64,000 bases of DNA from an uncultured Carboxylicivirga sp. (lineage in GTDB: Bacteria > Bacteroidota > Bacteroidia > Bacteroidales > Marinilabiliaceae): positions 620,001 through 684,000 of the forward strand of contig CANNEA010000002.1 in assembly GCA_947503525.1 (NCBI GenBank). Direction: 5' to 3'. The notes beneath the pieces are model-generated. The model saw only the letters and a list, made by a program, of their open reading frames with translations, was not told where the DNA came from and ran no database searches. The translations under genes and the position numbers were made by a program. This document shows, in pieces, positions 1 through 64,000 of the stretch (positions are counted from its first letter, which is position 1; every line of letters starts with the position of its first letter).

Positions 1-11
1 TATAATCAACT

Positions 12-368
12 ATGCAAACCCCTAAAGCCAATAAGAAAACATTAATCAGATGGAAAATATACATCGACCGAGCAAGAATGTATATAGGCTATCTTCAGTT
101 TTTTATGATTGGTTTTGTGTTTCTGGAATCGTTCCGTGATGAAGCCATTGGTCAATTAATATTCAGCAATCTATTTCTTTCAATTCCAGTTTTATTTGTT
201 CTGTTTTTTGTGTTGTCTCTCATTGTGGGACGTATAGATACAGTTTTGGGTTTGCGTGAAGAAGAATTAAGAAATTCAACTCAATCAAATCCTGTTATGC
301 GGGAAATTCTCGATGAGCTAAAAGGGATTAAAGAGGAACTTGAAGAGTTAAAGAAAAACAAATCCTAA
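12..368 (+). CDS. Small membrane protein with C-terminal coiled coil
   Basis: I do not recognise the family of this 118-residue protein. It has a basic N-terminus, hydrophobic segments at about residues 25-42 and 52-72 (probable membrane helices), and a charged tail at about 95-118 (DELKGIKEELEELKK) that reads as a short cytosolic coiled coil. Its stop lies 4 bp before the GTG start of a histidine kinase, so the two are probably cotranscribed, and it may act in that signalling locus. The gene begins 12 bp into the window, so an earlier start cannot be excluded. Confidence 0.6.
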   Translation: MQTPKANKKTLIRWKIYIDRARMYIGYLQFFMIGFVFLESFRDEAIGQLIFSNLFLSIPVLFVLFFVLSLIVGRIDTVLGLREEELRNSTQSNPVMREILDELKGIKEELEELKKNKS

Positions 369-372
369 TCAC

Positions 373-1626
373 GTGAAATTAATAACTAAATCAGGACTCA
401 ATTTTATATCTGCAAGTATCTTTTTCTTCTTGTTTGGAAGCCTTGGAGGCTATTATTTTATTCGCTATGCCGTTAATAAGTTTCTAAACAACGAACTTCT
501 TGAAGCCAAAGCATACATTGATCGAGCTGAAGGGACTGGTAATTATAAATTGACTTTTGCTGATGTGCTTGCTGATTCCATACAGGGACCTGCATCTTAC
601 AGAGAGCCTTTTATTAATGATACCGTGATAATGAATTCGTCAACCGGGAACTACGAATTTTATAGGAAACTCACTTTCGACAAAACGTATGAAAACCATG
701 TGGTTAGATACCAAATAGTTCGATCATCGGCGCCCTCCGATGTTATGGTGATGAAATTCACACTCATGTTAACCGTCTTTCCGGTACTATTCTTTTTGAT
801 TCTTTATTTTGTCAATCGGGGTTCTACCAGATATTCTTTAACGGTATTCTATGATACCATAAAAAAATTAAAGGCTTTTGATGTTAATAAGGACAATAAG
901 CTTGAATTAATGACTTCTGATATCGATGAATTTGAACAGCTCAACGAGGTGTTTAATGCAATGGATAAAAAGATAAAGGAAGACTTTGAGCGCCTTAAAG
1001 AATATACTGAGAATACGTCACATGAACTTCAAACACCCTTGGCAATAATTACTTCGCGCTTGGATGAATTACTGCAATCGAGTAATCTGACAGAAGAGCA
1101 AATAAAAACAGTGGCTGGGCTAATGGAAACGGTTAATCGTTTATCCAAAATCAATCAGGCTTTAATTTATCTGGCTAAGTTGGATAATCGCATGTTTAAA
1201 GATGAAGAGAAAGTAGATATCAATAATCTGATTCGCGAACAAGTAGAATTGCTTGAACCTTTGATTGAAAACAAAGGGATAAGTCTAGAATTAACATCAA
1301 CAGATAAGTGCGAAACTATTATGAATAAGTCATTGTCGCATACATTAATTCAAAACCTATTAAAAAATGCAATCCGGCATAATGTAGAGAATGGATATAT
1401 TAAGATAGAGTGCGCTGCCAATCACCTTATAATTGAAAACAGCGGTAGTCCTTTGGCAACATCTACCGATGAATTATTTAAACGTTTTAATAAGGCAGGC
1501 AATCATCCTAATTCTTTGGGTATAGGTTTGTCTGTTGTGAAGCGTATTTGTGAGATTTCCTCTATTGATATTCAATATCAATGTACCGAATCTAAGCATC
1601 AATTTGAGCTTAGGTTTAAAAACTAA
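373..1626 (+). CDS. Membrane sensor histidine kinase
   Basis: This 417-residue two-component sensor kinase starts at GTG. Membrane helices lie at about residues 10-32 and 127-148, flanking a short extracytoplasmic sensor region. A HAMP-like linker follows (~150-205). The HisKA H-box SHELQTPL has its phospho-acceptor His near residue 217. The ATPase domain shows an N-box (NLLKNAIRHN) and a G2 box (LGIGLSVVKR). No response regulator lies downstream; it is probably upstream of the window, as is usual for such pairs. The gene sits 4 bp after the small membrane protein and is followed by a hairpin shared with the convergent pyrophosphatase gene. The ligand cannot be inferred. Confidence 0.92.
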   Translation: MKLITKSGLNFISASIFFFLFGSLGGYYFIRYAVNKFLNNELLEAKAYIDRAEGTGNYKLTFADVLADSIQGPASYREPFINDTVIMNSSTGNYEFYRKLTFDKTYENHVVRYQIVRSSAPSDVMVMKFTLMLTVFPVLFFLILYFVNRGSTRYSLTVFYDTIKKLKAFDVNKDNKLELMTSDIDEFEQLNEVFNAMDKKIKEDFERLKEYTENTSHELQTPLAIITSRLDELLQSSNLTEEQIKTVAGLMETVNRLSKINQALIYLAKLDNRMFKDEEKVDINNLIREQVELLEPLIENKGISLELTSTDKCETIMNKSLSHTLIQNLLKNAIRHNVENGYIKIECAANHLIIENSGSPLATSTDELFKRFNKAGNHPNSLGIGLSVVKRICEISSIDIQYQCTESKHQFELRFKN

Positions 1627-1634
1627 GGAAAAAA

Positions 1635-1656
1635 ATCCCTGCAAATAGGCAGGGAT
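1635..1656 (-). terminator. Intrinsic terminator between convergent genes
   Basis: Perfect 8-bp stem ATCCCTGC/GCAGGGAT with a 6-nt loop. On the minus strand the stem is followed by a run of T, fitting termination of the pyrophosphatase transcript. It may also stop the kinase transcript from the other side. Confidence 0.75.
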
Positions 1657-1678
1657 AAAGGTTATATCTTTTTCAAAA

Positions 1679-2374
1679 TTAATACGATGATAAGGCTTTT
1701 CTTAACTCCGTAAATCTATTTTCATAATCGTCAATAGAAAGTTTGATGACCTGTTTTGCTTCCTCGGCATTATAAGTATGCGTAATCTCAGAATCGTTAC
1801 TTAATCCAGGCATATCTTTATAAGTCAGGAAATAATGCTTTAATCGCTTAATAACCATTTCCGGTAAGTCAGTAATATCCTTGTATTCACCGTATACTAC
1901 ATCATTTTTCAAAACCGAGATGATCTTATCATCGGCCTGATTGCCATCCAACATTCTGAATCCCCCAATAGGAATGGCTTGCGCCAGTACATCACCATGT
2001 GGAATATCTTTCTCCGTCAACAGCAATATATCAAGTGGATCACCGTCGCCAATAATATCTTTCTTCCCTGTTTTCTCGCTACAAAATTTACCTACTTTTT
2101 TCCCACAGTAGGTTTGAGGAATAAAACCATAAGGTGCAGGAACCACATTAGAGTATTTCTGTGGACGATCGATTTGCAGGTATCCACTGACTTTATCAAT
2201 TTCGTATTTAATGGTATCGGTAGGGACCACTTCAATAAAAGCAGTTAAAATATCAGGACTATTATCACCGATATCAATTCCATGCCATGGGTGAGATTTA
2301 TAACGAAGCCCCATAAGCCGTCCAATTGGATCCATTAAACTGTTTGTAGTCATATCCTTTATTCTTTTGATCAT
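1679..2374 (-). CDS. ppa: Inorganic pyrophosphatase, family I
   Basis: Cytosolic soluble pyrophosphatase that hydrolyses PPi to two phosphates and so pulls biosynthetic reactions forward. The family I signature is visible as DGDPLDILL, carrying the Asp residues that bind Mg2+; other recognisable pieces are EIDKVSGYLQIDRPQKYS and the YKDMPG region. At 231 residues it is longer than the ~175-residue E. coli enzyme and has an N-terminal extension of about 40 residues, a form I associate with Bacteroidetes and other lineages. It is monocistronic, with a terminator 23 bp past its stop. Confidence 0.93.
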   Translation of the reverse strand: MIKRIKDMTTNSLMDPIGRLMGLRYKSHPWHGIDIGDNSPDILTAFIEVVPTDTIKYEIDKVSGYLQIDRPQKYSNVVPAPYGFIPQTYCGKKVGKFCSEKTGKKDIIGDGDPLDILLLTEKDIPHGDVLAQAIPIGGFRMLDGNQADDKIISVLKNDVVYGEYKDITDLPEMVIKRLKHYFLTYKDMPGLSNDSEITHTYNAEEAKQVIKLSIDDYENRFTELRKALSSY

Positions 2375-2759
2375 TCAAGTTTTGGTTTAGTTATAAACAT
2401 GCTAAATGTCTGATTGTTTTGCTCTTTTGCTAATCAGTTCTTTTTTTGTGATAAACGACGAATTTAAGCATCCAAATGTAAATGATCAAAATTTAGAAAG
2501 AGTGTGTTTTCAATAGTTTTAAAAGTAAATAATGGGAGATGTAGCTGATTTGGTTTTTGCGACTAATGTGCTACATGAGAAAGTATTTTGGTTTCTTACG
2601 CTGAATTATAAAACCGGATGATGATCGTGAATGTACCATATTGAATTAATGGATGTTAAAACGAGTTAGGAAATACTAATTGAGGCTTTTTACGGCATAG
2701 ATATTGATATATGAACATTCTTGTATTTTATCGAATATCGAATTTTAAAAGTATAGCAA
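2375..2759. other. Intergenic region between divergent genes
   Basis: 385 bp of AT-rich sequence between the pyrophosphatase gene and a small secreted-protein gene. Apart from one candidate minus-strand -7 element I see no gene, repeat or strong hairpin. Confidence 0.6.
2473..2480 (-). promoter_or_regulatory. Candidate -7 element TACATTTG
   Basis: Exact match to the Bacteroidetes -7 consensus TAnnTTTG on the minus strand, 93-100 bp before the pyrophosphatase start. No convincing -33 element is seen. Confidence 0.4.
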
Positions 2760-3071
2760 ATGAAAATCTTACTATTGACCGCAGTTTTACTCGTGTCAAC
2801 TTATAGTGCAAAAGCACAAAAAGAGTACAGACAAGTCACTCATCGGAGTAATAAAGCTGTAGTTTCTGGTGATACACTTACCGTTTATAAAAAGGATGAG
2901 GCAACAACTTACTTAAGATTCGAAGAGAAAAAAAGGATTAGTAAGTACATTAATGAAGAAGGGCATAAAATAGAAACATTTAAGCCATTACTCAGAGGAT
3001 ATTTGTTGTTTGTTGATGGGAATAAATATGCTGTTCGGCATGAGCAAACTCCTTCCTATATAGCTTATTAA
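2760..3071 (+). CDS. Small secreted protein of unknown function
   Basis: A 103-residue protein not assigned to a family. Residues 1-20 form a typical Sec signal peptide (MKILLLTAVLLVSTYSAKAQ), predicting a mature periplasmic protein of about 83 residues. The mature part is basic and rich in Lys, Thr and Tyr, without cysteines. It stands alone, convergent with yifB, whose stop is 38 bp away. The clean signal peptide and the ATG immediately downstream of an AT-rich leader support it as a real gene. Confidence 0.65.
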   Translation: MKILLLTAVLLVSTYSAKAQKEYRQVTHRSNKAVVSGDTLTVYKKDEATTYLRFEEKKRISKYINEEGHKIETFKPLLRGYLLFVDGNKYAVRHEQTPSYIAY

Positions 3072-3109
3072 AAGCATTTGCTGTAATTGGCCGGAGAGGA
3101 CGAATGCCT

Positions 3110-4648
3110 TCAACCTCCCCAATTTGATCGATCCAGACTGCGATATTGTACAGCTTCTGCTACATGATGCGTTTGTATTGTTTCAGAATTTTCCAAGTCG
3201 GCAATTGTACGGGATACTTTTAAAATTCGATCGTAAGCACGCGCCGATAAATCCAGTTTTTCCATGGCTGTTTTAAGAATTGCCATACTGCTCTCATCCG
3301 GACTTGAATATTTAGATAACATTCGAGTACTCATTTGCGCATTGCAGTGAACATTAGATTCTTCCTTGTATCGTTCATTTTGTATCTGACGGGCTTTTAC
3401 AACCCGATTCCTCACGTCAATGCTTTTTTCGGATGGAGGTGTTTCTGCTAACTTATTAAATGGAACCGGCACCACTTCAATATGAAGGTCTATACGATCC
3501 AATAACGGACCTGAAATACGACTTAAATATTTTTGGACTACGCCCGGGCTACATACACATTTTTTATCAGGGTGATTAAAGTAACCACAAGGACAGGGAT
3601 TCATGCTAGCAACCAACATAAAACTTGCCGGATAATCAATTGAAAAGCGAGCTCTGGAAATGTTGATGCATCTATCCTCAAGTGGTTGACGCATAACTTC
3701 CAACACTGTTCGTTTAAATTCGGGTAATTCATCCAGAAATAAAACTCCGTTATGTGCTAAGGATATTTCGCCGGGTTGAGGAAATGAACCTCCTCCAATT
3801 AGGCCAGCATCAGATATGGAGTGATGAGGGCTACGAAAAGGCCTTTGTGTTATCAATGAGTTTTTAGAACTGGTTTTACCGGCAACCGAATGTATTTTTG
3901 TAGTTTCTAAAGCTTCATCTAAAGACAAAGGAGGTAATATGCTTGCCAGTCGTTTAGCCAACATGGACTTACCCGAACCAGGTGGGCCAATCATAATTAA
4001 ATTATGTCCGCCAGCAGCTGCTATTTCAAGCGATCGCTTAACACTTTCTTGCCCTTTAACCTCAGAGAAATCAAAGTCAATGGATTGAATACCTTTTGAA
4101 AATTCTTCTTCCGTATTTAGTTCAATATTATCAAATTCTTCCTGGCCATCTAAAAAGCGAATGACCTGAGCTATATTTTCGAAGCCATATATTTTTAAAT
4201 TGCCAACCACAGCAGCTTCTTTCGCGTTCTGGATGGGTAATATACATCCTTTATAACCATCCTCTTTGGCTTTAATGGCCATTGGTAGTACACCTTTAAC
4301 AGGTTGCAAACTGCCATCGAGCGATAATTCACCCATAATGATGTAATCTCCAATCTGACTTTCTCCTATTTGTGTAGATGCAGCTAAGATGCCAATGGCA
4401 AGTGGGAGATCGTAGGAAGATCCTTCCTTACGTATATCAGCAGGGGCCATATTGATAACAATTTTGTGGCCTGGCCATTTATATCCACTAATTTTTAATG
4501 CTGACTCTATACGCTGCTGACTCTCCTTTACAGCATTATCTGGTAAGCCAACCAAATGAAATCGGATACCTTGTGATACATTTACTTCGATTGTTATTGT
4601 ATAGGCATCAACGCCGCTAACTGCTGATCCAAATGTTTTTACAAGCAT
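3110..4648 (-). CDS. YifB/ComM family Mg chelatase-like AAA+ ATPase
   Basis: 512-residue AAA+ protein of the YifB/ComM family. ComM acts as a branch-migration helicase during natural transformation; the role in Bacteroidetes is inferred by homology. The N-terminal ChlI-like domain (~20-140) contains the family block [17 protein letters not shown]. Walker A is [13 protein letters not shown] (~215-230), Walker [10 protein letters not shown], and there is a [13 protein letters not shown]-type cysteine cluster. The C-terminal Mg-chelatase domain holds the arginine-finger region. A decayed duplicate of its 5' end and upstream region lies about 2.8 kb away at 7367-7527. It is separated from the next gene by a hairpin-rich intergenic region. 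Confidence 0.93.
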
Positions 4649-4701
4649 AGGGTGTGCGATTTTTATTCAAGTTATGAAAAATCGAACAAACTTATACCAC
4701 T

Positions 4702-4718
4702 TTCACCACGAAGGTGAA
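4702..4718. repeat. Short hairpin upstream of yifB
   Basis: TTCACC/GGTGAA inverted repeat with a 5-nt loop, about 55 bp before the yifB start. It could be an operator or simply structure; no further support. Confidence 0.35.
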
Positions 4719-4730
4719 TTTATTATTTAT

Positions 4731-4788
4731 TTGTATAATGATTGAGCCTTTCAAGTGAAACGCAGGTAAGGCTCACTTCATTATACAA
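4731..4788. repeat. Long imperfect inverted repeat between yifB and T9SS gene
   Basis: The left arm TTGTATAATGATTGAGCCTT (4731-4750) is nearly complementary to the right arm at 4768-4788 (AAGGCTCACTTCATTATACAA), with about 17 nt between them and one small bulge. The arms are much longer than needed for a terminator and there is no T-run. It may be the trace of a small mobile element, a transcript hairpin or an operator. Confidence 0.5.
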
Positions 4789-4944
4789 TCGGTATTGCTT
4801 GCGCATATATTCCTTTATCGTTTACTTATTTAAGAATAGATTCAACATATTGATTCAATACATAAATCACTTAAATGTTGATTTCCTGTTTCATTTGGAT
4901 AATCCAGATGCACCTCAGGTTTGCCAATCATTCTGATTTAAATG

Positions 4945-7137
4945 CTATTTACTGCGCATTAGAATCATTTTTTTCGCATCAACGAGCCTGTCGTTTACTG
5001 TCATATTATACAAATAAATACCTTCTGCATCTCCCAGTGTTTGCATATTGATAGAATAGTTACCGGATTGAAGATGCTCCCTTTTGAAGGTTTTAATTTT
5101 CTCACCTAAAATATTATAAACCGTTAGCTTTACTGTTGAGGGCTGGCTGATCAGATATTCAATTGTAGTATGCGAATTAAACGGATTGGGATAATTCTGG
5201 AACAGCGATGATTCAGTAGAAGGATCACTAACTCCATTTACTGCTGTCGCCAGATCACCTGGTGCGAGGGCATATATTTTAGATGAACGAATAACAATTG
5301 CCGTTTTATCTCCTGTTATATGATAGGGTGATACAATGTTTCCCTCAGGATTAAGTTCGTAAAATGCATCTGTATAGGCCGAATATCCCCAATATTTGTC
5401 ATACGTAACACCAACTCCTACACCGATAACATCTCCTGCATACGCATATAAGGATTCATCCATCTGTTCTACTCTCCAGCTTTTATCTATCGCATTATAA
5501 ATTGTTAATTCAGCATCTGCGGATTTTGCAAATAATATAGAATCTCCAAAACATCCAGAAGACGTAAGTTGAAAATCCCGTTCGTAAATTGTTGCAGTAG
5601 ATGCATCAAATAATATGGTGTAGTTTTGTGTGGTGTGCAAAGCCAGATTATTTGTTACATTTAAACTACCATAACTTTCGGGTGCAAAATACTTGATCAG
5701 GATGTCTTGCTCTTCCGAATAAAATAATACTTCATTATTTTCCGCGCCTCTTGTCCACAGAGCATACACTTTTGATGTGGCCCTTTTGCCACTTACCATA
5801 CTAGTTGTTTTGTATGCATCTACCGATTGCAAGGCATTGGTTCTGGCATTAAAAAAGTGAACTTTCATCACGTCAGTTGTATCTAAATACCGAAATGTTG
5901 CCGTGTAGTTTTCTGCAGCAAAATGACCGATATGACTGTAATCGTTTTGTTGGTAAAAAATATTTTTTGATTGCCCTGTATTGAAATTGTGAAACCACGT
6001 ATTGTGCTCACCATTTCCAGCTGCAACCATACCGCCTACAACAAAAGCTGGTTCTCTAAAAAGATCAGGTATTTCACCAATATAGGTTTCTGTATCTCCA
6101 TAGAATTTCCATACACCTACAGTGTAATCTTCATCATCATTCATATAATACGCCAAAGCATTACTTCCACCACACTTCCATGTAAAACTAATATACAACT
6201 CTCGAGGATCATATGAATGATGATAGGCAAACCATTTACCGGTTTTTGTTGAGTAAATATTTACATACTTATCACGATGAATCTGGTCTCCAACCTCATA
6301 ACCACATACATGAAGATTTATTTCTTCCAAATACTCCCAACTGTAAGAATCTACCCATGATTCAAAATTACCTTTATCGTAACCCATTGGCATGGTAATG
6401 TCCTTAAATTCATTTGTTTTCGAGGAATAACCGAAATGTTTTGCTGTTGTTGCTGCATCACTCCATTGGGAAACAAAACCTCCGGTCATTTTTCTATCTG
6501 GATAGTGATACCACCCTCCCTGATCTATTTCAGCAAAAGAATGTGTATCCAGACTGTAAGCAATATTTTTTGCATAATCGTAATTATTCCTGGCAAAGAT
6601 AGCCCCAGCATAAGTGTCGGCTGCCCAAAAAGAATTTATCCCACTGGCATTAAGTACATCGCCGTAATCATATGATTTCCATTGTGCCTGCTCTGCATCA
6701 AACACATAAAATATATTTGCAGATGTAGCGAAGTAGGCTAATTTGCCGGAACATCCGAAACCTTTTCTAACAGACACGCCAGTGGGGTCAAGTAAATCAC
6801 CTTCGTATTTAACTGTATCGCATTGCGAAAGAATAGAGCTGTAGCCTACAATATAATCGTCGCTGTATGTAAAAGCAGTAAAGCCATCAGCTATGGCCGT
6901 TTTAAAATTCTGGGTAGAACCAAATGTAACTGTTTGCCATGTATTACTTTTTGTGTCAAAAAAATATACTATATCAGCATTAGCTTTTGTGTAGATAGCC
7001 AGGTTACCATGGCAGCTTACAATGCTTGTTCCGCTTATTGAGGGTGAAACATCCTGTTCGATCCATCCAGCTTGTTGTGAATAACTATACGCAGTAAAAA
7101 AACACAGGATAAGCGTAAATATTGAATGTTTTTTCAT
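4945..7137 (-). CDS. Secreted protein with T9SS type A sorting domain
   Basis: 730-residue exported protein. Residues 1-20 are a Sec signal peptide (MKKHSIFTLILCFFTAYSYS). The last ~85 residues form a type A T9SS C-terminal domain, seen from FQNYPNPFNSHTTIEYLIS through KLTVYNILGEKIKT to IYLYNM near the end. It should therefore be moved across the outer membrane by the type IX system and anchored or released. The ~600-residue middle has repeated short blocks with aromatic residues and phrases such as YFFDTKSNTW and FYSEEQ, suggesting beta-propeller (kelch-like) blades, but no catalytic motif. The substrate or partner is unknown. It is monocistronic with its own promoter. Confidence 0.85.
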   Translation of the reverse strand: MKKHSIFTLILCFFTAYSYSQQAGWIEQDVSPSISGTSIVSCHGNLAIYTKANADIVYFFDTKSNTWQTVTFGSTQNFKTAIADGFTAFTYSDDYIVGYSSILSQCDTVKYEGDLLDPTGVSVRKGFGCSGKLAYFATSANIFYVFDAEQAQWKSYDYGDVLNASGINSFWAADTYAGAIFARNNYDYAKNIAYSLDTHSFAEIDQGGWYHYPDRKMTGGFVSQWSDAATTAKHFGYSSKTNEFKDITMPMGYDKGNFESWVDSYSWEYLEEINLHVCGYEVGDQIHRDKYVNIYSTKTGKWFAYHHSYDPRELYISFTWKCGGSNALAYYMNDDEDYTVGVWKFYGDTETYIGEIPDLFREPAFVVGGMVAAGNGEHNTWFHNFNTGQSKNIFYQQNDYSHIGHFAAENYTATFRYLDTTDVMKVHFFNARTNALQSVDAYKTTSMVSGKRATSKVYALWTRGAENNEVLFYSEEQDILIKYFAPESYGSLNVTNNLALHTTQNYTILFDASTATIYERDFQLTSSGCFGDSILFAKSADAELTIYNAIDKSWRVEQMDESLYAYAGDVIGVGVGVTYDKYWGYSAYTDAFYELNPEGNIVSPYHITGDKTAIVIRSSKIYALAPGDLATAVNGVSDPSTESSLFQNYPNPFNSHTTIEYLISQPSTVKLTVYNILGEKIKTFKREHLQSGNYSINMQTLGDAEGIYLYNMTVNDRLVDAKKMILMRSK

Positions 7138-7165
7138 GATATAAGAAGTTATTGGGATATTTAAG

Positions 7166-7173
7166 CAAATGTA
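7166..7173 (-). promoter_or_regulatory. -7 element TACATTTG for the T9SS protein gene
   Basis: Exact TAnnTTTG match on the minus strand, 29-36 bp before the start codon, with a TTG about 20 nt further upstream as a candidate -33 element. Confidence 0.6.
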
Positions 7174-7366
7174 CGGCGTAAACGCAGGAAGGTCAAGGTG
7201 TTATTTGCTTTAGCTATTACTTATTAACACCTTCTTATTCAGGTCAATCATTGAGTTTTTACTGCTTTTAAAGGATAGCTTTTTTCAATCTCAAATCCAG
7301 ATTCTTTTGCCAGATTCACTCTTATTCCATTACTTTAGCTAAGGGAATAACAACAGAAACATTTAT

Positions 7367-7527
7367 TGGCATTATCAAGTACACCAAGCAGATGTTATCG
7401 GATACCTTGTGACACATTTACTTCGATTGTAATAGTATAGGCATCACCACCATTAACAGATGACCTTAAGGTTTATTTAAGATACGGCGTGCGACTTTTA
7501 TTCATCTCATGAAAAATTGCACAAAAT
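7367..7527 (-). pseudogene. Decayed duplicate of the yifB 5' end and leader
   Basis: This stretch aligns without gaps to 4531-4691 (constant offset 2836), covering the first ~40 codons of yifB and ~40 bp upstream. The best part, 7397-7458, differs from yifB at about 8 of 62 positions. Read on the minus strand it still encodes [17 protein letters not shown], but the next codon is TAA where yifB has TTT (Phe), and the start codon is changed to ATC. Downstream of codon ~40 no similarity is visible. It is a dead fragment, probably left by a local duplication or recombination. Confidence 0.85.
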
Positions 7528-7558
7528 TACTCGTAGAAATAATACTTTTGTAAGAGGT

Positions 7559-8134
7559 TTACTTGAGTTGGGATTCGATAAACTGGATTAACACGTGAAT
7601 AACCTTAATGTGGATTTCCTGAATACGATCGGAATAGCCCGAATGAGGAGCGCGAATTTCAACATCACAAACTTCGGCTAATTCTCCCCCTGATTTGCCG
7701 GTTAAGGCAATAACATGCATTCCTTTTGCTTTGGCCACTTTGACCGCATTCAACACATTTGGTGAGTTGCCGCTAGTACTTATGGCAAGTAGAACATCTC
7801 CTTTTTGTCCAAGAGCTTCCACATAACGTGAGAAGATAAAATCAAAGCCATAATCATTTCCAACACAAGTAATATGTGTAGGGTCTGATATTGCAATGGC
7901 AGGCATCCCGGGTCGATCTTCTCTGAATCGACCGGTCAACTCTTCGGCAAAATGCATCGCATCACTCATCGATCCTCCATTACCGCAGGAAAGAATTTTA
8001 TTTCCATTCTTTATTGAATTAACCATAAATTCTCCAGCAGAGATAATTTTATCCCAATTGGAAGAATCCTGTATAAATAGGTTAAGAACCTCTTGTGCTT
8101 CAATAAAACTATTTGTGATGTCTTCTTTTGTCAT
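7559..8134 (-). CDS. gmhA: Sedoheptulose 7-phosphate isomerase (SIS domain)
   Basis: 191-residue cytosolic enzyme that converts sedoheptulose 7-phosphate to D-glycero-D-manno-heptose 7-phosphate, the first step toward ADP-heptose for lipopolysaccharide. It matches E. coli GmhA over its full length: SCGNGGS sugar-phosphate loop near residue 50, [19 protein letters not shown], and the C-terminal [11 protein letters not shown] helix with the catalytic His. E. coli has His after the GNGGS loop where this protein has Met. The next enzyme of the pathway (heptose kinase) is encoded 40 kb away at 48370-49365, so the pathway genes are split. Confidence 0.93.
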
Positions 8135-8151
8135 GCCTTAAAAATCTGATG

Positions 8152-8159
8152 CAAAAGTA
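8152..8159 (-). promoter_or_regulatory. -7 element TACTTTTG for gmhA
   Basis: Exact TAnnTTTG match on the minus strand, 18-25 bp before the gmhA start, predicting a short leader. Confidence 0.55.
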
Positions 8160-8211
8160 CAGCGGATTTTTAAATATAAAAATCATTGTTGGCTTATTCC
8201 TAGCGGATTCT

Positions 8212-8652
8212 TTATAGACCCTCTTTTTCTGCAAATTGTTTAAAGGCTTCGAGATACGTTATTGATTGCTTTTTAAAGGCTCCAGGCATTAACCAGGCCA
8301 TTAATTTCATAAAACCTTTAAATTGAAATTCTTGTTTGCTTATGTAGCGGGTTTTGTTTTCTCCCTCCGATCGGAATTGAGCCTTTACAATGTTAAAGAC
8401 ACCTTTGGCCTCATAGCTGGCTGTAAATTCTTTCGGTAAATCCCTTACGATTATGGTTTCAGTCATTTCAATAAGCCGCTTACCCATTTTATAAATTAGC
8501 TTTGATTTAGTGCCAGACCGTCCAGGCTCACCACTAATTACTTCAAAGCTTTGCAATCCTTCCATCCATTTTTGAAGGTTGTTTGGATCGTCAAATAATT
8601 CGACTACTCGGTTTATCGGAAGGTTTATTAATATTTCAACTTGGTATTTCAT
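8212..8652 (-). CDS. SRPBCC (START-like) family protein
   Basis: 146-residue protein with the layout of the polyketide cyclase/SRPBCC ligand-binding fold. The opening beta strand (KYQVEILINLPINRVVELFDD) is followed by NLQKWMEGLQSFEVISG, where the Trp-containing helix-turn is typical of the family. The second half alternates strands and ends in a long helix (YLEAFKQFAEKEG). The fold makes a deep hydrophobic pocket; the ligand cannot be told. No signal peptide, so cytosolic. It is not clearly in an operon with its neighbours. Confidence 0.8.
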   Translation of the reverse strand: MKYQVEILINLPINRVVELFDDPNNLQKWMEGLQSFEVISGEPGRSGTKSKLIYKMGKRLIEMTETIIVRDLPKEFTASYEAKGVFNIVKAQFRSEGENKTRYISKQEFQFKGFMKLMAWLMPGAFKKQSITYLEAFKQFAEKEGL

Positions 8653-8745
8653 GGCAACGCTTAGTTTTAAATACTAATATTTATACAAGGGTAACATCGG
8701 CGTGAAAATGAGTTCATATCCGTAAAGACAGCTAGAGTAGACAAT

Positions 8746-9483
8746 TTATTTATAAACCTCATTTCCCAACCAATTTCCATTTTCTTTCCTAAGAATAAGT
8801 AAACCACTTTGCGCTTTGTTCAATGAGGCAATACATTCGCCTTTACTATTCCAAAATGCACTTTTGCCTCCTGCTATTGATCCGTAGCATTCGCCGCAGA
8901 AATTTGACATTAGAATATTGAGTTTATATTTCCTCGCATAAGTAGCTAACTTATCATGTGCCGCACCGATACTCTGCGGAGTATAAAATATGCTTGGTAG
9001 ATAAAGTGAGGCCTCTTTCTGAGAAGCTTCTATTATATGTTGCTCCGTTTCAATATCCGCACATATGGCCAGGGAAGCTTTCTCTCCATTAAGTTTAATT
9101 TGAGGATTATTTTCAAACGAAGTGGAATAGAAAAGTTCTTCTCCGTCGTGCAAGTACTGTTTTGTATAAATATCTACCCCACCATCCTGGGTAATAATAA
9201 ATGAGCCAATGTGAGGTTCTGTTTTTACTTGAACTGGTGCTCCGGCAATAATGGTCATTTGATACTCTGCGGCTAAATCGCGCAATATATTAATGCAGGC
9301 ATCATAAATGGTTAATGAAAGTTTTTGACCTTGCTCCCTAACATATCCTGTTATTGACATTTCAGGAAAAGTAATAAGCTCAACATTATGCTTAGCAGCT
9401 AATTTGATAAGTTCAAAATGTTCTTCTAAGTTATCGTGAAGAGCGCCTTGGATGGGACTGCTTTGTGCTGCTGCAATAATCAT
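8746..9483 (-). CDS. Carbon-nitrogen hydrolase (nitrilase superfamily)
   Basis: 245-residue cytosolic amidase-like enzyme from the start MIIAAAQSSP. The nitrilase Glu-Lys-Cys triad is visible: Glu in ITFPEMSITGY, Lys in IYTKQYLHDGEE and Cys in LAICADIE. A longer open frame reaches 9621, but that would overlap the upstream AraC-type gene, and the added residues look non-coding, so the internal ATG at 9483 is preferred. The substrate is unknown; relatives hydrolyse omega-amides and N-carbamoyl compounds. It lies 113 bp downstream of the AraC-GyrI regulator and may be controlled by it. Confidence 0.85.
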   Translation of the reverse strand: MIIAAAQSSPIQGALHDNLEEHFELIKLAAKHNVELITFPEMSITGYVREQGQKLSLTIYDACINILRDLAAEYQMTIIAGAPVQVKTEPHIGSFIITQDGGVDIYTKQYLHDGEELFYSTSFENNPQIKLNGEKASLAICADIETEQHIIEASQKEASLYLPSIFYTPQSIGAAHDKLATYARKYKLNILMSNFCGECYGSIAGGKSAFWNSKGECIASLNKAQSGLLILRKENGNWLGNEVYK

Positions 9484-9596
9484 AGTAAGAATGGTATTGG
9501 TTTCGTTTCCTAAAATAATGAAATTCTTCAATACCCGCCTTGTGCACGAACTGATCAAATAAAAACAAAGGAGCCTTATCGGCTCATTGAAATAGT

Positions 9597-10538
9597 TTAA
9601 AGCGGTTTTACCGGTACACAAATGTCAACGATAAACTTGCCATCTTTAGGCTTTTCGGTATAGCGTTCAAAACACGGTTTGTCATCTGGTTGATATCCAC
9701 TGGCAGGGAACCATGTGCTGTACATCCACTGCCAGGCTTTAGCAAATTGAGTGGAATCAACTTCAAAATTTGCTACAACATAATCACCACCCTCAATTTT
9801 CATTTTTCCTACTTCACCATCTACCTTGGTATCTTCAGCTACATTGATACAGATACTTGTACGAAGCTTCATTTCTTCGGTAATATTTGGATCATCGTGA
9901 TAAACGGCAAGTGAAACCATATCGGGTTTTCCTAATAATCCGCGAGGACCAGCCCATGCAAATAACTTATTCCATAAACCTTCAAACAAATGCTCATCGC
10001 CCTTGTATGGTCCGATGTGTCGCACGTAAGCTACTGTCATTTCAGGAAGTGTTTTTACTTCCACACCTTTGTTAAAATCCATATTCGTCTTCCATTTAAT
10101 TGTGTTAGAACTAGAACAAAAGTACATGGAGAGATCGGTGTTGGCTTGTTGTAACTTGCGATCGATTTGACTGATATTGCTATTCTTTTTTTCCAGTCTC
10201 CATTGGGTTGGAGATAAAGAGAAATGTTGTTTGAAGTTTCGTGAAAAAATGGAAATATCAGAAAAACCGATATGACTGGCAATCTCGCTTATAGAGCTAT
10301 CTGTGTTTGAGCATAATAAATTGGCTGCCCGCTCAAGTCGTACTCTACTTATAAAATTGAAAGGTGTTTCACCTACTACTCCTTGGAAGATGCGGTGGAA
10401 ATGGTATTTCGAAAACAAGGCAACCGATGCCAATTCATCCAATGTAAATGAATTGGCCAGATTAGCTTCGATGTAGTCCAGCGTTTTATTAATTCGATGT
10501 ATATATTCTTTATTGATTGTGGCGGTTTGGGTTTTCAT
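9597..10538 (-). CDS. AraC-family regulator with GyrI-like effector domain
   Basis: 313-residue cytosolic transcription factor. Residues ~10-115 hold the two helix-turn-helix units of AraC/XylS (FTLDELASVALFSKYHFHRIF and SISEIASHIGFSDISIFSRNF). Residues ~160-313 form a GyrI-like/Bac_rhamnosid-type small-molecule binding domain (VKTLPEMTVAYVRHIGPYKG). This order resembles Rob and SbmC-fused regulators that sense drugs or lipophilic compounds. Its start is 11 bp past the stop of the methyltransferase gene, so it is probably cotranscribed from the promoter at 11635-11642. Confidence 0.9.
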   Translation of the reverse strand: MKTQTATINKEYIHRINKTLDYIEANLANSFTLDELASVALFSKYHFHRIFQGVVGETPFNFISRVRLERAANLLCSNTDSSISEIASHIGFSDISIFSRNFKQHFSLSPTQWRLEKKNSNISQIDRKLQQANTDLSMYFCSSSNTIKWKTNMDFNKGVEVKTLPEMTVAYVRHIGPYKGDEHLFEGLWNKLFAWAGPRGLLGKPDMVSLAVYHDDPNITEEMKLRTSICINVAEDTKVDGEVGKMKIEGGDYVVANFEVDSTQFAKAWQWMYSTWFPASGYQPDDKPCFERYTEKPKDGKFIVDICVPVKPL

Positions 10539-10549
10539 GTTTGGCTTAC

Positions 10550-11596
10550 TTAGTTCTTTTTTGCTACTATTATATCGCGTTTTATTGATTTATCAACCAT
10601 ATGCTCAAATTGATCGTAATCATCATTAATCAGGAGCTCAAAGCCATTGTCCTTGAAGATGGGATAGAGTTTTTCTTTTGCAGCTACAAATGAATTCCAT
10701 GCTAAAACAATTGTTCCTCCTTTCTTAAGAACTTTATGCCATTGCGGTAGGCAAGCGCTTAATAATTCCGATGGGTTTCGGGTTATAGAAGCTGATTTAT
10801 TTGCTGCCTTGTTTCCATGAGCAATTCCGTATGGTAAATCACCCACAATGACATGAAAACTATTTGCTTTGAAATAGCTTGCCGCCATTTGGGCCTCACC
10901 AGTTACTATTCCAAATTTCTTTCTTGAAGATTCATTTTTAAACTCATCCTTTGTTTTCGCATATTCCACCTCATCAATATACACAGCTTCAGATTTATTC
11001 TTACCATAAACCTGATGTCTGTCTATTTTATGTTTATGGCGTTCTGCTTCAAGGTATTTTTTTATAAACAAATTGGCTTCATGAACCGATTTGGGCTCAA
11101 TTTCAATGCCCGCGACATCAAATCCATAAATGCATCCTTCATATAAAGTAGTACCCCTTCCAGCCACAGGATCGAGTAGCTTTATTTGATGATTGTATGA
11201 AAAATCGCTTGACAGCAATGCCACATTGACCATCATTTTGGTGAAGAGCTCATTGGTCTTTCCGGGATACTTTAATAAGGAGCTGATCTTATCGTTGAGG
11301 TATTCATATTCGAACTTGGCAATGGGCATTAAACTATATGGATTAGTTGAATGCAGCTTAAATAGTGCAAATGCAAATGAAAGTCGCGATACGATTTGCA
11401 GGTCCGAATCAAATAGCTCTTCTTCTGTTTCAAATGCTAAGTAACGAATGCCTTCAAGCTCTTTTATACAGATATTATGACATTGCGAGTTAAGCCTTGC
11501 TGTGGCAACGCTTAATTCAGCTAATGCTAATTTGCCCGCTAAATTATAATATACACGATTATGTCCCGGATTCTGAAGAATTAAATAAGTATGCAT
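10550..11596 (-). CDS. TRM11-like RNA (guanine-N2) methyltransferase
   Basis: 348-residue SAM-dependent methyltransferase. The C-terminal Rossmann domain has the SAM loop LLDPVAGRGTTLYEG (~140-155), the acidic strand GIEIEPKSV, and the catalytic motif DLPYG, equivalent to the N/D-PPY of N2-guanine or amino methylases. The order of motifs and the N-terminal region fit the TRM11/Trm-G10 group, which modifies tRNA guanine. I cannot see a full THUMP domain, so the RNA target is inferred. It is the first gene of a likely operon with the AraC-type regulator. Confidence 0.75.
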   Translation of the reverse strand: MHTYLILQNPGHNRVYYNLAGKLALAELSVATARLNSQCHNICIKELEGIRYLAFETEEELFDSDLQIVSRLSFAFALFKLHSTNPYSLMPIAKFEYEYLNDKISSLLKYPGKTNELFTKMMVNVALLSSDFSYNHQIKLLDPVAGRGTTLYEGCIYGFDVAGIEIEPKSVHEANLFIKKYLEAERHKHKIDRHQVYGKNKSEAVYIDEVEYAKTKDEFKNESSRKKFGIVTGEAQMAASYFKANSFHVIVGDLPYGIAHGNKAANKSASITRNPSELLSACLPQWHKVLKKGGTIVLAWNSFVAAKEKLYPIFKDNGFELLINDDYDQFEHMVDKSIKRDIIVAKKN

Positions 11597-11634
11597 TTGC
11601 AGACAATTAATATTGTAAAAACAGCAATTTACTG

Positions 11635-11642
11635 CAAAGGTA
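11635..11642 (-). promoter_or_regulatory. -7 element TACCTTTG for the methyltransferase operon
   Basis: Exact TAnnTTTG match on the minus strand, 39-46 bp before the methyltransferase start. Confidence 0.55.
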
Positions 11643-11672
11643 TAATTCTATCAGATATATTAATTCATTTTG

Positions 11673-13235
11673 TTAGAATGGAAAATCCTCTTCAACAGGA
11701 GTTCCAATACTTTCTTCTTCTTTTGGTTTTTCCGCTGCCTGATGAACTGCATTTCCATTAACATAGATGGCTTTATAAGGGGCGTCAACCGGGCAAGGAT
11801 GTTCACAAGCTCCACAGCCTATGCAAATATCCTGGTTAACCTCGGGGATCAATAGTTTACCCTCATACGGCACCATATCCACAGCTTTTGTCGGACAATG
11901 CTCTGAGCAGGCACCACAGTCAGTACCATCGGTATAGACTACACAATTTTCTTTTACAAATACGGCCTTGCCAAGTTGGGTCAATTGTTTTTCTTCTATT
12001 GAAATTTCTTTTATGGCTCCGGTTGGACAAACCTTACCACAACCTCTACAATCGAAATTACAGTAGCCTGATATATAGTCCATGTGAGGTTGCATAAACC
12101 CCTTTAGGCCATATTGAGTAGTTGCAGGTTGTAGCACCTGAGTTGGGCAGGCAGCCACACATAAACCGCATCCTGTACAGATTTCATTGAATCGACTTAT
12201 GCCGATAGCCCCGGGAGGAGCAACAGGATGATCTTTTTCATTAATTAAAAGTTTTGAGGTATCAACGGGCTTTTTTATATCTGCTAGTACTTTTTGTCCA
12301 AGCAACATTCCCAACCCGGTAACTATTGCCGTTCTTCTGCTGTTCCCTTCAGTTTGCTCTACAGGCTTTAATTCCGGAGCTTTTCGTGAGGTCAGGTCAA
12401 GCGCGGAGTCAGGGCAGACATCCAAACAGTTAAAACAATCCACACATCTGCTATGATCAACCTTCATGTTTTTAACATCGATGCACTCGCTTTTACATAC
12501 TCCTATACAACTTCCACATTTTGTGCATTTACTTGAATCGAATTGGATTTTGAAGAGTGAAACTTTTGAAATAAGTCCTAATAAGGATCCAACAGGGCAT
12601 ATGGAATTGCAAAATAATCGACCTCGCTTATACGACATGTAAGCCACTGTTAATAATATGGCCAATGAGAATGCTATAACAAACCAGGGAGCTGCAATTA
12701 ATTTAACCGGATTAAGAGAATATATTTCAAATTTGTGTAAAGCTAATGCCGACAGGTTATTCACGCCAACTACTATTGGCCTGATCAGATAGGTAATAAT
12801 CCGACCGAAATTGCTATATGGGTCGGTTAGCGTAATTAATAAATTAAAACCGAAGAGTAAAGTTATAACGCTAAGTCCCAATATTGAATAGCGTAGAATA
12901 GGATAGCCTTTCTTCTTTTTATAGAAGAGCTTTTTTTTCGATCGCTTACGGGCGATGAAAGAAAAGACATCTTGTAATATTCCAAATGGACAAATAGCGC
13001 TGCAGTATATTCGACCAATAAAATAATTTGCAACAAGTACTACTATAAATCCGACCGAACTCCAGGTTAATACTTTAACAAAAGTGAGTAGGGATGGAAT
13101 AAACTGCAGAAACAAAATTTCATTTACTGTTTCGTTAGCATACTTCTCATAGATATCTAAAAACAGCGATGTTGTTAAAACAAAAAACAAGAGGGCGATA
13201 ATCACTCTTGTTTTTTTCAATACTTTATATGTCAT
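11673..13235 (-). CDS. Membrane-bound polyferredoxin (NapH/CcoG-like 4Fe-4S protein)
   Basis: 520-residue membrane iron-sulfur protein. The N-terminal half has about five hydrophobic helices and two short CxxxCP motifs (YCSAICPFG, CNSICPVG) typical of NapH/4Fe-4S_5 proteins. Cytosolic-type ferredoxin clusters follow: CTKCGSCIGVC, CVDCFNCLDVCP, CTGCGLCVAACP, CRGCGKVCP, CGACSEHCP and CIGCGACEHPCP. It should pass electrons across or along the inner membrane, probably to a quinone or partner enzyme. Its start is 25 bp after the stop of the Tat-dependent DUF362 protein, so they likely form an operon. The large number of clusters exceeds that of NapH itself. Confidence 0.88.
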   Translation of the reverse strand: MTYKVLKKTRVIIALLFFVLTTSLFLDIYEKYANETVNEILFLQFIPSLLTFVKVLTWSSVGFIVVLVANYFIGRIYCSAICPFGILQDVFSFIARKRSKKKLFYKKKKGYPILRYSILGLSVITLLFGFNLLITLTDPYSNFGRIITYLIRPIVVGVNNLSALALHKFEIYSLNPVKLIAAPWFVIAFSLAILLTVAYMSYKRGRLFCNSICPVGSLLGLISKVSLFKIQFDSSKCTKCGSCIGVCKSECIDVKNMKVDHSRCVDCFNCLDVCPDSALDLTSRKAPELKPVEQTEGNSRRTAIVTGLGMLLGQKVLADIKKPVDTSKLLINEKDHPVAPPGAIGISRFNEICTGCGLCVAACPTQVLQPATTQYGLKGFMQPHMDYISGYCNFDCRGCGKVCPTGAIKEISIEEKQLTQLGKAVFVKENCVVYTDGTDCGACSEHCPTKAVDMVPYEGKLLIPEVNQDICIGCGACEHPCPVDAPYKAIYVNGNAVHQAAEKPKEEESIGTPVEEDFPF

Positions 13236-13260
13236 GTGTGCTATGCTTTGAAATTAAGTA

Positions 13261-14178
13261 TTAAGCTATTTTCTGTTTGCTAATACTCAACTCTTCAAGA
13301 TTCATGTTACCTAATTTCATATTGTGTGCAATCTCAATATGCCCAATTTCAGAAGGTTGAAGACCAAACATTTTTGTTGCCGCAGCATCGGCAGCCACAA
13401 TATCAGAAGATGCAATTAAAGCTTTTAGATTAGTAACATCAGCAACAGATACACCTCTCGGGCCATTTTTAGTTAGCATATTATAGCCATCAATGATATT
13501 TAAATCCGGTTTGATGAATGTACAGAAATCAGCTATACATTGGTGTAAATCGTTTGAATGGTAAAACTTACGATCCCACACAACTCCCATTAAATTTTTC
13601 ATTGCAAGCGAAATGCGAGTACTACTGTGATGTTTTAATATTGGTACATTGATAAAGACATCTGATTCCAATATTTGCTTATGTACTTTTGCAGATTTAA
13701 GTTTAATTCCATTAGGGATTTCAACTTCACGGTACATCGATTCAGTATTACCGGGAACCATTTTTCCTCCGGCTTTCTTAACCTCTTCCTCCACACCGCT
13801 ATTGCGATAACACCTGTCCCATTTATTACATGTATGATCGAATACATACACTTCAGAAGCACCGGCATCCATGCAGCGCTTAACCATGTGTCCAACCAAC
13901 TCAGGATTTGTATTGGCTGCCCGTTCAGGTGGCGCATCCCAACCAATATTTGGTTTAATTACCACTTTCTGTCCCGACTTAACGTAATTTGATATACCTC
14001 CAATGGCCTCAATTGCTCTGTCGAACATCTCAGGTCCGGTTCCACCGCGTACAGCAGCCAAGTCATAATTTTCGATTGCAGGCTGACCATATACTTGATC
14101 TAATCCACCAAATAAAGGAAAGGCTCCACTTAGCATTCCTACTCCAACTCCAGTTCGTATAAAATCGCGTCGTTTCAT
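13261..14178 (-). CDS. DUF362 protein with Tat signal peptide
   Basis: 305-residue exported protein. The N-terminus MKRRDFIRTGVGVGM is a twin-arginine signal, which usually means folding with a cofactor before export. The body shows DUF362 hallmarks: KPNIGWDAPPERAANTNPEL, VFDHTCNKWDRCYRNSG, and INVPILKHHSSTRISLAMKN. DUF362 domains are often fused to or encoded beside ferredoxins, and here the polyferredoxin gene follows at 25 bp. Together they may be an extracytoplasmic redox module, with this protein as periplasmic partner. The reaction is unknown. Confidence 0.85.
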   Translation of the reverse strand: MKRRDFIRTGVGVGMLSGAFPLFGGLDQVYGQPAIENYDLAAVRGGTGPEMFDRAIEAIGGISNYVKSGQKVVIKPNIGWDAPPERAANTNPELVGHMVKRCMDAGASEVYVFDHTCNKWDRCYRNSGVEEEVKKAGGKMVPGNTESMYREVEIPNGIKLKSAKVHKQILESDVFINVPILKHHSSTRISLAMKNLMGVVWDRKFYHSNDLHQCIADFCTFIKPDLNIIDGYNMLTKNGPRGVSVADVTNLKALIASSDIVAADAAATKMFGLQPSEIGHIEIAHNMKLGNMNLEELSISKQKIA

Positions 14179-14271
14179 GAGAATAATTTTAGACTGAAAT
14201 TTACTAAAAATTAGGTGACTACGCTTTGTATAAGAATAATTTGAAATGGATATAAATAAAAAGGCATAAAA

Positions 14272-14298
14272 AAAGGCGAATCAGATGGATTCACCTTT
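14272..14298 (-). terminator. Intrinsic terminator
   Basis: An 11-bp stem (one G-U pair on the minus strand) with a 5-nt loop, followed on the minus strand by eight T. It lies 19 bp past the stop of the MORN-repeat gene. Confidence 0.85.
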
Positions 14299-14316
14299 CA
14301 TATAGTTACGAGATTT

Positions 14317-14775
14317 TTAATACTCCTTTTGTGCAATTAATTTTCCTTCTTCGTCCCAAATTTTCCATGATCCGATTTTTTGTCCATCGGCATAAAGCAT
14401 CTCATAGCGAAGCACTCCTTTTTCGTCCCAGATGAACCATTTGCCATCTTTAATACCTTCTTTGTAATTAGCTTCAGCGGTTTTAATCCCATTTTCATCA
14501 TAGGTCAACCACGTGCCATCCATCATGTTATTTTTGTAGGAACGTATTTCGTGCTTTTTCTTGTTTTGGTGATAAAGGGTGGAAATACCGTGTTTTTCAC
14601 CGTTGACAACATTCATTTCTACTTTCTTGTCTCCAGACTGAAAGTATTCGACGTAAACACCGGTATATAGCTTATTTTCCTGATCGTAATATTTACCATC
14701 TTTAAGCGTTAGTTGGGCATTGATCAATGTAGATAATCCAACTAAAATTGCGAATAAAAAAATTGACTTGTTCAT
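14317..14775 (-). CDS. Secreted MORN-repeat (YwqK-like) protein
   Basis: 152-residue protein with a signal peptide (residues 1-20, ending LINAQ). The mature part is built of MORN/YwqK-type repeats of about 22-24 residues: YTGVYVEYFQSGDKKVE, KHGISTLYHQNKKKHEIR, MDGTWLTYDENGIKTAE, KDGKWFIWDEKGVLRYE and KIGSWKIWDEEGKLI. Automated annotations call this family toxin-antitoxin YwqK antitoxin, but here no toxin gene is near and the signal peptide points to the periplasm or surface. Function unknown. A strong terminator follows. Confidence 0.85.
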   Translation of the reverse strand: MNKSIFLFAILVGLSTLINAQLTLKDGKYYDQENKLYTGVYVEYFQSGDKKVEMNVVNGEKHGISTLYHQNKKKHEIRSYKNNMMDGTWLTYDENGIKTAEANYKEGIKDGKWFIWDEKGVLRYEMLYADGQKIGSWKIWDEEGKLIAQKEY

Positions 14776-14997
14776 ATGGTTTAAATTTCATTGTTAATAC
14801 TAATCTCCCAACCAAGTCCTGTGTGTGCAATACTTTATTAGAAACTAATACATGGAATGAAATCCCATTTGATTAACACAAAATTAACATTAAATATACA
14901 TTCTGGAAACATTTCACTTGTCAATTTTTACGGGTGAAATCGTAACAATCAGATAGAGTGGTTGTTGAGGATAAAAACTTAACATTGGAGCAAAAAA

Positions 14998-15023
14998 ATA
15001 GCGACCCAGAATTGGATCGCTAT
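14998..15023 (-). terminator. Intrinsic terminator
   Basis: An 11-bp stem with one G-U pair on the minus strand and a 4-nt loop, followed on the minus strand by seven T, about 21 bp past the stop of the small carboxypeptidase-regulatory-like gene. Confidence 0.85.
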
Positions 15024-15044
15024 CATCTTAAGTATGATATATTT

Positions 15045-15395
15045 TTACAAATCAGACTTCATTTTTATCGATACTTCTTTTTCTTCTTTTGTATCAATTG
15101 TTTTTTCAGCATCAGTATATGAAATGTAATCTACTGACATTGTATAAGTCCCTTTTGTTACTCCATCAAATGTAAATATGCCATCAAAATCAGTATAAGC
15201 AACTTTATCGGTTCCTTCCAGTACAACTTTTACGCCTACTAAATTTTCGCCTGTTACTTCATCAGTAATTGTACCCGATATTGAGGTGATGGCATTATCT
15301 GCCGCAGCAGTTGGTTTGGTGTTGTTTTTATTGTTTGCGAATGAGCTTACTCCAATCATTAACAATGCTACCAACAATATTATTTGTGTTTTCAT
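15045..15395 (-). CDS. Small secreted carboxypeptidase-regulatory-like domain protein
   Basis: 116-residue exported protein with a Sec signal peptide (residues 1-20, LMIGVSSFAN). The rest is one CarboxypepD_reg-like beta-sandwich: ISGTITDEVTGENLVGVKV, then DFDGIFTFDGVTKGTYTMSV and a closing strand EVSIKMK. In Bacteroidetes this domain usually caps TonB-dependent receptors; here it stands alone, so it may be a free-standing periplasmic or surface accessory domain. It has its own promoter and terminator, so it is a single-gene unit. Confidence 0.85.
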   Translation of the reverse strand: MKTQIILLVALLMIGVSSFANNKNNTKPTAAADNAITSISGTITDEVTGENLVGVKVVLEGTDKVAYTDFDGIFTFDGVTKGTYTMSVDYISYTDAEKTIDTKEEKEVSIKMKSDL

Positions 15396-15417
15396 AATTT
15401 CCAGTTTTTATTTGATA

Positions 15418-15425
15418 CAAACATA
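15418..15425 (-). promoter_or_regulatory. -7 element TATGTTTG
   Basis: Exact TAnnTTTG match on the minus strand, 23-30 bp before the start of the carboxypeptidase-regulatory-like gene. Confidence 0.6.
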
Positions 15426-15551
15426 GAAGTCCAATGTTACCTGATTATTAAATCGAATTTATGCGATCATTAATTGTTTGTTAACAAACTCTGTTTTTAA
15501 AAGAAGTTGATTTTCACAAAGGCTTGATATATATTGCAGTAAAGTGTATTA

Positions 15552-16259
15552 ATGAACATTAAATCATCCATACTTAATGCATCAGCATGCCTATTGGAGT
15601 TGTTTTATCCTAAAGTTTGTATGGCATGTGGCACCCATCTTTTTGTTGAAGAGGCGGAGATTTGTAAGATGTGTTTGGATCGTTTACCTAAAACCGGTTT
15701 TGAAAAACATCCGGATGATAATGTCATATCTGCAATGCTCTGGGGAAGGTGTTCTATACATTTCGCCTATTCCTTATATTATTATCGTAAGGGAGAACGT
15801 ATTCAGAATTTATTACACTCTGTAAAATATAAAGGCAATAAACAGTTGGGATATATCCTGGGTAAGCAATTAGGATTGAATATTAAGAAGAGTTCCATAC
15901 CTTTTGATGTAATTGTACCTGTTCCTCTGCACCCTTTGAAAAAACTAAAAAGGGGTTTTAATCAGAGTGAGGTGATAGCCGAGGGTATGAAGGAGGTTTT
16001 AGATTTGCCAATTGATGTTAATACAATTCAGAGGCGGAAGTTTACATCAACACAAACCAAAAAAAGCCGCTTTGATCGATGGAAGAATGTAGAGGATATT
16101 TTTGTTCTTAATAATTCAAATTCACAAGAAGGTAAATCCATTCTGGTAGTTGACGATGTTATTACTACAGGATCTACAATGGAAGCCTGTGTAAATACCT
16201 TGGCGCAAATACAAGGGGCAAAAATTAGTTTGGCAACTATAGCATGTGCAGCTTTATAG
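15552..16259 (+). CDS. ComF family phosphoribosyltransferase-like protein
   Basis: 235-residue cytosolic protein of the ComF/GntX family. The N-terminal zinc-ribbon-like cysteines are CMAC and CKMC (~24-45). The phosphoribosyltransferase domain ends with the PRPP loop ILVVDDVITTGSTMEAC (~197-215), and DVIVPVPLHPLKKLKRGFNQSE is the family block. ComF supports DNA uptake in competent bacteria; with YifB/ComM in the window, a transformation-related role is possible but unproven. Its stop overlaps the stop of the convergent beta-barrel gene by 6 bp. Confidence 0.9.
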   Translation: MNIKSSILNASACLLELFYPKVCMACGTHLFVEEAEICKMCLDRLPKTGFEKHPDDNVISAMLWGRCSIHFAYSLYYYRKGERIQNLLHSVKYKGNKQLGYILGKQLGLNIKKSSIPFDVIVPVPLHPLKKLKRGFNQSEVIAEGMKEVLDLPIDVNTIQRRKFTSTQTKKSRFDRWKNVEDIFVLNNSNSQEGKSILVVDDVITTGSTMEACVNTLAQIQGAKISLATIACAAL

Positions 16260-16898
16260 TCTATTTATTGAGTAATAAACCGAGAATACTAGGTTGTTGT
16301 TATACTGTCCTGGTTTGCGACTTAACCAGTGCTTACGAGGATCATAAACAGGAATCTGCCCATCATATGGTACTCGGATTCGATTTAAAGAATATAAAAA
16401 GCGTCCATTAATCCATAAACGTTCTGTGAAATGATAGTTTAATCCGAGTACAGTTGCATATTCCATAGATTTAAATGGAGGAACGCCTTCCAGTCCCTTT
16501 ATTGACTGTTCGTCGCGAAATTCATCATCATGTAAAAGCGTACCAATGGATAAGCCAAGTTCAAATGACATTTGTTTAGCCTTGTATTTGGCTACCAAGG
16601 GAAATTGAATATATCCCAAATCAATTTCGTAATCATCAGTATTGTTTTGCTCTATATTTGGTTTCTTCCTACTTCCTTTCTGCATATAAGCGATATCTAA
16701 CTGAATGTCCCATCGTGGAGATAGTTCGCGACTCACAAAAGCACCTAAATTTAAACCTACCTTATGAAATCCGGCGTAACCGTCGCCATCAACCTGAGAT
16801 ACTCCAAACCCAGCAAGGGGGCCAGCCCTAAATTCCTGTGCCTGAGAAATAAATGATGTTAGAGTAAGAAGAATTAAAAGAGATATAAGACTTTTCAT
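16254..16898 (-). CDS. Outer-membrane beta-barrel protein (PorT-like)
   Basis: 214-residue protein from the start MKSLISLLILLTLTSF. The signal peptide ends at SQAQ, and the mature part has alternating amphipathic strands (FRAGPLAGFGVSQVDGDGY, GLNLGAFVSRELSPRWDIQLDIAYMQKGS) ending in an aromatic-rich C-terminus (LVFSVYYSINRL). This is the pattern of an 8- to 10-stranded barrel of the outer-membrane beta-barrel/PorT family. An in-frame ATG 24 bp upstream adds MNCLENKI before the signal peptide and is rejected. Its start lies just after the sirtuin stop, so the two may be cotranscribed. Confidence 0.82.
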   Translation of the reverse strand: MKSLISLLILLTLTSFISQAQEFRAGPLAGFGVSQVDGDGYAGFHKVGLNLGAFVSRELSPRWDIQLDIAYMQKGSRKKPNIEQNNTDDYEIDLGYIQFPLVAKYKAKQMSFELGLSIGTLLHDDEFRDEQSIKGLEGVPPFKSMEYATVLGLNYHFTERLWINGRFLYSLNRIRVPYDGQIPVYDPRKHWLSRKPGQYNNNLVFSVYYSINRL

Positions 16899-16902
16899 AA
16901 TT

Positions 16903-17586
16903 TTATTTTCTAAGCAGTTCAATTAATCTTTTGACACCACTGGTGGCATTGTCTTTTATAAAGGTAATATTTCCAGAATGCGTATTTATGTGATCTCCCG
17001 GATCAATTAAATAGATGGGAACACCCTTTGGTACATAATTTAATAAGCCTGCTGCGGGGTACACATTTAATGAAGTTCCAATGACGAGGTAAATATCAGC
17101 TTGTTGTGTTAACTCTATTGCCGGCTCAATGGCCGGAACAGCTTCACCAAACCAAACAATATGTGGTCGAAGTTGAGATCCTTTTTCACATTTATCACCC
17201 CAATTGAGTTCCCAACCGTCAAGTTCATAAATTAAAGATTCATCTTTGGTACTCCTGACTTTTTTCAACTCGCCGTGCAGATGTAATACTTTTTTACTAC
17301 CGGCTTGTTCATGCAGATCATCGACATTTTGAGTGATGATTTGAACATCAAAATATTTCTCCAACTTAACAAGCCCTGTGTGACCAGAATTGGGTGCGCA
17401 TTCATGTAGTTGTTTTCGCCTTTGGTTATAAAAGTCGAGTACTAAATGTGGATCTTTAGCCCATCCTTCAGGACTGGCAACTTCCGTTACTTCATGGTTT
17501 TCCCATAGACCATTATGATCCCGAAAAGTCTTAATTCCGCTTTCAGCACTCATGCCTGCTCCACTAAGCACCACTAATTTTTGCAT
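16903..17586 (-). CDS. cobB: Sirtuin, NAD-dependent protein deacylase (zinc-less)
   Basis: 227-residue sirtuin that removes acyl groups from lysine using NAD+. Seen: GAGMSAESGI (NAD loop), TQNVDDLHEQAG with the conserved Asn-Asp, catalytic His in LHLHGE, IVWFGEAVP, and GTSLNVYPAAG. A Tyr-x-x-Arg pair in FYNQRRK corresponds to the residues that bind succinyl or malonyl in SIRT5 and CobB, suggesting desuccinylase activity. The four zinc-binding cysteines usual between HGE and FGE are missing; only one Cys remains there. Confidence 0.9.
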   Translation of the reverse strand: MQKLVVLSGAGMSAESGIKTFRDHNGLWENHEVTEVASPEGWAKDPHLVLDFYNQRRKQLHECAPNSGHTGLVKLEKYFDVQIITQNVDDLHEQAGSKKVLHLHGELKKVRSTKDESLIYELDGWELNWGDKCEKGSQLRPHIVWFGEAVPAIEPAIELTQQADIYLVIGTSLNVYPAAGLLNYVPKGVPIYLIDPGDHINTHSGNITFIKDNATSGVKRLIELLRK

Positions 17587-17686
17587 GTATCACTTGTAGT
17601 TGATTAAAGGATTAAATGTAATTAATTGTTTTCAATTCTTAGGTTTATAATTTGTTATATTTAAAGCGTCAATTCCTAACTTAGAA

Positions 17687-18502
17687 ATGAAGAAACTAAA
17701 ACTCAAATTACACGAAGCCATTTTTGAAGCGGATACCAAACAAGGTAGATGGTTTGATATTTCCCTGATCGTTCTTATTGTTTTAAGCATCATTCTTGTG
17801 ATGATTGAAAGTGACGATCGTATTCTTCCCAAGGCTGATAAATGGTTAACTGCAGCTGAATGGGTAGTGACTATTCTATTTACTATTGAATATATTTTGC
17901 GTATCTGGATTATTGAAAGACCTAAAAAATACATCTTTTCGTTTTATGGCATAATTGATTTACTATCGATATTACCAACTTACATAGGAATCTTTTTTGC
18001 GGGTACACAAATGTTACTTGTTCTTCGGTCACTCAGACTCCTTAGAATATTCAGAGTATTGAAACTAACACGTTACGTCAATGAGTCATCAGTACTTTGG
18101 CAAGCCTTATATGCCGGCAGAAATAAAATTGGAGTCTTTTTATTCGCCATACTTATTTTGATTACTATACTCGGAACAGTTATGTACATGATTGAAAGTC
18201 CATACAATCAAGGTTTCAGGAGTATACCAGAAAGTATATATTGGGCGGTGGTAACGCTTACAACCGTTGGCTATGGAGATATTGCGCCAGTAACCGCATT
18301 TGGTAAATTTGTTGCAGGTTTAATTATGATACTGGGGTATGCCATTATTGCGGTACCTACGGGCATTGTAACAAGCGAACTGGCAAGAGAAGCTCGATTG
18401 AAAACACCAACAAATACTCAAGTTTGTTCAGCCTGTTTAAAGGATGATCATGACGATGATGCGAGGCATTGTAGTCATTGTGGAAATAATTTATCCTTGT
18501 AG
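17687..18502 (+). CDS. Voltage-gated-type potassium channel with C-terminal zinc ribbon
   Basis: 271-residue inner-membrane ion channel. Six membrane segments are visible. The fourth carries regularly spaced arginines (RSLRLLRIFRVLKLTR), the voltage-sensor pattern. The pore loop has the K+ selectivity filter TLTTVGYGD. After the last helix the short cytosolic tail ends in two Cys-x-x-Cys pairs (CSACL and CSHCG), a zinc-ribbon-like module. The family is the Kch/KvAP-like bacterial channels; the voltage gating is inferred from the S4 arginines. Confidence 0.92.
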   Translation: MKKLKLKLHEAIFEADTKQGRWFDISLIVLIVLSIILVMIESDDRILPKADKWLTAAEWVVTILFTIEYILRIWIIERPKKYIFSFYGIIDLLSILPTYIGIFFAGTQMLLVLRSLRLLRIFRVLKLTRYVNESSVLWQALYAGRNKIGVFLFAILILITILGTVMYMIESPYNQGFRSIPESIYWAVVTLTTVGYGDIAPVTAFGKFVAGLIMILGYAIIAVPTGIVTSELAREARLKTPTNTQVCSACLKDDHDDDARHCSHCGNNLSL

Positions 18503-18568
18503 AAAAGTCGCTATCCACTTTATAGATCTTTACTTATTAACTTAAGCAAATCATTTAATTTTACTTCT

Positions 18569-18576
18569 TATCTTTG
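18569..18576 (+). promoter_or_regulatory. -7 element TATCTTTG for the mutL operon
   Basis: Exact TAnnTTTG match, 36-43 bp before the start of the small gene preceding mutL. Confidence 0.6.
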
Positions 18577-18611
18577 CATAAGGCGCGGAGTAAACGCAAA
18601 AAGATATTGAT

Positions 18612-18941
18612 ATGAAGACTGGTTTTACAAAAGTTGCACGTCATCGAGTATTTCAGCATGATCCGATATATTACGATGAAAAGAAGGAGGCACGTGAGGA
18701 AAGAGAACGCAATGCCCGAGTGGAATTGGGCTTGTTGACCGAGGAGGAGAAAGTAAATGGTTATGCAGGACGTATAAAAGGAGGTATGCGCCGTCGCTTA
18801 AAATCTCAATATGAAGTATCGAGAAGTGCCAAGCGCAACTCTAATATTCGCCTGATTGCAATACTTGTCATTTTAATGGCAATAGGAGTTTATGCCATTG
18901 AATCCGGAATGGAGTGGTTGAGTATATTCATTGGCGAATAG
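18612..18941 (+). CDS. Small basic protein with C-terminal membrane anchor, upstream of mutL
   Basis: 109-residue protein of unknown function. The N-terminal ~75 residues are soluble, highly charged and rich in Arg/Lys/Glu (KKEAREERERNARVELGLL), and one hydrophobic helix follows at about 80-97. This arrangement suggests a tail-anchored inner-membrane protein facing the cytosol. It is 28 bp upstream of mutL and shares its promoter. From memory, similar small genes sit before mutL in other Bacteroidetes, but that needs a search. Confidence 0.8.
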   Translation: MKTGFTKVARHRVFQHDPIYYDEKKEAREERERNARVELGLLTEEEKVNGYAGRIKGGMRRRLKSQYEVSRSAKRNSNIRLIAILVILMAIGVYAIESGMEWLSIFIGE

Positions 18942-18969
18942 TTGTTGAAAGCATAGAGAAAAGAAATAA

Positions 18970-20856
18970 ATGTCAAATATTATACAGTTATTGCCCGACT
19001 CGGTGGCTAATCAAATTGCTGCCGGAGAGGTAATACAACGCCCTGCCTCTGTCATTAAAGAATTGATGGAGAATGCGGTGGATGCTGGCGCTAGCCAAAT
19101 TCAGGTTGTTACTGCTGAAGCCGGAAAGACCTTAATTCAAGTTATAGATAATGGTTCGGGCATGGAAGAAACAGATGCCCGGATGGCTTTTGAGCGTCAT
19201 GCCACTTCGAAAATACGTGAGGCCAAAGATTTATTTGCCTTAAACACAATGGGCTTTAGAGGTGAAGCCCTAGCTTCAATAGCAGCCATTGCTCATGTGG
19301 AACTAAAAACAAGGCGGCAAGAAAACGAACTTGGTGTACATATTTGCATTGCCGGTTCGCAAGTTGAATCGCAAGAACCCATTCAATGTGCCAAAGGCTG
19401 TCAGTTTATTATTAAAAACCTTTTCTATAACGTCCCTGCCCGTCGTCGCTTTCTAAAAAAGAACTCAACAGAACTGCGACACATCATCAACGAATTTCAG
19501 CGCGTTGCCTTAGCCAATCCTGAAGTGGCCATGAGTTTAATTCATAACAATGTGCCGCTTTTTAATTTACCAGAAGGCAATACCAGGCAACGCATTGTTA
19601 ATATGATGGGTAAGCAGATTGGCAATCAGTTGATTCCTATCGAGACTGATACGGTGATGATAAAAATATCTGGTTTTGTAGGTAAGCCAGAGGCCGCCCG
19701 AAAAACTATGGGTGATCAATTCTTTTTCGTCAACAATCGATATATGCGTCATCCATACTTGCACCGTTCTGTCATGGATGCATACGATAATATATTAATG
19801 CCGGAAACCATTCCTGCCTATTTTATTTTTCTGGAGGTCGATCCTGGCATTGTAGATGTAAACATCCATCCAACCAAAACTGAAATAAAATTTGAAGACG
19901 AACGAGCCATCTGGCAAATACTGAACGCATCCATTCGTGAAAGCCTAGGTAAATTTAACATGATGCCATCCATTGATTTTGATACTCAGGATCAGATTGA
20001 GATTCCGGTAACTGATCATGGGCACATTCCATCCGAACCTAATATTGATGTTAATCCGTTTTACAATCCATTTGAGGAAGAAAAAAAACGTGAAGCGACT
20101 AATTATGGAGGTTCAACTTCTCCTTCATTTGATCATGGATCTAAAACGGATGGTTGGGAAAAATTATACGATGGTTTTGAATCTACTCCTTCAAGCTTTG
20201 GGCCTGAACATGCTGAACAATCGTTTGAGTCGCAGGCAGAACCAATGCAACAGACCATCTTATCATCCGGGGGCGATGAAGCAACAGCTGGTAGCAATCG
20301 CTTTTTTCAGCTGAAAAACCGTTATGTGTTTACTTCAGTTAAATCCGGCTTGATGATAATTGATCAGAAACGAGCTCATGAGCGTATTGTTTTTGAGGGC
20401 TTTATGCAATCATTAAGTAAAGGAGCTTCGCTTTCACAGAAAAGCCTTTTTCCTGAAGAATTGAAATTTGGACCTCAGGAAATGACAATGGTTAATGAAT
20501 TGAAAGAGGATTTATTAGCTCTTGGTCTTGAACTAGGAGAAAGCAAAGAGGAAACGATTACCGTATTGTCTACGCCAGCAGGTTTGGAAAATGTTTCTGC
20601 AGCTCAACTCATAGATGGTATATTAAGCGATTTTAGAGATGGGGAGGTTGATTTGGAGAAAGAGGTTTGTGAGCAAATAGCCGGTTCAATGGCCAAACGA
20701 GCGGCAATGCCATATGGAAAGATTTTGAGTTCGATTGAGATGAGTGAACTATTTGATCAATTATTTGCATGTAAAGTACCCAACTTTTCACCCTCAGGAA
20801 AAACCATTATTTCCATTTTGGATAATGATGAGCTTGAAAAGCGATTTAATCTCTAA
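18970..20856 (+). CDS. mutL: DNA mismatch repair protein MutL
   Basis: 628-residue GHKL ATPase that links MutS mismatch recognition to strand excision. The N-terminal motifs are complete: IAAGEVIQRPASVIKELMENAVDAGA, DNGSGM and GFRGEALASIAAIA. The central linker (~350-430) is acidic and poorly conserved. In the C-terminal dimer domain the usual endonuclease motif DQHA(x)2E(x)4E reads DQKRAHERIVFE, and the CPHGRP element reads SPSGKT, so the metal-dependent nicking site looks altered. Cotranscribed with the small membrane protein upstream. Confidence 0.95.
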   Translation: MSNIIQLLPDSVANQIAAGEVIQRPASVIKELMENAVDAGASQIQVVTAEAGKTLIQVIDNGSGMEETDARMAFERHATSKIREAKDLFALNTMGFRGEALASIAAIAHVELKTRRQENELGVHICIAGSQVESQEPIQCAKGCQFIIKNLFYNVPARRRFLKKNSTELRHIINEFQRVALANPEVAMSLIHNNVPLFNLPEGNTRQRIVNMMGKQIGNQLIPIETDTVMIKISGFVGKPEAARKTMGDQFFFVNNRYMRHPYLHRSVMDAYDNILMPETIPAYFIFLEVDPGIVDVNIHPTKTEIKFEDERAIWQILNASIRESLGKFNMMPSIDFDTQDQIEIPVTDHGHIPSEPNIDVNPFYNPFEEEKKREATNYGGSTSPSFDHGSKTDGWEKLYDGFESTPSSFGPEHAEQSFESQAEPMQQTILSSGGDEATAGSNRFFQLKNRYVFTSVKSGLMIIDQKRAHERIVFEGFMQSLSKGASLSQKSLFPEELKFGPQEMTMVNELKEDLLALGLELGESKEETITVLSTPAGLENVSAAQLIDGILSDFRDGEVDLEKEVCEQIAGSMAKRAAMPYGKILSSIEMSELFDQLFACKVPNFSPSGKTIISILDNDELEKRFNL

Positions 20857-21017
20857 TAGAATATTGATGCCACTTTGGCAGAAATTAAAATCCAGTGAAC
20901 TGACTTTATGTTGTTTTTGTTGTAAAAAGTAATGTTCTAAAGTATTTTTCCTTAAATTATTACTCTGGCATTGATGTTGCGGAACACAAGATCACATTGA
21001 ACTAAAAGATTAAATAC

Positions 21018-21755
21018 ATGATATATCGCTCTTCACCATTTGCAGGTCTGCCTCCGGTAACCAAGAACCTACTTATTATTAATAGTTTGTTTTTGTTGGC
21101 AACCTGGGTTTTACAATCTACGTTTGGAATTGATTTATCGAGATATCTGGGTTTACATATGCCCATTTCGGAGCACTTTAATATAGCCCAATTCGGAACA
21201 TACATGTTTATGCATGGTGGATTTACCCATTTATTATTCAATATGTTTGCGGTTTTTATGTTTGGCCGCACTTTAGAAGCCTATTGGGGCTCAAAGAAGT
21301 TTTTTACCTATTATGTTATCACTGGTATTGGAGCAGGTGTAATACACTTGTTGACGAGTTACATTGATTATTATAATGTTGCATCACTACTATCGGCTGA
21401 ACAAATTGCCATTGTAAAAGCGCAAGGGGCTCAAGCCTTGGATGAATTCAAAAACTTTACGAATCCTGATATGGCTGAACTCAACTTTATCATAAATGGT
21501 ACAACGGTTGGTGCTTCAGGAGCTGTGTTTGGTATTCTACTGGCATTTGGAATGTTGTTCCCGAATACGCAATTAATGCTACTTTTTCCTCCGATACCCA
21601 TTAAAGCTAAATATTTTGTAATGATATACGGTGTCGCGGAGTTGTTTGCCGGTTTAAGAAATTCACCAATGGATAACGTGGCACATTGGGCGCATTTGGG
21701 AGGTATGATTTTTGGTTATATCTTAATAAAATATTGGCAGAAAACAGGTAAATAA
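21018..21755 (+). CDS. Rhomboid family intramembrane serine protease 1
   Basis: 245-residue integral inner-membrane protease with about six helices. The rhomboid fold is shown by the HxxxN motif in GGFTHLLFNMF, the nucleophile Ser in GASGAVFG, and the base His in NVAHWAHLGGM. A soluble insert of about 40 residues lies between helices (~120-160). It is followed after 5 bp by a second rhomboid gene and then an EEP-family gene, a three-gene operon. Substrates are unknown; rhomboids cleave transmembrane segments of other proteins. Confidence 0.93.
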   Translation: MIYRSSPFAGLPPVTKNLLIINSLFLLATWVLQSTFGIDLSRYLGLHMPISEHFNIAQFGTYMFMHGGFTHLLFNMFAVFMFGRTLEAYWGSKKFFTYYVITGIGAGVIHLLTSYIDYYNVASLLSAEQIAIVKAQGAQALDEFKNFTNPDMAELNFIINGTTVGASGAVFGILLAFGMLFPNTQLMLLFPPIPIKAKYFVMIYGVAELFAGLRNSPMDNVAHWAHLGGMIFGYILIKYWQKTGK

Positions 21756-21760
21756 GTTTC

Positions 21761-22651
21761 ATGAGTATAATTGATGAAATAAAGCAATCGTATAGGCAAG
21801 GTGGTGCATTAACAAAGCTGATTTATGTTAATGTGGCTGTTTTTGTTGTGGTTAGGCTTATTCAGGTGTTTTTTAGTTTCTCTTCTGGTTCCGGAAGCCT
21901 CGCTGACTACCCGGTCTTAAACTGGATTTCGGTTCCTTCTGATCCAATAGAGCTTTTGATGAAGCCATGGACATTAATCACATACATGTTCGTGCATTAC
22001 GATTTTCTGCACATCATCTTTAATTTAATATACCTGTATTGGTTTGGACGTATTTTTCTTGAATTCTTAAATCCGCGTCAGTTATTAGGGGTTTATTTTT
22101 TAGGTGGATTGTCTGGGGCATTAATGTATTTGTTGGCTTACAATTTAGTACCTGTACTTTATCAGTATAATTCATCGTCTATTCTACTTGGTGCTTCAGC
22201 TTCAGTTATGGCCATACTGTTCACGATAGCACGCTTACGTTCCGATCACCAAATTTATTTGATGTTTTTTGGAGCCGTAAAACTAAAATATATTGCCTTA
22301 GCTGCATTGATAATAGATTTAATTAGTATATCATCCTTGTCTAATACAGGTGGGCACCTGGCTCATATTGGCGGAGCTGTATTTGGATATTTATATGCGG
22401 GTTGGTTTATTAAGGGTAAAGATGTTACCTTAGGGTTTAATAAAATTATGGATGGTATTGCTACCTTGTTCACGCCAAAATCAAAGCTGAAGGTAACGCA
22501 CAGGCGGCCAATGTCTGACTTGGATTACAATAAAAGAAAGCTTAATGATCAGCAGGAAGTTGATCGTATTTTAGAGAAGATCAAAGCTAGTGGGTATGAT
22601 AGTCTGACTTCGCAGGAGAAAAAAACATTATTCGAAGCCAGTAAAAAATAA
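21761..22651 (+). CDS. Rhomboid family intramembrane serine protease 2 with C-terminal tail
   Basis: 296-residue second rhomboid in the operon. HxxxN is in LHIIFNLIY, Ser in LGASASVMA, and His in GGHLAHIGGA, so the dyad is present although the GxSG motif is GASAS. After the last helix a ~75-residue basic cytosolic tail (LKVTHRRPMSDLDYNKRK) ends with a DUF6576-like helix pair (VDRILEKIKASGYDSLTSQEK), common in Bacteroidetes rhomboids. It starts 5 bp after the first rhomboid stop, indicating a tandem but diverged pair. Confidence 0.93.
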   Translation: MSIIDEIKQSYRQGGALTKLIYVNVAVFVVVRLIQVFFSFSSGSGSLADYPVLNWISVPSDPIELLMKPWTLITYMFVHYDFLHIIFNLIYLYWFGRIFLEFLNPRQLLGVYFLGGLSGALMYLLAYNLVPVLYQYNSSSILLGASASVMAILFTIARLRSDHQIYLMFFGAVKLKYIALAALIIDLISISSLSNTGGHLAHIGGAVFGYLYAGWFIKGKDVTLGFNKIMDGIATLFTPKSKLKVTHRRPMSDLDYNKRKLNDQQEVDRILEKIKASGYDSLTSQEKKTLFEASKK

Positions 22652-22661
22652 ATAATTCCCA

Positions 22662-23780
22662 TTGAGAAAAATTTTTAAATCCATAGTAACGCTTGTTTCC
22701 TTTGCTGCCGGTTTGGTGCTGCTACTATCCGTACTTACCGCATACATTAATCCTGGCCGTACATGGGTGTTTGCCTTTCTTGGTTTTGCTTTCCCAGCCA
22801 TCTGGATTATTAATCTCTTATTAGCCATTTTTTGGGCAGTTAAGCGACGTTGGCAGTTTCTGTTACCATTAATTGCATTGTTCATTACATTCGGGCATTG
22901 GAATAATACTTTTCAGTGGAAAGGAAAAACTCTAAAAAAGGACATTGTACTCGAAAAGCCCTTGAGTGTGATGAGTTTTAATGTGCGCATGTTGGATTAT
23001 TATAATTGGACGGGTGAGAAAAATGTGCATGAAAAGATATTTGACATGATCCGAAAGGAGAATCCGGATGTGCTTTGTCTACAGGAGTTCTATAGTTCGA
23101 AAAATGAAAGTAAGTTCAGCGAACACTACATATTAGCTCGCCTTAATCAGTATAAATACAAACATATCGAATACCGTTCAGGCAAACGAGGAAGGCGAAA
23201 TTTTGGACTGGTGACCTTTAGTAAGTACCCGATTCTTGAAAAAGGGAATTTGAAATTTGAACACACCAGCAATTTTAGTATTCATACCGATATTAAAGCT
23301 CACGGGCAAAGAGTCAGAGTTTTCAATAATCATTTGGAATCTATTCGGTTTAGCTCCAAGCATCTTAATTTTTTAGATAGCTTAAATTACAAAAATGATG
23401 TAGAGCGTCGCGAAGGTATGAAAGAAATTACATCCAAAATGCGCACAGCATTTGAACACCGTGCGGATCAAGCTGAACGTATTGGTCGTCATATTAGTAA
23501 TTCGCCGTATCCTCCTATCGTTTGTGGTGATTTTAATGATACACCTGTTTCATATGTCTATAGCCAAATGAGGGGAAATTTAAAGGATGCTTTCGTGGAA
23601 TCTGGAAAAGGATTTGGAGGAACTTACAATGGACGTCTTCCTTCATTTCGAATTGATTTTATATTCCATGATAAGCGATTCGATTCTTATGATTTTAAAA
23701 AGTTCGATGTCAATTATTCAGACCACTTTCCAATTATGGCAACTCTGAACCTGGAAATAAGTAAAAAAGATAAGAGTTAA
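22662..23780 (+). CDS. Membrane-anchored endonuclease/exonuclease/phosphatase family protein
   Basis: 372-residue protein beginning with TTG, 10 bp after the second rhomboid. Two hydrophobic segments (~8-30 and ~36-75) precede a large EEP domain. Catalytic motifs are visible: SFNVRMLDYYNW, LCLQEFY (metal-binding Glu), FNNHLES, CGDFNDTPVSY (Asp-Asn pair) and NYSDHFPI (C-terminal Asp-His). With the anchor the domain likely faces the periplasm. The family includes DNases, phosphodiesterases and sphingomyelinases, so the substrate is not determined. Confidence 0.88.
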   Translation: MRKIFKSIVTLVSFAAGLVLLLSVLTAYINPGRTWVFAFLGFAFPAIWIINLLLAIFWAVKRRWQFLLPLIALFITFGHWNNTFQWKGKTLKKDIVLEKPLSVMSFNVRMLDYYNWTGEKNVHEKIFDMIRKENPDVLCLQEFYSSKNESKFSEHYILARLNQYKYKHIEYRSGKRGRRNFGLVTFSKYPILEKGNLKFEHTSNFSIHTDIKAHGQRVRVFNNHLESIRFSSKHLNFLDSLNYKNDVERREGMKEITSKMRTAFEHRADQAERIGRHISNSPYPPIVCGDFNDTPVSYVYSQMRGNLKDAFVESGKGFGGTYNGRLPSFRIDFIFHDKRFDSYDFKKFDVNYSDHFPIMATLNLEISKKDKS

Positions 23781-23831
23781 TTTACCATTTTACTTTACAT
23801 CAAATAATAATGTTAAAAGGCATGATTTGTT

Positions 23832-23873
23832 TGGTTTGTATCACAAACTTAATTAAGTTTGTGATACAAACCA
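23832..23873. promoter_or_regulatory. 42-bp perfect palindrome overlapping a -7 element (candidate operator)
   Basis: Positions 23832-23852 are the exact reverse complement of 23853-23873. Each half contains TTTGTATCACAAA, itself a 13-bp interrupted palindrome (TTTGT-ATC-ACAAA), so the site offers two dimer sites around one centre. The centre creates TAAGTTTG (23854-23861), an exact -7 element on both strands, 31 bp before the next start. The most likely reader is the winged-helix regulator encoded at 24508-24804 in the same operon. Confidence 0.8.
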
Positions 23874-23891
23874 TATTTAAATCTCCTTGAT

Positions 23892-24506
23892 ATGAACCCG
23901 GATAATGATGATGCCAATAATATGGATGAATTACAATCCATAGAAGTGATTAGACAAATGATTGCCTCTTCTCAGCGAAAACTTAAAAGTGATGGGATTT
24001 TATTTATCATTTGGGGATGGCTTGCTTTTTATAACTATTTCTTCTCGGCCTATCTACTTCAGTACGTTCCGCTGTCCTATTATATAAAAAGTGTTCTTAA
24101 ATACCTTGGCCCAATTTTATTTATTGCAGTGTTGGTTTACACCATTTATTACCTCTACAAAAAAAGTAAGCACGTTCAAACATACATTGATATTTCGTTA
24201 CGTTATGTATGGATTGCGTTAATTGTGTGTATGATGTTGGTAAATTTGATTCAGTTCAATGTATTACAGAGTATTAACTTTGAATTGCAGCATCCCATAT
24301 TTATGGTTTTAATTGCATTTGCCATAACAGTCACCGGTGGAATTCTACGATATCGATTGATTATTTTTGGAGGCATATTTTTTGGAATATTGGCACTCGC
24401 TGCTTCGAATTATGATTTAGAAACTCAATTATTGATTGATTCATTCGCATGGCTGGTTGCCTTTATCATTCCGGGGCATATAATGTATTCACAAAGGAAT
24501 AAATAG
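23892..24506 (+). CDS. Polytopic membrane protein paired with a winged-helix regulator
   Basis: 204-residue protein of unknown function. An acidic N-terminal ~35 residues (including MDELQSIEVIRQMIASSQRK) is followed by about six membrane helices with short loops and no catalytic motif. It starts 18 bp after a 42-bp palindrome and its stop is 1 bp before the next gene, a transcriptional regulator. Small integral membrane proteins cotranscribed with such regulators often tune membrane stress or transporter systems, but no specific role can be given. Confidence 0.75.
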   Translation: MNPDNDDANNMDELQSIEVIRQMIASSQRKLKSDGILFIIWGWLAFYNYFFSAYLLQYVPLSYYIKSVLKYLGPILFIAVLVYTIYYLYKKSKHVQTYIDISLRYVWIALIVCMMLVNLIQFNVLQSINFELQHPIFMVLIAFAITVTGGILRYRLIIFGGIFFGILALAASNYDLETQLLIDSFAWLVAFIIPGHIMYSQRNK

Positions 24507-24507
24507 A

Positions 24508-24804
24508 ATGTTTAAGCAACTGGATCCTATCTTACATTCTCAGGTTCGTTTAGCCATCATGTCCTTACTTGTTGGTGTAAAATCTGCTGAATTTGCTTTT
24601 TTACTTGAGAGCACAAAAGCTACAAAAGGCAATTTAAGTTTTCAATTGAGCAAACTTAAGGATGCTGGTTATGTTGAAATACTTAAAACAAATAAGGGAA
24701 ATTATCCTTTAACTACATGTAAAATCACTGCTAAAGGATTGGATGCTTTTACGGATTATGTCAATTGCATGGAAGATTATTTTAAAACTTTTAAGGCGAA
24801 ATAA
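24508..24804 (+). CDS. Winged-helix transcriptional regulator (MarR/ArsR-like)
   Basis: 98-residue protein consisting of one winged helix-turn-helix domain: [21 protein letters not shown], then the recognition helix [20 protein letters not shown], and the wing [18 protein letters not shown]. This size and pattern match the HTH_34 group of small regulators. It immediately follows the membrane protein gene, and the operon has a long palindromic operator upstream, so autoregulation as a dimer or pair of dimers is likely. Confidence 0.88.
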
Positions 24805-24811
24805 AAAAGAC

Positions 24812-24819
24812 TATTTTTG
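24812..24819 (+). promoter_or_regulatory. -7 element TATTTTTG for thyA-folA
   Basis: Exact TAnnTTTG match just past the regulator stop and 21-28 bp before the thyA start. Confidence 0.6.
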
Positions 24820-24839
24820 GGCCTTTAAATTTGAGCAAT

Positions 24840-25634
24840 ATGAAGCAATATTTGGATTTACTGCAAAGGGTGTTGGATGAGGGAGTAACTAAGGAGGATA
24901 GAACCGGAACGGGTACTACCAGTGTATTTGGTCATCAAATGCGTTTTGACCTGAGTGAAGGATTCCCTTTGTTAACAACCAAAAAGCTTCATCTTAAATC
25001 CATTATTCATGAATTACTTTGGTTTCTGAAAGGGAGTACCAATGTAAAATATTTGCAGGATAATGGGGTTCGAATTTGGAATGAGTGGGCTAAAGAAGAT
25101 GGTGAGTTAGGACCTATCTATGGCTATCAGTGGCGTTCATGGCCTGATTATAAGGGAGGAAATATCGACCAGATTAAACAGGTTGTTGAAAGTATAAAAA
25201 CCAATCCGGATTCGCGTCGTCACATTGTGAGCGCATGGAATGTTGGTGCAATTGATGATATGCAATTACCTCCTTGTCATATTCTGTTTCAGTTTTATGT
25301 TGCTGATGGCAAATTGAGTTGTCAGCTCTATCAACGCAGCGCAGACATATTTTTAGGCGTACCTTTTAATATAGCCTCATATGCCATATTAACAATGATG
25401 GTAGCTCAGGTATGCGGATTAAAACCCGGAACTTTTGTACATACTTTAGGTGATGCTCATATTTATCAAAACCACCTGGAACAGGTCAAACTACAGTTGA
25501 CGAGAGAGCCAATGGCTTTGTCAGAATTATACATCAATCCGGATAAAACAAATATTGACGATTTTGAGTTTGCTGATTTTGAATTGCGTAACTACGAATC
25601 GCATCCACACATAAAAGGCGCCATTTCTGTATGA
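24840..25634 (+). CDS. thyA: Thymidylate synthase
   Basis: 264-residue cytosolic enzyme that methylates dUMP to dTMP with methylene-tetrahydrofolate, producing dihydrofolate. Start [15 protein letters not shown] aligns with the E. coli start, so the ATG at 24840 is chosen over a TTG 9 bp earlier. Seen: DRTGTGT, the catalytic Cys in [30 protein letters not shown] and the [12 protein letters not shown] block. Its stop overlaps the folA start by 4 bp (ATGA), so the enzyme that regenerates tetrahydrofolate is translationally coupled. Confidence 0.97.
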
Positions 25635-26140
25635 TACTTGCAATGATAGTAGCCGTTGATCAAAACAACGGAATTGGAAAAGATAATGACCAACTGGCCT
25701 ATATTTCAGCGGACCTTAAGCGTTTTAAGCAGCTAACCACTGGTCATACCATTTTAATGGGTCGCAAGACATTTGAGGCGCTTCCTAAAGGAGCTTTGCC
25801 TAAGCGTCGAAATGTAGTGATCACCCGTCAGAAGGGATTTGAAGCTCCTGGTGTTGAAGTAGTAAGTTCTATTGGTGAGGCCTTGTCCATCTGTAATGAA
25901 GATCAGAAAGTTTTTGTTATTGGTGGTGGCGAGGTTTATAAAGCCTTTTTACCTGAAACTGATGAATTATACCTGACTGAAATCCACCATTCTTTCGATG
26001 GAGCAGATGTGTTTTTTCCTGAATACCAGAATTTAGGTTGGAAAACAACTCATAAGGAGGGACCCTTATCAGATGATAAAACAGGTTTGAGTTATAGTTA
26101 TATCAACCTAAAGCGAACAGGAAAATACGACTGTGTTTAA
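25631..26140 (+). CDS. folA: Dihydrofolate reductase
   Basis: 169-residue enzyme that reduces dihydrofolate to tetrahydrofolate with NADPH. Family features: [13 protein letters not shown] at the start, the active-site acidic residue in [12 protein letters not shown], the NADPH loop [24 protein letters not shown], and [15 protein letters not shown]. Overlaps thyA by 4 bp, the classic folate recycling pair. The residue usually Trp after the GIGKDN-LP turn is Tyr here. Confidence 0.95.
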
Positions 26141-26296
26141 TTTCAATAAATCCTAGGTTCTTATACTCTTTTGACGGGAATCCTATTGATTTTGTTAACA
26201 TAGAGGTATGAAAATATTGCTCGCTTTAATAACTGATAGAGTGTTCGGCCATACCAATGTTTCTCTCCCTTTAATCGCATAGGTGCCTATACTATA

Positions 26297-27316
26297 TTAG
26301 TTAATGGCCATTTCAGGAACATTTGTTGTCTGCGGAATATGATTGTAAATAATGTTTTCAACAATATCGGAAATGTTATTCGGATACTTGATGCATAGTG
26401 CTTGTTCAAAATATATCCATTCATTAAGACGATCCAGATCTTTCTCAAAATCTTGAATAACCGTAACACCCATGTCCTCAAGAAAGGCAGCATTGCACTG
26501 CTGTTCATATTGGCCTTTCATTGGTATTGCACAGAGTTTTTTACCCATGTATAAAGCTTCTGCCGGAGTTTCAAAACTAGCATTACACAATATGCCAGAG
26601 CAATTTACAAAACTTGTGGTAAACCGGTCTTTATTTACGGGTTCGATATAAATGTTTTTGTATTGTACTCTTTCCTTATTATGCTTAGAGAAAACCTGCC
26701 ATTCAATTAATGGAAACTGAGATAATACCTTAATAATATTCTGGTCGGAATAAGAAGGTAAATAAACTGTATAATGACCTTTGTTTTCTGGTTTGGTTAA
26801 TCTTATCTCTTTTCGAATAACAGGTGTTGAGTTGCGCTTATCCATTGCTTTAAAATGAAATCCAAAAGATTTTTTAAGCGGAGCATAATAGCGTAGAATA
26901 TTCTCCCCAAGTCTATCCTTTTTAGTTGGCCTGGGAGCTTTGGGATGTAAAACTGCACTTTGATGACTTAGGCCAATTGCTTGAATTCGTTTTAGGTTAC
27001 AAGCCCAGGCAACAACCGGTTCAAAATCGTTAAGAACAATGTCGTATTTTTGTACAGGCATAGAAAAAATTTCCTTCATCAACTTCAGGGGCCTGGCACC
27101 CTTAATTGTTTTCTTAAAATCAATACCTCCATTCTTTCCAAAAATAAAACTTAAACCATACAAGCGATATTTAATTGGCCAGGGTAATTGTATGTCACAT
27201 TGAGTGCCACTTACAGCAATGTCTACTTGTCCATACTTTAATAATTCAGGAATTACTTCGTAAGCACGTGCCATATGACCATTTCCTGTGCCTTGAATTG
27301 CATAAAGAATTTTCAT
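26297..27316 (-). CDS. Glycosyltransferase family protein (MurG/GT28-like fold)
   Basis: 339-residue GT-B type transferase. The N-terminal glycine-rich loop is YAIQGTGNGHMARAYEVIPEL, as in MurG and MGDG synthases; the C-terminal nucleotide-sugar region is SFETPAEALYMGKKLCAIPMKGQYEQQCNA, with the Glu and Gln that grip the sugar donor. It probably adds a sugar to a lipid or cell-surface acceptor at the inner membrane. The LpxH-like phosphatase gene lies 42 bp upstream in the same direction, which suggests work on lipid A or related lipids. Confidence 0.82.
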   Translation of the reverse strand: MKILYAIQGTGNGHMARAYEVIPELLKYGQVDIAVSGTQCDIQLPWPIKYRLYGLSFIFGKNGGIDFKKTIKGARPLKLMKEIFSMPVQKYDIVLNDFEPVVAWACNLKRIQAIGLSHQSAVLHPKAPRPTKKDRLGENILRYYAPLKKSFGFHFKAMDKRNSTPVIRKEIRLTKPENKGHYTVYLPSYSDQNIIKVLSQFPLIEWQVFSKHNKERVQYKNIYIEPVNKDRFTTSFVNCSGILCNASFETPAEALYMGKKLCAIPMKGQYEQQCNAAFLEDMGVTVIQDFEKDLDRLNEWIYFEQALCIKYPNNISDIVENIIYNHIPQTTNVPEMAIN

Positions 27317-27358
27317 ATTTGAATGTCTTTGTGGTTAAGTGGTTCGTTTAGAGCAGGA

Positions 27359-28237
27359 TTAGCTTTGTAGAATATCGTTATACATGGCTTTGAAAAGGAT
27401 CTTTTCATTCGGTATGAGAATATCATCACCTACCGGTTCTTTATCTTCTTTAGAATCGGATTTTATCGGTTCATAAAAAACCAAATGCCAATCATTATCT
27501 CTGTATTCAAGAGCCGTCATGTTCTCAACCCAGTCTCCGCTATTAAGATAGGTTACCTCACCATTGGCATTAGAAATACGTTTTTTTTCAGGCCAGTGTA
27601 TGTGACCACAAATGGCATATTCGTATTGTTTTTTGATGGCTAAATCGGCAACTGTATTCTCAAATCGCGTGGCAATTTGATTTGACTTCTTGCATTTAAC
27701 GGCTTTTTTAGCATCACGTGATAAAGATATTTTGCGTTGGCCAAACAGTGATAATACTGCATTAGCAAAGCGATTAATAATGGTTAATAAACCATAACCT
27801 TTAGCACCTAATTTGGCTAACCATTTTGAATGATGCATCACTACATCGAACACGTCTCCATGAAAAATCCAGGTCTTGGTACCATTTAATTCCAGCACTA
27901 CTTTGTTGGCTATTGTTAAACCTCCTATGCTTAAGTCAGCAAATCGGCGCATGTTCTCATCATGATTACCCGTGATGTAATAAACCTTGCTACCACCTTC
28001 CATCATCTTTAATAACTGTCGGATAACTTTAGTATGTGCCTTTGGGAAATATGCCGTGCTAAACTGCCAAACATCAATAATGTCACCATTTAGTACAATG
28101 GTTTTTGGCGCTACAGTTTTGAGATATTTTACTAATTCTTTTGCTTTACAGCCATAGGTACCCAGGTGGATATCTGATATCACCAAGGCATCGATTGGCC
28201 TTATTTCAGATTGCTTTTCCTTTGTCATCTTTGTCAA
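27359..28237 (-). CDS. LpxH-like UDP-2,3-diacylglucosamine diphosphatase family protein
   Basis: 292-residue metallophosphoesterase with every metal-binding motif: ISDIHLGTYG, LNGDIIDVWQF, TGNHDEN, IFHGDVFD and CGHIHWPEK. The spacing and the Trp after GDIID fit the LpxH group, which cleaves UDP-diacyl-GlcN to lipid X in lipid A synthesis, though some Bacteroidetes members of this group have other substrates. No membrane segment is obvious; LpxH is peripherally membrane-bound. Encoded with a glycosyltransferase. Confidence 0.82.
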   Translation of the reverse strand: MTKMTKEKQSEIRPIDALVISDIHLGTYGCKAKELVKYLKTVAPKTIVLNGDIIDVWQFSTAYFPKAHTKVIRQLLKMMEGGSKVYYITGNHDENMRRFADLSIGGLTIANKVVLELNGTKTWIFHGDVFDVVMHHSKWLAKLGAKGYGLLTIINRFANAVLSLFGQRKISLSRDAKKAVKCKKSNQIATRFENTVADLAIKKQYEYAICGHIHWPEKKRISNANGEVTYLNSGDWVENMTALEYRDNDWHLVFYEPIKSDSKEDKEPVGDDILIPNEKILFKAMYNDILQS

Positions 28238-28330
28238 TAATTAATTGACAAGTATAGATGCCTAAAGCAAATACAATATTAAAAAGACACTAAGGAATTG
28301 GAAATTAAGAAAGATAGGTTAAATAATTAT

Positions 28331-28381
28331 TAACCCAATTAAGTCGTTAAACAATAATATTCTAACAACAGAATTGGGTTA
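28331..28381. repeat. Inverted repeat with long loop
   Basis: TAACCCAATT (28331-28340) and AATTGGGTTA (28372-28381) are perfect complements separated by 31 nt, in the gap between the LpxH-like gene and the aminotransferase-like gene. No T-run follows, so it may be an operator or a chance structure. Confidence 0.4.
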
Positions 28382-28406
28382 AGCTTTAATATGGTTGGAT
28401 GGCTTA

Positions 28407-29078
28407 TTAAATAGCCATTGGTTCAATAACAGATTTTCTACCAAATAATGAAGTTTGCCAATAATTATATAAATCCATTTGATAGCTTCTTGAGATGCCC
28501 TCTATTTGAACTAAACGACTTCTGCGTGCCAGTACAACTGAACTTATCTCTGAACTCATACCATTGCAAATCATAAAGTCAATGCTAAGTTCTTTGACAT
28601 CATTTAATTCCATTGGTCGACGACGACAGTGCACGATTAAACCAATCTTCATGTTGTCAATCAGCTTTGAAATTTTTCTCAATTGTGACATGTCATACTC
28701 CGAACTAACATCGCATGAAACCAGAATGTGTGAATAAGTTTTATAGTTAGCAGCAGTTGTGCCTAATTCTTCCCAATCAGACGAAATTTCAGGTTGATCA
28801 ATTACCTTACTATCCACGCCATGATATGCGCAAAGCTTTTGTAAACGCAAATCGTCAATTTTATTACTAACGATCAGAATATCCTTTTCGAATGGTACAA
28901 TTGAAGCAAGTACGCTTTCCAGTGCAAATTCACGGGTACGCTTAAAACTAATCGTTTCGTATCCTGTAAGGTAAAAGTTATCAGGATTAATCGATGACTT
29001 GGTCATCATGGAAATTAATCCAGTATCTAATACGTCATCTAGTTCTATTTTCTCTGGCAAATTGGTTAAGGTCATCAT
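28407..29078 (-). CDS. Truncated aminotransferase-like protein (PhnW relative) lacking catalytic residues
   Basis: 223-residue protein that resembles the large domain of 2-aminoethylphosphonate-pyruvate aminotransferase (PhnW, class V). Blocks that match: FALESVLASIVPFEKDILIVSN, KLCAYHGVDSKVID, and near the end VVLARRSRLVQIEGISRSYQMDLYNYWQ. The PLP-binding Asp (in PhnW VDAMSSFGG) is in a stretch reading VHCRRRPME, and the catalytic Lys region (SSANKC) reads CNGMSS without Lys. The C-terminal small domain of PhnW is absent. It cannot be a normal PLP enzyme; a regulatory or binding role is inferred. No partner gene adjoins it. Confidence 0.7.
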   Translation of the reverse strand: MMTLTNLPEKIELDDVLDTGLISMMTKSSINPDNFYLTGYETISFKRTREFALESVLASIVPFEKDILIVSNKIDDLRLQKLCAYHGVDSKVIDQPEISSDWEELGTTAANYKTYSHILVSCDVSSEYDMSQLRKISKLIDNMKIGLIVHCRRRPMELNDVKELSIDFMICNGMSSEISSVVLARRSRLVQIEGISRSYQMDLYNYWQTSLFGRKSVIEPMAI

Positions 29079-29415
29079 AGTTCACAACACTTAATAGAGT
29101 TCTTACTTCTTCATTACAAAACTAAATCAACCGGGCGTCATGCTAATTAAGTTCAGTTTAGGCTTTTGTTAATCTTTCATTAGCTAAGACAAATCAAATG
29201 TTCTTTTCACGTATTGAAGAAACAGAATTTTTTGATAGAAAAGTCTAAATTAACAATTTTTAAATCTACATTTTTAGTGAGATGGTCACATATGAGCTGT
29301 TTTTCATCAAACTACACCTTGAAGAATAGGGTAGAGTGCGTCTGAAATGAATTTGTAGCTATCTAAAAAAGATATTAAGCGGGGTGTGTTACTGAAAAAT
29401 GAATTATTGTATTGC
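29079..29415. other. Intergenic region
   Basis: 337 bp between the aminotransferase-like gene and the DUF58 gene. I see no coding frame, strong hairpin or repeat; AT-rich. Confidence 0.5.
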
Positions 29416-30759
29416 TTAAATATAACCTCTGGCTTTCAATTCCAGATATTTATTTATCGTATCTACCGTTAACTTCCCGGGTTCAGTTAATATTGAATGA
29501 ACACCATGTCGTTTCAGCTCCCGGACAATTAGTTTTTTATCGTATGCAAATTTCTCTGCAATGGTTTTAATATAGATACCTTCCATATCCGCTGCCTTGT
29601 TTTCAGTTAATTGCCTTAGTTCAGTATTTTCAAAAAAGACAACTACCACTAAATGGTCGTAAGCCAGCTTTTGTAGCATCGGTATTTGACGTTTGGCTGA
29701 GCTTAAACTTTCGAAATTACTATAGATAATCAATAGACTTCGATGGTGGATCTTACGGCGTATGGTGGTGTACAAGCCCTGAATGTTTGGTTCTTCAAAA
29801 CCTGTATTCTGATTATATAATGCCTCCATAATCACCTGCATTTGTTTTCCACTTCTTTGCGGTGATACAATGGTTCGGATTTGATTATTAAATGTGATGA
29901 GCCCGGCCTTATCATCTTTGAGCATGGCAATTTTAGACATTACCAATGAAGTATTAATTGCATAATCGAGTAAGGTCATTCCCTCAAATGGCATTTTCAT
30001 AGCTCTTCCAAGATCAATAACAGAAATAACTTGCTGGGATTTTTCTTCCTGATATTGATTGACCATTAAATGACTTCGTCTTGCTGTGGCTTTCCAGTTT
30101 ATTGTTCTAAAATCATCACCTTTGGTGTACTCACGGATTTGATCAAATTCCATTTGATGTCCTATGCGTCTCACCTTTTTAATGCCGATCTCGGTTAAAC
30201 GATTTGATATGGCCATCATCTCGAATTGCTTCATCTCCTTGAACGAAGGATATACCTTTGTCATTTGATTATTGGAAAATGTCCAACGTCGTTCAATAAG
30301 TCGTAAAGGTGATTGAATCAAAAGATTTAAGGAGCCAAAATGATATTCACCTCTTTCAACCGGACGTAGTTCATAATTAATGTTTTCTGTTTGGCCGGGT
30401 TTAAGTATTAAATGAAGACTAAAATTTCGTTCCTGAAATTGTATTGGAATTTCATCAATAACCTTCATGGTTATTGGGAAACGGTAATTATTCTGAAAGT
30501 GTAAACGTATGGTGTTATTATCGCCATTTGATAACCGTTCATCTAAGGTTCGACCAGCATTCATGGCATTACTATCAACCGAGTAGAGTAGAATGGCATC
30601 AAGAAATAAAAGGGCCACAAGTAACCCGAGAGACAATATACCAATTAAGAAAAGCAAGGTGCTAAATTGCCCTAATGCTATAAGCAAAGCAAGTGCACCA
30701 ACACTATAATAAAATAGTTTAGTAAAAAATATGCGACCTCTAATTCTTAGTTTTGCCAT
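29416..30759 (-). CDS. DUF58 domain protein, last gene of the MoxR operon
   Basis: 447-residue membrane protein. Two N-terminal helices (~12-58) are followed by a beta-rich region and then the DUF58/von Willebrand A-like domain with EFDQIREYTKGDDFRTINWKATARR and VISVIDLGRAM (MIDAS-like DxGxx). In the MoxR-DUF58 system the MoxR ATPase is thought to act as a chaperone on the VWA-like partner. It starts 18 bp after the MoxR gene stop. The physiological target is unknown; some relatives serve enzyme maturation or envelope stress. Confidence 0.88.
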   Translation of the reverse strand: MAKLRIRGRIFFTKLFYYSVGALALLIALGQFSTLLFLIGILSLGLLVALLFLDAILLYSVDSNAMNAGRTLDERLSNGDNNTIRLHFQNNYRFPITMKVIDEIPIQFQERNFSLHLILKPGQTENINYELRPVERGEYHFGSLNLLIQSPLRLIERRWTFSNNQMTKVYPSFKEMKQFEMMAISNRLTEIGIKKVRRIGHQMEFDQIREYTKGDDFRTINWKATARRSHLMVNQYQEEKSQQVISVIDLGRAMKMPFEGMTLLDYAINTSLVMSKIAMLKDDKAGLITFNNQIRTIVSPQRSGKQMQVIMEALYNQNTGFEEPNIQGLYTTIRRKIHHRSLLIIYSNFESLSSAKRQIPMLQKLAYDHLVVVVFFENTELRQLTENKAADMEGIYIKTIAEKFAYDKKLIVRELKRHGVHSILTEPGKLTVDTINKYLELKARGYI

Positions 30760-30777
30760 TAAACCTTACCTAATAGA

Positions 30778-31758
30778 TTAGCGAGGAACCTCTATTGAGT
30801 CAATAATCTGTTGGATGATGACCTCTGGTTTTACACCTTCCATTTCTTTCTCAGGTGTGAGTATCACTCTATGGCAAAGAACTGGAACCAGCACCATTTT
30901 TATATCATCAGGTGTGACGAAGTCGCGCCCCTCCAATGCAGCAAAGGCTTTAGAAGCATTAAGTATGGCTAATGATGCTCTAGGACTGCCTCCTAAAAAT
31001 AATGAATTACTTGATCGCGTCTTGTCCACTATCTGAGCAATGTATCTCAATAGGTCTTCTTCAACAATTACTTTAGAAGCCATCTCCTGATATTTGGTAA
31101 TGTCTTCTCCTGATATAACGGGTCCGATAAGACTTAATTCATCCTTATCTTTTCTTTCCTGGGCATTCGATAAGATATTAACTTCTTGGTCCAGATTAGG
31201 GTAATCGATCTGAATCTTAAATAAAAAGCGATCTAACTGCGCTTCCGGCAAACGATAGGTGCCTTCATGTTCAACAGGATTCTGAGTGGCAAAGACTAAG
31301 AACGGGGCGTCCATTTTTCGAGTGGTTCCATCAACTGTTACCTGTCGTTCTTCCATAACCTCAAAAAGTGCGGCCTGTGTTTTGGCAGGTGCTCGGTTAA
31401 TTTCATCAATCAATACCAAATTAGAGAATATGGGTCCTTTGTTGAATTCAAATTCAGACTTTCCGGAATTATATACCATGGTCCCCAGAACATCAGTGGG
31501 CATTAAGTCAGGTGTAAATTGAATACGTGAAAAATCCGATGAGATAGATTTAGATATCAATTTAGCCATCATTGTTTTAGCAACTCCCGGAACACCTTCA
31601 ATAAGAACATGCCCATTAGCAATAACGGCGGTTAAAAGCAGATCTAAAACTTTTTCCTGACCTACAATTACTTTGTTTATCTCATTTCGTATTCGATATG
31701 CTGCATGATTTAATTCATCAAGAGGCAGTCTGTTTTCAAAAGGGACTTGCTCGTTCAT
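30778..31758 (-). CDS. MoxR family AAA+ ATPase
   Basis: 326-residue cytosolic ATPase. Walker A is IEGVPGVAKTMMAKL, Walker B NLVLIDEINRAPAKTQ, sensor 1 VFATQNPVEHEGTYRLPEAQLDRF, and the arginine-finger/lid region GGSPRASLAILNASKA follows. A 20-codon longer frame reaches 31818 but would overlap the upstream gene by 50 bp; the ATG at 31758 leaves a 10-bp gap and matches the family length. Works with the downstream DUF58 protein. Confidence 0.93.
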   Translation of the reverse strand: MNEQVPFENRLPLDELNHAAYRIRNEINKVIVGQEKVLDLLLTAVIANGHVLIEGVPGVAKTMMAKLISKSISSDFSRIQFTPDLMPTDVLGTMVYNSGKSEFEFNKGPIFSNLVLIDEINRAPAKTQAALFEVMEERQVTVDGTTRKMDAPFLVFATQNPVEHEGTYRLPEAQLDRFLFKIQIDYPNLDQEVNILSNAQERKDKDELSLIGPVISGEDITKYQEMASKVIVEEDLLRYIAQIVDKTRSSNSLFLGGSPRASLAILNASKAFAALEGRDFVTPDDIKMVLVPVLCHRVILTPEKEMEGVKPEVIIQQIIDSIEVPR

Positions 31759-31768
31759 ATAAATGTTT

Positions 31769-32962
31769 TTATTGGCATTGTTCGTAAAAGTATTCAATCT
31801 TTCTATTAAACTGCTCAAGGTCAGCTTCAGAAAGTTTTTTCATGCGTTTAAGATTTTCTCCCATTTCAAATAATTGCTGTATTGAGCGAATGGAGATTAA
31901 TGATTTATCTGCCAGTTGCTGGTATAGTTCTTCATTAATTTGAGAGGTACTTAAATAATATCGCGAACGCACAAATTCTTTAAAATAAGTGAATTTCTTT
32001 TTCGCTATATCCAGATGATTCTTTTTACTAAAGTACAGGCGTCCTATAGTTTCAACAAAATTGACCGTACTATTTTCAGGTGCTTTAAATATCGGAATAA
32101 CACGCTGGCGTCTGGCCGATTCGAAAATTAGAAACAGAATGGTCACGATCCATAGTAAATAGTATGCAATTCGTAATGGTGTGTTATCAAATATATAGCT
32201 CAAGGTTGACTTAGCTTGTTCCATGCCAACTTTATAATGCTCGTCCCATAGAGTAGGAGCCTTCGGTAAATAAGACAAACATTTAAATGCATATTCGTAG
32301 TTGTCTTTTTGAAGAAGGTTGTAGTTGGTAAAAGCCAAAGGGTTCAAGTTTAGATACAACCAACCATTACCTCTTTTGATTCTTATAAAGTTAGTTTTGC
32401 CCATATTGTTGATCCCTAACACGGTAGTGTGTAAAGTATCGTAGGAGGTAAAATAGTTATTGCTTATGCCTTCATTATACCAATATCCAAAGCCATGTTT
32501 AAGCTTTCGATTCGCCAGATTGAAACTTATGGAGTCATAGGAAAGAATTTGATCGACCTTTCCTAATTCGAATTTCAGGTTTAGAGAATCCTTAAATGAT
32601 TCTTCAAAATGCTGGCTGGAAATAAATACAGAATTCCCATTATCCAGAAGGTCAAATAGCATAGCTTCATCTTCTTCAATCAAACGTACATCGTTATTAA
32701 TGAAAATGAAATTGTTGTTGCTAGGTATATCAGCATCCAAATAATAAATCAGATTACTATGTGTAGTACTTATTGCCTCATCCTGCATTAATACCGGAAG
32801 AAGATCGAATAAGAGTTTATTGCCAAATGGTTTGGTATCTTTTTTCGAATAACTCAAGGTCCAATCAATTGGGCGGGGAGCATATACAGCAACGAAAGTC
32901 AGCATGAGTACCAAAATTGGCACTACAAACAATATTAGATTATTTGACTTTCTTTTACTCAT
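31769..32962 (-). CDS. DUF4350 domain membrane protein
   Basis: 397-residue protein with an N-terminal membrane helix (~8-28) after KSNNLIL, a periplasmic ~240-residue domain, a second helix (~265-285, IAYYLLWIVTILFLIFESARR), and a cytosolic C-terminal coiled region. The domain contains a ThuA/glutamine-amidotransferase-like fold element (LLDNGNSVFISSQHFEESF) typical of DUF4350. It is 2 bp from the DUF4129 gene in the MoxR cluster, as is usual in Bacteroidetes; function unknown. Confidence 0.85.
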   Translation of the reverse strand: MSKRKSNNLILFVVPILVLMLTFVAVYAPRPIDWTLSYSKKDTKPFGNKLLFDLLPVLMQDEAISTTHSNLIYYLDADIPSNNNFIFINNDVRLIEEDEAMLFDLLDNGNSVFISSQHFEESFKDSLNLKFELGKVDQILSYDSISFNLANRKLKHGFGYWYNEGISNNYFTSYDTLHTTVLGINNMGKTNFIRIKRGNGWLYLNLNPLAFTNYNLLQKDNYEYAFKCLSYLPKAPTLWDEHYKVGMEQAKSTLSYIFDNTPLRIAYYLLWIVTILFLIFESARRQRVIPIFKAPENSTVNFVETIGRLYFSKKNHLDIAKKKFTYFKEFVRSRYYLSTSQINEELYQQLADKSLISIRSIQQLFEMGENLKRMKKLSEADLEQFNRKIEYFYEQCQ

Positions 32963-32964
32963 TG

Positions 32965-33702
32965 TTAATTGTTTGTTACTGTAACTGTTTTCGTGAAATG
33001 TTCGAACTGGCTTTGTAAATCATTAAAATAATGTTGTTCCGGCATAAATTTACCGTACCATATGTATTCATATTGACGCATAATGCTAAGGAACTGTTCT
33101 TTAAGCTTTTTATCCTCGATCTCGTAATAGTATTCTCTATCCGTTTTCCATGCATGCCATTTTATCATTTTCGATCGGTTCATTTGCCTAAGGGTCAGCA
33201 AGAATAACACACGGGTAGCTTCACGATAAGCACCTGTATTACAATATTTAGCCAGCATATCCTCCAGCCTTTCATTTTCCAAATCACTATCGCCTGAGCT
33301 AAATGATAGTTCGGTAACCTTTGTTGAGCGCGAAAACACAAACAAACCTTTTATTGGAATTCCGAATAAACGAATGACAATGGCTAGGAGTGCTAACACA
33401 GCAAGTATTAGCAAAAGCCAGCCCAACCAAGAAAAATTAACATTCTCGCCAACAAACTTAGAGATTAGCCAACGCCAGAAACGCGACCATAAGCTTTCAT
33501 CTTCTTCAGATGTTTCGTATTGATACTCGGCCAAATTTTTGTAATAAGCAATGGTATCAACACTTGGGTGCCTATAGTCCACTACGCTATTGTCCCAGGC
33601 CTCAATCGAATCAGATAATGAATCATTATTCTGTCCGGCACTTAGCTTTATGCTAAGGCTTAATAATACAACTAATGCTATATGTTTAAACGGAATCCTC
33701 AA
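32965..33702 (-). CDS. DUF4129 domain membrane protein
   Basis: 245-residue protein with a signal-like N-terminus (residues 1-23, KLSAG end), one helix at about 95-115 (WLGWLLLILAVLALLAIVIRL), and a C-terminal helical DUF4129 domain (TRVLFLLTLRQMNRSKMIKWHAWKTDREY). DUF4129 occurs in MoxR and transglutaminase clusters. Its start overlaps the upstream gene by 17 bp, so translation is coupled. Confidence 0.85.
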   Translation of the reverse strand: MRIPFKHIALVVLLSLSIKLSAGQNNDSLSDSIEAWDNSVVDYRHPSVDTIAYYKNLAEYQYETSEEDESLWSRFWRWLISKFVGENVNFSWLGWLLLILAVLALLAIVIRLFGIPIKGLFVFSRSTKVTELSFSSGDSDLENERLEDMLAKYCNTGAYREATRVLFLLTLRQMNRSKMIKWHAWKTDREYYYEIEDKKLKEQFLSIMRQYEYIWYGKFMPEQHYFNDLQSQFEHFTKTVTVTNN

Positions 33703-34561
33703 GTGGGCGGTCTCCTATTTGGTTAATTCGATCAAGTATAGAATTTTCACCGTTGTCGGCACTTAAGCTATAGTAATGTGAACCCAGCATAACATACATA
33801 ATTACATATAACCACGATCCGCCCAATGTTGAAAATAGACTAAGGATTGTCATGATGCCATAATTCGTTTCCAGATTGCTCCCTGTAGCAGCTGTATATC
33901 CTTGTATGCCCCCATATATCATCATTGGTATACTAAATACTTGCGAAATCACGCCAATTATAATCGACATGACAATAATTAACCCGAAAGTAAACCACCA
34001 ATTATTTTTAACTAATGCAAAACACTGACTCCAGCTTGCTGAAAACCCCTTCTTTTCAGCAATTTTAACCATAATGATGAATGAGAGTGCTACAGATAAG
34101 TAGACAAGAGGGATAAAAAAGAAGATGAATGCAAAAATGTAAACAATAAACAATATGATATTGAATCCCAATATACTAAAGAAGTCTTTGGCAAATGCCT
34201 GCCCCACATCCCCTCTTGTAAAGTTGCCTTTACCAAGCGTATGATACAAATGCATGTATTCAAAAGTTATTCCTAATATCATTATATGCGTTAACATTGA
34301 TAATAATAACAACAACAGAATCAAACCCATATTAGGTTCAGTCATATTTGGGGTATTATTAACTAAGCCCTCAAAATAGTTCGACCAGTTATATTGACCA
34401 AAGAAAACACTAACTACAGCAAGACCAACTAGCGGAATTATTGTATATATGGCAACAGTACCAAATAGATCTTTGAATTCTTGTCGAAGAAAACCAAAAG
34501 TGACATTGATAATGTCACTGAAGTCACGCTTCTTATTAAATTGGATGTCGTTATCAATCAT
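33686..34561 (-). CDS. Polytopic membrane protein of the MoxR cluster
   Basis: 291-residue integral membrane protein with about six helices (for example ~33-55, ~85-105, ~135-165, ~195-215, ~245-265), long hydrophobic runs (ILLLLLLLSMLTHIMILGI) and short basic loops. It resembles the membrane domain of glycerophosphodiester phosphodiesterase-like proteins (DUF7847/GPDPase_memb), but no catalytic residues are present. It overlaps both neighbours (4 bp upstream, 17 bp downstream), fixing it as an operon member. Confidence 0.75.
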   Translation of the reverse strand: MIDNDIQFNKKRDFSDIINVTFGFLRQEFKDLFGTVAIYTIIPLVGLAVVSVFFGQYNWSNYFEGLVNNTPNMTEPNMGLILLLLLLSMLTHIMILGITFEYMHLYHTLGKGNFTRGDVGQAFAKDFFSILGFNIILFIVYIFAFIFFFIPLVYLSVALSFIIMVKIAEKKGFSASWSQCFALVKNNWWFTFGLIIVMSIIIGVISQVFSIPMMIYGGIQGYTAATGSNLETNYGIMTILSLFSTLGGSWLYVIMYVMLGSHYYSLSADNGENSILDRINQIGDRPLEDSV

Positions 34562-35535
34562 TCTTCTTGTGTTTTTGAGATGTATTTGTTGTAAACTTTA
34601 ATCGGGTAGATGAAAAAGTACCAAACGATAAAGGCCAGTGATAAAGCAATGATAAGAATATTTGTTCCCGTCTCCATACTATTGTAGTATCGGGTTACAA
34701 ATCCTTCGAGGAATCCGGCCACAATAAATACGGGTACCAGACCTATCATAATTTTAACTCCTTTTTTAACTCCGTAAATGAATGAGTCCTTCCTTGGGTA
34801 TGTTCCCGGAAATAGTAAATATTTCCCCAGTATTATTCCTGCACCCCCAGCCAAAACAATTGCTGATAATTCTAGAGTGCCGTGAATCATAATCGCATAA
34901 GTTGAAACACCAAGCAGATTTTTATGATAGAAAAATGCTTGAAAGGCCCCAACCATTACTCCATTTCTAAATATCTGAAGTAATGCCCCTACAGGAGTTA
35001 ATAAACCCCAAAGAAAAACGTAGAATGAAACATATACATTATTTAAGGTTATGCCTATAAACATTGGCATTTCGCCTATCTGAGAATAGACAGCCATCGG
35101 ATCTCCTTTCTCAATATTATCGAGAGTCATATTAACATAGTCGTCGCCCAAGATAACCCTTAAGAAACTATCATCAGTTAATGCAGATGCAGCGCCTAGT
35201 GCCCATGCTGCCATAAATACAAGTAAGGAAATTAGAAAGTAGGGACGAGCAGATTTAAGGACTAAGGGTAGCTCAAATGCAAAAAATGAGGGTATCCTAC
35301 TTCCTTTCTCTCTTTTGTTACGGTAAATTTCCTGATGTGTTTTTTGAGATAGAGCGTTAAGGTAAGCCTGTGTTTTTGACTTTGGGTAATAGGTGCGAGC
35401 AAAAGCCAGATCGTCTGTTAATTGAATAAATTGATCCGCTAAATCGTCAGGATTGATGTATGAAACCTTTTGCAGTTGAGCTTCAAATTTCTCCCATCGT
35501 TTCTTGTTGCGGTTTATAAAAGTAATTTCCTTCAT
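34558..35535 (-). CDS. SpoIIM family (stage II sporulation protein M-like) membrane protein
   Basis: 325-residue membrane protein, first of the minus-strand MoxR operon. A charged cytosolic N-terminus (~1-90) precedes about five or six helices; the SpoIIM signature is in LNNVYVSFYVFLWGLLTPVG and MIHGTLELSAIVLAGGAGIILG. In non-sporulating Bacteroidetes SpoIIM-like proteins occur in this MoxR/RDD cluster; the role is unknown. Divergent from the RDD gene by 109 bp. Confidence 0.88.
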   Translation of the reverse strand: MKEITFINRNKKRWEKFEAQLQKVSYINPDDLADQFIQLTDDLAFARTYYPKSKTQAYLNALSQKTHQEIYRNKREKGSRIPSFFAFELPLVLKSARPYFLISLLVFMAAWALGAASALTDDSFLRVILGDDYVNMTLDNIEKGDPMAVYSQIGEMPMFIGITLNNVYVSFYVFLWGLLTPVGALLQIFRNGVMVGAFQAFFYHKNLLGVSTYAIMIHGTLELSAIVLAGGAGIILGKYLLFPGTYPRKDSFIYGVKKGVKIMIGLVPVFIVAGFLEGFVTRYYNSMETGTNILIIALSLAFIVWYFFIYPIKVYNKYISKTQEE

Positions 35536-35597
35536 TTGGTCTGGCTATGGCAAGTACGAATAAAATTAAAATTTTACACATAAAAAATTTATTTTGC

Positions 35598-35605
35598 TAC
35601 TTTTG
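35598..35605 (+). promoter_or_regulatory. -7 element TACTTTTG for the RDD gene
   Basis: Exact TAnnTTTG match, 40-47 bp before the RDD start, in the 109-bp divergent region. Confidence 0.55.
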
Positions 35606-35644
35606 ATTAAGTAATACACCAATCTAAATATTCCTTAGCCTAAT

Positions 35645-36373
35645 ATGGAAAAACTTCAGATTTCAACAACTCAGAATGTTGATATTGATTATCAATTGGC
35701 CAGTATTGGAGACCGAATAATTGCTCATCTGATTGATGGATTTATAAAGTTGAGTTTTGGCTTAATTCTTTTTTTCACAGTCGTTGCCATTGCCGGTGAT
35801 CCGCAATGGTGGATATCCTTATTTTATCTTCCGGTAGTTTTCTATAATTTATTATGCGATCTGTTTTTAAATGGTCAAACATTTGGCAAGATGATTATGA
35901 AGATACGTGTGATAAAGGCGGATGGTGGAGAACTTAACTTTGGAGCTTGTTTCACGCGTTGGATATTTCGAATAGTTGATATCAATAATCCCCTTGTTGG
36001 TCCGGTTGTAGGCGTACTGACTATGGTTATTGGAGGTAAAGGGCAGAGATTAGGTGACATCGTTGCAAAGACAACAGTATTAAAAATAGACCCCAAAGGA
36101 AGCCTAAGCGATACAGCATATGTTGAAGTGGAAGAGGGATATCAGCCCAGTTTTCCGGAAGTGATTAAGTTGTCAGAAGTGGATTTGCAAACCGTAAAGG
36201 AAGTATTGAATTTAATCCAAAAGACTAATTCCTATAATAATATTGGGGCACCACACCCTTTGGCTCTTAAAACCAAAGACGTTGTGATGAAAAAGTTGAA
36301 TATTGAAACTAAGATGTCGGCGAAAGAGTTCCTAAGCGTTATTCTAAAGGATTATAATTACTATAATCAATAA
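35645..36373 (+). CDS. RDD family membrane protein
   Basis: 242-residue protein with an RDD domain: ASIGDRIIAHLIDGFI with the Arg-Asp of the first helix, LCDLFLNGQTFGKMIMKIRVI, and GQRLGDIVAKTTVLKI. About three helices (~28-52, 58-75, 115-135) and a ~95-residue cytosolic tail. RDD proteins are linked to ion or solute transport. It faces the MoxR cluster and the same family pairing is common in Bacteroidetes. Confidence 0.9.
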   Translation: MEKLQISTTQNVDIDYQLASIGDRIIAHLIDGFIKLSFGLILFFTVVAIAGDPQWWISLFYLPVVFYNLLCDLFLNGQTFGKMIMKIRVIKADGGELNFGACFTRWIFRIVDINNPLVGPVVGVLTMVIGGKGQRLGDIVAKTTVLKIDPKGSLSDTAYVEVEEGYQPSFPEVIKLSEVDLQTVKEVLNLIQKTNSYNNIGAPHPLALKTKDVVMKKLNIETKMSAKEFLSVILKDYNYYNQ

Positions 36374-36379
36374 AAAACG

Positions 36380-36401
36380 GGTAACTGAATACTCAGTTAC
36401 C
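36380..36401 (-). terminator. Bidirectional hairpin between convergent genes
   Basis: A 9-bp perfect stem GGTAACTGA/TCAGTTACC with a 4-nt loop between the RDD gene and the metallopeptidase gene. On the minus strand six T follow shortly after the stem, fitting termination of the metallopeptidase transcript. Confidence 0.75.
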
Positions 36402-36435
36402 GGGAAATATATGATAGGTCAAAGACCTTATTTGC

Positions 36436-37140
36436 CTAATCTCTTGATCCTACAAACATCATGATGTAGTACATTAATGTTGCCAAGGCCGATAGGGCTG
36501 CAACAACATATGTATAAGCGGCCCATTTCAATGCATCTTTTGCTTTTGCATGGGTATCATGAGATGTTATTCCAGCTGTATTTAACCATGCCAAAGCTCT
36601 TTTGCTGGCATCAATTTCTACGGGTAAAGTTACAAAGGCAGCTAGAGTGAAAATACTATAACAGACAATTATAATCTGTAATGCCAAATTAAAATTCATT
36701 ATCCCTGGCAAAGCCAATGTACCAATAAACATTGCGATAAATATAAAATTAAGCACCTTGGCACTTACATTTTGAAGGGGTACCAGAGCCGAACGAAATT
36801 CAAGCAAGCTATAGCTATTGGCATGTTGAATGGCGTGGCCTGTTTCATGGGCAGCAACCGCTGCTGAAGCAACGCTCCGTCCGTTGTATACTTCAGGACT
36901 TAAGTTGATAGTTCGGTTATTAGGGTTATAATGATCACTTAAAGTGCCTTGAACGGCATTGATTTGTACATTCATCAATCCATTGTCGCGTAGCATTTTT
37001 TGAGCTACTTCAGCACCGGTCATTCCATAGTTAATTGGAATTTTTGAGTAGGCTTTAAATTTGCTTTTCAGTTTGGAACTAACGATCCAGCTTACAACTA
37101 CGAAAAACAGAAATATAAAAAGTAGTGGACTAAAATACAT
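36436..37140 (-). CDS. YugP-like zinc metallopeptidase
   Basis: 234-residue membrane metalloprotease. The zinc motif HETGH lies in AAVAAHETGHAIQHANSY (~95-110). Helices are at the N-terminus (~1-22, MYFSPLLFIFLFFVV), at ~130-160, ~175-190 and near the C-terminus (~210-230). The family is DUF/Peptidase_M-like YugP. An open frame reaches 37188, but the 16 extra residues precede the membrane anchor and the internal ATG at 37140 fits the family start. Substrate unknown. Confidence 0.88.
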   Translation of the reverse strand: MYFSPLLFIFLFFVVVSWIVSSKLKSKFKAYSKIPINYGMTGAEVAQKMLRDNGLMNVQINAVQGTLSDHYNPNNRTINLSPEVYNGRSVASAAVAAHETGHAIQHANSYSLLEFRSALVPLQNVSAKVLNFIFIAMFIGTLALPGIMNFNLALQIIIVCYSIFTLAAFVTLPVEIDASKRALAWLNTAGITSHDTHAKAKDALKWAAYTYVVAALSALATLMYYIMMFVGSRD

Positions 37141-37191
37141 AATTGGTTCTTTTAAATTAGAACCATAGAAATACAAAAATGTTGCCAAAGT

Positions 37192-40100
37192 TTACTTTGG
37201 AATATTCACATAAAAAGTAGTACCAATGCCGATATGGCTAGTGTACGTTATATCAGCACCTAAACCATCTAAATAACGTTTGACTATATATAATCCCAAG
37301 CCTGACGAAACTTCATCACCTGTTGGCTGAGTACTTAATTTATTGAATTTGGTAAATAGTCGTTTTTGATCTTCCTCCGACATTCCCGGTCCTTCATCTC
37401 GAATGCCAACAGTTATTTGATCATCTTTTTCGAGACATGAAATGGTGATGTTGGTTTCCGGTTCTGAAAATTTAATGGCATTTGATAAGAGATTGGAGAA
37501 TACCTTTTCCAGCAAGGAATAATCCGACTCAATTATTGAATCATCCAATTGCCAAATGACCTCGATACTTTTATTTTTCAGATACTCTTCATACTGAGCG
37601 GCAACTTCTTTTAAAAGCGGAGTCAACGGAACCTTGGATTTGTTAATGGAGTAGTCCTCTTTTTCCAGGCGTTTTATCTCACTCACCTGATTAAGCATAT
37701 CCTTGATTTGCCATAAGGACTCAAGAATTTTATGAAGAGCCTTATCCATTTCTTCCATACTAACTTTACCTTCATTTCGTAAGGCATTGGCTATAGAGAG
37801 TGAAGATGTTATCGGGCGTTCCAGTTCAGTTGTAAATAAAGTTATAAGATGATTATTTTCTTCATAAAGTCGATCAACATCGTCCTTCTGAATTTGCATC
37901 TCCTCTTTTTGGCGGATAGCAATTTTATTGGCCGACTCCAGCGATTCTTGCTGCTCTTTTAGTTGTTGAAATGCATTGGCGTTTTCCAAAGCGATACTGG
38001 TGTAAATGCCAATATTTCGCATAAAATTAAGGTGATAGGCGGTGTAGGCATTTGTATCCTCACTCTGAACCGTTATAACCCCAAACGGCGCTGAACTCAC
38101 CTTAATCGGGATGTAAATAATGGACTTGCTATTGATATCGCCCGGTACAGGTCGTATTTCCTGAATGTAATTTTTGTATTCCTTATCAAAATCTCCAATA
38201 AATATTTCCTTATCATTAACCAGGCAATGTACCGAAAGACGTTCTACATCATCCAATGGAAAGGTAATAAAGGGCATACGTTCTCCCTTAAGATTTATAT
38301 TCTGAAAATCGATGGAGTTACTATCCTGATTAAATAAACCAAAGCCAAACAAGTACGTGTCCATTATGGCACTTGTTGCATTATAGACCAACTCAAATAT
38401 TTTATTGGTTGACAAGTTGGCAGTTAAAGTTTTACCAATCTCTGTCAGCTTCTCCAAATCGGTATATGAAGAGGCAATGGAATCGGCCTGATGCGTGATC
38501 TTTTCCTTCTGCTTTAGCAATGCCTCATTCTTAGCTTCAATTTCCTTTTTTTGCTGCCTGATTTCTTTGGTTTTGGAAATAACCAGTGTCTCCATCTCGA
38601 AACGAAGCGTTTGTAGACGTCGGTTATAGGATAGAATAGAGATGATCACAAGAGCTACAATGAAAGCGAAAATTAACACTTTAAATGCAAGCGTCTGGTA
38701 CCAGGCAGGATGTATACTAAATTGATAGAAGGCTCCTTCATCATTCCAAATACCACTGTTATTGGCAGCTGTTACTCTAAAGGTATAATCTCCTGGAGGA
38801 AGTGATGGATATGCGACTTCGTTATTTTTGCCAACAATCCATTCCGCTTCAATAGGCTCCAATCGCCATTTGTATTCAATCTTTTCGGGAACAGAATAGC
38901 ATAATGCATCAAATTCAAAAGAGATATTGTTTTGAGATTTTGATAATAAAAGTTGATTAGGAATTCCAAACCATGGCATTATGGAATCATATCGCGAAAC
39001 GAATTCTTCAGAGTTCCAAATCGGTTTTTTATAGGATAACTCTATATTTCTGATGTAAACGGCAGGCGGAAGGTAGTTGGTACGTTTTTCACTAGGGTTG
39101 TAACGCATAACTCCTTTAATGGTACCAAACCATAAGTTGCCGTCATTATCTTTAAGGTTGGCGGCGCTATTATTCTCAATACCAATAAAACCATCGTGTC
39201 GGTCGAAATATTCCACATCTTTTACTTCGCCGGTAGAGGAGAATGAAATCTTATCAACTCCGTTTTGAGCTCCTGCCCAAATATTTCCCTTTTCGTCGGC
39301 AATTATGGAATAAATATTATCTGAAGATAAGCCGTTACTTGAATCAAAGATTGTCCAATTCGTGTTGTCGTAACGCACCAGTCCTTTGGTGAAACTGGCA
39401 AACCATATGTTCCCGTATCTATCTTCAGCGGCCTGAAGTACATACGAAGATGATAGAGTATTGCCTTCAGAGAATGATGTAAACTTTCCATTCTCATATA
39501 ATGAGATTCCTCTTACCGATGAAATCCAAATACGATTTTGGCTATCTAAAAATAGATGAGAAACAGTATTGTCTATTATTTCCGAGTTATAGGTATTATA
39601 AAAAGTTGCTTCCCCTTTATGGCTTTTAATTAAACCAAAACCAAAAGTAGAGAAGAATAGAGTATCCTTACTTACAGTAATGTTGTTAATGGGAATATTG
39701 TTTTTCCACCCAAAATTCAAATTGACACTCTTGGCTGTTTTGCCATTAAATTCAAACAGGCCATTTCGCGAACAAATCAACATATTACCTGATGATAACT
39801 CATGAAATCCACCAATAGCACCAAACTCAGGCAAATTCAAATGCTTATAATCAGTGACAATCCCATTTTTCAAACTGCTAAAGCCACCATCTCCATCTGC
39901 GAAATAATAACGTCCTTTTGAATCCTGATATATGGTTCGAATAACATCATCACTTAAACCACTACTTCTGTCAAGAGATACGAAAAGATCACCACTGTAT
40001 CTAACCAATCCGGCTCCCATGGTTCCTATCCATATGTTACCCTCAGCATCCTCAAGTATCTTAAAAACCATATCGATAGGCAGCCCATTGGATTTATTAA

Positions 40101-40977
40101 AGATGCGCCAACCTTTTTTACTATAGTTCAGGATTCCACCGTTTTCAAGTAAAAACCATAATGCACCATTTCTGTCTTCATAGCCATGAAAAATAGTAAC
40201 TCCTTCTATCTCCTTTGGAACTTTAACTTTCTTAACTTTTTTATCCGGTTTATGAACTATGAGTTGCTTTGATCCATCTCTTCCAAACAGCATGCACCAC
40301 ATGCTGTTACTTCTATCCACCATTAGGGGATATTTAACTGAATTTTTATCTACACCAAGATGATCGGTATTGACAATAGTAAGTTCATCGTTTTGATAAC
40401 GAAAAAGATTGTTAAGTGTAGAAATTAATAATCCGGACTCACGATCTGGGATTATTCTAAAAAGCATATTCTCTCCTCCAAGTTCGGCCTCAAACCGCTC
40501 GGTATAGTTGATCAGAGAGTCGTTCTCAATTTTATAGAGGTTTTGTTTCCCGGTTACTAATCTGGAAAGACAGTATAAGTCGCCGGAGTTTGTTTCGCAA
40601 AATGTAATATTATCCGCAAAAACCGTAGAGTCGGATTCTACAATTGACGTAAATTCAAGTCCGTCGAATTTTTGAATTCCTTTGGGTGTACCAATCCAAA
40701 GGTTATAATGGTTGTCGTGATGTAATCCGGAAACAATGTTATCGAGTAGTCCTTCCTTTCTTGTGTATACTTCAAAGCTCTTTCCATTAAAGCGAGAAAG
40801 TCCACCTCCATTGGTGCCAATCCACAAATATCCAAACTGATCTTCTGCCATCGCATAAACTTCTGATTGCGGCAGACCATCTTCAAGTGAATATTGCTTA
40901 AACTGGTAGTGTTGTGCACTACTGTAATTAATGCCAAACCATACCGTTAGCATGGTTATCAGCAAACTTTTTTTCAT
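37192..40977 (-). CDS. Propeller/Y_Y_Y/GAF sensor with histidine-kinase-like output
   Basis: 1261-residue sensor of the Bacteroidetes two-component-propeller type. After a signal peptide (~1-21) come ~10 propeller repeats (GYLWIGTNGGGLSRFNGKSF, GNIWIGTMGAGLVRY), a Y_Y_Y domain ending with RVTAANNSGIWNDEG (~740), one membrane helix (~770-790), a coiled linker, a GAF domain (~850-990), a kinase domain and an ATPase domain with N-box (VFSNLLSNAIKF), G1 (RDEGPGMS) and G2 (SGLGLYIVKR). The H-box position reads TTELERPI in place of SHELRTPL, so the phospho-acceptor His (~1047) looks replaced by Thr. No receiver domain is present. Confidence 0.88.
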   Translation of the reverse strand: MKKSLLITMLTVWFGINYSSAQHYQFKQYSLEDGLPQSEVYAMAEDQFGYLWIGTNGGGLSRFNGKSFEVYTRKEGLLDNIVSGLHHDNHYNLWIGTPKGIQKFDGLEFTSIVESDSTVFADNITFCETNSGDLYCLSRLVTGKQNLYKIENDSLINYTERFEAELGGENMLFRIIPDRESGLLISTLNNLFRYQNDELTIVNTDHLGVDKNSVKYPLMVDRSNSMWCMLFGRDGSKQLIVHKPDKKVKKVKVPKEIEGVTIFHGYEDRNGALWFLLENGGILNYSKKGWRIFNKSNGLPIDMVFKILEDAEGNIWIGTMGAGLVRYSGDLFVSLDRSSGLSDDVIRTIYQDSKGRYYFADGDGGFSSLKNGIVTDYKHLNLPEFGAIGGFHELSSGNMLICSRNGLFEFNGKTAKSVNLNFGWKNNIPINNITVSKDTLFFSTFGFGLIKSHKGEATFYNTYNSEIIDNTVSHLFLDSQNRIWISSVRGISLYENGKFTSFSEGNTLSSSYVLQAAEDRYGNIWFASFTKGLVRYDNTNWTIFDSSNGLSSDNIYSIIADEKGNIWAGAQNGVDKISFSSTGEVKDVEYFDRHDGFIGIENNSAANLKDNDGNLWFGTIKGVMRYNPSEKRTNYLPPAVYIRNIELSYKKPIWNSEEFVSRYDSIMPWFGIPNQLLLSKSQNNISFEFDALCYSVPEKIEYKWRLEPIEAEWIVGKNNEVAYPSLPPGDYTFRVTAANNSGIWNDEGAFYQFSIHPAWYQTLAFKVLIFAFIVALVIISILSYNRRLQTLRFEMETLVISKTKEIRQQKKEIEAKNEALLKQKEKITHQADSIASSYTDLEKLTEIGKTLTANLSTNKIFELVYNATSAIMDTYLFGFGLFNQDSNSIDFQNINLKGERMPFITFPLDDVERLSVHCLVNDKEIFIGDFDKEYKNYIQEIRPVPGDINSKSIIYIPIKVSSAPFGVITVQSEDTNAYTAYHLNFMRNIGIYTSIALENANAFQQLKEQQESLESANKIAIRQKEEMQIQKDDVDRLYEENNHLITLFTTELERPITSSLSIANALRNEGKVSMEEMDKALHKILESLWQIKDMLNQVSEIKRLEKEDYSINKSKVPLTPLLKEVAAQYEEYLKNKSIEVIWQLDDSIIESDYSLLEKVFSNLLSNAIKFSEPETNITISCLEKDDQITVGIRDEGPGMSEEDQKRLFTKFNKLSTQPTGDEVSSGLGLYIVKRYLDGLGADITYTSHIGIGTTFYVNIPK

Positions 40978-41284
40978 CCGTTAATAATTTTTTTCAAATG
41001 TCGGATGGAACTCTCAGAAATAATTTATGCATTTAAACGAGTCTTAATGTTAAATTATTCATGTTCGTTTCATGAGCCTTTTATTACCCTATAAATATAT
41101 AGTTTTCAAATAAGCTAATCAATATAATTACACCAATCATTTGTTAACTTTCAAGTATTATACAAGGTAATCATTTATTGAGAGTATAATTGAAAGGATT
41201 CAAAGAAATATAAATCTATAACAATGGGCTAAGGGATAATCACAGGCCTGAAGTATTTATTTTAGGTTTTTTGTTTAAAACACC
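40978..41284. other. Intergenic region
   Basis: 307 bp between the propeller sensor and the MBOAT gene. AT-rich; no coding frame or clear structure seen. Confidence 0.5.
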
Positions 41285-42790
41285 TTAGAATCGAAAGTAA
41301 ATAAAAGGTAATATATCGGATTGATGGAGGCTAACTATAGCATAAAGCGCAAGGGAGGCAGTTATGATTTTTAAATATAACGGAGATTTTATAAATGTGA
41401 GCTTACTTAATTGATGCCAACGTTGAGGTAAAAAATGAATCGCAAATCCTCCGATTATTAGAATATAAAGATAGGTATTGGAGAAAATCACATCCATTAT
41501 GTTATTTGGCATAAATGCTCTTGTGAGCCGGGCAAAAATTATTTCAGTTTTTTCAATGGATTCCACCCTAAAAATAATCCATGTCAACACCACAAAATGG
41601 AATGTTACAAACCAACCGATAAATTTAGATACGACGCTTTTCCTTTTGCCAAAAGCATAGTTTAACATTCGATTTATAATCAATGCAATTCCATGAAGAC
41701 CTCCCCATATAATAAATTTCAAAGCGGCTCCATGCCAAAGACCTCCCAGAAGCATAGTTAACATCAGGTTAAAACTGGTTCGAAGCTTATTGCCTTTGTT
41801 GCCACCTAAGGGGATGTAGATGTAATCGCGCAGCCATGTTGATAAACTGATGTGCCAACGTCTCCAAAAATCCTGTATCGATGTGGCTTTATAGGGATGG
41901 TTAAAATTAGTTGGAAGCCTAAAGCCAAGCAATAATGCAACCCCTAAGGCAATATCCGTATATCCCGAGAAATCACAATATATCTGAAGCGTATAGCCAT
42001 AAACGGCACTTAAGACTTCAAAACCTGAATAGGCCAAAGGGTGATCAAAAACACGATCAACAAAGTTGATAGATATATAATCTGAAATCACCATTTTTTT
42101 AAATAGTCCACCAAGAATAAGAAGAATTGCCCACCATAACCATTTGTCAGATAGTACAAACTTTCGATAAATCTGAGGAATAAAAGTTCGTGCCCTTACA
42201 ATTGGTCCGGCAATTAATTGAGGAAAAAAAGACACGTAAAAACCGAAATCAATTATATTCCTGACTGGCTTAAGTTCCCTCCTGTAGACATCAATTGTAT
42301 AGCTAATGGTTTGGAAGGTAAAGAAGGATATGCCGACAGGTAAAGTGATGGAATCAATGTTAAATGAAGTTCCCAGGGAGACATTGAAAAAATTAGCCAA
42401 ATAATCGATAACAACTATTGAATGGCCGGCAAGGTGGGAATAACTATCAAGAATGAAATAAGTATATTTAAAATAGGCCAAAACCGATAAGTTGATAAAT
42501 AAACTTAGGACAACTAAGAGTTTTCGTGGTATCGTTTTAGTTGTTTGACCAAGTGCCAAACCTATTGAATAGTCAACTATTGTTGAAAGAATTAGAAGTG
42601 AAAAGAAGTATCCCCCAGTTTTGTAATAGAAGTATAGGCTGGCAATAAACAGGAAACTACTCCGTAAAACTCTGTTTTTATGAACAAGCCCATTAATCAA
42701 TAATATAATGGCATAGAAAATCCAAAAACCTGTTTGAGTAAACAGGAAAAGCGCTGATTGAGATTCAAGCCATGTTAGTAATTGTTCCAT
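41285..42790 (-). CDS. MBOAT family O-acyltransferase
   Basis: 501-residue polytopic membrane protein with about ten helices. The MBOAT signature is clear: QDFWRRWHISLSTWLRDYIYIPLGGNKGNK (the DltB/AlgI FWRRWH block) and the catalytic His in LGGLWHGAALKFIIWGGLHG. It should carry acyl groups across the inner membrane onto a surface polymer, as AlgI does for alginate. Its start overlaps the stop of the SGNH gene by 16 bp, so the two are translationally coupled. Confidence 0.93.
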   Translation of the reverse strand: MEQLLTWLESQSALFLFTQTGFWIFYAIILLINGLVHKNRVLRSSFLFIASLYFYYKTGGYFFSLLILSTIVDYSIGLALGQTTKTIPRKLLVVLSLFINLSVLAYFKYTYFILDSYSHLAGHSIVVIDYLANFFNVSLGTSFNIDSITLPVGISFFTFQTISYTIDVYRRELKPVRNIIDFGFYVSFFPQLIAGPIVRARTFIPQIYRKFVLSDKWLWWAILLILGGLFKKMVISDYISINFVDRVFDHPLAYSGFEVLSAVYGYTLQIYCDFSGYTDIALGVALLLGFRLPTNFNHPYKATSIQDFWRRWHISLSTWLRDYIYIPLGGNKGNKLRTSFNLMLTMLLGGLWHGAALKFIIWGGLHGIALIINRMLNYAFGKRKSVVSKFIGWFVTFHFVVLTWIIFRVESIEKTEIIFARLTRAFMPNNIMDVIFSNTYLYILIIGGFAIHFLPQRWHQLSKLTFIKSPLYLKIITASLALYAIVSLHQSDILPFIYFRF

Positions 42791-44202
42791 GCTGTAGAGT
42801 CTATACCTGGTAGTTCGGCCTTTTCAAAATACAAGTTATCAAATTGTTTCCACAATGCTTTCACAACATAGTCAGCTGCCCTTTTACCCCCTTCTCGTGT
42901 AAAATGAATATAGTCGGTCAATGCCAATGTCGGATCTGATTTACTCCAGGTAATAATAGATCCTTCTCCTCCCATAGCTTCATACAGATCGAAGTAGGCA
43001 AAACCATATTGAAGTGCCAATTCTTTTTGTGCATCTCTTAAATAAGTAAGGTGTTTATACGACTGTACTTTACCATTACTACTATGAGCTGCATCGGCAA
43101 CGCCTATTATCATGACAGGGATTTCAGGCAGGTATTCTTTAATTAAGTCAAATTGATGCGCCAGAATTTTTTGGTAGAAACCATAGTTCTTTGTTTCAAT
43201 CGGGATCATATTTGTTCCGAATTGAATCATTACCATGCCAATGTTCAAGTGTTCGCCCATTGCCTTAAATAGATCGGTATTTGTTCTGTGGAGTAATGGA
43301 CTACTTTGGCCACGTAATGCTAAATTATCCACAGCCACTCCTGATGTACTGTCTAATGCACATCCCAATACAGCGAGTTCAGATTGGCTTTTTATCTGTA
43401 GTTGAAGAGATGGTGATACCTGAGGGAATTCCCAATTTATTTCAGTAAGATTAGCCGAAGAAGGCAGTTTATCATCAATGACTTCAGTCTTTTTTATTTT
43501 ACCCTTAATCAGGATGGAGTCTGCATGTGGAGCAATAAAAAGTCGGATGCGTTGATAATTGGAGGCATGTTTCTCTGCCCAGGGAGATTTGGAGATTTTT
43601 ATTATGCCTTCCGTTTGAGCCGGGAGCTCGGCATATTGACCTATTAAGCCATAAGAATTTTTGGTCTTATCTCTATTGCGATCATAGATCGTATTCAATT
43701 TCCAGTTGTCATTATTGCCTAGCCAAATGGAGGGATTAATATGTTGTGGATCCAGCACACTGATTAGTCCCGGTCCACTGCCGCCAAATCGATCTTGGAA
43801 CGATTCACGTATATAAGCTGTAATTCTGTCACCTTCAATCTGTGAATCTCCAAAATGCAGCACCCGAATAATTTCATTGTTAAGGTGTGCTTGAGATAGT
43901 TTTGTGTCAAGTTGTTTAATGCCATCAATAAACTGTGTGGGACAGCTTAAATGAAGAGCCGTAATTACCGTATCACGTTTTACCCTTAATGAATCAATTG
44001 AAGGAATAGAATCCTTTGGAAAGTTTGATATGGCATTCAGATTGATGCTTTCAATACTGTCCTGTTGAGTAACAATTATTTTATGGTCTGAAATAAAATT
44101 GAGAGTCTTCGGTTGAAAATGTATAGGCAGGAAATAAAGCAAGGCATATGCAATACCAATGATGGCAATGTAAATAAAAAGTATGCGATAAGCCTGTCTC
44201 AT
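42775..44202 (-). CDS. SGNH/GDSL hydrolase-like protein, partner of MBOAT
   Basis: 475-residue protein with an N-terminal membrane anchor (~6-24) and a large extracytoplasmic domain. The SGNH motifs are visible: block I HFGDSQIEGDRITAYIRE (nucleophile Ser), GSGPG, IQFGTNMIPIE (block III region) and the C-terminal DYIHFTREGGKRAADYV with Asp-His. Its fusion-like pairing with an MBOAT protein resembles AlgX/AlgJ or DltD roles, acyl transfer to a cell-surface glycan. Substrate polymer unknown. Confidence 0.85.
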   Translation of the reverse strand: MRQAYRILFIYIAIIGIAYALLYFLPIHFQPKTLNFISDHKIIVTQQDSIESINLNAISNFPKDSIPSIDSLRVKRDTVITALHLSCPTQFIDGIKQLDTKLSQAHLNNEIIRVLHFGDSQIEGDRITAYIRESFQDRFGGSGPGLISVLDPQHINPSIWLGNNDNWKLNTIYDRNRDKTKNSYGLIGQYAELPAQTEGIIKISKSPWAEKHASNYQRIRLFIAPHADSILIKGKIKKTEVIDDKLPSSANLTEINWEFPQVSPSLQLQIKSQSELAVLGCALDSTSGVAVDNLALRGQSSPLLHRTNTDLFKAMGEHLNIGMVMIQFGTNMIPIETKNYGFYQKILAHQFDLIKEYLPEIPVMIIGVADAAHSSNGKVQSYKHLTYLRDAQKELALQYGFAYFDLYEAMGGEGSIITWSKSDPTLALTDYIHFTREGGKRAADYVVKALWKQFDNLYFEKAELPGIDSTAWNNY

Positions 44203-44296
44203 GAAAATATTTTCAACTTAAATTAAACGAAAATTTCTCCACTAAAAAAGTTTAGGGAGAAATTGTCTCAAGTATAACTTGTATGTTATAAGCTGT

Positions 44297-45847
44297 TTAT
44301 GACTTGCGTTTAATCTTCAATTTTTGCCCCGGTGATATTTTTGAACCGTTGCTTAGGTTGTTCAGGTTCATGATGTCAGTATTACTAACACCGCTATATT
44401 TTTTGGCAATACTCCAAAGGCTGTCTCCGGAACGAACCGTGTAATAAATGTAATTATTATCCTCGACAAATGGCTTGGCCTCTTTTTTTGCCGTGGTGTT
44501 TGTTGATACTGTTTTCCCACTTAGTCGTTGTTTTTCAGTATAACTCATGGAATTAATTTTCTTATAGTAATCAACCTTGTTTTTAGGAACGTAGATAGCT
44601 AGCTTTTGACCCGATTTGATCAGGTTTCTTCTAATGTTGTTCCAATATCTGAGGTCAGAAGTGCGAACATCATACCAATCAGCAATAAGTCCCACAGCAT
44701 CCCCTGATTTAACCGTGTACCAAACCGTTGCTTTTCCTTTGGGAACCGAAGGTGTATATTTGGTGTATTCAGGTGTAGATACTAACTGACCATTCGTAAA
44801 ATATTTATCTCTGTTGTGAGCATATATTGTATCCTCTATGGCAGCAAAGTCAGAAGCATGATTGAAAGCCAATCGCAGAGCATAAGGTTTTTTACCTGCC
44901 GGTACCACATCTCTTCTGTATTGAGGATTAAGCTCCCTTAAATAGTCAACTTTCACATTAAGCATTTCAGACACTTGCTTAAAGTGTAAAGGCTGATTAA
45001 CCATTATTGTATCACTTGCTACAGGTAATTCAGATGATTTGGCATACAAGTTATGTTCATTTGCATAAACAAAGGTGTAGGTAGCTGCAATAAAGGCAGG
45101 TACATAACCTCTGGTTTCCTTTGGAAGGTGATAGTAAATTTTCCAAAAATCACGATGTCCACCCGATCGTCGAATGGCTTTATTCACATTACCCGGCCCA
45201 CAATTATAGGCGGCAATTACTAAAAACCAATCTTTATATATCGCATATAAGTCATCCAGAAAATCAACAGCAGCAAGCGATGAAAGATAGGGATCGCGAC
45301 GTTCATCTACATAAGAGTCAATCTTAAGTCCGTATTGTTTGCCGGTATAATACATAAACTGCCATAAGCCGGAGGCACCGGCTCTTGAATAGGCTTTAGG
45401 ATTTAAAGCCGATTCAATAATTGGCAAGTATTTTAATTCTAAAGGCATTTGTCTGGCATCCAAAGCTTCCTCAAACATCGGAAAGTAATACTCAGATAAG
45501 CCCAGCATGGATTGTACCTGCTCACGTCTTTTTATGGTGTAAAGCTCGATGTAAGATTTCACCTTGGAATTAAAGGTATAATGAATCGGTGAATTAATAT
45601 CCGACAGTCTTTGGATGTAAACCGAATCAGGCAAAGCCGATTTTGCAATTGTCGGATCCACCGGAATGGTATCCAAAACCATGTTTGTTGCCTTAGTCAC
45701 ATACCATTGGTTGACCAAACTATCCAGGCATTCTTCTAAATATGGGGGAGGCGTATCAGGAATTGTATCTGTTATAACTGTTTGCCCTTTCCCTACTAAT
45801 CCAACAACCGCTAATGTTATTGTTACTAATCCTTTTCTAAACCACAT
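44297..45847 (-). CDS. mltD: Lytic transglycosylase with LysM repeats (MltD-like)
   Basis: 516-residue exported muramidase that cuts peptidoglycan to form anhydro-muropeptides. After a signal peptide (~1-22) a helical region precedes the SLT domain with LPIIESALNPKAYSRAGASGLWQFM (catalytic Glu), YNCGPGNVNKAI and FIAATYTFVYA. Then come two LysM domains near ~370-420 and ~465-512 (YTVRSGDSLWSIAKKYSGV), with a partial earlier one. Last gene of the parA-parB-DUF5683-mltD cluster; the start is 5 bp after the DUF5683 stop. Confidence 0.93.
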   Translation of the reverse strand: MWFRKGLVTITLAVVGLVGKGQTVITDTIPDTPPPYLEECLDSLVNQWYVTKATNMVLDTIPVDPTIAKSALPDSVYIQRLSDINSPIHYTFNSKVKSYIELYTIKRREQVQSMLGLSEYYFPMFEEALDARQMPLELKYLPIIESALNPKAYSRAGASGLWQFMYYTGKQYGLKIDSYVDERRDPYLSSLAAVDFLDDLYAIYKDWFLVIAAYNCGPGNVNKAIRRSGGHRDFWKIYYHLPKETRGYVPAFIAATYTFVYANEHNLYAKSSELPVASDTIMVNQPLHFKQVSEMLNVKVDYLRELNPQYRRDVVPAGKKPYALRLAFNHASDFAAIEDTIYAHNRDKYFTNGQLVSTPEYTKYTPSVPKGKATVWYTVKSGDAVGLIADWYDVRTSDLRYWNNIRRNLIKSGQKLAIYVPKNKVDYYKKINSMSYTEKQRLSGKTVSTNTTAKKEAKPFVEDNNYIYYTVRSGDSLWSIAKKYSGVSNTDIMNLNNLSNGSKISPGQKLKIKRKS

Positions 45848-45852
45848 AAATT

Positions 45853-46512
45853 CTAAAACTTAAGATTTAATTGAAGACCAACCCCGCCAAAATCCCCTGG
45901 TACCGGTGGCATCATAGCGGGGCTAACCCGCATGCTTAAATCATCACTGATGTCAAAATTATAAAAGTGAGCATCAACCGCAGCATCAACTATTTGGATG
46001 ATATAAACACCAACCATAATCATATAGCTCAAGTCACGATAACGCTTATAATACTCTTTCTTACTTTCTAAAGCATCTTCAAACCATTGTTCGTATTGCC
46101 CGTTGATTACATCACTTTCTTCCAGGCCGGGAGGGATAAATTCCAAATAGCTTTTATTTCCCGGATCGCGAATGATGAAGTCGCGATATGCCGCTTTATA
46201 AAGATTATAATACTTAGAGTTAAAATGAATGGCATATCCGGTAGCTGCAATTCCACCATACAGAATTGGAAGTTTCCAGTACTTTTTATTGTAGATTTGA
46301 CCCAGACCGGGTAAAATAGCCGCATAAAACGAGGCTTTATGAGGAGAATGTGCTTTTTTGGCAGGAGCCACCTCCACATCTATACCCTCGATAAAAGCAG
46401 TGTCTTGATTTAGCACCAAGGTGTCTGCTTCCTGAGCCTCCATACTTCCTATGAGACTGATCAAAATAAGCAGGCTAAAAAGCCTTTTGCGATGTATAAT
46501 TGTTAAGGTCAA
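45853..46512 (-). CDS. DUF5683 domain protein
   Basis: 219-residue protein with a signal peptide (~1-26, MEAQ end) and a DUF5683 domain: KASFYAAILPGLGQIYNKKYWKLPILYGGIAATGYAIHFNSKYYNLY and VGVYIIQIVDAAVDAHFYNFDIS. Three hydrophobic stretches suggest an integral or envelope-bound protein. It sits between parB and mltD, 28 bp from parB, a conserved Bacteroidetes order. The role is unknown; the context suggests a link between chromosome segregation and wall remodelling. Confidence 0.88.
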   Translation of the reverse strand: MTLTIIHRKRLFSLLILISLIGSMEAQEADTLVLNQDTAFIEGIDVEVAPAKKAHSPHKASFYAAILPGLGQIYNKKYWKLPILYGGIAATGYAIHFNSKYYNLYKAAYRDFIIRDPGNKSYLEFIPPGLEESDVINGQYEQWFEDALESKKEYYKRYRDLSYMIMVGVYIIQIVDAAVDAHFYNFDISDDLSMRVSPAMMPPVPGDFGGVGLQLNLKF

Positions 46513-46540
46513 TTCGTTCGTATTTTTGGCAAAGCTAACA

Positions 46541-47419
46541 TTACGACTTGGCTTTATCCAATATACTTATTATTTTTTCCAAATCATCGTCTGATCCAAA
46601 AGGTATTACAATCTTACCTTTCCCTTGTTCAGTGCGACTAAATTGGATATTTGTTTGAAAAAATGTAGATAATTGCGATTTGAGTTCTTTATATTCTTCT
46701 GAATCCTGAGCTTTGTTTTTAGAAGCGCTCTTTGGAGCCTTTTCAGTATTTAGCTCGCGTACCATTTCCTCTACCTTACGTACCGACAAATCATTTTTGA
46801 TGGTTTCATCAAATATCATAAGTTGAGCTCTGGTATCGTCAATGCCAATAATAGCCCTTGCATGCCCCATTCCTATTTGCTTCGAAACCAAACCAAGTTG
46901 AACTTCTGCAGGTAGTTTTAATAAACGCAAGTAATTCGATATAGTTGAGCGTTTTTTACCAACACGCTCCGACATGCTCTCCTGCGTTAGTTTGCACTCT
47001 TCCATCAGGCGCTGATAACTAATCGCCACCTCTATTGGATCTAAGTCTTCGCGCTGAATATTTTCAACCAATGCCATTTCCAGCATGGTATCGTCATCAG
47101 CTGTTCGAATGTATGCAGGTACTTTGTCTAAGCCAGCTATTTTAGAAGCTCTGAAACGGCGCTCTCCGGCAATTAATTGATAACGATCTTTGCCTATTTT
47201 GCGCAAAGTTAATGGTTGCACAATACCTATTTTTTCGATAGATGCTGCTAACTCATTAAGGCGTTCTTCATCAAATTTAGTTCGTGGCTGCCAAGGATTG
47301 GCCTCTATCATAGATACCTCAATTTCGTTGATTGAAGCAGCCGGTTTATTTTGTACTACTTCATCAGCACTTTCAATTAATGCACCTAAACCACGTCCTA
47401 AAGCATTCTTTCTCGCCAT
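46541..47419 (-). CDS. parB: Chromosome partitioning protein ParB
   Basis: 292-residue CTP-dependent clamp that loads at parS. Regions: N-terminal ParA-interacting tip (ALGRGLGALIES), CTPase/ParB domain with PWQPRTKFDEERLNELAASI and the arginine patch AGERRFRAS, central helix-turn-helix KLTQESMSERVGKKRSTISNYLRLL, and a C-terminal dimer domain after a polar linker (~210-235). Downstream of parA with a 30-bp gap. No convincing parS sequence is seen in the window. Confidence 0.96.
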   Translation of the reverse strand: MARKNALGRGLGALIESADEVVQNKPAASINEIEVSMIEANPWQPRTKFDEERLNELAASIEKIGIVQPLTLRKIGKDRYQLIAGERRFRASKIAGLDKVPAYIRTADDDTMLEMALVENIQREDLDPIEVAISYQRLMEECKLTQESMSERVGKKRSTISNYLRLLKLPAEVQLGLVSKQIGMGHARAIIGIDDTRAQLMIFDETIKNDLSVRKVEEMVRELNTEKAPKSASKNKAQDSEEYKELKSQLSTFFQTNIQFSRTEQGKGKIVIPFGSDDDLEKIISILDKAKS

Positions 47420-47449
47420 CTTATCTTATCAATTGATTAATTAGAATAT

Positions 47450-48229
47450 TTATTTTTTTACTGCCAGATTGTTTTTCTTTAGCAATTCTCTTGCCAAATT
47501 TAAATAATTCACTGCCCCTTTTGAAGTGGCGTCGTACATTACCACGGCCTTACCATAACTAGGTGCTTCACTTAATTTTATGTTACGCGAAACCAAAGTT
47601 TCAAATACCATATCCTGGAAGTGTCGTTGAACCTCTTCAACCACCTGATTTGATAGATTTAATCGCGAATCGTACATGGTCAATAAGAAGCCTTCAATTT
47701 CCAACTCCGGGTTCAATCGGCTTTGAATAATCTTAACTGTATTTAATAATTTACCAAGACCTTCCAAAGCAAAATACTCGCATTGAACCGGTATGATAAC
47801 TGAGTCAGCTGCAGTAAGTGCATTTACAGTAATTAAACCAAGCGACGGAGAACAATCGATAAGGATGAAATCGAACTGATCGCGCAATTTCTCAAGCACT
47901 CCGCTAAGTACCTTTTCCCGGTTTGGTAAGTTGAGCATTTCAATCTCTGCACCAACCAAATCAATGTGAGAAGGGAGTACATATAAATGATCAATTTCCG
48001 TTTTTAATATCGCTTTTGTTGGTTCAATTCCATCTACGATACATTCGTATATGCTGTTTTCAACTTCCTTAAGGTCAAACCCTAATCCGGATGTTGCATT
48101 GGCCTGAGGATCTGCATCAACAATAAGGACATTGTATTCCAAAACAGCTAAGCTAGCTGCAAGGTTGATAGCAGTAGTTGTCTTTCCTACTCCTCCTTTT
48201 TGGTTTGCCAAAGCAATTATCTTACCCAT
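47450..48229 (-). CDS. parA: Chromosome partitioning ATPase ParA
   Basis: 259-residue deviant Walker ATPase that forms gradients on the nucleoid and moves ParB-bound origins. Walker A is ANQKGGVGKTTTAINLAA with the signature Lys; A-prime VLIVDADPQANATSG; Walker B IDCSPSLGLITVNAL. The length matches Soj. First gene of the par operon; the heptose kinase gene upstream ends 140 bp away in the same direction. Confidence 0.96.
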   Translation of the reverse strand: MGKIIALANQKGGVGKTTTAINLAASLAVLEYNVLIVDADPQANATSGLGFDLKEVENSIYECIVDGIEPTKAILKTEIDHLYVLPSHIDLVGAEIEMLNLPNREKVLSGVLEKLRDQFDFILIDCSPSLGLITVNALTAADSVIIPVQCEYFALEGLGKLLNTVKIIQSRLNPELEIEGFLLTMYDSRLNLSNQVVEEVQRHFQDMVFETLVSRNIKLSEAPSYGKAVVMYDATSKGAVNYLNLARELLKKNNLAVKK

Positions 48230-48369
48230 AATATGGTGTTTTTTTGTGTTGATGTTTAGGCCTGCAAAATGGTAATTATTTTCCGAAAGCCAAAGTTAAT
48301 CTTTTCTTAAACAATAAGGCAGAGTACGATTATTTTTCACATTTAGTTACGAACAATCACGGCTTATTG

Positions 48370-49365
48370 TTAGCTTAATTTAATTAGGCATTCTTCCAAT
48401 AGCTCCTGTTTATCAATTGGTACAACGCCCGGATGTTCACAAACTAGACCTCCCGCCATATTGGCAATCGAAGCTACAAACTTAGCGTCCAAACCAGAGG
48501 CCAGACAAAGAGCACTTACGCTTATAACGGTGTCACCAGCTCCTGATACATCGGCTATACTACGTATTTCAGCAGGTATAAAATGTCGGCTTTGATTGTT
48601 TATTATCATTACTCCACGCCGAGCCATGGTGACCATAAGATTGCCAAGATCCTGTTGATTCAAAAATGTTTTAGCGGCATTCAACATTTCAGCTTGATTA
48701 TCCGGATCAATATCCAGTTTACAACCCTCGAAAAATTCTTTTAAATTAGGCTTAAAGAAAGTGACTTCGCGATAAGCCAGGTAGTTCCGCTTTTTAGGAT
48801 CCACTAAGGTTGGAATTCCTTTCTGATTGGCCAGTTCAATTGTAGAGCTGATGGAAGAAGGTGTTAAGGTGCCTTTGTCATAGTCTTCAAAAATAATGGC
48901 ATCAATCTTATAGTTATCCAATAAATTGGCAATATGCTTTTGTAATTTAAGCTCCAGTTTTTCAGTCATTGGATCATCTTCCTCTTCATCCACCCGTAAT
49001 AAATGTTGATTCTGACTGATGATACGTGTTTTTACCGTTGTTTTTCTTTGACTGGAAGAGATGATGCCATCGGCTGGAAGATTTCGTTTATCCAGCAAAG
49101 TTTTAAATATTGAGCCGGCATCATCGTTTCCTACAACGGAGCAAAGTATTGGTGTAGCCCCAAGCGATTGGATATTTAGCGCAACATTGGCCGCTCCACC
49201 TAATCGATTTTCACGACCCGTAGTGGCAATAATTGGAACAGGAGCCTCCGGCGAAATGCGATTAACATCACCCCAAAGGTAGGAGTCGATCATTACATCA
49301 CCAATCACAAGAATATGCATCTTGTCAAATCCATCAAACAACTGAGAAAACTCCTTACGTGTCAT
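48370..49365 (-). CDS. D-glycero-beta-D-manno-heptose-7-phosphate kinase (PfkB family)
   Basis: 331-residue sugar kinase corresponding to domain I of HldE/RfaE. It phosphorylates heptose 7-phosphate at C1 for ADP-heptose synthesis. Motifs: LVIGDVMIDSYLWGDVNRISPEAPVPI, the anion hole GGAANVALNIQSLG, NFxKP region VTFFKPNLKEFF, and ADVSGAGDTVISV with the catalytic Asp. The adenylyltransferase domain of HldE is absent, so it must be encoded elsewhere. Complements gmhA at 7559-8134. Confidence 0.88.
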   Translation of the reverse strand: MTRKEFSQLFDGFDKMHILVIGDVMIDSYLWGDVNRISPEAPVPIIATTGRENRLGGAANVALNIQSLGATPILCSVVGNDDAGSIFKTLLDKRNLPADGIISSSQRKTTVKTRIISQNQHLLRVDEEEDDPMTEKLELKLQKHIANLLDNYKIDAIIFEDYDKGTLTPSSISSTIELANQKGIPTLVDPKKRNYLAYREVTFFKPNLKEFFEGCKLDIDPDNQAEMLNAAKTFLNQQDLGNLMVTMARRGVMIINNQSRHFIPAEIRSIADVSGAGDTVISVSALCLASGLDAKFVASIANMAGGLVCEHPGVVPIDKQELLEECLIKLS

Positions 49366-49498
49366 GCTAAAAAAAATTTGCCTAAAGATAGAAACTAGTA
49401 CCGAGTTGGTAAAGTTAAAAGTATAAAGTTTAAATATAGATGGATTAAAGTGCTTATTTTAAGGTCCGAAGCGCATAGTCCGAAGCCCCTTCCTTACC

Positions 49499-49528
49499 TA
49501 AAAAGCCGGAAGTCATCTCCCGGCCTTA
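49499..49528 (-). terminator. Intrinsic terminator
   Basis: GCCGGGA/TTCCGGC stem (7 bp with one G-U on the minus strand), 6-nt loop, then five T. It lies about 25 bp past the stop of the unknown 230-residue gene. Confidence 0.8.
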
Positions 49529-49552
49529 TTATAAGCTATCCTGTAAGTAAGT

Positions 49553-50245
49553 TTAAGAAACCACTAAATCATCATCGCCATTGTTTGACGACTTTGGTCT
49601 GGGAAAGGTATATTTAACTAATTGTTCCTGAGAATCTGTATAAATTATTCGAGCAATGTCATTTACAGGTTTAAGTATGCTATACAATTGGTTGAGTTTT
49701 TCAACTCTGTTGCTGGTAATAACACCGCGTTGTTTCTTGAACTGCTCCTGATTTACGTTATCGGCACTTAACTTTTCGCCCAGCGGCTTAACGCTATCCA
49801 AAACAGCTTCACTGCAGCCGCCTTCTATCAGCTCGCTTTTGTATTTTTGAACCATCCCATCCAGGTCCTTCATAAATACAATCATCTTAGGCACATTCTT
49901 ACGTACCTTATCAATATCATTTAGCCCAAACTGATTTTGAACAGGCATTTTATCAGCAAACACTTTTTTTACAAAAAAACGAATGGTTTTAAATGTCACA
50001 TTACATTGAGACAAAGTTTCATTTACCGTTTCGGTGAGTTCGGTCATTTCATCTATTACCACATTATCGGTTCTGATACTCATCACATCCTCAATGGCTA
50101 CAGAGATTATGTGAGGATAATCATCAGCAAAGGTGCTGTCAAAAGCCTTAAAGGCATGCAAATCATTTGTTAAATTTTTCGATACAACACCACCAAAGCT
50201 AAGGAGTTGAGCATCTCCAAAATTAAAGATTCTTTCAGTACTCAT
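49553..50245 (-). CDS. Uncharacterised helical protein downstream of a motif array
   Basis: I do not recognise this 230-residue protein with certainty; it may belong to DUF6261 or a related Bacteroidetes-only family. It has no signal peptide or membrane segment. The predicted structure is mostly long amphipathic helices (DEMTELTETVNETLSQCNVTF, DIDKVRKNVPKMIVFMKDLD, RVEKLNQLYSILKPVNDIAR), as in a helical bundle, and the acidic tail NNGDDDLVVS. It has a terminator downstream and starts 75 bp from the edge of the phased TTCCGA array, the most likely control region. It stands alone. Confidence 0.75.
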   Translation of the reverse strand: MSTERIFNFGDAQLLSFGGVVSKNLTNDLHAFKAFDSTFADDYPHIISVAIEDVMSIRTDNVVIDEMTELTETVNETLSQCNVTFKTIRFFVKKVFADKMPVQNQFGLNDIDKVRKNVPKMIVFMKDLDGMVQKYKSELIEGGCSEAVLDSVKPLGEKLSADNVNQEQFKKQRGVITSNRVEKLNQLYSILKPVNDIARIIYTDSQEQLVKYTFPRPKSSNNGDDDLVVS

Positions 50246-50319
50246 ATTCTTAAAATTTAGATGTTAATAAATTGATTTAAAGAGTTGGTATTTGAAGTAA
50301 ATACAGGATAGACGGAGGT

Positions 50320-50541
50320 TTCTGTTACCTTATTAAGGTTTTCCGAATTATATGAATGCATTCCGAGATAGGATTGACCATTTCCGATGCGTTTTAACAT
50401 ATTCCGAAGCCAAAAAGCTTTTATTAATCTACGGAAGGTTTTCGCTTATACCCGGAAAACATCAACTTACTTTCGGAAAACTTTAAATTAAGGTTGGAAA
50501 GTAGCTTCTTATGTGCGGTAAAGCTTAATACTAAGCTGAAA
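50320..50541. repeat. Phased TTCCGA motif array with dyad symmetry
   Basis: Four exact TTCCGA motifs start at 50341, 50361, 50382 and 50402 (spacing 20, 21, 20). After a 30-bp centre, inverted copies start at 50432 (CGGAAG), 50453 (CGGAAA), 50474 (CGGAAA) and 50495 (TGGAAA), all 21 bp apart. Weaker copies extend outward: TTCTGT at 50320, CGGTAA at 50516, CTGAAA at 50536. Each left motif mirrors a right one about ~50419.5. Between motifs the sequence is not conserved, unlike a CRISPR or a simple tandem repeat. The 20-21 bp step equals two helical turns, so motifs face the same side of DNA. Confidence 0.8.
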
Positions 50542-50837
50542 ACACTAACTTATTGAGCTTACTTGATAATACTTTGCAGGATAAAATAATGGATATACTC
50601 CGGCGGGTAAGAAGAGTTAGTAAATTCATAATAGTCTGGCGTAAAAGTTAAGTACTTACATAAAATTAAAAAGGCTTTAATTAAAAGTCAAGTGCAAAGA
50701 ACCATTATGAAGGAAAATTTCTTACTCAGCTTTCAAGTCGACAAGCTAAGCGATCAGCTCAGTGCTCAGCTCCGCTTCGACTCTTTTCTCTCTAATTCTA
50801 ATGATTGTGCTCCAGATACCTAAGGCCTACAACCTAG

Positions 50838-50853
50838 CCCGATAGCTATCGGG
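50838..50853. repeat. Palindrome CCCGATAGCTATCGGG
   Basis: Perfect 16-bp palindrome inside a CCTA-rich stretch (CCTACAACCTAG / CCTAACACCTAT). From memory this palindrome recurs in intergenic DNA of many Bacteroidetes, so it looks like a short extragenic repeat and possibly a terminator for priA, whose stop is 16 bp away. Genome copy number would need counting. Confidence 0.6.
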
Positions 50854-50868
50854 GCCTAACACCTATCC

Positions 50869-53352
50869 TTAAGCCGGATCAACATCAATTTGAAAGGTCA
50901 CAGAACGATATTTAGTCTGGGCCTGTAAGGAATTTATGGCTTCACGCATAAGCTGTTTAACTTTTACCGGAGAAGCTTTTTTCTCTAATTTGATCAATAT
51001 TTTTTTGATGTATTGGTTTTGAATACGATTAATTACCGGAGCCTGTGGACCAAGCACGCGATTGCCGAACATAGCCATTAGTTGCTTAGCCAAAAAGTAA
51101 GCAGCTTGGTTGGTTATTTGTTGGTCTTTGTGCTTAATGGTAATGTTGATTAATCGATAGTATGGAGGATATTTAAAAGTATGACGCTCCTCTATTTGTC
51201 CATTATAATGATTAATAAAATTGTGGTTGATCACATCCATAATAACCGGATGTTCAGGATTGGATGTTTGCAGAATAACCAAACCGCGTTTATGTTTTCG
51301 GCCTGCTCGTCCGCTCACCTGAGTCATTAATTGGTAACTGCGTTCAAATGCCCTGAAATCAGGATAATTGAGCATGTTGTCCGCATTCAGTATTCCTACA
51401 ACCCTCACGTTCTCAAAATCCAGACCTTTTGAAATCATCTGTGTTCCAATCAGGATATGAATTTTACCTTGCTCAAAATTACCGATGATTTTATCATAGG
51501 CCGATTTGCTTCGTGTGGTATCCAAATCCATACGGGCTACCTTATGATCCGGATAGATCAAGGCCATTTCTTCTTCGATTTTTTCTGTTCCAAAGCCTCG
51601 GGTTTCGATTGCCGGACTATGACAGGCCGGGCATATTTCGGGCAATTTTTCGGTGTGTTGGCAATAATGACATATCAATTGATTGTAGTGTTTGTGATAG
51701 GTCATGCTCACATCACAATTCACACATTTTGATACCCAAGCACATTGACCACATTCAATAAAAGGACTGAAACCACGCCTGTTTTGAAACAAAATAATTT
51801 GTTCTCCATCTTTTAAGGCCTGGTCCATATGTTCGATTAGCACAGGAGAAAAATGCGAATTCATTTTTTTTCTTCGTCGAGCCTCCCTGATATCAACAGC
51901 AATTATTTCGGGCATCTGAATGCCTTCATGTCTTTGCTTTAATTCAACCAATGCATATTTGCCTTGTTGGGCATTATAATACGATTCGATAGATGGAGTT
52001 GCTGTGCCTAAAAGTATTTTAGCTTTAAATAATTTAGCCAAAACAATGGCCGCGTCACGAGCATGATATCGAGGGGCAGGATCAAATTGCTTATAGGTGT
52101 TTTCGTGCTCTTCATCCACTATTATTAATCCCAGATTTTTAAAGGGTAAAAACACCGAAGAGCGAACGCCTAGTATGATTTGATAATTCTTTTCGTCCTG
52201 AAGATTGCGCCAAACCTCTACACGTTCAGCATCGGCAAACTTACTGTGGTAAATGCCCAGACTATTACCAAAATGTTTCTTGAGCCGTGTGGTAATTTGA
52301 GTGGTAAGCGCAATCTCCGGCAATAAATACAAAACTTGCTTGCCTTGTTTTAGCTGCTCATCAATGAGGTGCGTATATATCTCTGTCTTACCGCCGGACG
52401 TAACACCATGAAGCAGGCACACGTCCTTGCTCTCAAAGTTTTGCTTGATTTCAGTATATGCAGTTTGCTGTGCCGGGCTTAATATATGCGTTGCGAATTC
52501 TTCTTTTATGCTTAGGTCAAGTCGATCAATGTCTCGTTCATCTTCCTGAAGAATTTGCTTGACAAGTAATTCCTTTAATGCTCCCGTTGAACTATTATTC
52601 TGTTTTAATAATTCCTGTTTTTTCACAAGTGTTTTTTGTGATGCATTTTTAACTCCACCGGCTAAAGTCAGGAAACTCATTAGTAGCTCCAATTGTTTAG
52701 GAGCACGCGATAGCTTATCAAAGGCTTGTTGAAGCGCTTGCTCCGAACAACATTCACTATGAAGCGAAAGCACCTTTTCTGTTTTTGTTTTATAGCCTTC
52801 TTTTAGTTTTTCATTGACAAACAGGGCATTGTGTTCCAGTAAACGTTTAATAATAGGAAGACAATTCTTTAATCCGCTTAAGTGGTTTAATTCATTAATA
52901 GTGCAAACCTTTTTTGCTGCGACAATATCCAAAACTTTGTTCTCTGAATCGGATAGGGCTTGAACAGCAACAAATTCAGCATTATATATAACATTTGTTT
53001 CACTTTCCATTTTTAAGCCGGAAGGCAAAGCTGCTTTGTAAATTTCGCCAAGAGTACACTGATAATACTCAGCCAGCCAATCCCAAAATTTTAATTGAAA
53101 ACCATTAACCACAGGATCTGAATCCAATATGTTAGTAATTGCCTTAGTTTCGTATTCTTCAGGTTTATTTTGATGGATTTTATAAACGATACCGGAATAA
53201 GACTTCTTTTTTCCAAAAGGAACTACCACACGTTGTCCAACTTTGAGCTGTTTGTCCATTTCCGTGGGCACAATATATGTAAAGAGCCTTGGAAGAGGAA
53301 CTGGCAAGATGATATCTGCAAAGTGGTTTTCTGGAATCATTATTCTATTCAT
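50869..53352 (-). CDS. priA: Primosomal replication helicase PriA
   Basis: 827-residue helicase that restarts stalled forks by recruiting the primosome. Regions: N-terminal 3'-end binding domain (FADIILPVPLPRLFTYIVP and GQRVVVPFGKKKSYSGIV), Walker A LLHGVTSGGKTEIY, DEEH box VDEEHENTYKQ, the zinc-binding cysteines CGQC...CVNC...CHYC...CPAC, and motif VI region QVSGRAGRKHKRG. An in-frame ATG at 53379 exists; the ATG at 53352 (MNRIMIPEN) is chosen, but either is possible. Confidence 0.95.
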   Translation of the reverse strand: MNRIMIPENHFADIILPVPLPRLFTYIVPTEMDKQLKVGQRVVVPFGKKKSYSGIVYKIHQNKPEEYETKAITNILDSDPVVNGFQLKFWDWLAEYYQCTLGEIYKAALPSGLKMESETNVIYNAEFVAVQALSDSENKVLDIVAAKKVCTINELNHLSGLKNCLPIIKRLLEHNALFVNEKLKEGYKTKTEKVLSLHSECCSEQALQQAFDKLSRAPKQLELLMSFLTLAGGVKNASQKTLVKKQELLKQNNSSTGALKELLVKQILQEDERDIDRLDLSIKEEFATHILSPAQQTAYTEIKQNFESKDVCLLHGVTSGGKTEIYTHLIDEQLKQGKQVLYLLPEIALTTQITTRLKKHFGNSLGIYHSKFADAERVEVWRNLQDEKNYQIILGVRSSVFLPFKNLGLIIVDEEHENTYKQFDPAPRYHARDAAIVLAKLFKAKILLGTATPSIESYYNAQQGKYALVELKQRHEGIQMPEIIAVDIREARRRKKMNSHFSPVLIEHMDQALKDGEQIILFQNRRGFSPFIECGQCAWVSKCVNCDVSMTYHKHYNQLICHYCQHTEKLPEICPACHSPAIETRGFGTEKIEEEMALIYPDHKVARMDLDTTRSKSAYDKIIGNFEQGKIHILIGTQMISKGLDFENVRVVGILNADNMLNYPDFRAFERSYQLMTQVSGRAGRKHKRGLVILQTSNPEHPVIMDVINHNFINHYNGQIEERHTFKYPPYYRLINITIKHKDQQITNQAAYFLAKQLMAMFGNRVLGPQAPVINRIQNQYIKKILIKLEKKASPVKVKQLMREAINSLQAQTKYRSVTFQIDVDPA

Positions 53353-53451
53353 TTCAGGCTTTAAAGATACATAGAGCAAACGGATTTTTTAATAAAGCAA
53401 CCTTTCTAACAAAAGCACATCTAATAGGTATTGAAATTTAATAACCTAGCT

Positions 53452-54741
53452 ATGAAAACAAATATCGCATTGTATGCAAGTTCATTATTCATCATATTAT
53501 TCTGGGGATGTCAGGATAAAACTTTTGAGGAATATATACTTAATGAACCGGTTTATATAACCTACGAAGATTTAAGAGAAGGTATAAAGACCAGCGAAGA
53601 AAAACCATTGGAAGTACCGGGTAAGATATATTTTAAAGACAATTTTATTTTCATAAATGAATTAATGAAGGGTGTTCATGTTTATGACAATAGTAACCCG
53701 GCTTCACCAGTTTATAAAACATTTATTGAGATTCCGGGTAATGTAGACATTGCCATTAAAGGAAGCTTGCTTTACGCGGATAGCTATGTCGATCTGGTTG
53801 CCATCGACGTTTCATCCTTGGATAATCCTGTTGAGAAACATCGATTAAAGGATGTGTTTAGCTATCAGGTCCCACCTACAAATAATGACTATCGAATGGG
53901 TCAAATTGATTATACAAAAGGAGTTGTGGTTGAATGGGAATTGAAAGAGGTAAAGGAGGAGTTAATTGAAGATAACTATCCGATATATCCTTTTTTTTAT
54001 GAAATGGATTATGCAATGCTCGGAGCTGTAAATGCCGGCGTTGGAGGAAATACATCCAATGCACCTGGTATGGCTGGTTCCATGGCTCGTTTTATGATTA
54101 ATGAGGATTATCTATATGTTATTGATATGGGATGGTATATTAAAATCTTTGACATGACAAGTCCGGAATCACCATTGGCTAAAGGAGGTTTTAGTGCAAA
54201 TAACAATGCTGAAACCCTCTTTATAAAAGATGATGTATTGTATATAGGAGGGCAAAGTGGAATGCAGATATTTGATGTAAGTGATGCAGCCGCCCCAAGT
54301 TTTATTTCAAGCTATCGACATATTACGGCCTGCGACCCTGTTGTGGTTGATGATAATTATGCCTTTGTCACTCTGCGTTCAAATGATATTTGTGGTGGAG
54401 TTACCAATCAATTGGATGTTGTAGATGTTCGTAATCTGGAGATGCCCACTTTGAAAAACACGGTAGCACTAACTAATCCACATGGACTGGGGATTGATGG
54501 TGATTACCTTTTTATATGCGATGGGGATGATGGATTAAGGGTATTTGATGCATCTGATGCAGAGAACATGACCATAAATAATCAATTAATTCAATTCAAT
54601 GATATCAATGCAATTGATGTTATTCCTTTGGGTGATGTGCTCTTAACAATTGGAGAAAAAGGATTCTATCAGTACGATTATACTAATATAAATGATATGA
54701 AGTTGCTTAGCCAAATCGCTATAACAACCTCAAGTAATTAA
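53452..54741 (+). CDS. LVIVD-repeat lipoprotein
   Basis: 429-residue lipoprotein from ATG at 53452 (the open frame also reaches a TTG 21 bp earlier). The signal ends with a lipobox LFWGC near residue 20, so it is anchored to an outer or inner membrane. The mature part is built of LVIVD-type beta-propeller blades (GVHVYDNSNPASPVYKTF, IKIFDMTSPESPLAKGGF, MQIFDVSDAAAPSFISSY, LRVFDASDAENM). Such proteins are common surface lipoproteins in Bacteroidetes; ligand unknown. Alone on the plus strand. Confidence 0.88.
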   Translation: MKTNIALYASSLFIILFWGCQDKTFEEYILNEPVYITYEDLREGIKTSEEKPLEVPGKIYFKDNFIFINELMKGVHVYDNSNPASPVYKTFIEIPGNVDIAIKGSLLYADSYVDLVAIDVSSLDNPVEKHRLKDVFSYQVPPTNNDYRMGQIDYTKGVVVEWELKEVKEELIEDNYPIYPFFYEMDYAMLGAVNAGVGGNTSNAPGMAGSMARFMINEDYLYVIDMGWYIKIFDMTSPESPLAKGGFSANNNAETLFIKDDVLYIGGQSGMQIFDVSDAAAPSFISSYRHITACDPVVVDDNYAFVTLRSNDICGGVTNQLDVVDVRNLEMPTLKNTVALTNPHGLGIDGDYLFICDGDDGLRVFDASDAENMTINNQLIQFNDINAIDVIPLGDVLLTIGEKGFYQYDYTNINDMKLLSQIAITTSSN

Positions 54742-54914
54742 TGCCTATTGTTGCTTTAATAGATCGATAGATTTTAGATAATAGACATTAGACTAATTCT
54801 CAAAACCCTAACGAACTATTAATTTAGAACTGGCATTAAAATATATATGTATGGTCTCTATTTTACCAGATTGGCCTCATTGGGATGAAGAGTGTTAAGA
54901 AATTGAACTATAGT

Positions 54915-55060
54915 AAGATCGGGAAGCTGAGAACTTGTTCGAAGATCACCCGGCCGCACTTGAGTTGAATGAATTAACAGGAATCATTGCCAATGTAGCC
55001 TTGATTTTCTTTGTTTCGTTTCTTTCATCAAGGAAAGAAATGAAAAGCCGTGTGGCTTGA
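54915..55060 (+). repeat. Extragenic hairpin repeat with an ORF-like reading
   Basis: A 13-bp stem with one G-U pair (arms at 55014-55026 and 55033-55045, 6-nt loop) is followed by a small AGCC/GGCT hairpin. One frame across the region is open for 47 codons without a good start and ends VALIFFVSFLSSRKEMK. From memory, similar peptide-like readings recur in Bacteroidetes intergenic DNA, so this is probably a repeat family or a gene relic. Note that it is distinct from the terminator to its right. Confidence 0.45.
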
Positions 55061-55203
55061 GCTAAGAAATGTAATATTAAGTTCTTCTGGTATAATTGTG
55101 ACGATACAATTAAATTATGCTGTGTTCTTTAAAAAAGCTTGATTGAGAATAAACTGTTTTAATAACACTATGTTGAGCCTTGACATAGCTCTGATTGTTT
55201 GAT

Positions 55204-55229
55204 ATCAGGGAGGACCGGTCCTCCCTGAT
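55204..55229 (-). terminator. Strong 26-bp palindromic hairpin
   Basis: Perfect inverted repeat with core TCAGGGAGGACC/GGTCCTCCCTGA, directly after the stop of the TraB/GumN gene. Only a short T-run follows on the plus strand (ATTTTAT), none on the minus strand, so it is called a terminator mainly from position and strength. Confidence 0.6.
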
Positions 55230-55237
55230 TTTATGTG

Positions 55238-56089
55238 TTATTGTACGGCTTCTACTTTATAGCCTTTATCTTTTAACAACTGAAGAACGCCTTTTTTTCC
55301 GCTTAGATGGCCTGCGCCAACTGCCACAAAACAAGCCTTTTTACTCATCGTTTCAGTGAGTACCGGAATCCAGTTTTCATTTCTTTTGTCCAGAAGGAAT
55401 TCGGCAAAATCTTCCATGTCATCCTGTTCAAGAATAAATTCATATAGCTTATCAATATCCTGAGCTTTATAGGTATCTACCATTTTTCTAAACAAGGCTT
55501 TATTCTCTTCCACATCCGTAACAGATTCCATTAAAAGCTCTAATTGTTCATCATACGGAATGTTATCAAACATTGCTAATTGCTCTTCTATCGTTTCCAG
55601 GCCAAGTAATGGAATTTCGCTTTCCTTAGCCAATTTCATGATCTCCATTTCATATTGAGCAGGCTGAGGGCAATCCAATCCAAGTTTAATACTAACCATT
55701 GTTGATAAGGCCCAGGGTTTAAGAATGCCTAATTGGTCAATTCCTGCTCCCATAGCTTTGACCAGAGTTTCATTTATTACTTTTAGATCCTCTTCCGATA
55801 AATCAGCTTTGATGTTTTTCATTTGAGGATTAAGCATACCAGCCTGCATCTTTTGCATTAAGCCAGGATCAGACATATCTATTTCAAGAAACAACTGCTC
55901 ACATTCCTTTAGTTTCAAGGGAAGTTGTTCCGGGATAAAAAAGTCATCGGGACAAATCACATGGATGGTTCCAAATAAGTAAGATGGTTTTTCAAGGCCA
56001 TTACCTGATATTTTCCAGATTAATGAGTTTTGAGCAAAAGTGAGTCCAACAAAAAGAAGGAGAATCGAGGATAAGATAAATTTCTTCAT
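55238..56089 (-). CDS. TraB/GumN family protein
   Basis: 283-residue protein with a signal peptide (~1-19, GLTFAQ). The TraB/GumN domain shows LWKISGNGLEKPSYLFGTIHV near the start and the C-terminal AVGAGHLSGKKGVLQLLKDKGYKV; the GTIH and GAGH His residues are the expected metal or catalytic ligands of this Tiki-like fold. Tiki proteins are metalloproteases; here activity is inferred. Divergent from the MBL gene, with 50 bp between. Confidence 0.9.
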   Translation of the reverse strand: MKKFILSSILLLFVGLTFAQNSLIWKISGNGLEKPSYLFGTIHVICPDDFFIPEQLPLKLKECEQLFLEIDMSDPGLMQKMQAGMLNPQMKNIKADLSEEDLKVINETLVKAMGAGIDQLGILKPWALSTMVSIKLGLDCPQPAQYEMEIMKLAKESEIPLLGLETIEEQLAMFDNIPYDEQLELLMESVTDVEENKALFRKMVDTYKAQDIDKLYEFILEQDDMEDFAEFLLDKRNENWIPVLTETMSKKACFVAVGAGHLSGKKGVLQLLKDKGYKVEAVQ

Positions 56090-56139
56090 AATTTTAGGTT
56101 TTATTTAAACATAAAAGTAAAACTTTAATCTCATAAAAA

Positions 56140-56961
56140 GTGGAGATAATTAATCTGATTGAAAACACCAGCATTAGAAACAGGATTAAGTGCGAGCATG
56201 GTTTATCCTTATTCATTAGGATTGGAGATAAAAGTATTTTGTTTGATGTTGGGCAATCAGATAAGTTTTTGCAGAATGCCATAAAGTTGGGTGTGGATCT
56301 TGAGGATGTTGATTATGTCATTCTTAGTCATGGTCATTACGATCATACAGGAGGACTTCCGGCCTTTTTAGAAATAAATAAGAAAGCAAAGGTTTATCTT
56401 CATCCTGAAAGTCTTAAGCAAAGATTCTCTCGATCGAGCAAAACAATAAAAGAAAATGGTGTTCCATGGATTCAAGCCTTAGAAGCCTACAAGGATAGAT
56501 TTCAGTTTATTGAAGAATCTACTGAGCTTATTAAAGGTCTATGGATAGTGTCTGATATTAAAAGAGATCTTGAGCTTTGTGAATTGGATGAGAGGCTTGT
56601 TACCAGGAGTGATAAGGGATATCTTCCCGACGAGTTTAATGATGAATTAGTATTGTTAGTGCAAAGTCATGAAGGGGCAGTTGTGCTTACAGGTTGTGCT
56701 CATAATGGGATAATAAATATTTTAAATTCTATCCACGATCAAATGGGACCAAAGCCGTTTCGTTTAGTTGTTGGAGGTTTGCACTTAATGGGTAAAGAAG
56801 CTACTGAAATTAAACAAATTATTGCTCAGCTTCAACAGTTTGAAATCAATCAATGGGCCCTTAATCATTGCACCGGACATCCAGCTGTTGAAGAATTTAG
56901 GGAGGCTTTTCCGACTAAAGCAAAATATTTTAGAGGCGGAGAAAAAATATTAGTTGGCTAA
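56140..56961 (+). CDS. MBL-fold metallohydrolase
   Basis: 273-residue cytosolic metallo-beta-lactamase-fold hydrolase beginning with GTG. The metal motif is LSHGHYDHTGGLPAF; further ligands are in VVLTGCAHNGIINIL and ALNHCTGHPA. This layout fits the group related to the 7,8-dihydropterin methyl-ribofuranosyl-aminobenzene phosphate synthase family, but that function is not established for bacteria. The 3' end overlaps the convergent glycosidase-like gene by 12 bp. Confidence 0.88.
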   Translation: MEIINLIENTSIRNRIKCEHGLSLFIRIGDKSILFDVGQSDKFLQNAIKLGVDLEDVDYVILSHGHYDHTGGLPAFLEINKKAKVYLHPESLKQRFSRSSKTIKENGVPWIQALEAYKDRFQFIEESTELIKGLWIVSDIKRDLELCELDERLVTRSDKGYLPDEFNDELVLLVQSHEGAVVLTGCAHNGIINILNSIHDQMGPKPFRLVVGGLHLMGKEATEIKQIIAQLQQFEINQWALNHCTGHPAVEEFREAFPTKAKYFRGGEKILVG

Positions 56962-58080
56962 AGGCACGGAATAGGCTTTTTGCCAGGAGTAATAAGCAGG
57001 ACGTTTAAAACCCGTTTCACTCAGTAAACCTGAATCACGCCAAATTTGTCCAATATCTTTAAGCTTATCAGGGAAAGTTTGCCATATGGCATCATAATCT
57101 CTGTGTGACCACCAAATTATAAATTCATAGTTGTTGTCCTGAGCATTTTCCAACAATGTTTCCAAATATGCGTTCTGTTCGCATTCACTTGTACTGATAT
57201 TAACATCCATGCCGGGTATTATCAGATTCTCAGCAATACTTGATGTTTCAACAAAAGCAATGGTATTATTTACCCTTTGGTGAAGAAAGTCAAATGCACC
57301 TTGAAACTCAGGCTTTGAGTGTTGATCTTTAAAAAAGGGATAATGGCTAATAGCTGCAAAATCTAAGCTGTTGATGTAGCTTGTTAATTCATTTTGATAT
57401 TCTTGAGCACCATTAATATTTGGTTTATAAAAGTTATGTAATGTAATGGATTCAGATAATGGTAAAGTTGGATATTTTGCCCGGACCAGCTTACGGATCT
57501 CGCTCATTAAGAGCTTATATCCTTCCCATTTACTTATGTCGTTTATATATAACTCGTTAAATTCGATGCTTAAACAGACGTAGTTTGGATTAAACCTGGA
57601 AATCAAATAATCCAAATGTTTAAAGTAAGCATTTTTAATATGCTCGTCAGCAAACGAGGTATATACAGGAATGCTTCCATCCACATCTTCCGATAGTTCA
57701 TTTCGATCAGTATTTAATAAACTTACAGATAGCAATAGAGGTTTATCTTTAATTCGATTTGATAATTTAAAATCTATTTCATCGGTAAAATCATTAGGGA
57801 GATTAAGACCATTTATCCAGGCATTCCAAGGAATTTTATGGTCAATATGCTCTGTATATATATCACCGTTATTAGAAATGAATTGATAAGTATCTGCTAC
57901 ATCAGCCAATTCAGGTCCGTAGTTCCATGAGGTAAATCCCATTCGAAAATTGCGTTGAGACTCTTTTAAGAAGAATCCTTCGCTTAAGCAATTAATGTCT
58001 TCTATGTTTTCTTGTTTATCACAAGATACAATGGAGAGAGCAAAGAACATTAATGCGAATATAGATTTAGGCTTCAGCAT
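56950..58080 (-). CDS. Glycosidase-like (beta/alpha)8 lipoprotein
   Basis: 376-residue lipoprotein from the ATG at 58080, with lipobox IVSC near residue 20; an open frame reaching 58116 adds residues before the signal and is rejected. The domain looks like a glycoside hydrolase of clan A (GH53/GH5-like): RMGFTSWNYGPELADVADTYQF opens the barrel, the likely acid/base Glu is in CLSIEFNELY, and the likely nucleophile in AFVETSSIAENL. Other landmarks are LDFAAISHYPFF and FIIWWSHRDYDAIW. It is probably an envelope glycan hydrolase; substrate unknown. Confidence 0.72.
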   Translation of the reverse strand: MLKPKSIFALMFFALSIVSCDKQENIEDINCLSEGFFLKESQRNFRMGFTSWNYGPELADVADTYQFISNNGDIYTEHIDHKIPWNAWINGLNLPNDFTDEIDFKLSNRIKDKPLLLSVSLLNTDRNELSEDVDGSIPVYTSFADEHIKNAYFKHLDYLISRFNPNYVCLSIEFNELYINDISKWEGYKLLMSEIRKLVRAKYPTLPLSESITLHNFYKPNINGAQEYQNELTSYINSLDFAAISHYPFFKDQHSKPEFQGAFDFLHQRVNNTIAFVETSSIAENLIIPGMDVNISTSECEQNAYLETLLENAQDNNYEFIIWWSHRDYDAIWQTFPDKLKDIGQIWRDSGLLSETGFKRPAYYSWQKAYSVPLAN

Positions 58081-58334
58081 GAGTAGTATTTTTGAATAAA
58101 TACGGATGCAAAACATATCGGTTACAATATATTTAATTGATTCAAATAGTTACTCCCAACTAACATGTGAGTTTTAAAACTGCATACATGCTGGTAGAGT
58201 TATTGTGAAAGAAGAAGTGTAAAATAAAAGTGGGGGCTTATGTGCAATTAAACAATGCTTTATAATTAAGCGTTACTATTTAAACACTCTGGCACATCTA
58301 ATACTCTTTAAACTTTGGTGCATGTACTGAATTG

Positions 58335-60176
58335 ATGCTTGGGCTGAAATATGTTAATTTTATGGGGAATAATTATTCGGGAAAAGAGATTAATAAAGTT
58401 CGAAATAGCATTATAGATCTGGCTTTAATCGTTGGATCTATTGTTGGGGTGTTTGCCTATTTGCTAAGTTTTCTGGATTACTCCAGCACCTCTAACAAAA
58501 CCGGATTTATTACAGATCTGTTGGTTTTAATCTCTTTTGTTGTCGTTATTTATTACCGAAACCGTATAAATGTTAGTATCAAAGCATTAATAATCCTTAT
58601 TGGATTGTTTATGCTGATTGTTATTGATTTTACAAAATATGGGATCTATTCTGAAAACCTGGTTCTTCTGGTAGTTGTGCCTTTCTTCTCTTTTATAGTT
58701 TATAGCGTCCGTCGCACATTGTTAATTTATGGATTGATAGTAGTAATTATCGGAGTACTTGGGTATATGTTTGCCGAAGGTTATATGGAAATGGAGGCTA
58801 AAACCACACAACGACATTTGAACAACAGCCTTTGGATAATACAGCTGATCATCATCACAATTGTTTCTCTCGTAATTATTATCATTACCCGTCAATACAA
58901 TATTTCATTTTTTAAGCTAATTAATCGCCTGGAAGATAATAACGCTGCATTGAGTGCCAGTGAAAAAAGTTATCGTGAAATATTTAATTCATCTTCTGAT
59001 CCTATTTTTATTCACAATGAAAGGGGAGAGATTGTTGATGTTAATGATGCGATGCTATCCGTTTATGGCTACGAAAAAGATGAAGTATTTAGTTTAACGA
59101 TTGGTGATTTAAGTTCAAACGAAGACATCTATACAGCAAAAGAAGCCATGAGTCATGTTTTGGAAGCCAAAGAAAAAGGGCGTCTAGTATTTGACTGGCA
59201 TGCTAAACGAAAGGATGGCCAATTGTTTTGGGTTGAAGTGTCTTTGAAGCAAACAATTATTCTTGGAAAAAGACGTGTTCTGGCCATTGTTAGAGATATT
59301 GATGAAAAGAAAAGAAATGAAATACAACTGAATAGATATCGAAACAGATTAGAAGATCTTGTGCGAGAGCGAACCAGGGAGCTTGAATTGACTAATAAAG
59401 AATTAAAGTCAAGTTACCAAAGTCTATTTAAGCAAAAAGAGGAGCTGAAATTAGCACTTGAGAAATTGACAGAAACCCAAAATCAGCTTATTAGTTCTGA
59501 GAAAATGGCCTCACTCGGAATTCTGGCAGCCGGTGTGGCACATGAAATTAATAATCCTTTAAACTTTATTCAGGGAGGTGCTTTGGGGCTGCAAAACTAT
59601 TTTGATGAACATTATAAGACAATACCTGAGGATGTTCAGCCACTCATGGATGCAATTAATGAGGGCGTTAATCGATCGGCTGATATTGTGACAAGTCTTA
59701 ATCAGTTTAGCCGTCAGAATGGTTCAAAGAAGGAAGAGTGTAACATACATGCCATCATAGATAATTGCTTAAACATTCTAAGTAGTAAAATTAAAAATCA
59801 CATAAAAATAGAAAAGCGTTATCATCCTGATGAATGTATTATTATGTGTAGTGAAGGTAGATTGCATCAGGCCATTTTAAACATTCTATCCAATGCTGTT
59901 CAGGCCATAAAAAGCGAGGAGGGACTTATTGCAATAGCGAGTACTATTGAAGACAAAAACCTTATCGTATCAATTAAAGACAATGGTGAAGGCATTAGCG
60001 AAGAAAATATTAAGCGATTAACAGAGCCATTCTTCACCACCAAGCCTAGCGGCAAAGGAACAGGCCTTGGGCTTTCAATTACCCAAAACATCCTGGACGA
60101 CCACAAAGGTTCTTTGAGGTTTAATTCAGAACCAAACAAAGGCACTACAGCCATTATCACCTTACCCATAAACTAG
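58335..60176 (+). CDS. Membrane PAS-domain histidine kinase
   Basis: 613-residue sensor kinase; the ATG at 58335 is used, though a second ATG at 58362 (MGNNYSGKE) is also possible. About six helices (~20-190) are followed by one PAS domain (~210-320, FNSSSDPIFIHNERGEIVDVNDAML), a coiled linker, and an NtrB-like kinase: H-box ILAAGVAHEINNPLNF with the phospho-acceptor His, N-box ILNILSNAVQAI, G1 KDNGEGIS, and G2 GTGLGLSITQNIL. No regulator gene is adjacent. Confidence 0.93.
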   Translation: MLGLKYVNFMGNNYSGKEINKVRNSIIDLALIVGSIVGVFAYLLSFLDYSSTSNKTGFITDLLVLISFVVVIYYRNRINVSIKALIILIGLFMLIVIDFTKYGIYSENLVLLVVVPFFSFIVYSVRRTLLIYGLIVVIIGVLGYMFAEGYMEMEAKTTQRHLNNSLWIIQLIIITIVSLVIIIITRQYNISFFKLINRLEDNNAALSASEKSYREIFNSSSDPIFIHNERGEIVDVNDAMLSVYGYEKDEVFSLTIGDLSSNEDIYTAKEAMSHVLEAKEKGRLVFDWHAKRKDGQLFWVEVSLKQTIILGKRRVLAIVRDIDEKKRNEIQLNRYRNRLEDLVRERTRELELTNKELKSSYQSLFKQKEELKLALEKLTETQNQLISSEKMASLGILAAGVAHEINNPLNFIQGGALGLQNYFDEHYKTIPEDVQPLMDAINEGVNRSADIVTSLNQFSRQNGSKKEECNIHAIIDNCLNILSSKIKNHIKIEKRYHPDECIIMCSEGRLHQAILNILSNAVQAIKSEEGLIAIASTIEDKNLIVSIKDNGEGISEENIKRLTEPFFTTKPSGKGTGLGLSITQNILDDHKGSLRFNSEPNKGTTAIITLPIN

Positions 60177-60204
60177 AAGAGGCCACCCAATGGGTAGCCT
60201 CTTC
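60176..60204. terminator. Bidirectional terminator between convergent genes
   Basis: A 13-bp stem (one G-U on the minus strand) with a 3-nt loop starts at the last base of the kinase stop codon and lies 20 bp past the stop of the PEPCK-like gene. Confidence 0.75.
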
Positions 60205-60223
60205 ATTTATATGTATGTGTATT

Positions 60224-63200
60224 TTACCCTCTGTAAATCACATCAGCTCCGATAGTTCCAACCAACTCACTTAAGAAAGATTCTGATGAAACATGAGAAA
60301 GCATTGCTTTTGCTTTTGCAAGTCGATCATTAAGATCAAGCTCAGCACTTATCTCATTATTATCAGGATTGGCAAGGAAGTTTTCAAGGTAAGCAATTTG
60401 CTCGCCATGGAATTTAATTGCTTTTTCCTGCTTTAATGCTAAACGCTCTTTGTACCAATCGCTATTAATTACATAGTCGCGATCGAAATACTTACGCAAA
60501 TCAGGATGACTGATCTCTTTACCTTCATACTGACCATAAGCCATAATGTGAAGTAAGATTTTTAATGGAGGAATAGCTCCATCAACAGATCCCTCTTCGA
60601 AATAACGCTGAGCAACCTTCTGCTGTGCTTCAACAATATTATCAATTCCATCAACAAAGTCATCCATACCTTGTAATTCCGGCTTCAACATCTGTTCGTT
60701 AAATACAGCCAATGGTTCGTCGAATAAGCGGTTCATACAACGGAATGCAAAGTTCTCAGTAATACGATAACCCAAACGGCTAGCCAATACTTTTTTGCCA
60801 TTGTGTTCAAAGTCTTCAAGCTTCTCTAATGAACCATTTTCGATTAACAACTTAGGATCACGATCTTCAGGAACTAAACGCGCCCAAATCTCAGGAATTA
60901 AGATTGAAATATCATGGTCGAAACGGCTCTGTCCAACATATCCTGCAGCAGAACTGAATCCTTGATACTCTGTAATAATGTATGATAACAAGGCATTGTT
61001 CAAGTCAGTAGTTGGTACCAACATGTTGAAAGGCCCTTTAGTTAATGCACCTTCAGTACCAGCACCAGTTGTTGATGGCGATTTACCTGTTAAGCTACAG
61101 ATAAAGTCCATAAATAATTCAGGTAACTCCTGGTAATGAATTGGACTATAAACAGCCAATGGACGAATACCATTTTCTTTATCAGCCGGATTGTTACGAC
61201 GACCTGGTAATACGGCGTTCACAACATCAATTACTGGTTCTTCCGATTTAATCTTACGGAATAAACGTACACCAACTTCACCCAAATAGTTATCGATAAT
61301 ATCATCTTTGAAGATGTTACGCTCTAGGTAACGAGGGTTGTTTGTAGGTACGCCATCAACAATACGTGTATGTGAAGGCACTACAAAATAACCATCTTTG
61401 TCGCTTTCAATAACTTTCAGGATTAAATCTTTAACAGGCTGCGTATACTTATCAAAGTTGATAGCATCCTCATATAATTCAATCGCATCCTTCTTAGTTA
61501 AAGGCTCGTAGTTAGTTAAGAATGTACCGTCTGTTACAATATCTTTCTCTGCACCCTTGTCATATCCACGAATAATCGCTTCATCAGGACGCTGGAAAAG
61601 ATGATTTTCACAGTTAGTAACTACCTTATAACTCTTATTTTTATACTCAGGATTCAAGTTGCTCAACTGACTAGCTGGCAATACAATGGTAGCTGAAATG
61701 TCATCTTCCATTTGTATTTTCTGGCTAGGCACAAAGTCTGAACGCAGTTTGTGAAGTAACCAGTTACCATCTTCATTAAATCCAATACGTACGTAACTAC
61801 CTGTTACTTTATTGTTTTTATACTGAAGCGTTGTTCCTTCACGACCATTAACCACTTCAACAGACATGTAATCTTTCCAATTGCCTTTTTCACTTTCGTT
61901 ACGATATAAACGCTTAATGAAAAGAACCAAAGAACGGATGTGTGATGGAATGCCATTTAAGAAAGCATTGTACTCATCACTATATGTTTCTGATGGGGTT
62001 AACAATTTTACTGCCGATCCCAGTGCACGCTGTGGGCTTAGGAATGGACGTGATGGCTCAGCATCAGGACGAATGTTTTTCCAACGGTTTGAGAAATCAT
62101 AATTAATGATCTCATCAGCCAGTTTAAAATCTTCCTCCAGGTTAACAATGTTAAATGTACCATATTGGATAGCATTTTGCATTGATTTAGATATCTCTGA
62201 CTTACCACCACCAGATACAGTACATGGTTTGTGACAGAATACACCTTCAGGCTGAGTATTTACAATACGCCACATTGGTTGAGTTGGGTGTTTAGCCAAC
62301 TGGAACTTGTGACCTGATGGGTGAATGTATATCTTTTCAGGAGATAGTTTTAAAGATTCCTCTTTACCATCTTTTGTCCAAACAACAAGGCTCTTATCAA
62401 TATCAATATTAGCATGCTCGCTAATGTAAACGATATTAGTAAACTTGTTATCTACAGCATATCCTTCAGCGAATACGGTTGCACGATCACCTAATAAAGC
62501 CATGGCTTCTTCAAAAGAATATGACTTTTCTAGTTTAGCAGAAAAGATTTCACCAAACACGCTATCGCTCATTATACCACGAGGGTAAGCAATTGCTCCA
62601 CCGGCATGCTCTTCTTCAACCAAACCGATCATGTTAGCTGAATAGCTAATCTGTGTTTTGATTTCTTTTTTAGAATAACCATAGTAGTTATCTCCAATTA
62701 AAGTAACCACAACACCTTGATCATTACGACAAGTAATTTTAAATGCACCTCCATCGTTGTACAAATCATTCTCATCTTTCCAGCACATACCATCGTTACG
62801 CTGACGTTCAGTAGCATCATCGTAATGCGGTAATCCAATATCTTTTTTCTTAAGCTTAGTCATTTGAGGCGCAAGAATGATACAACCAGTTGTACCAGTC
62901 CAATGCTCAATATCTAATGCTGAATCATTTTCGGCCAGGTTGTGATCACCCGCATTACCAAAAATATTCTCTACAAAATCAAGGTTACTTACTAGAGTAC
63001 CCGGTGCAAAAAAGCGAACTTCCATGCTTTTTTGAGCTACTACTCCAGGAACTTCAGGACAAACAATAGGACGTAATAATAAAGACACCATCGTTTTTGC
63101 CTTCTCTTCCTGAGTAGAAGTAAAAGGTAAGATGTTCATATCATCATCAGGAGTAACCGCAGCTTTTAACATATTGGCAAAAGCAATTTTTGGCACCTCT

Positions 63201-63700
63201 TTTTTATCTAAAGGTACTGGTAGCCCACCTTCCACAATGTGGAAAGTTCCCTTAGTGGTCCGTTTATCCTTATCAGGATTATTTAATATACCTTGCTTTA
63301 GACGGTATGAACTAACTAAGTCACTTTTGAATTCGTTTGCATCAGGCGGCAAACTCACTTCACGTGCTAAACCTTTTTGATTTAGAACGAAGGTTTTATT
63401 AGGTAGTCGATATTCCGAATTGTCAAGGTCAACATCGCTTAAATAATCATTCAGAAAGTTCTGAATTCGCGTATCAGCTGGCGACAGATGATCGGAAAGT
63501 AAACGAGTCTTCTCTTTGAAACTATTAATTAATCCTTCTGTTAAAGAAAGAAATTTAGTGTTCGAGTATTTGGTATCAGCATCACAGGCATCATAATACA
63601 ATGGCTGTCCTATAGACGCCAATTGCAAATTGATGTACTGTATCATGTCCTTTCGGTCCTTCTTTTTAAGTTTCTGCTTTTTAAGCATGTCATCTTTCAT
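60224..63700 (-). CDS. Large cytosolic enzyme, candidate PPi-type phosphoenolpyruvate carboxykinase
   Basis: 1158-residue soluble protein with no signal or membrane segment, about 131 kDa. A glycine-rich loop at ~495-505 reads CTVSGGGKSEISKSM; other strongly conserved-looking blocks are HWTGTTGCIILAPQMTK, WKDENDLYNDGGAFKIT, VEEEHAGGAIAYPRG and GKSPSTTGAGTEGALTKGP. Size and layout agree with the PPi-dependent PEP carboxykinases known from Entamoeba and Propionibacterium (~1140 residues), which convert oxaloacetate and PPi to PEP, or the reverse. The assignment is from memory of that family, so moderate. Single gene with its own promoter. Confidence 0.55.
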   Translation of the reverse strand: MKDDMLKKQKLKKKDRKDMIQYINLQLASIGQPLYYDACDADTKYSNTKFLSLTEGLINSFKEKTRLLSDHLSPADTRIQNFLNDYLSDVDLDNSEYRLPNKTFVLNQKGLAREVSLPPDANEFKSDLVSSYRLKQGILNNPDKDKRTTKGTFHIVEGGLPVPLDKKEVPKIAFANMLKAAVTPDDDMNILPFTSTQEEKAKTMVSLLLRPIVCPEVPGVVAQKSMEVRFFAPGTLVSNLDFVENIFGNAGDHNLAENDSALDIEHWTGTTGCIILAPQMTKLKKKDIGLPHYDDATERQRNDGMCWKDENDLYNDGGAFKITCRNDQGVVVTLIGDNYYGYSKKEIKTQISYSANMIGLVEEEHAGGAIAYPRGIMSDSVFGEIFSAKLEKSYSFEEAMALLGDRATVFAEGYAVDNKFTNIVYISEHANIDIDKSLVVWTKDGKEESLKLSPEKIYIHPSGHKFQLAKHPTQPMWRIVNTQPEGVFCHKPCTVSGGGKSEISKSMQNAIQYGTFNIVNLEEDFKLADEIINYDFSNRWKNIRPDAEPSRPFLSPQRALGSAVKLLTPSETYSDEYNAFLNGIPSHIRSLVLFIKRLYRNESEKGNWKDYMSVEVVNGREGTTLQYKNNKVTGSYVRIGFNEDGNWLLHKLRSDFVPSQKIQMEDDISATIVLPASQLSNLNPEYKNKSYKVVTNCENHLFQRPDEAIIRGYDKGAEKDIVTDGTFLTNYEPLTKKDAIELYEDAINFDKYTQPVKDLILKVIESDKDGYFVVPSHTRIVDGVPTNNPRYLERNIFKDDIIDNYLGEVGVRLFRKIKSEEPVIDVVNAVLPGRRNNPADKENGIRPLAVYSPIHYQELPELFMDFICSLTGKSPSTTGAGTEGALTKGPFNMLVPTTDLNNALLSYIITEYQGFSSAAGYVGQSRFDHDISILIPEIWARLVPEDRDPKLLIENGSLEKLEDFEHNGKKVLASRLGYRITENFAFRCMNRLFDEPLAVFNEQMLKPELQGMDDFVDGIDNIVEAQQKVAQRYFEEGSVDGAIPPLKILLHIMAYGQYEGKEISHPDLRKYFDRDYVINSDWYKERLALKQEKAIKFHGEQIAYLENFLANPDNNEISAELDLNDRLAKAKAMLSHVSSESFLSELVGTIGADVIYRG

Positions 63701-64000
63701 TTTGGCACACGATTTAAGTTATGAATGAGCAGCAAATTTAAATAAATATTGGGGTATTTTATAACAATTTGTTAGAATTGGTATGTTAATGTTTCTAAAT
63801 TATTGCAAAATCATTATTTACTTGACATAAGTATGTTTTAAGTGAGACCCATTTGTCAATAACAATGAGCCTACTAATGTCTGGTTAAAATTTAGAATAG
63901 TTTGTAGTAGATTATTGGATAAAGTTACGCTTATATAAATTACAAAAATTTCTATTAATTACCCACTTCGGATATAAACTTTATTCTTACCATTCGAATG
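63701..64000. other. Upstream region at the window end
   Basis: 300 bp beyond the start of the PEPCK-like gene. Besides the candidate promoter at 63733-63740 I see no gene; the next gene is outside the window. Confidence 0.5.
63733..63740 (-). promoter_or_regulatory. -7 element TAAATTTG for the PEPCK-like gene
   Basis: Exact TAnnTTTG match on the minus strand, 33-40 bp before the start codon. Confidence 0.5.

Follow-up and report, generated by a model that had tools for sequence, protein, structure and literature searches.

The nearest working models for the locus described here are the ParR/parC partition systems (PMC9426499) and the BldC family of regulators (PMC5859096), as far as the excerpted text of these papers goes. 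In ParR/parC, direct-repeat arrays lie upstream of genes, proteins are specific for their cognate arrays, and families with different repeats coexist; the repeats of pSK41 are 20 bp long (PMC9426499, excerpt). BldC binds cooperatively and head to tail, through a MerR-type winged helix, to direct repeats that are present in variable number and spaced at one helical turn per repeat (PMC5859096, excerpt). A step of 20-22 bp is known from LytTR proteins, which bind 9-bp direct repeats separated by an 11-13 bp spacer, as a site pair with half-sites of the ACC(A/G)CTTAT type (PMC6193735, excerpt), and TAACTGA heptamers are described as sporadic intergenic direct repeats that precede genes without a common function, also in a few Bacteroidetes (PMC4679880, excerpt). 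No description of the pairing reported below, a PQLLE-type gene with a phased DNA array, was found among the best matches in the open-licence literature of PubMed Central.

The window (the whole stretch of 64,000 nucleotides that was analysed) contains the following features:

48370-49365, minus strand: flanking gene of a PfkB-family kinase, which we take to be HldE-like; outside the unit, and kept without it in two relatives
49395-50863, no strand: segment comprising gene and array, missing in relatives G001 and G006, where priA adjoins the PfkB-type kinase gene (homology comparison)
49553-50245, minus strand: gene of a 230-aa all-helical protein, distantly related to NCBIfam NF052641 (PQLLE family) (profile match, structure model)
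50315-50545, no strand: phased array of 11 sites (5 + 6 by orientation), steps mostly 20-21 bp, degenerate copies included (segmentation and lag test)
50341-50407, plus strand: first half-array, four exact TTCCGA
50432-50499, minus strand: second, inverted half-array, three CGGAA and one TGGAA
50869-53379, minus strand: flanking priA (primosomal helicase); outside the unit, and kept without it in two relatives

The motif positions, the 20-21 bp steps and the mirror symmetry given in the initial annotation proved exact: TTCCGA begins at 50341, 50361, 50382 and 50402 (n = 4), CGGAA at 50432, 50453 and 50474 (n = 3) and TGGAA at 50495 (n = 1), and the TTCCG/CGGAA core pairs are mirrored about a centre at 50419-50420 (~50419.5). 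The degenerate copies said to prolong the period were recovered by segmentation, which extended the chain to 11 sites over about 50315-50545. Regularity was expressed as a chain score (for the best 5-mer, the longest forward chain plus the longest reverse-complement chain, with steps of 20-21 bp), which was 7 for the 623-bp intergenic region carrying the array and 2-4 in 200 other tiles of the window; out of 3000 dinucleotide shuffles of the intergenic region one scored 5 and the others 2-4, and the claimed periodicity thus withstood shuffling. Lag autocorrelation peaked at 42 (2 x 21) and was equalled by 1 of 1000 shuffles, corresponding under the rule of the family survey below (z of at least 4) to z = 3.8, so that the window array is not counted as positive there. 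The array is real, beyond chance and part of a family-wide pattern. A second occurrence of TTCCGA-N13..16-TTCCGA-N13..16-TTCCGA was not found in the 6.56-Mb genome.

Several described repeat types could be set aside at this point. A CRISPR array was rejected, as it had been in the initial annotation, identical repeats being absent (the inverted cores are degenerate) and no Cas model scoring over its cut-off in the five local proteins scanned. The further statement that the array is no tandem duplication stood for the degenerate copy in the window and failed for five homologous arrays (L015, L027, L030, L031 and L033), which are near-perfect repeats at a lag of 41-42 bp (77-83 of 84 bases); in the L032 array, 66 of 84 bases are identical at this lag. 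A plasmid iteron/Rep origin was rejected on the lack of an initiator domain over cut-off, on the position in a 1.36-Mb contig with housekeeping genes and on the lack of a plasmid match. The TAACTGA heptamers, which are similarly sporadic and intergenic, are a different system from the excerpted description (PMC4679880), as PQLLE arrays consist of 20-21 bp phased units and accompany one protein family.

The window protein matches NF052641 with 39.9 bits (E = 3.5e-10, residues 64-209), below the curated cut-off of 80 bits, and is a related outlying subfamily of the PQLLE family, not a member by cut-off; at E<=0.5, alignment A1 has 12 of its 15 members matching the profile (best 4.8e-13). Pfam gave nothing over cut-off for the protein, DNA-binding domains included (best 14 bits). 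Its AlphaFold model (pLDDT 89.7) is all helical, with long helices, and has no fold neighbours in the PDB or among viral models at E<=0.001. Family members of 205-222 residues are tandem duplicates, as hhalign finds their N-terminal half homologous to the C-terminal one (probability 98.8, E = 5e-17); a mirroring of variable zones between the two halves was not significant (rank 9 of 96 shifts). The structure alignment was made without L028, which has an internal stop, and the truncated L034. The window protein has a pI of 5.2, and the mean over 70 array-bearing proteins is likewise acidic (5.92). The MHY/F clade (for example L094, L185 and L187), which is mostly array-less, is basic (mean pI 9.37; 35 proteins).

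Both described models differ from the window in their protein. A BldC-type regulator was rejected on the all-helical model, the lack of a similar fold at E<=0.001 and the lack of a Pfam match over cut-off: the predicted structure of the window protein consists of long helices without the winged-helix domain described for BldC (PMC5859096, excerpt). A ParR/parC partition system was rejected because the unit holds one gene, whose protein has no Pfam match over cut-off; compared with the excerpted account of ParR/parC (PMC9426499), the window has neither a ParM motor nor a ribbon-helix-helix adaptor and is a chromosomal single-gene unit, and PQLLE arrays frequently have two orientations.

Array and gene are one unit, as both are missing at the window site in two same-genus relatives (G001 and G006). 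Homology to the window ends at 50864 (L055) or 50869 (L056) and restarts at 49394, and the distance from priA to the PfkB-type kinase gene is 278 and 323 bp in the two relatives, respectively, versus 1503 bp in the window. The two gaps contain no family gene, no core motif and no periodicity (best lag equalled by 66 and 51 of 200 shuffles). This comparison covers 2 of 13 same-genus loci, since priA is missing from the 1.5 kb preceding the kinase gene in the other 11, and the empty sites are compatible equally with gain or loss of the unit. The unit carries one gene only, and the surrounding genes are housekeeping genes. Two functions suggested in the initial annotation were not borne out by this delimitation: a chromosomal partition site, the nearby parAB genes lying outside the unit, and a recombination site, no recombinase gene lying inside it. 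The parA and parB genes, at 46541-48229, are about 1.3-3 kb from the family gene, and nothing ties either to the array. The nuclear extract named in the initial annotation is not applicable, the organism being a bacterium.

When upstream regions of the first homologues were read, phased arrays were seen at most of the close ones, with motifs that differ from the window's. In a first survey of 25 members, 16 showed periodicity (lags 21, 41, 42, 62 or 63), and the lag peak was unmatched in 1000 shuffles for 15 of the 25; the nine non-periodic members were L028 (internal stop), L010 (truncated), L029 (only 119 bp before the contig end) and six distant ones. For a larger survey 80 further family matches were fetched from among the matches listed, partial, broken and some weak ones being left out, so that this is not a random sample; upstream regions shorter than 400 bp (L179, L135) were omitted and L175 was not scorable. 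Members were called positive at z of at least 4 at a phased lag (period 20-22 bp or a multiple; 8 of the 54 tested lags count as phased). A significant phased upstream array was present in 73 of 146 members tested, and the 73 were among 79 that reached z of at least 4 at any lag. As controls, 154 other genes of the window and of loci L019-L034 were scored; two passed, and the upstream stretches of both overlap family arrays (L020, L032). Outside the MHY/F clade 70 of 111 members were positive, inside it 3 of 35, and in a clade that often stands in tandem with it none of nine, three of which showed no array by eye in about 870-1000 bp upstream. The protein can therefore exist without an array, half of the members tested lacking a significant one and two clades being nearly or wholly array-less. 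The broken genes L028 and L010/L034 had no significant array.

That the phased DNA array belongs to the PQLLE gene family is well supported; the link of the array to the protein at 49553-50245 that had been suspected from the window is supported too. The expectation that arrays with 19-22 bp spacing would accompany homologues of the protein was correct for spacing and co-occurrence and incorrect for TTCCGA, other motifs being used; relatives with the same spacing and another motif suggest a protein family in which each member is paired with a private DNA array. The distance between array and gene is flexible: L136 and L137 (genomes G390 and G391) encode proteins that are 98% identical and share largely the same array, which in L137 is separated from the gene by extra DNA (roughly 480-670 bp away, by eye).

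Motifs were compared for 67 of 81 segmented arrays (the 73 over the survey threshold plus 8 weaker ones added by hand, the window among them), with pairs below 40% protein identity as the baseline (95th percentile 0.45). Median motif similarity fell with protein identity, from 0.98 at 95% or more (1 pair) to 0.77 at 80-95% (5 pairs), 0.72 at 70-80% (6), 0.58 at 60-70% (21) and 0.39 at 50-60% (64), with 0.31-0.34 in the lower bins; 23 of the 33 pairs with at least 60% identity exceeded the 95th percentile of the baseline. Shared descent by itself would likewise make motif and protein diverge together. A stronger argument than the identity trend comes from paralogues, whose motifs are mostly unlike: for 35 same-genome pairs, a set without the loci that carry record names as labels (one of these being L014, from the window's own genome), median similarity was at baseline (0.34) and three pairs lay above the 95th percentile. 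The L165 protein is 79-84% identical to three others, yet the similarity of its motif to theirs is 0.33-0.45, at or below the threshold. Within group A (described below) the L157 and L165 proteins share 84% identity and differ in motif, and L165 is distinguished from L157, L163 and L164 by ten residues, of which four fall among the first 15. At one site shared by L237 and L238 (genomes G002 and G001) the flanking DNA is 95-97% identical (90% next to the array), but the family proteins share only 64% identity and the two arrays fail to align; the motifs are still related (0.62 versus 0.45 for the baseline 95th percentile), and either allele replacement or very fast change has occurred. A reader encoded in the unit would be the simplest account of the motif data, and the window unit encodes one protein. 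We give roughly even chances to the explanation that the array is a private multi-site binding platform of duplex DNA, forming one unit with the downstream gene and putatively read by its own PQLLE-type protein.

The geometry of the arrays points to sites on duplex DNA. In the 81 segmented arrays the mean single step was 20.89 bp, or 10.45 bp per turn (523 steps: 452 of 21 bp, 64 of 20 bp, 6 of 22 bp and 1 of 19 bp), a distribution that is partly built in, segmentation having been confined to same-strand steps of 19-22 or 40-43 bp; the lag tests were unrestricted and also gave periods of 20, 41 and 62. A coding repeat was rejected, as these periods and the 20/21 mix of the window break the reading frame. 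Both orientations, with at least two sites each, occur in 27 of the 81 arrays, with a single switch in 24 of these, and the units were concluded to be double-stranded DNA sites with free orientation. The two-turn phasing that puts all sites on one face of the DNA, and the multi-site protein-binding platform read from it in the initial annotation, are thus upheld; of CRISPR, coding repeats, an RNA hairpin and duplex sites on one face, the evidence favours the last. Were the array instead to work as RNA, repeats in a transcribed leader would bind the protein, in the manner of type III toxin-antitoxin RNA or CsrB-like sponges. Type III toxin-antitoxin systems have RNA repeats that all run one way, with a terminator ahead of the toxin gene; they resemble the PQLLE units in having short tandem repeats upstream of, and co-varying with, a single gene, and their protein fold is unrelated to that of the window protein. 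They were rejected, since the window array runs in both orientations and terminator-like hairpins between array and gene occur at 3 of the 81 loci (versus 0-1 in shuffles), the window not among them. Such hairpins speak for an RNA as far as they go, 78 loci lacking one, and so does the activator operator upstream of the array at the group A loci described below, which probably places the array in a transcribed leader there. Two-orientation arrays folded better than shuffles (27 arrays, mean z -2.27; 13 below -2; window -3.07), one-orientation arrays little better (53 arrays, mean z -0.87), and inverted cores alone could be sufficient for this difference. Outside the core, mirror-paired units were no more complementary than others (0.369 versus 0.363, p = 0.65; 24 arrays), and on this result an RNA hairpin was rejected despite the favourable folding energies. 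A dedicated short array transcript, for which a promoter box and a terminator were seen by eye at a few loci, is not general given the three terminators and the lack of promoter-box enrichment near arrays (8 of 81 loci versus 8.9 expected). Rfam had no match at E<=1 in 49000-52000. As there is also no evident reason for a 20.9-bp step in single-stranded RNA, and as 27 arrays have both orientations, an RNA role is improbable. Even less credit, very little indeed, is due to neutral satellite DNA hitch-hiking beside the gene: the 41-42 bp higher-order repeats suggest unequal exchange and the spacers drift, as a satellite would, but half of the tested members share the same period although their motifs are unlike, no control gene has an array independent of a family array, orientation switches occur and two broken genes have no significant array.

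If the sites are read as duplex DNA, the reader might be a transcription factor other than the PQLLE protein, such as one of the LytTR type, whose repeats share the step of the array (PMC6193735, excerpt). Five loci (group A, L227-L231) all have a single-domain LytTR gene upstream of their array, the other neighbours mostly differing (the assignment is by Pfam for three and by homology for two). All five also have a canonical LytTR operator that is separate from, and upstream of, the PQLLE array (12.3-16.0 with a profile of published half-sites, versus maxima of 9.7-11.5 in their own shuffles), and the array therefore needs another reader; by inference, LytTR activates the transcript in group A, and the PQLLE array sits between the LytTR operator and the start codon. 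A first LytTR profile, in which 13 of 23 half-sites came from local loci (four of them group A), had likewise shown the separate group A operators and had given LytTR-like pairs at 12 of 81 arrays versus 2 of 65 elsewhere in the family; repeated with published half-sites only, the counts were 9 of 81 and 7 of 65, that is, no commoner at arrays. For L030, L031 and L020, LytTR-like pairs formed by array units outscore the corresponding shuffles. The window array has the 20-22 bp step of LytTR operators (20-21 bp) and lacks the consensus half-sites, with no LytTR-like pair above shuffles (best 7.6 versus a maximum of 12.0 with the published profile, and 7.9 versus 11.4 with the first); it comprises 11 sites of another motif with no LytTR gene nearby, compared with the site pair of LytTR operators (PMC6193735, excerpt), which are present beside group A units. 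The window genome has 21 LytTR genes, one of them near a PQLLE gene that is not the window's, and the window unit has no second gene. LytTR as the general reader was rejected on the separate group A operators and the lack of an overall excess at arrays, and an operator of some separate factor is, on balance, rather doubtful. Still less likely is a centromere-like or nucleoid-anchoring array, onto which the protein would load as a DNA-architecture or partition factor. ParR/parC arrays with cognate specificity and 20-bp repeats in pSK41 lend it some plausibility (PMC9426499, excerpt), as does a sixth LytTR locus, in G004, where four 22-bp repeats and an HU-HIG gene fill the slot held by PQLLE in G005, ahead of endolysin and holin-type genes resembling those that follow the G005 unit; this single case hints that the occupant of the slot is a DNA-binding protein. 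Against it, the window unit has no motor gene, genomes hold up to 11 family matches (among the matches listed) at scattered sites, and three family proteins have no match in plasmid records.

LytTR-like direct repeats that recur about every 21 bp were also noticed at L228, L229, L231, L267, L269, L271, L272 and L273 (by eye; scored at group A only), starting at or just past the stop codon of the small LytTR gene. Phased repeats stand upstream of HU-HIG genes at L267 (four 22-bp copies) and at L277 (44-bp lag, z 9.4), one of six HU-HIG matches in the window genome.

Returning to the private duplex platform, the window protein is likely to be the reader of the array, and our best reading is that it would bind its own array cooperatively and control its own gene. 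The PQLLE-type protein itself would recognise the array, one 20-21 bp unit being occupied per bound copy, all on one face, with copies cooperating along each half-array, and the array-bound complex would most likely limit transcription of its own gene. The outcome would be a self-regulated, self-specific module able to coexist with paralogues because the motifs differ. The case for autoregulation rests on position, as no promoter box is enriched near arrays: in group A the array lies between the likely activator site and the start codon. Speaking against the protein as reader are its lack of a known DNA-binding domain over cut-off and its acidic pI, and the remote L137 array is a poorer fit to a local operator. 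If the protein does read the array, the family would be one of DNA-binding proteins without a recognised DNA-binding domain and would offer a natural panel of dozens of protein-array pairs in which specificity has been reset repeatedly, in one case between proteins that are 79-84% identical; the evolution of sequence specificity and the matching of array to reader would become directly testable questions.

PQLLE matches were present in at least 49 of 71 genomes of the window's family (several with 5-11 among the matches listed), in 9 of 79 genomes of another family and, phylum-wide, in 11 of 296 sampled genomes (at most nine candidates scored per genome); none of 14 control genomes had a match at E<=0.001, and four weak ones at E<=1 were not over cut-off. 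A viral, phage or plasmid origin was rejected, no match being found in viral contigs with alignments A2 and A6, in phages with the window protein or L112, or in plasmids with the window protein, L089 or L070. The neighbourhoods of other members point towards phage-host conflict, their genes also including OLD, cytosine methylases and Vsr. PADLOC at 1e-25 gave 99 model matches among 145 neighbours (28 loci) versus 4 among 138 genes (20 regions), counts that are a lead and not a rate, since models are redundant, related loci lack independence, the scan covered 145 of 176 neighbours and 138 of 154 control genes, the controls were hand-picked and all in the window's genus, and 9 of the 28 neighbour loci are from named records, several of other genera. 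With these defence-rich neighbourhoods the family is a candidate for studies of phage-host conflict in marine Bacteroidetes. A bolder proposal, which we consider unlikely, is that a PQLLE gene and its private array form a new class of single-gene chromosomal conflict module of Bacteroidota, in which a protein with a new DNA-binding fold would polymerise on the chromosomal array, the motif would be diversified by allele replacement, and the array-bound state would restrain the protein or sense attack on the host chromosome, antitoxin-like but made of DNA.

At L237, Septu PtuA/PtuB genes adjoin the unit. At three type II CRISPR-Cas loci (L241, L242 and L243, in G009, G008 and G005, respectively), the PQLLE gene separates cas9 from cas1 and cas2, the three cases forming one subgroup. 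L241 (L124 in the survey) passes the array threshold, and L242 and L243 (L147 and L152) fail it. At L241 and L242 a transposase-like gene, presumably REP-associated, adjoins the PQLLE gene.
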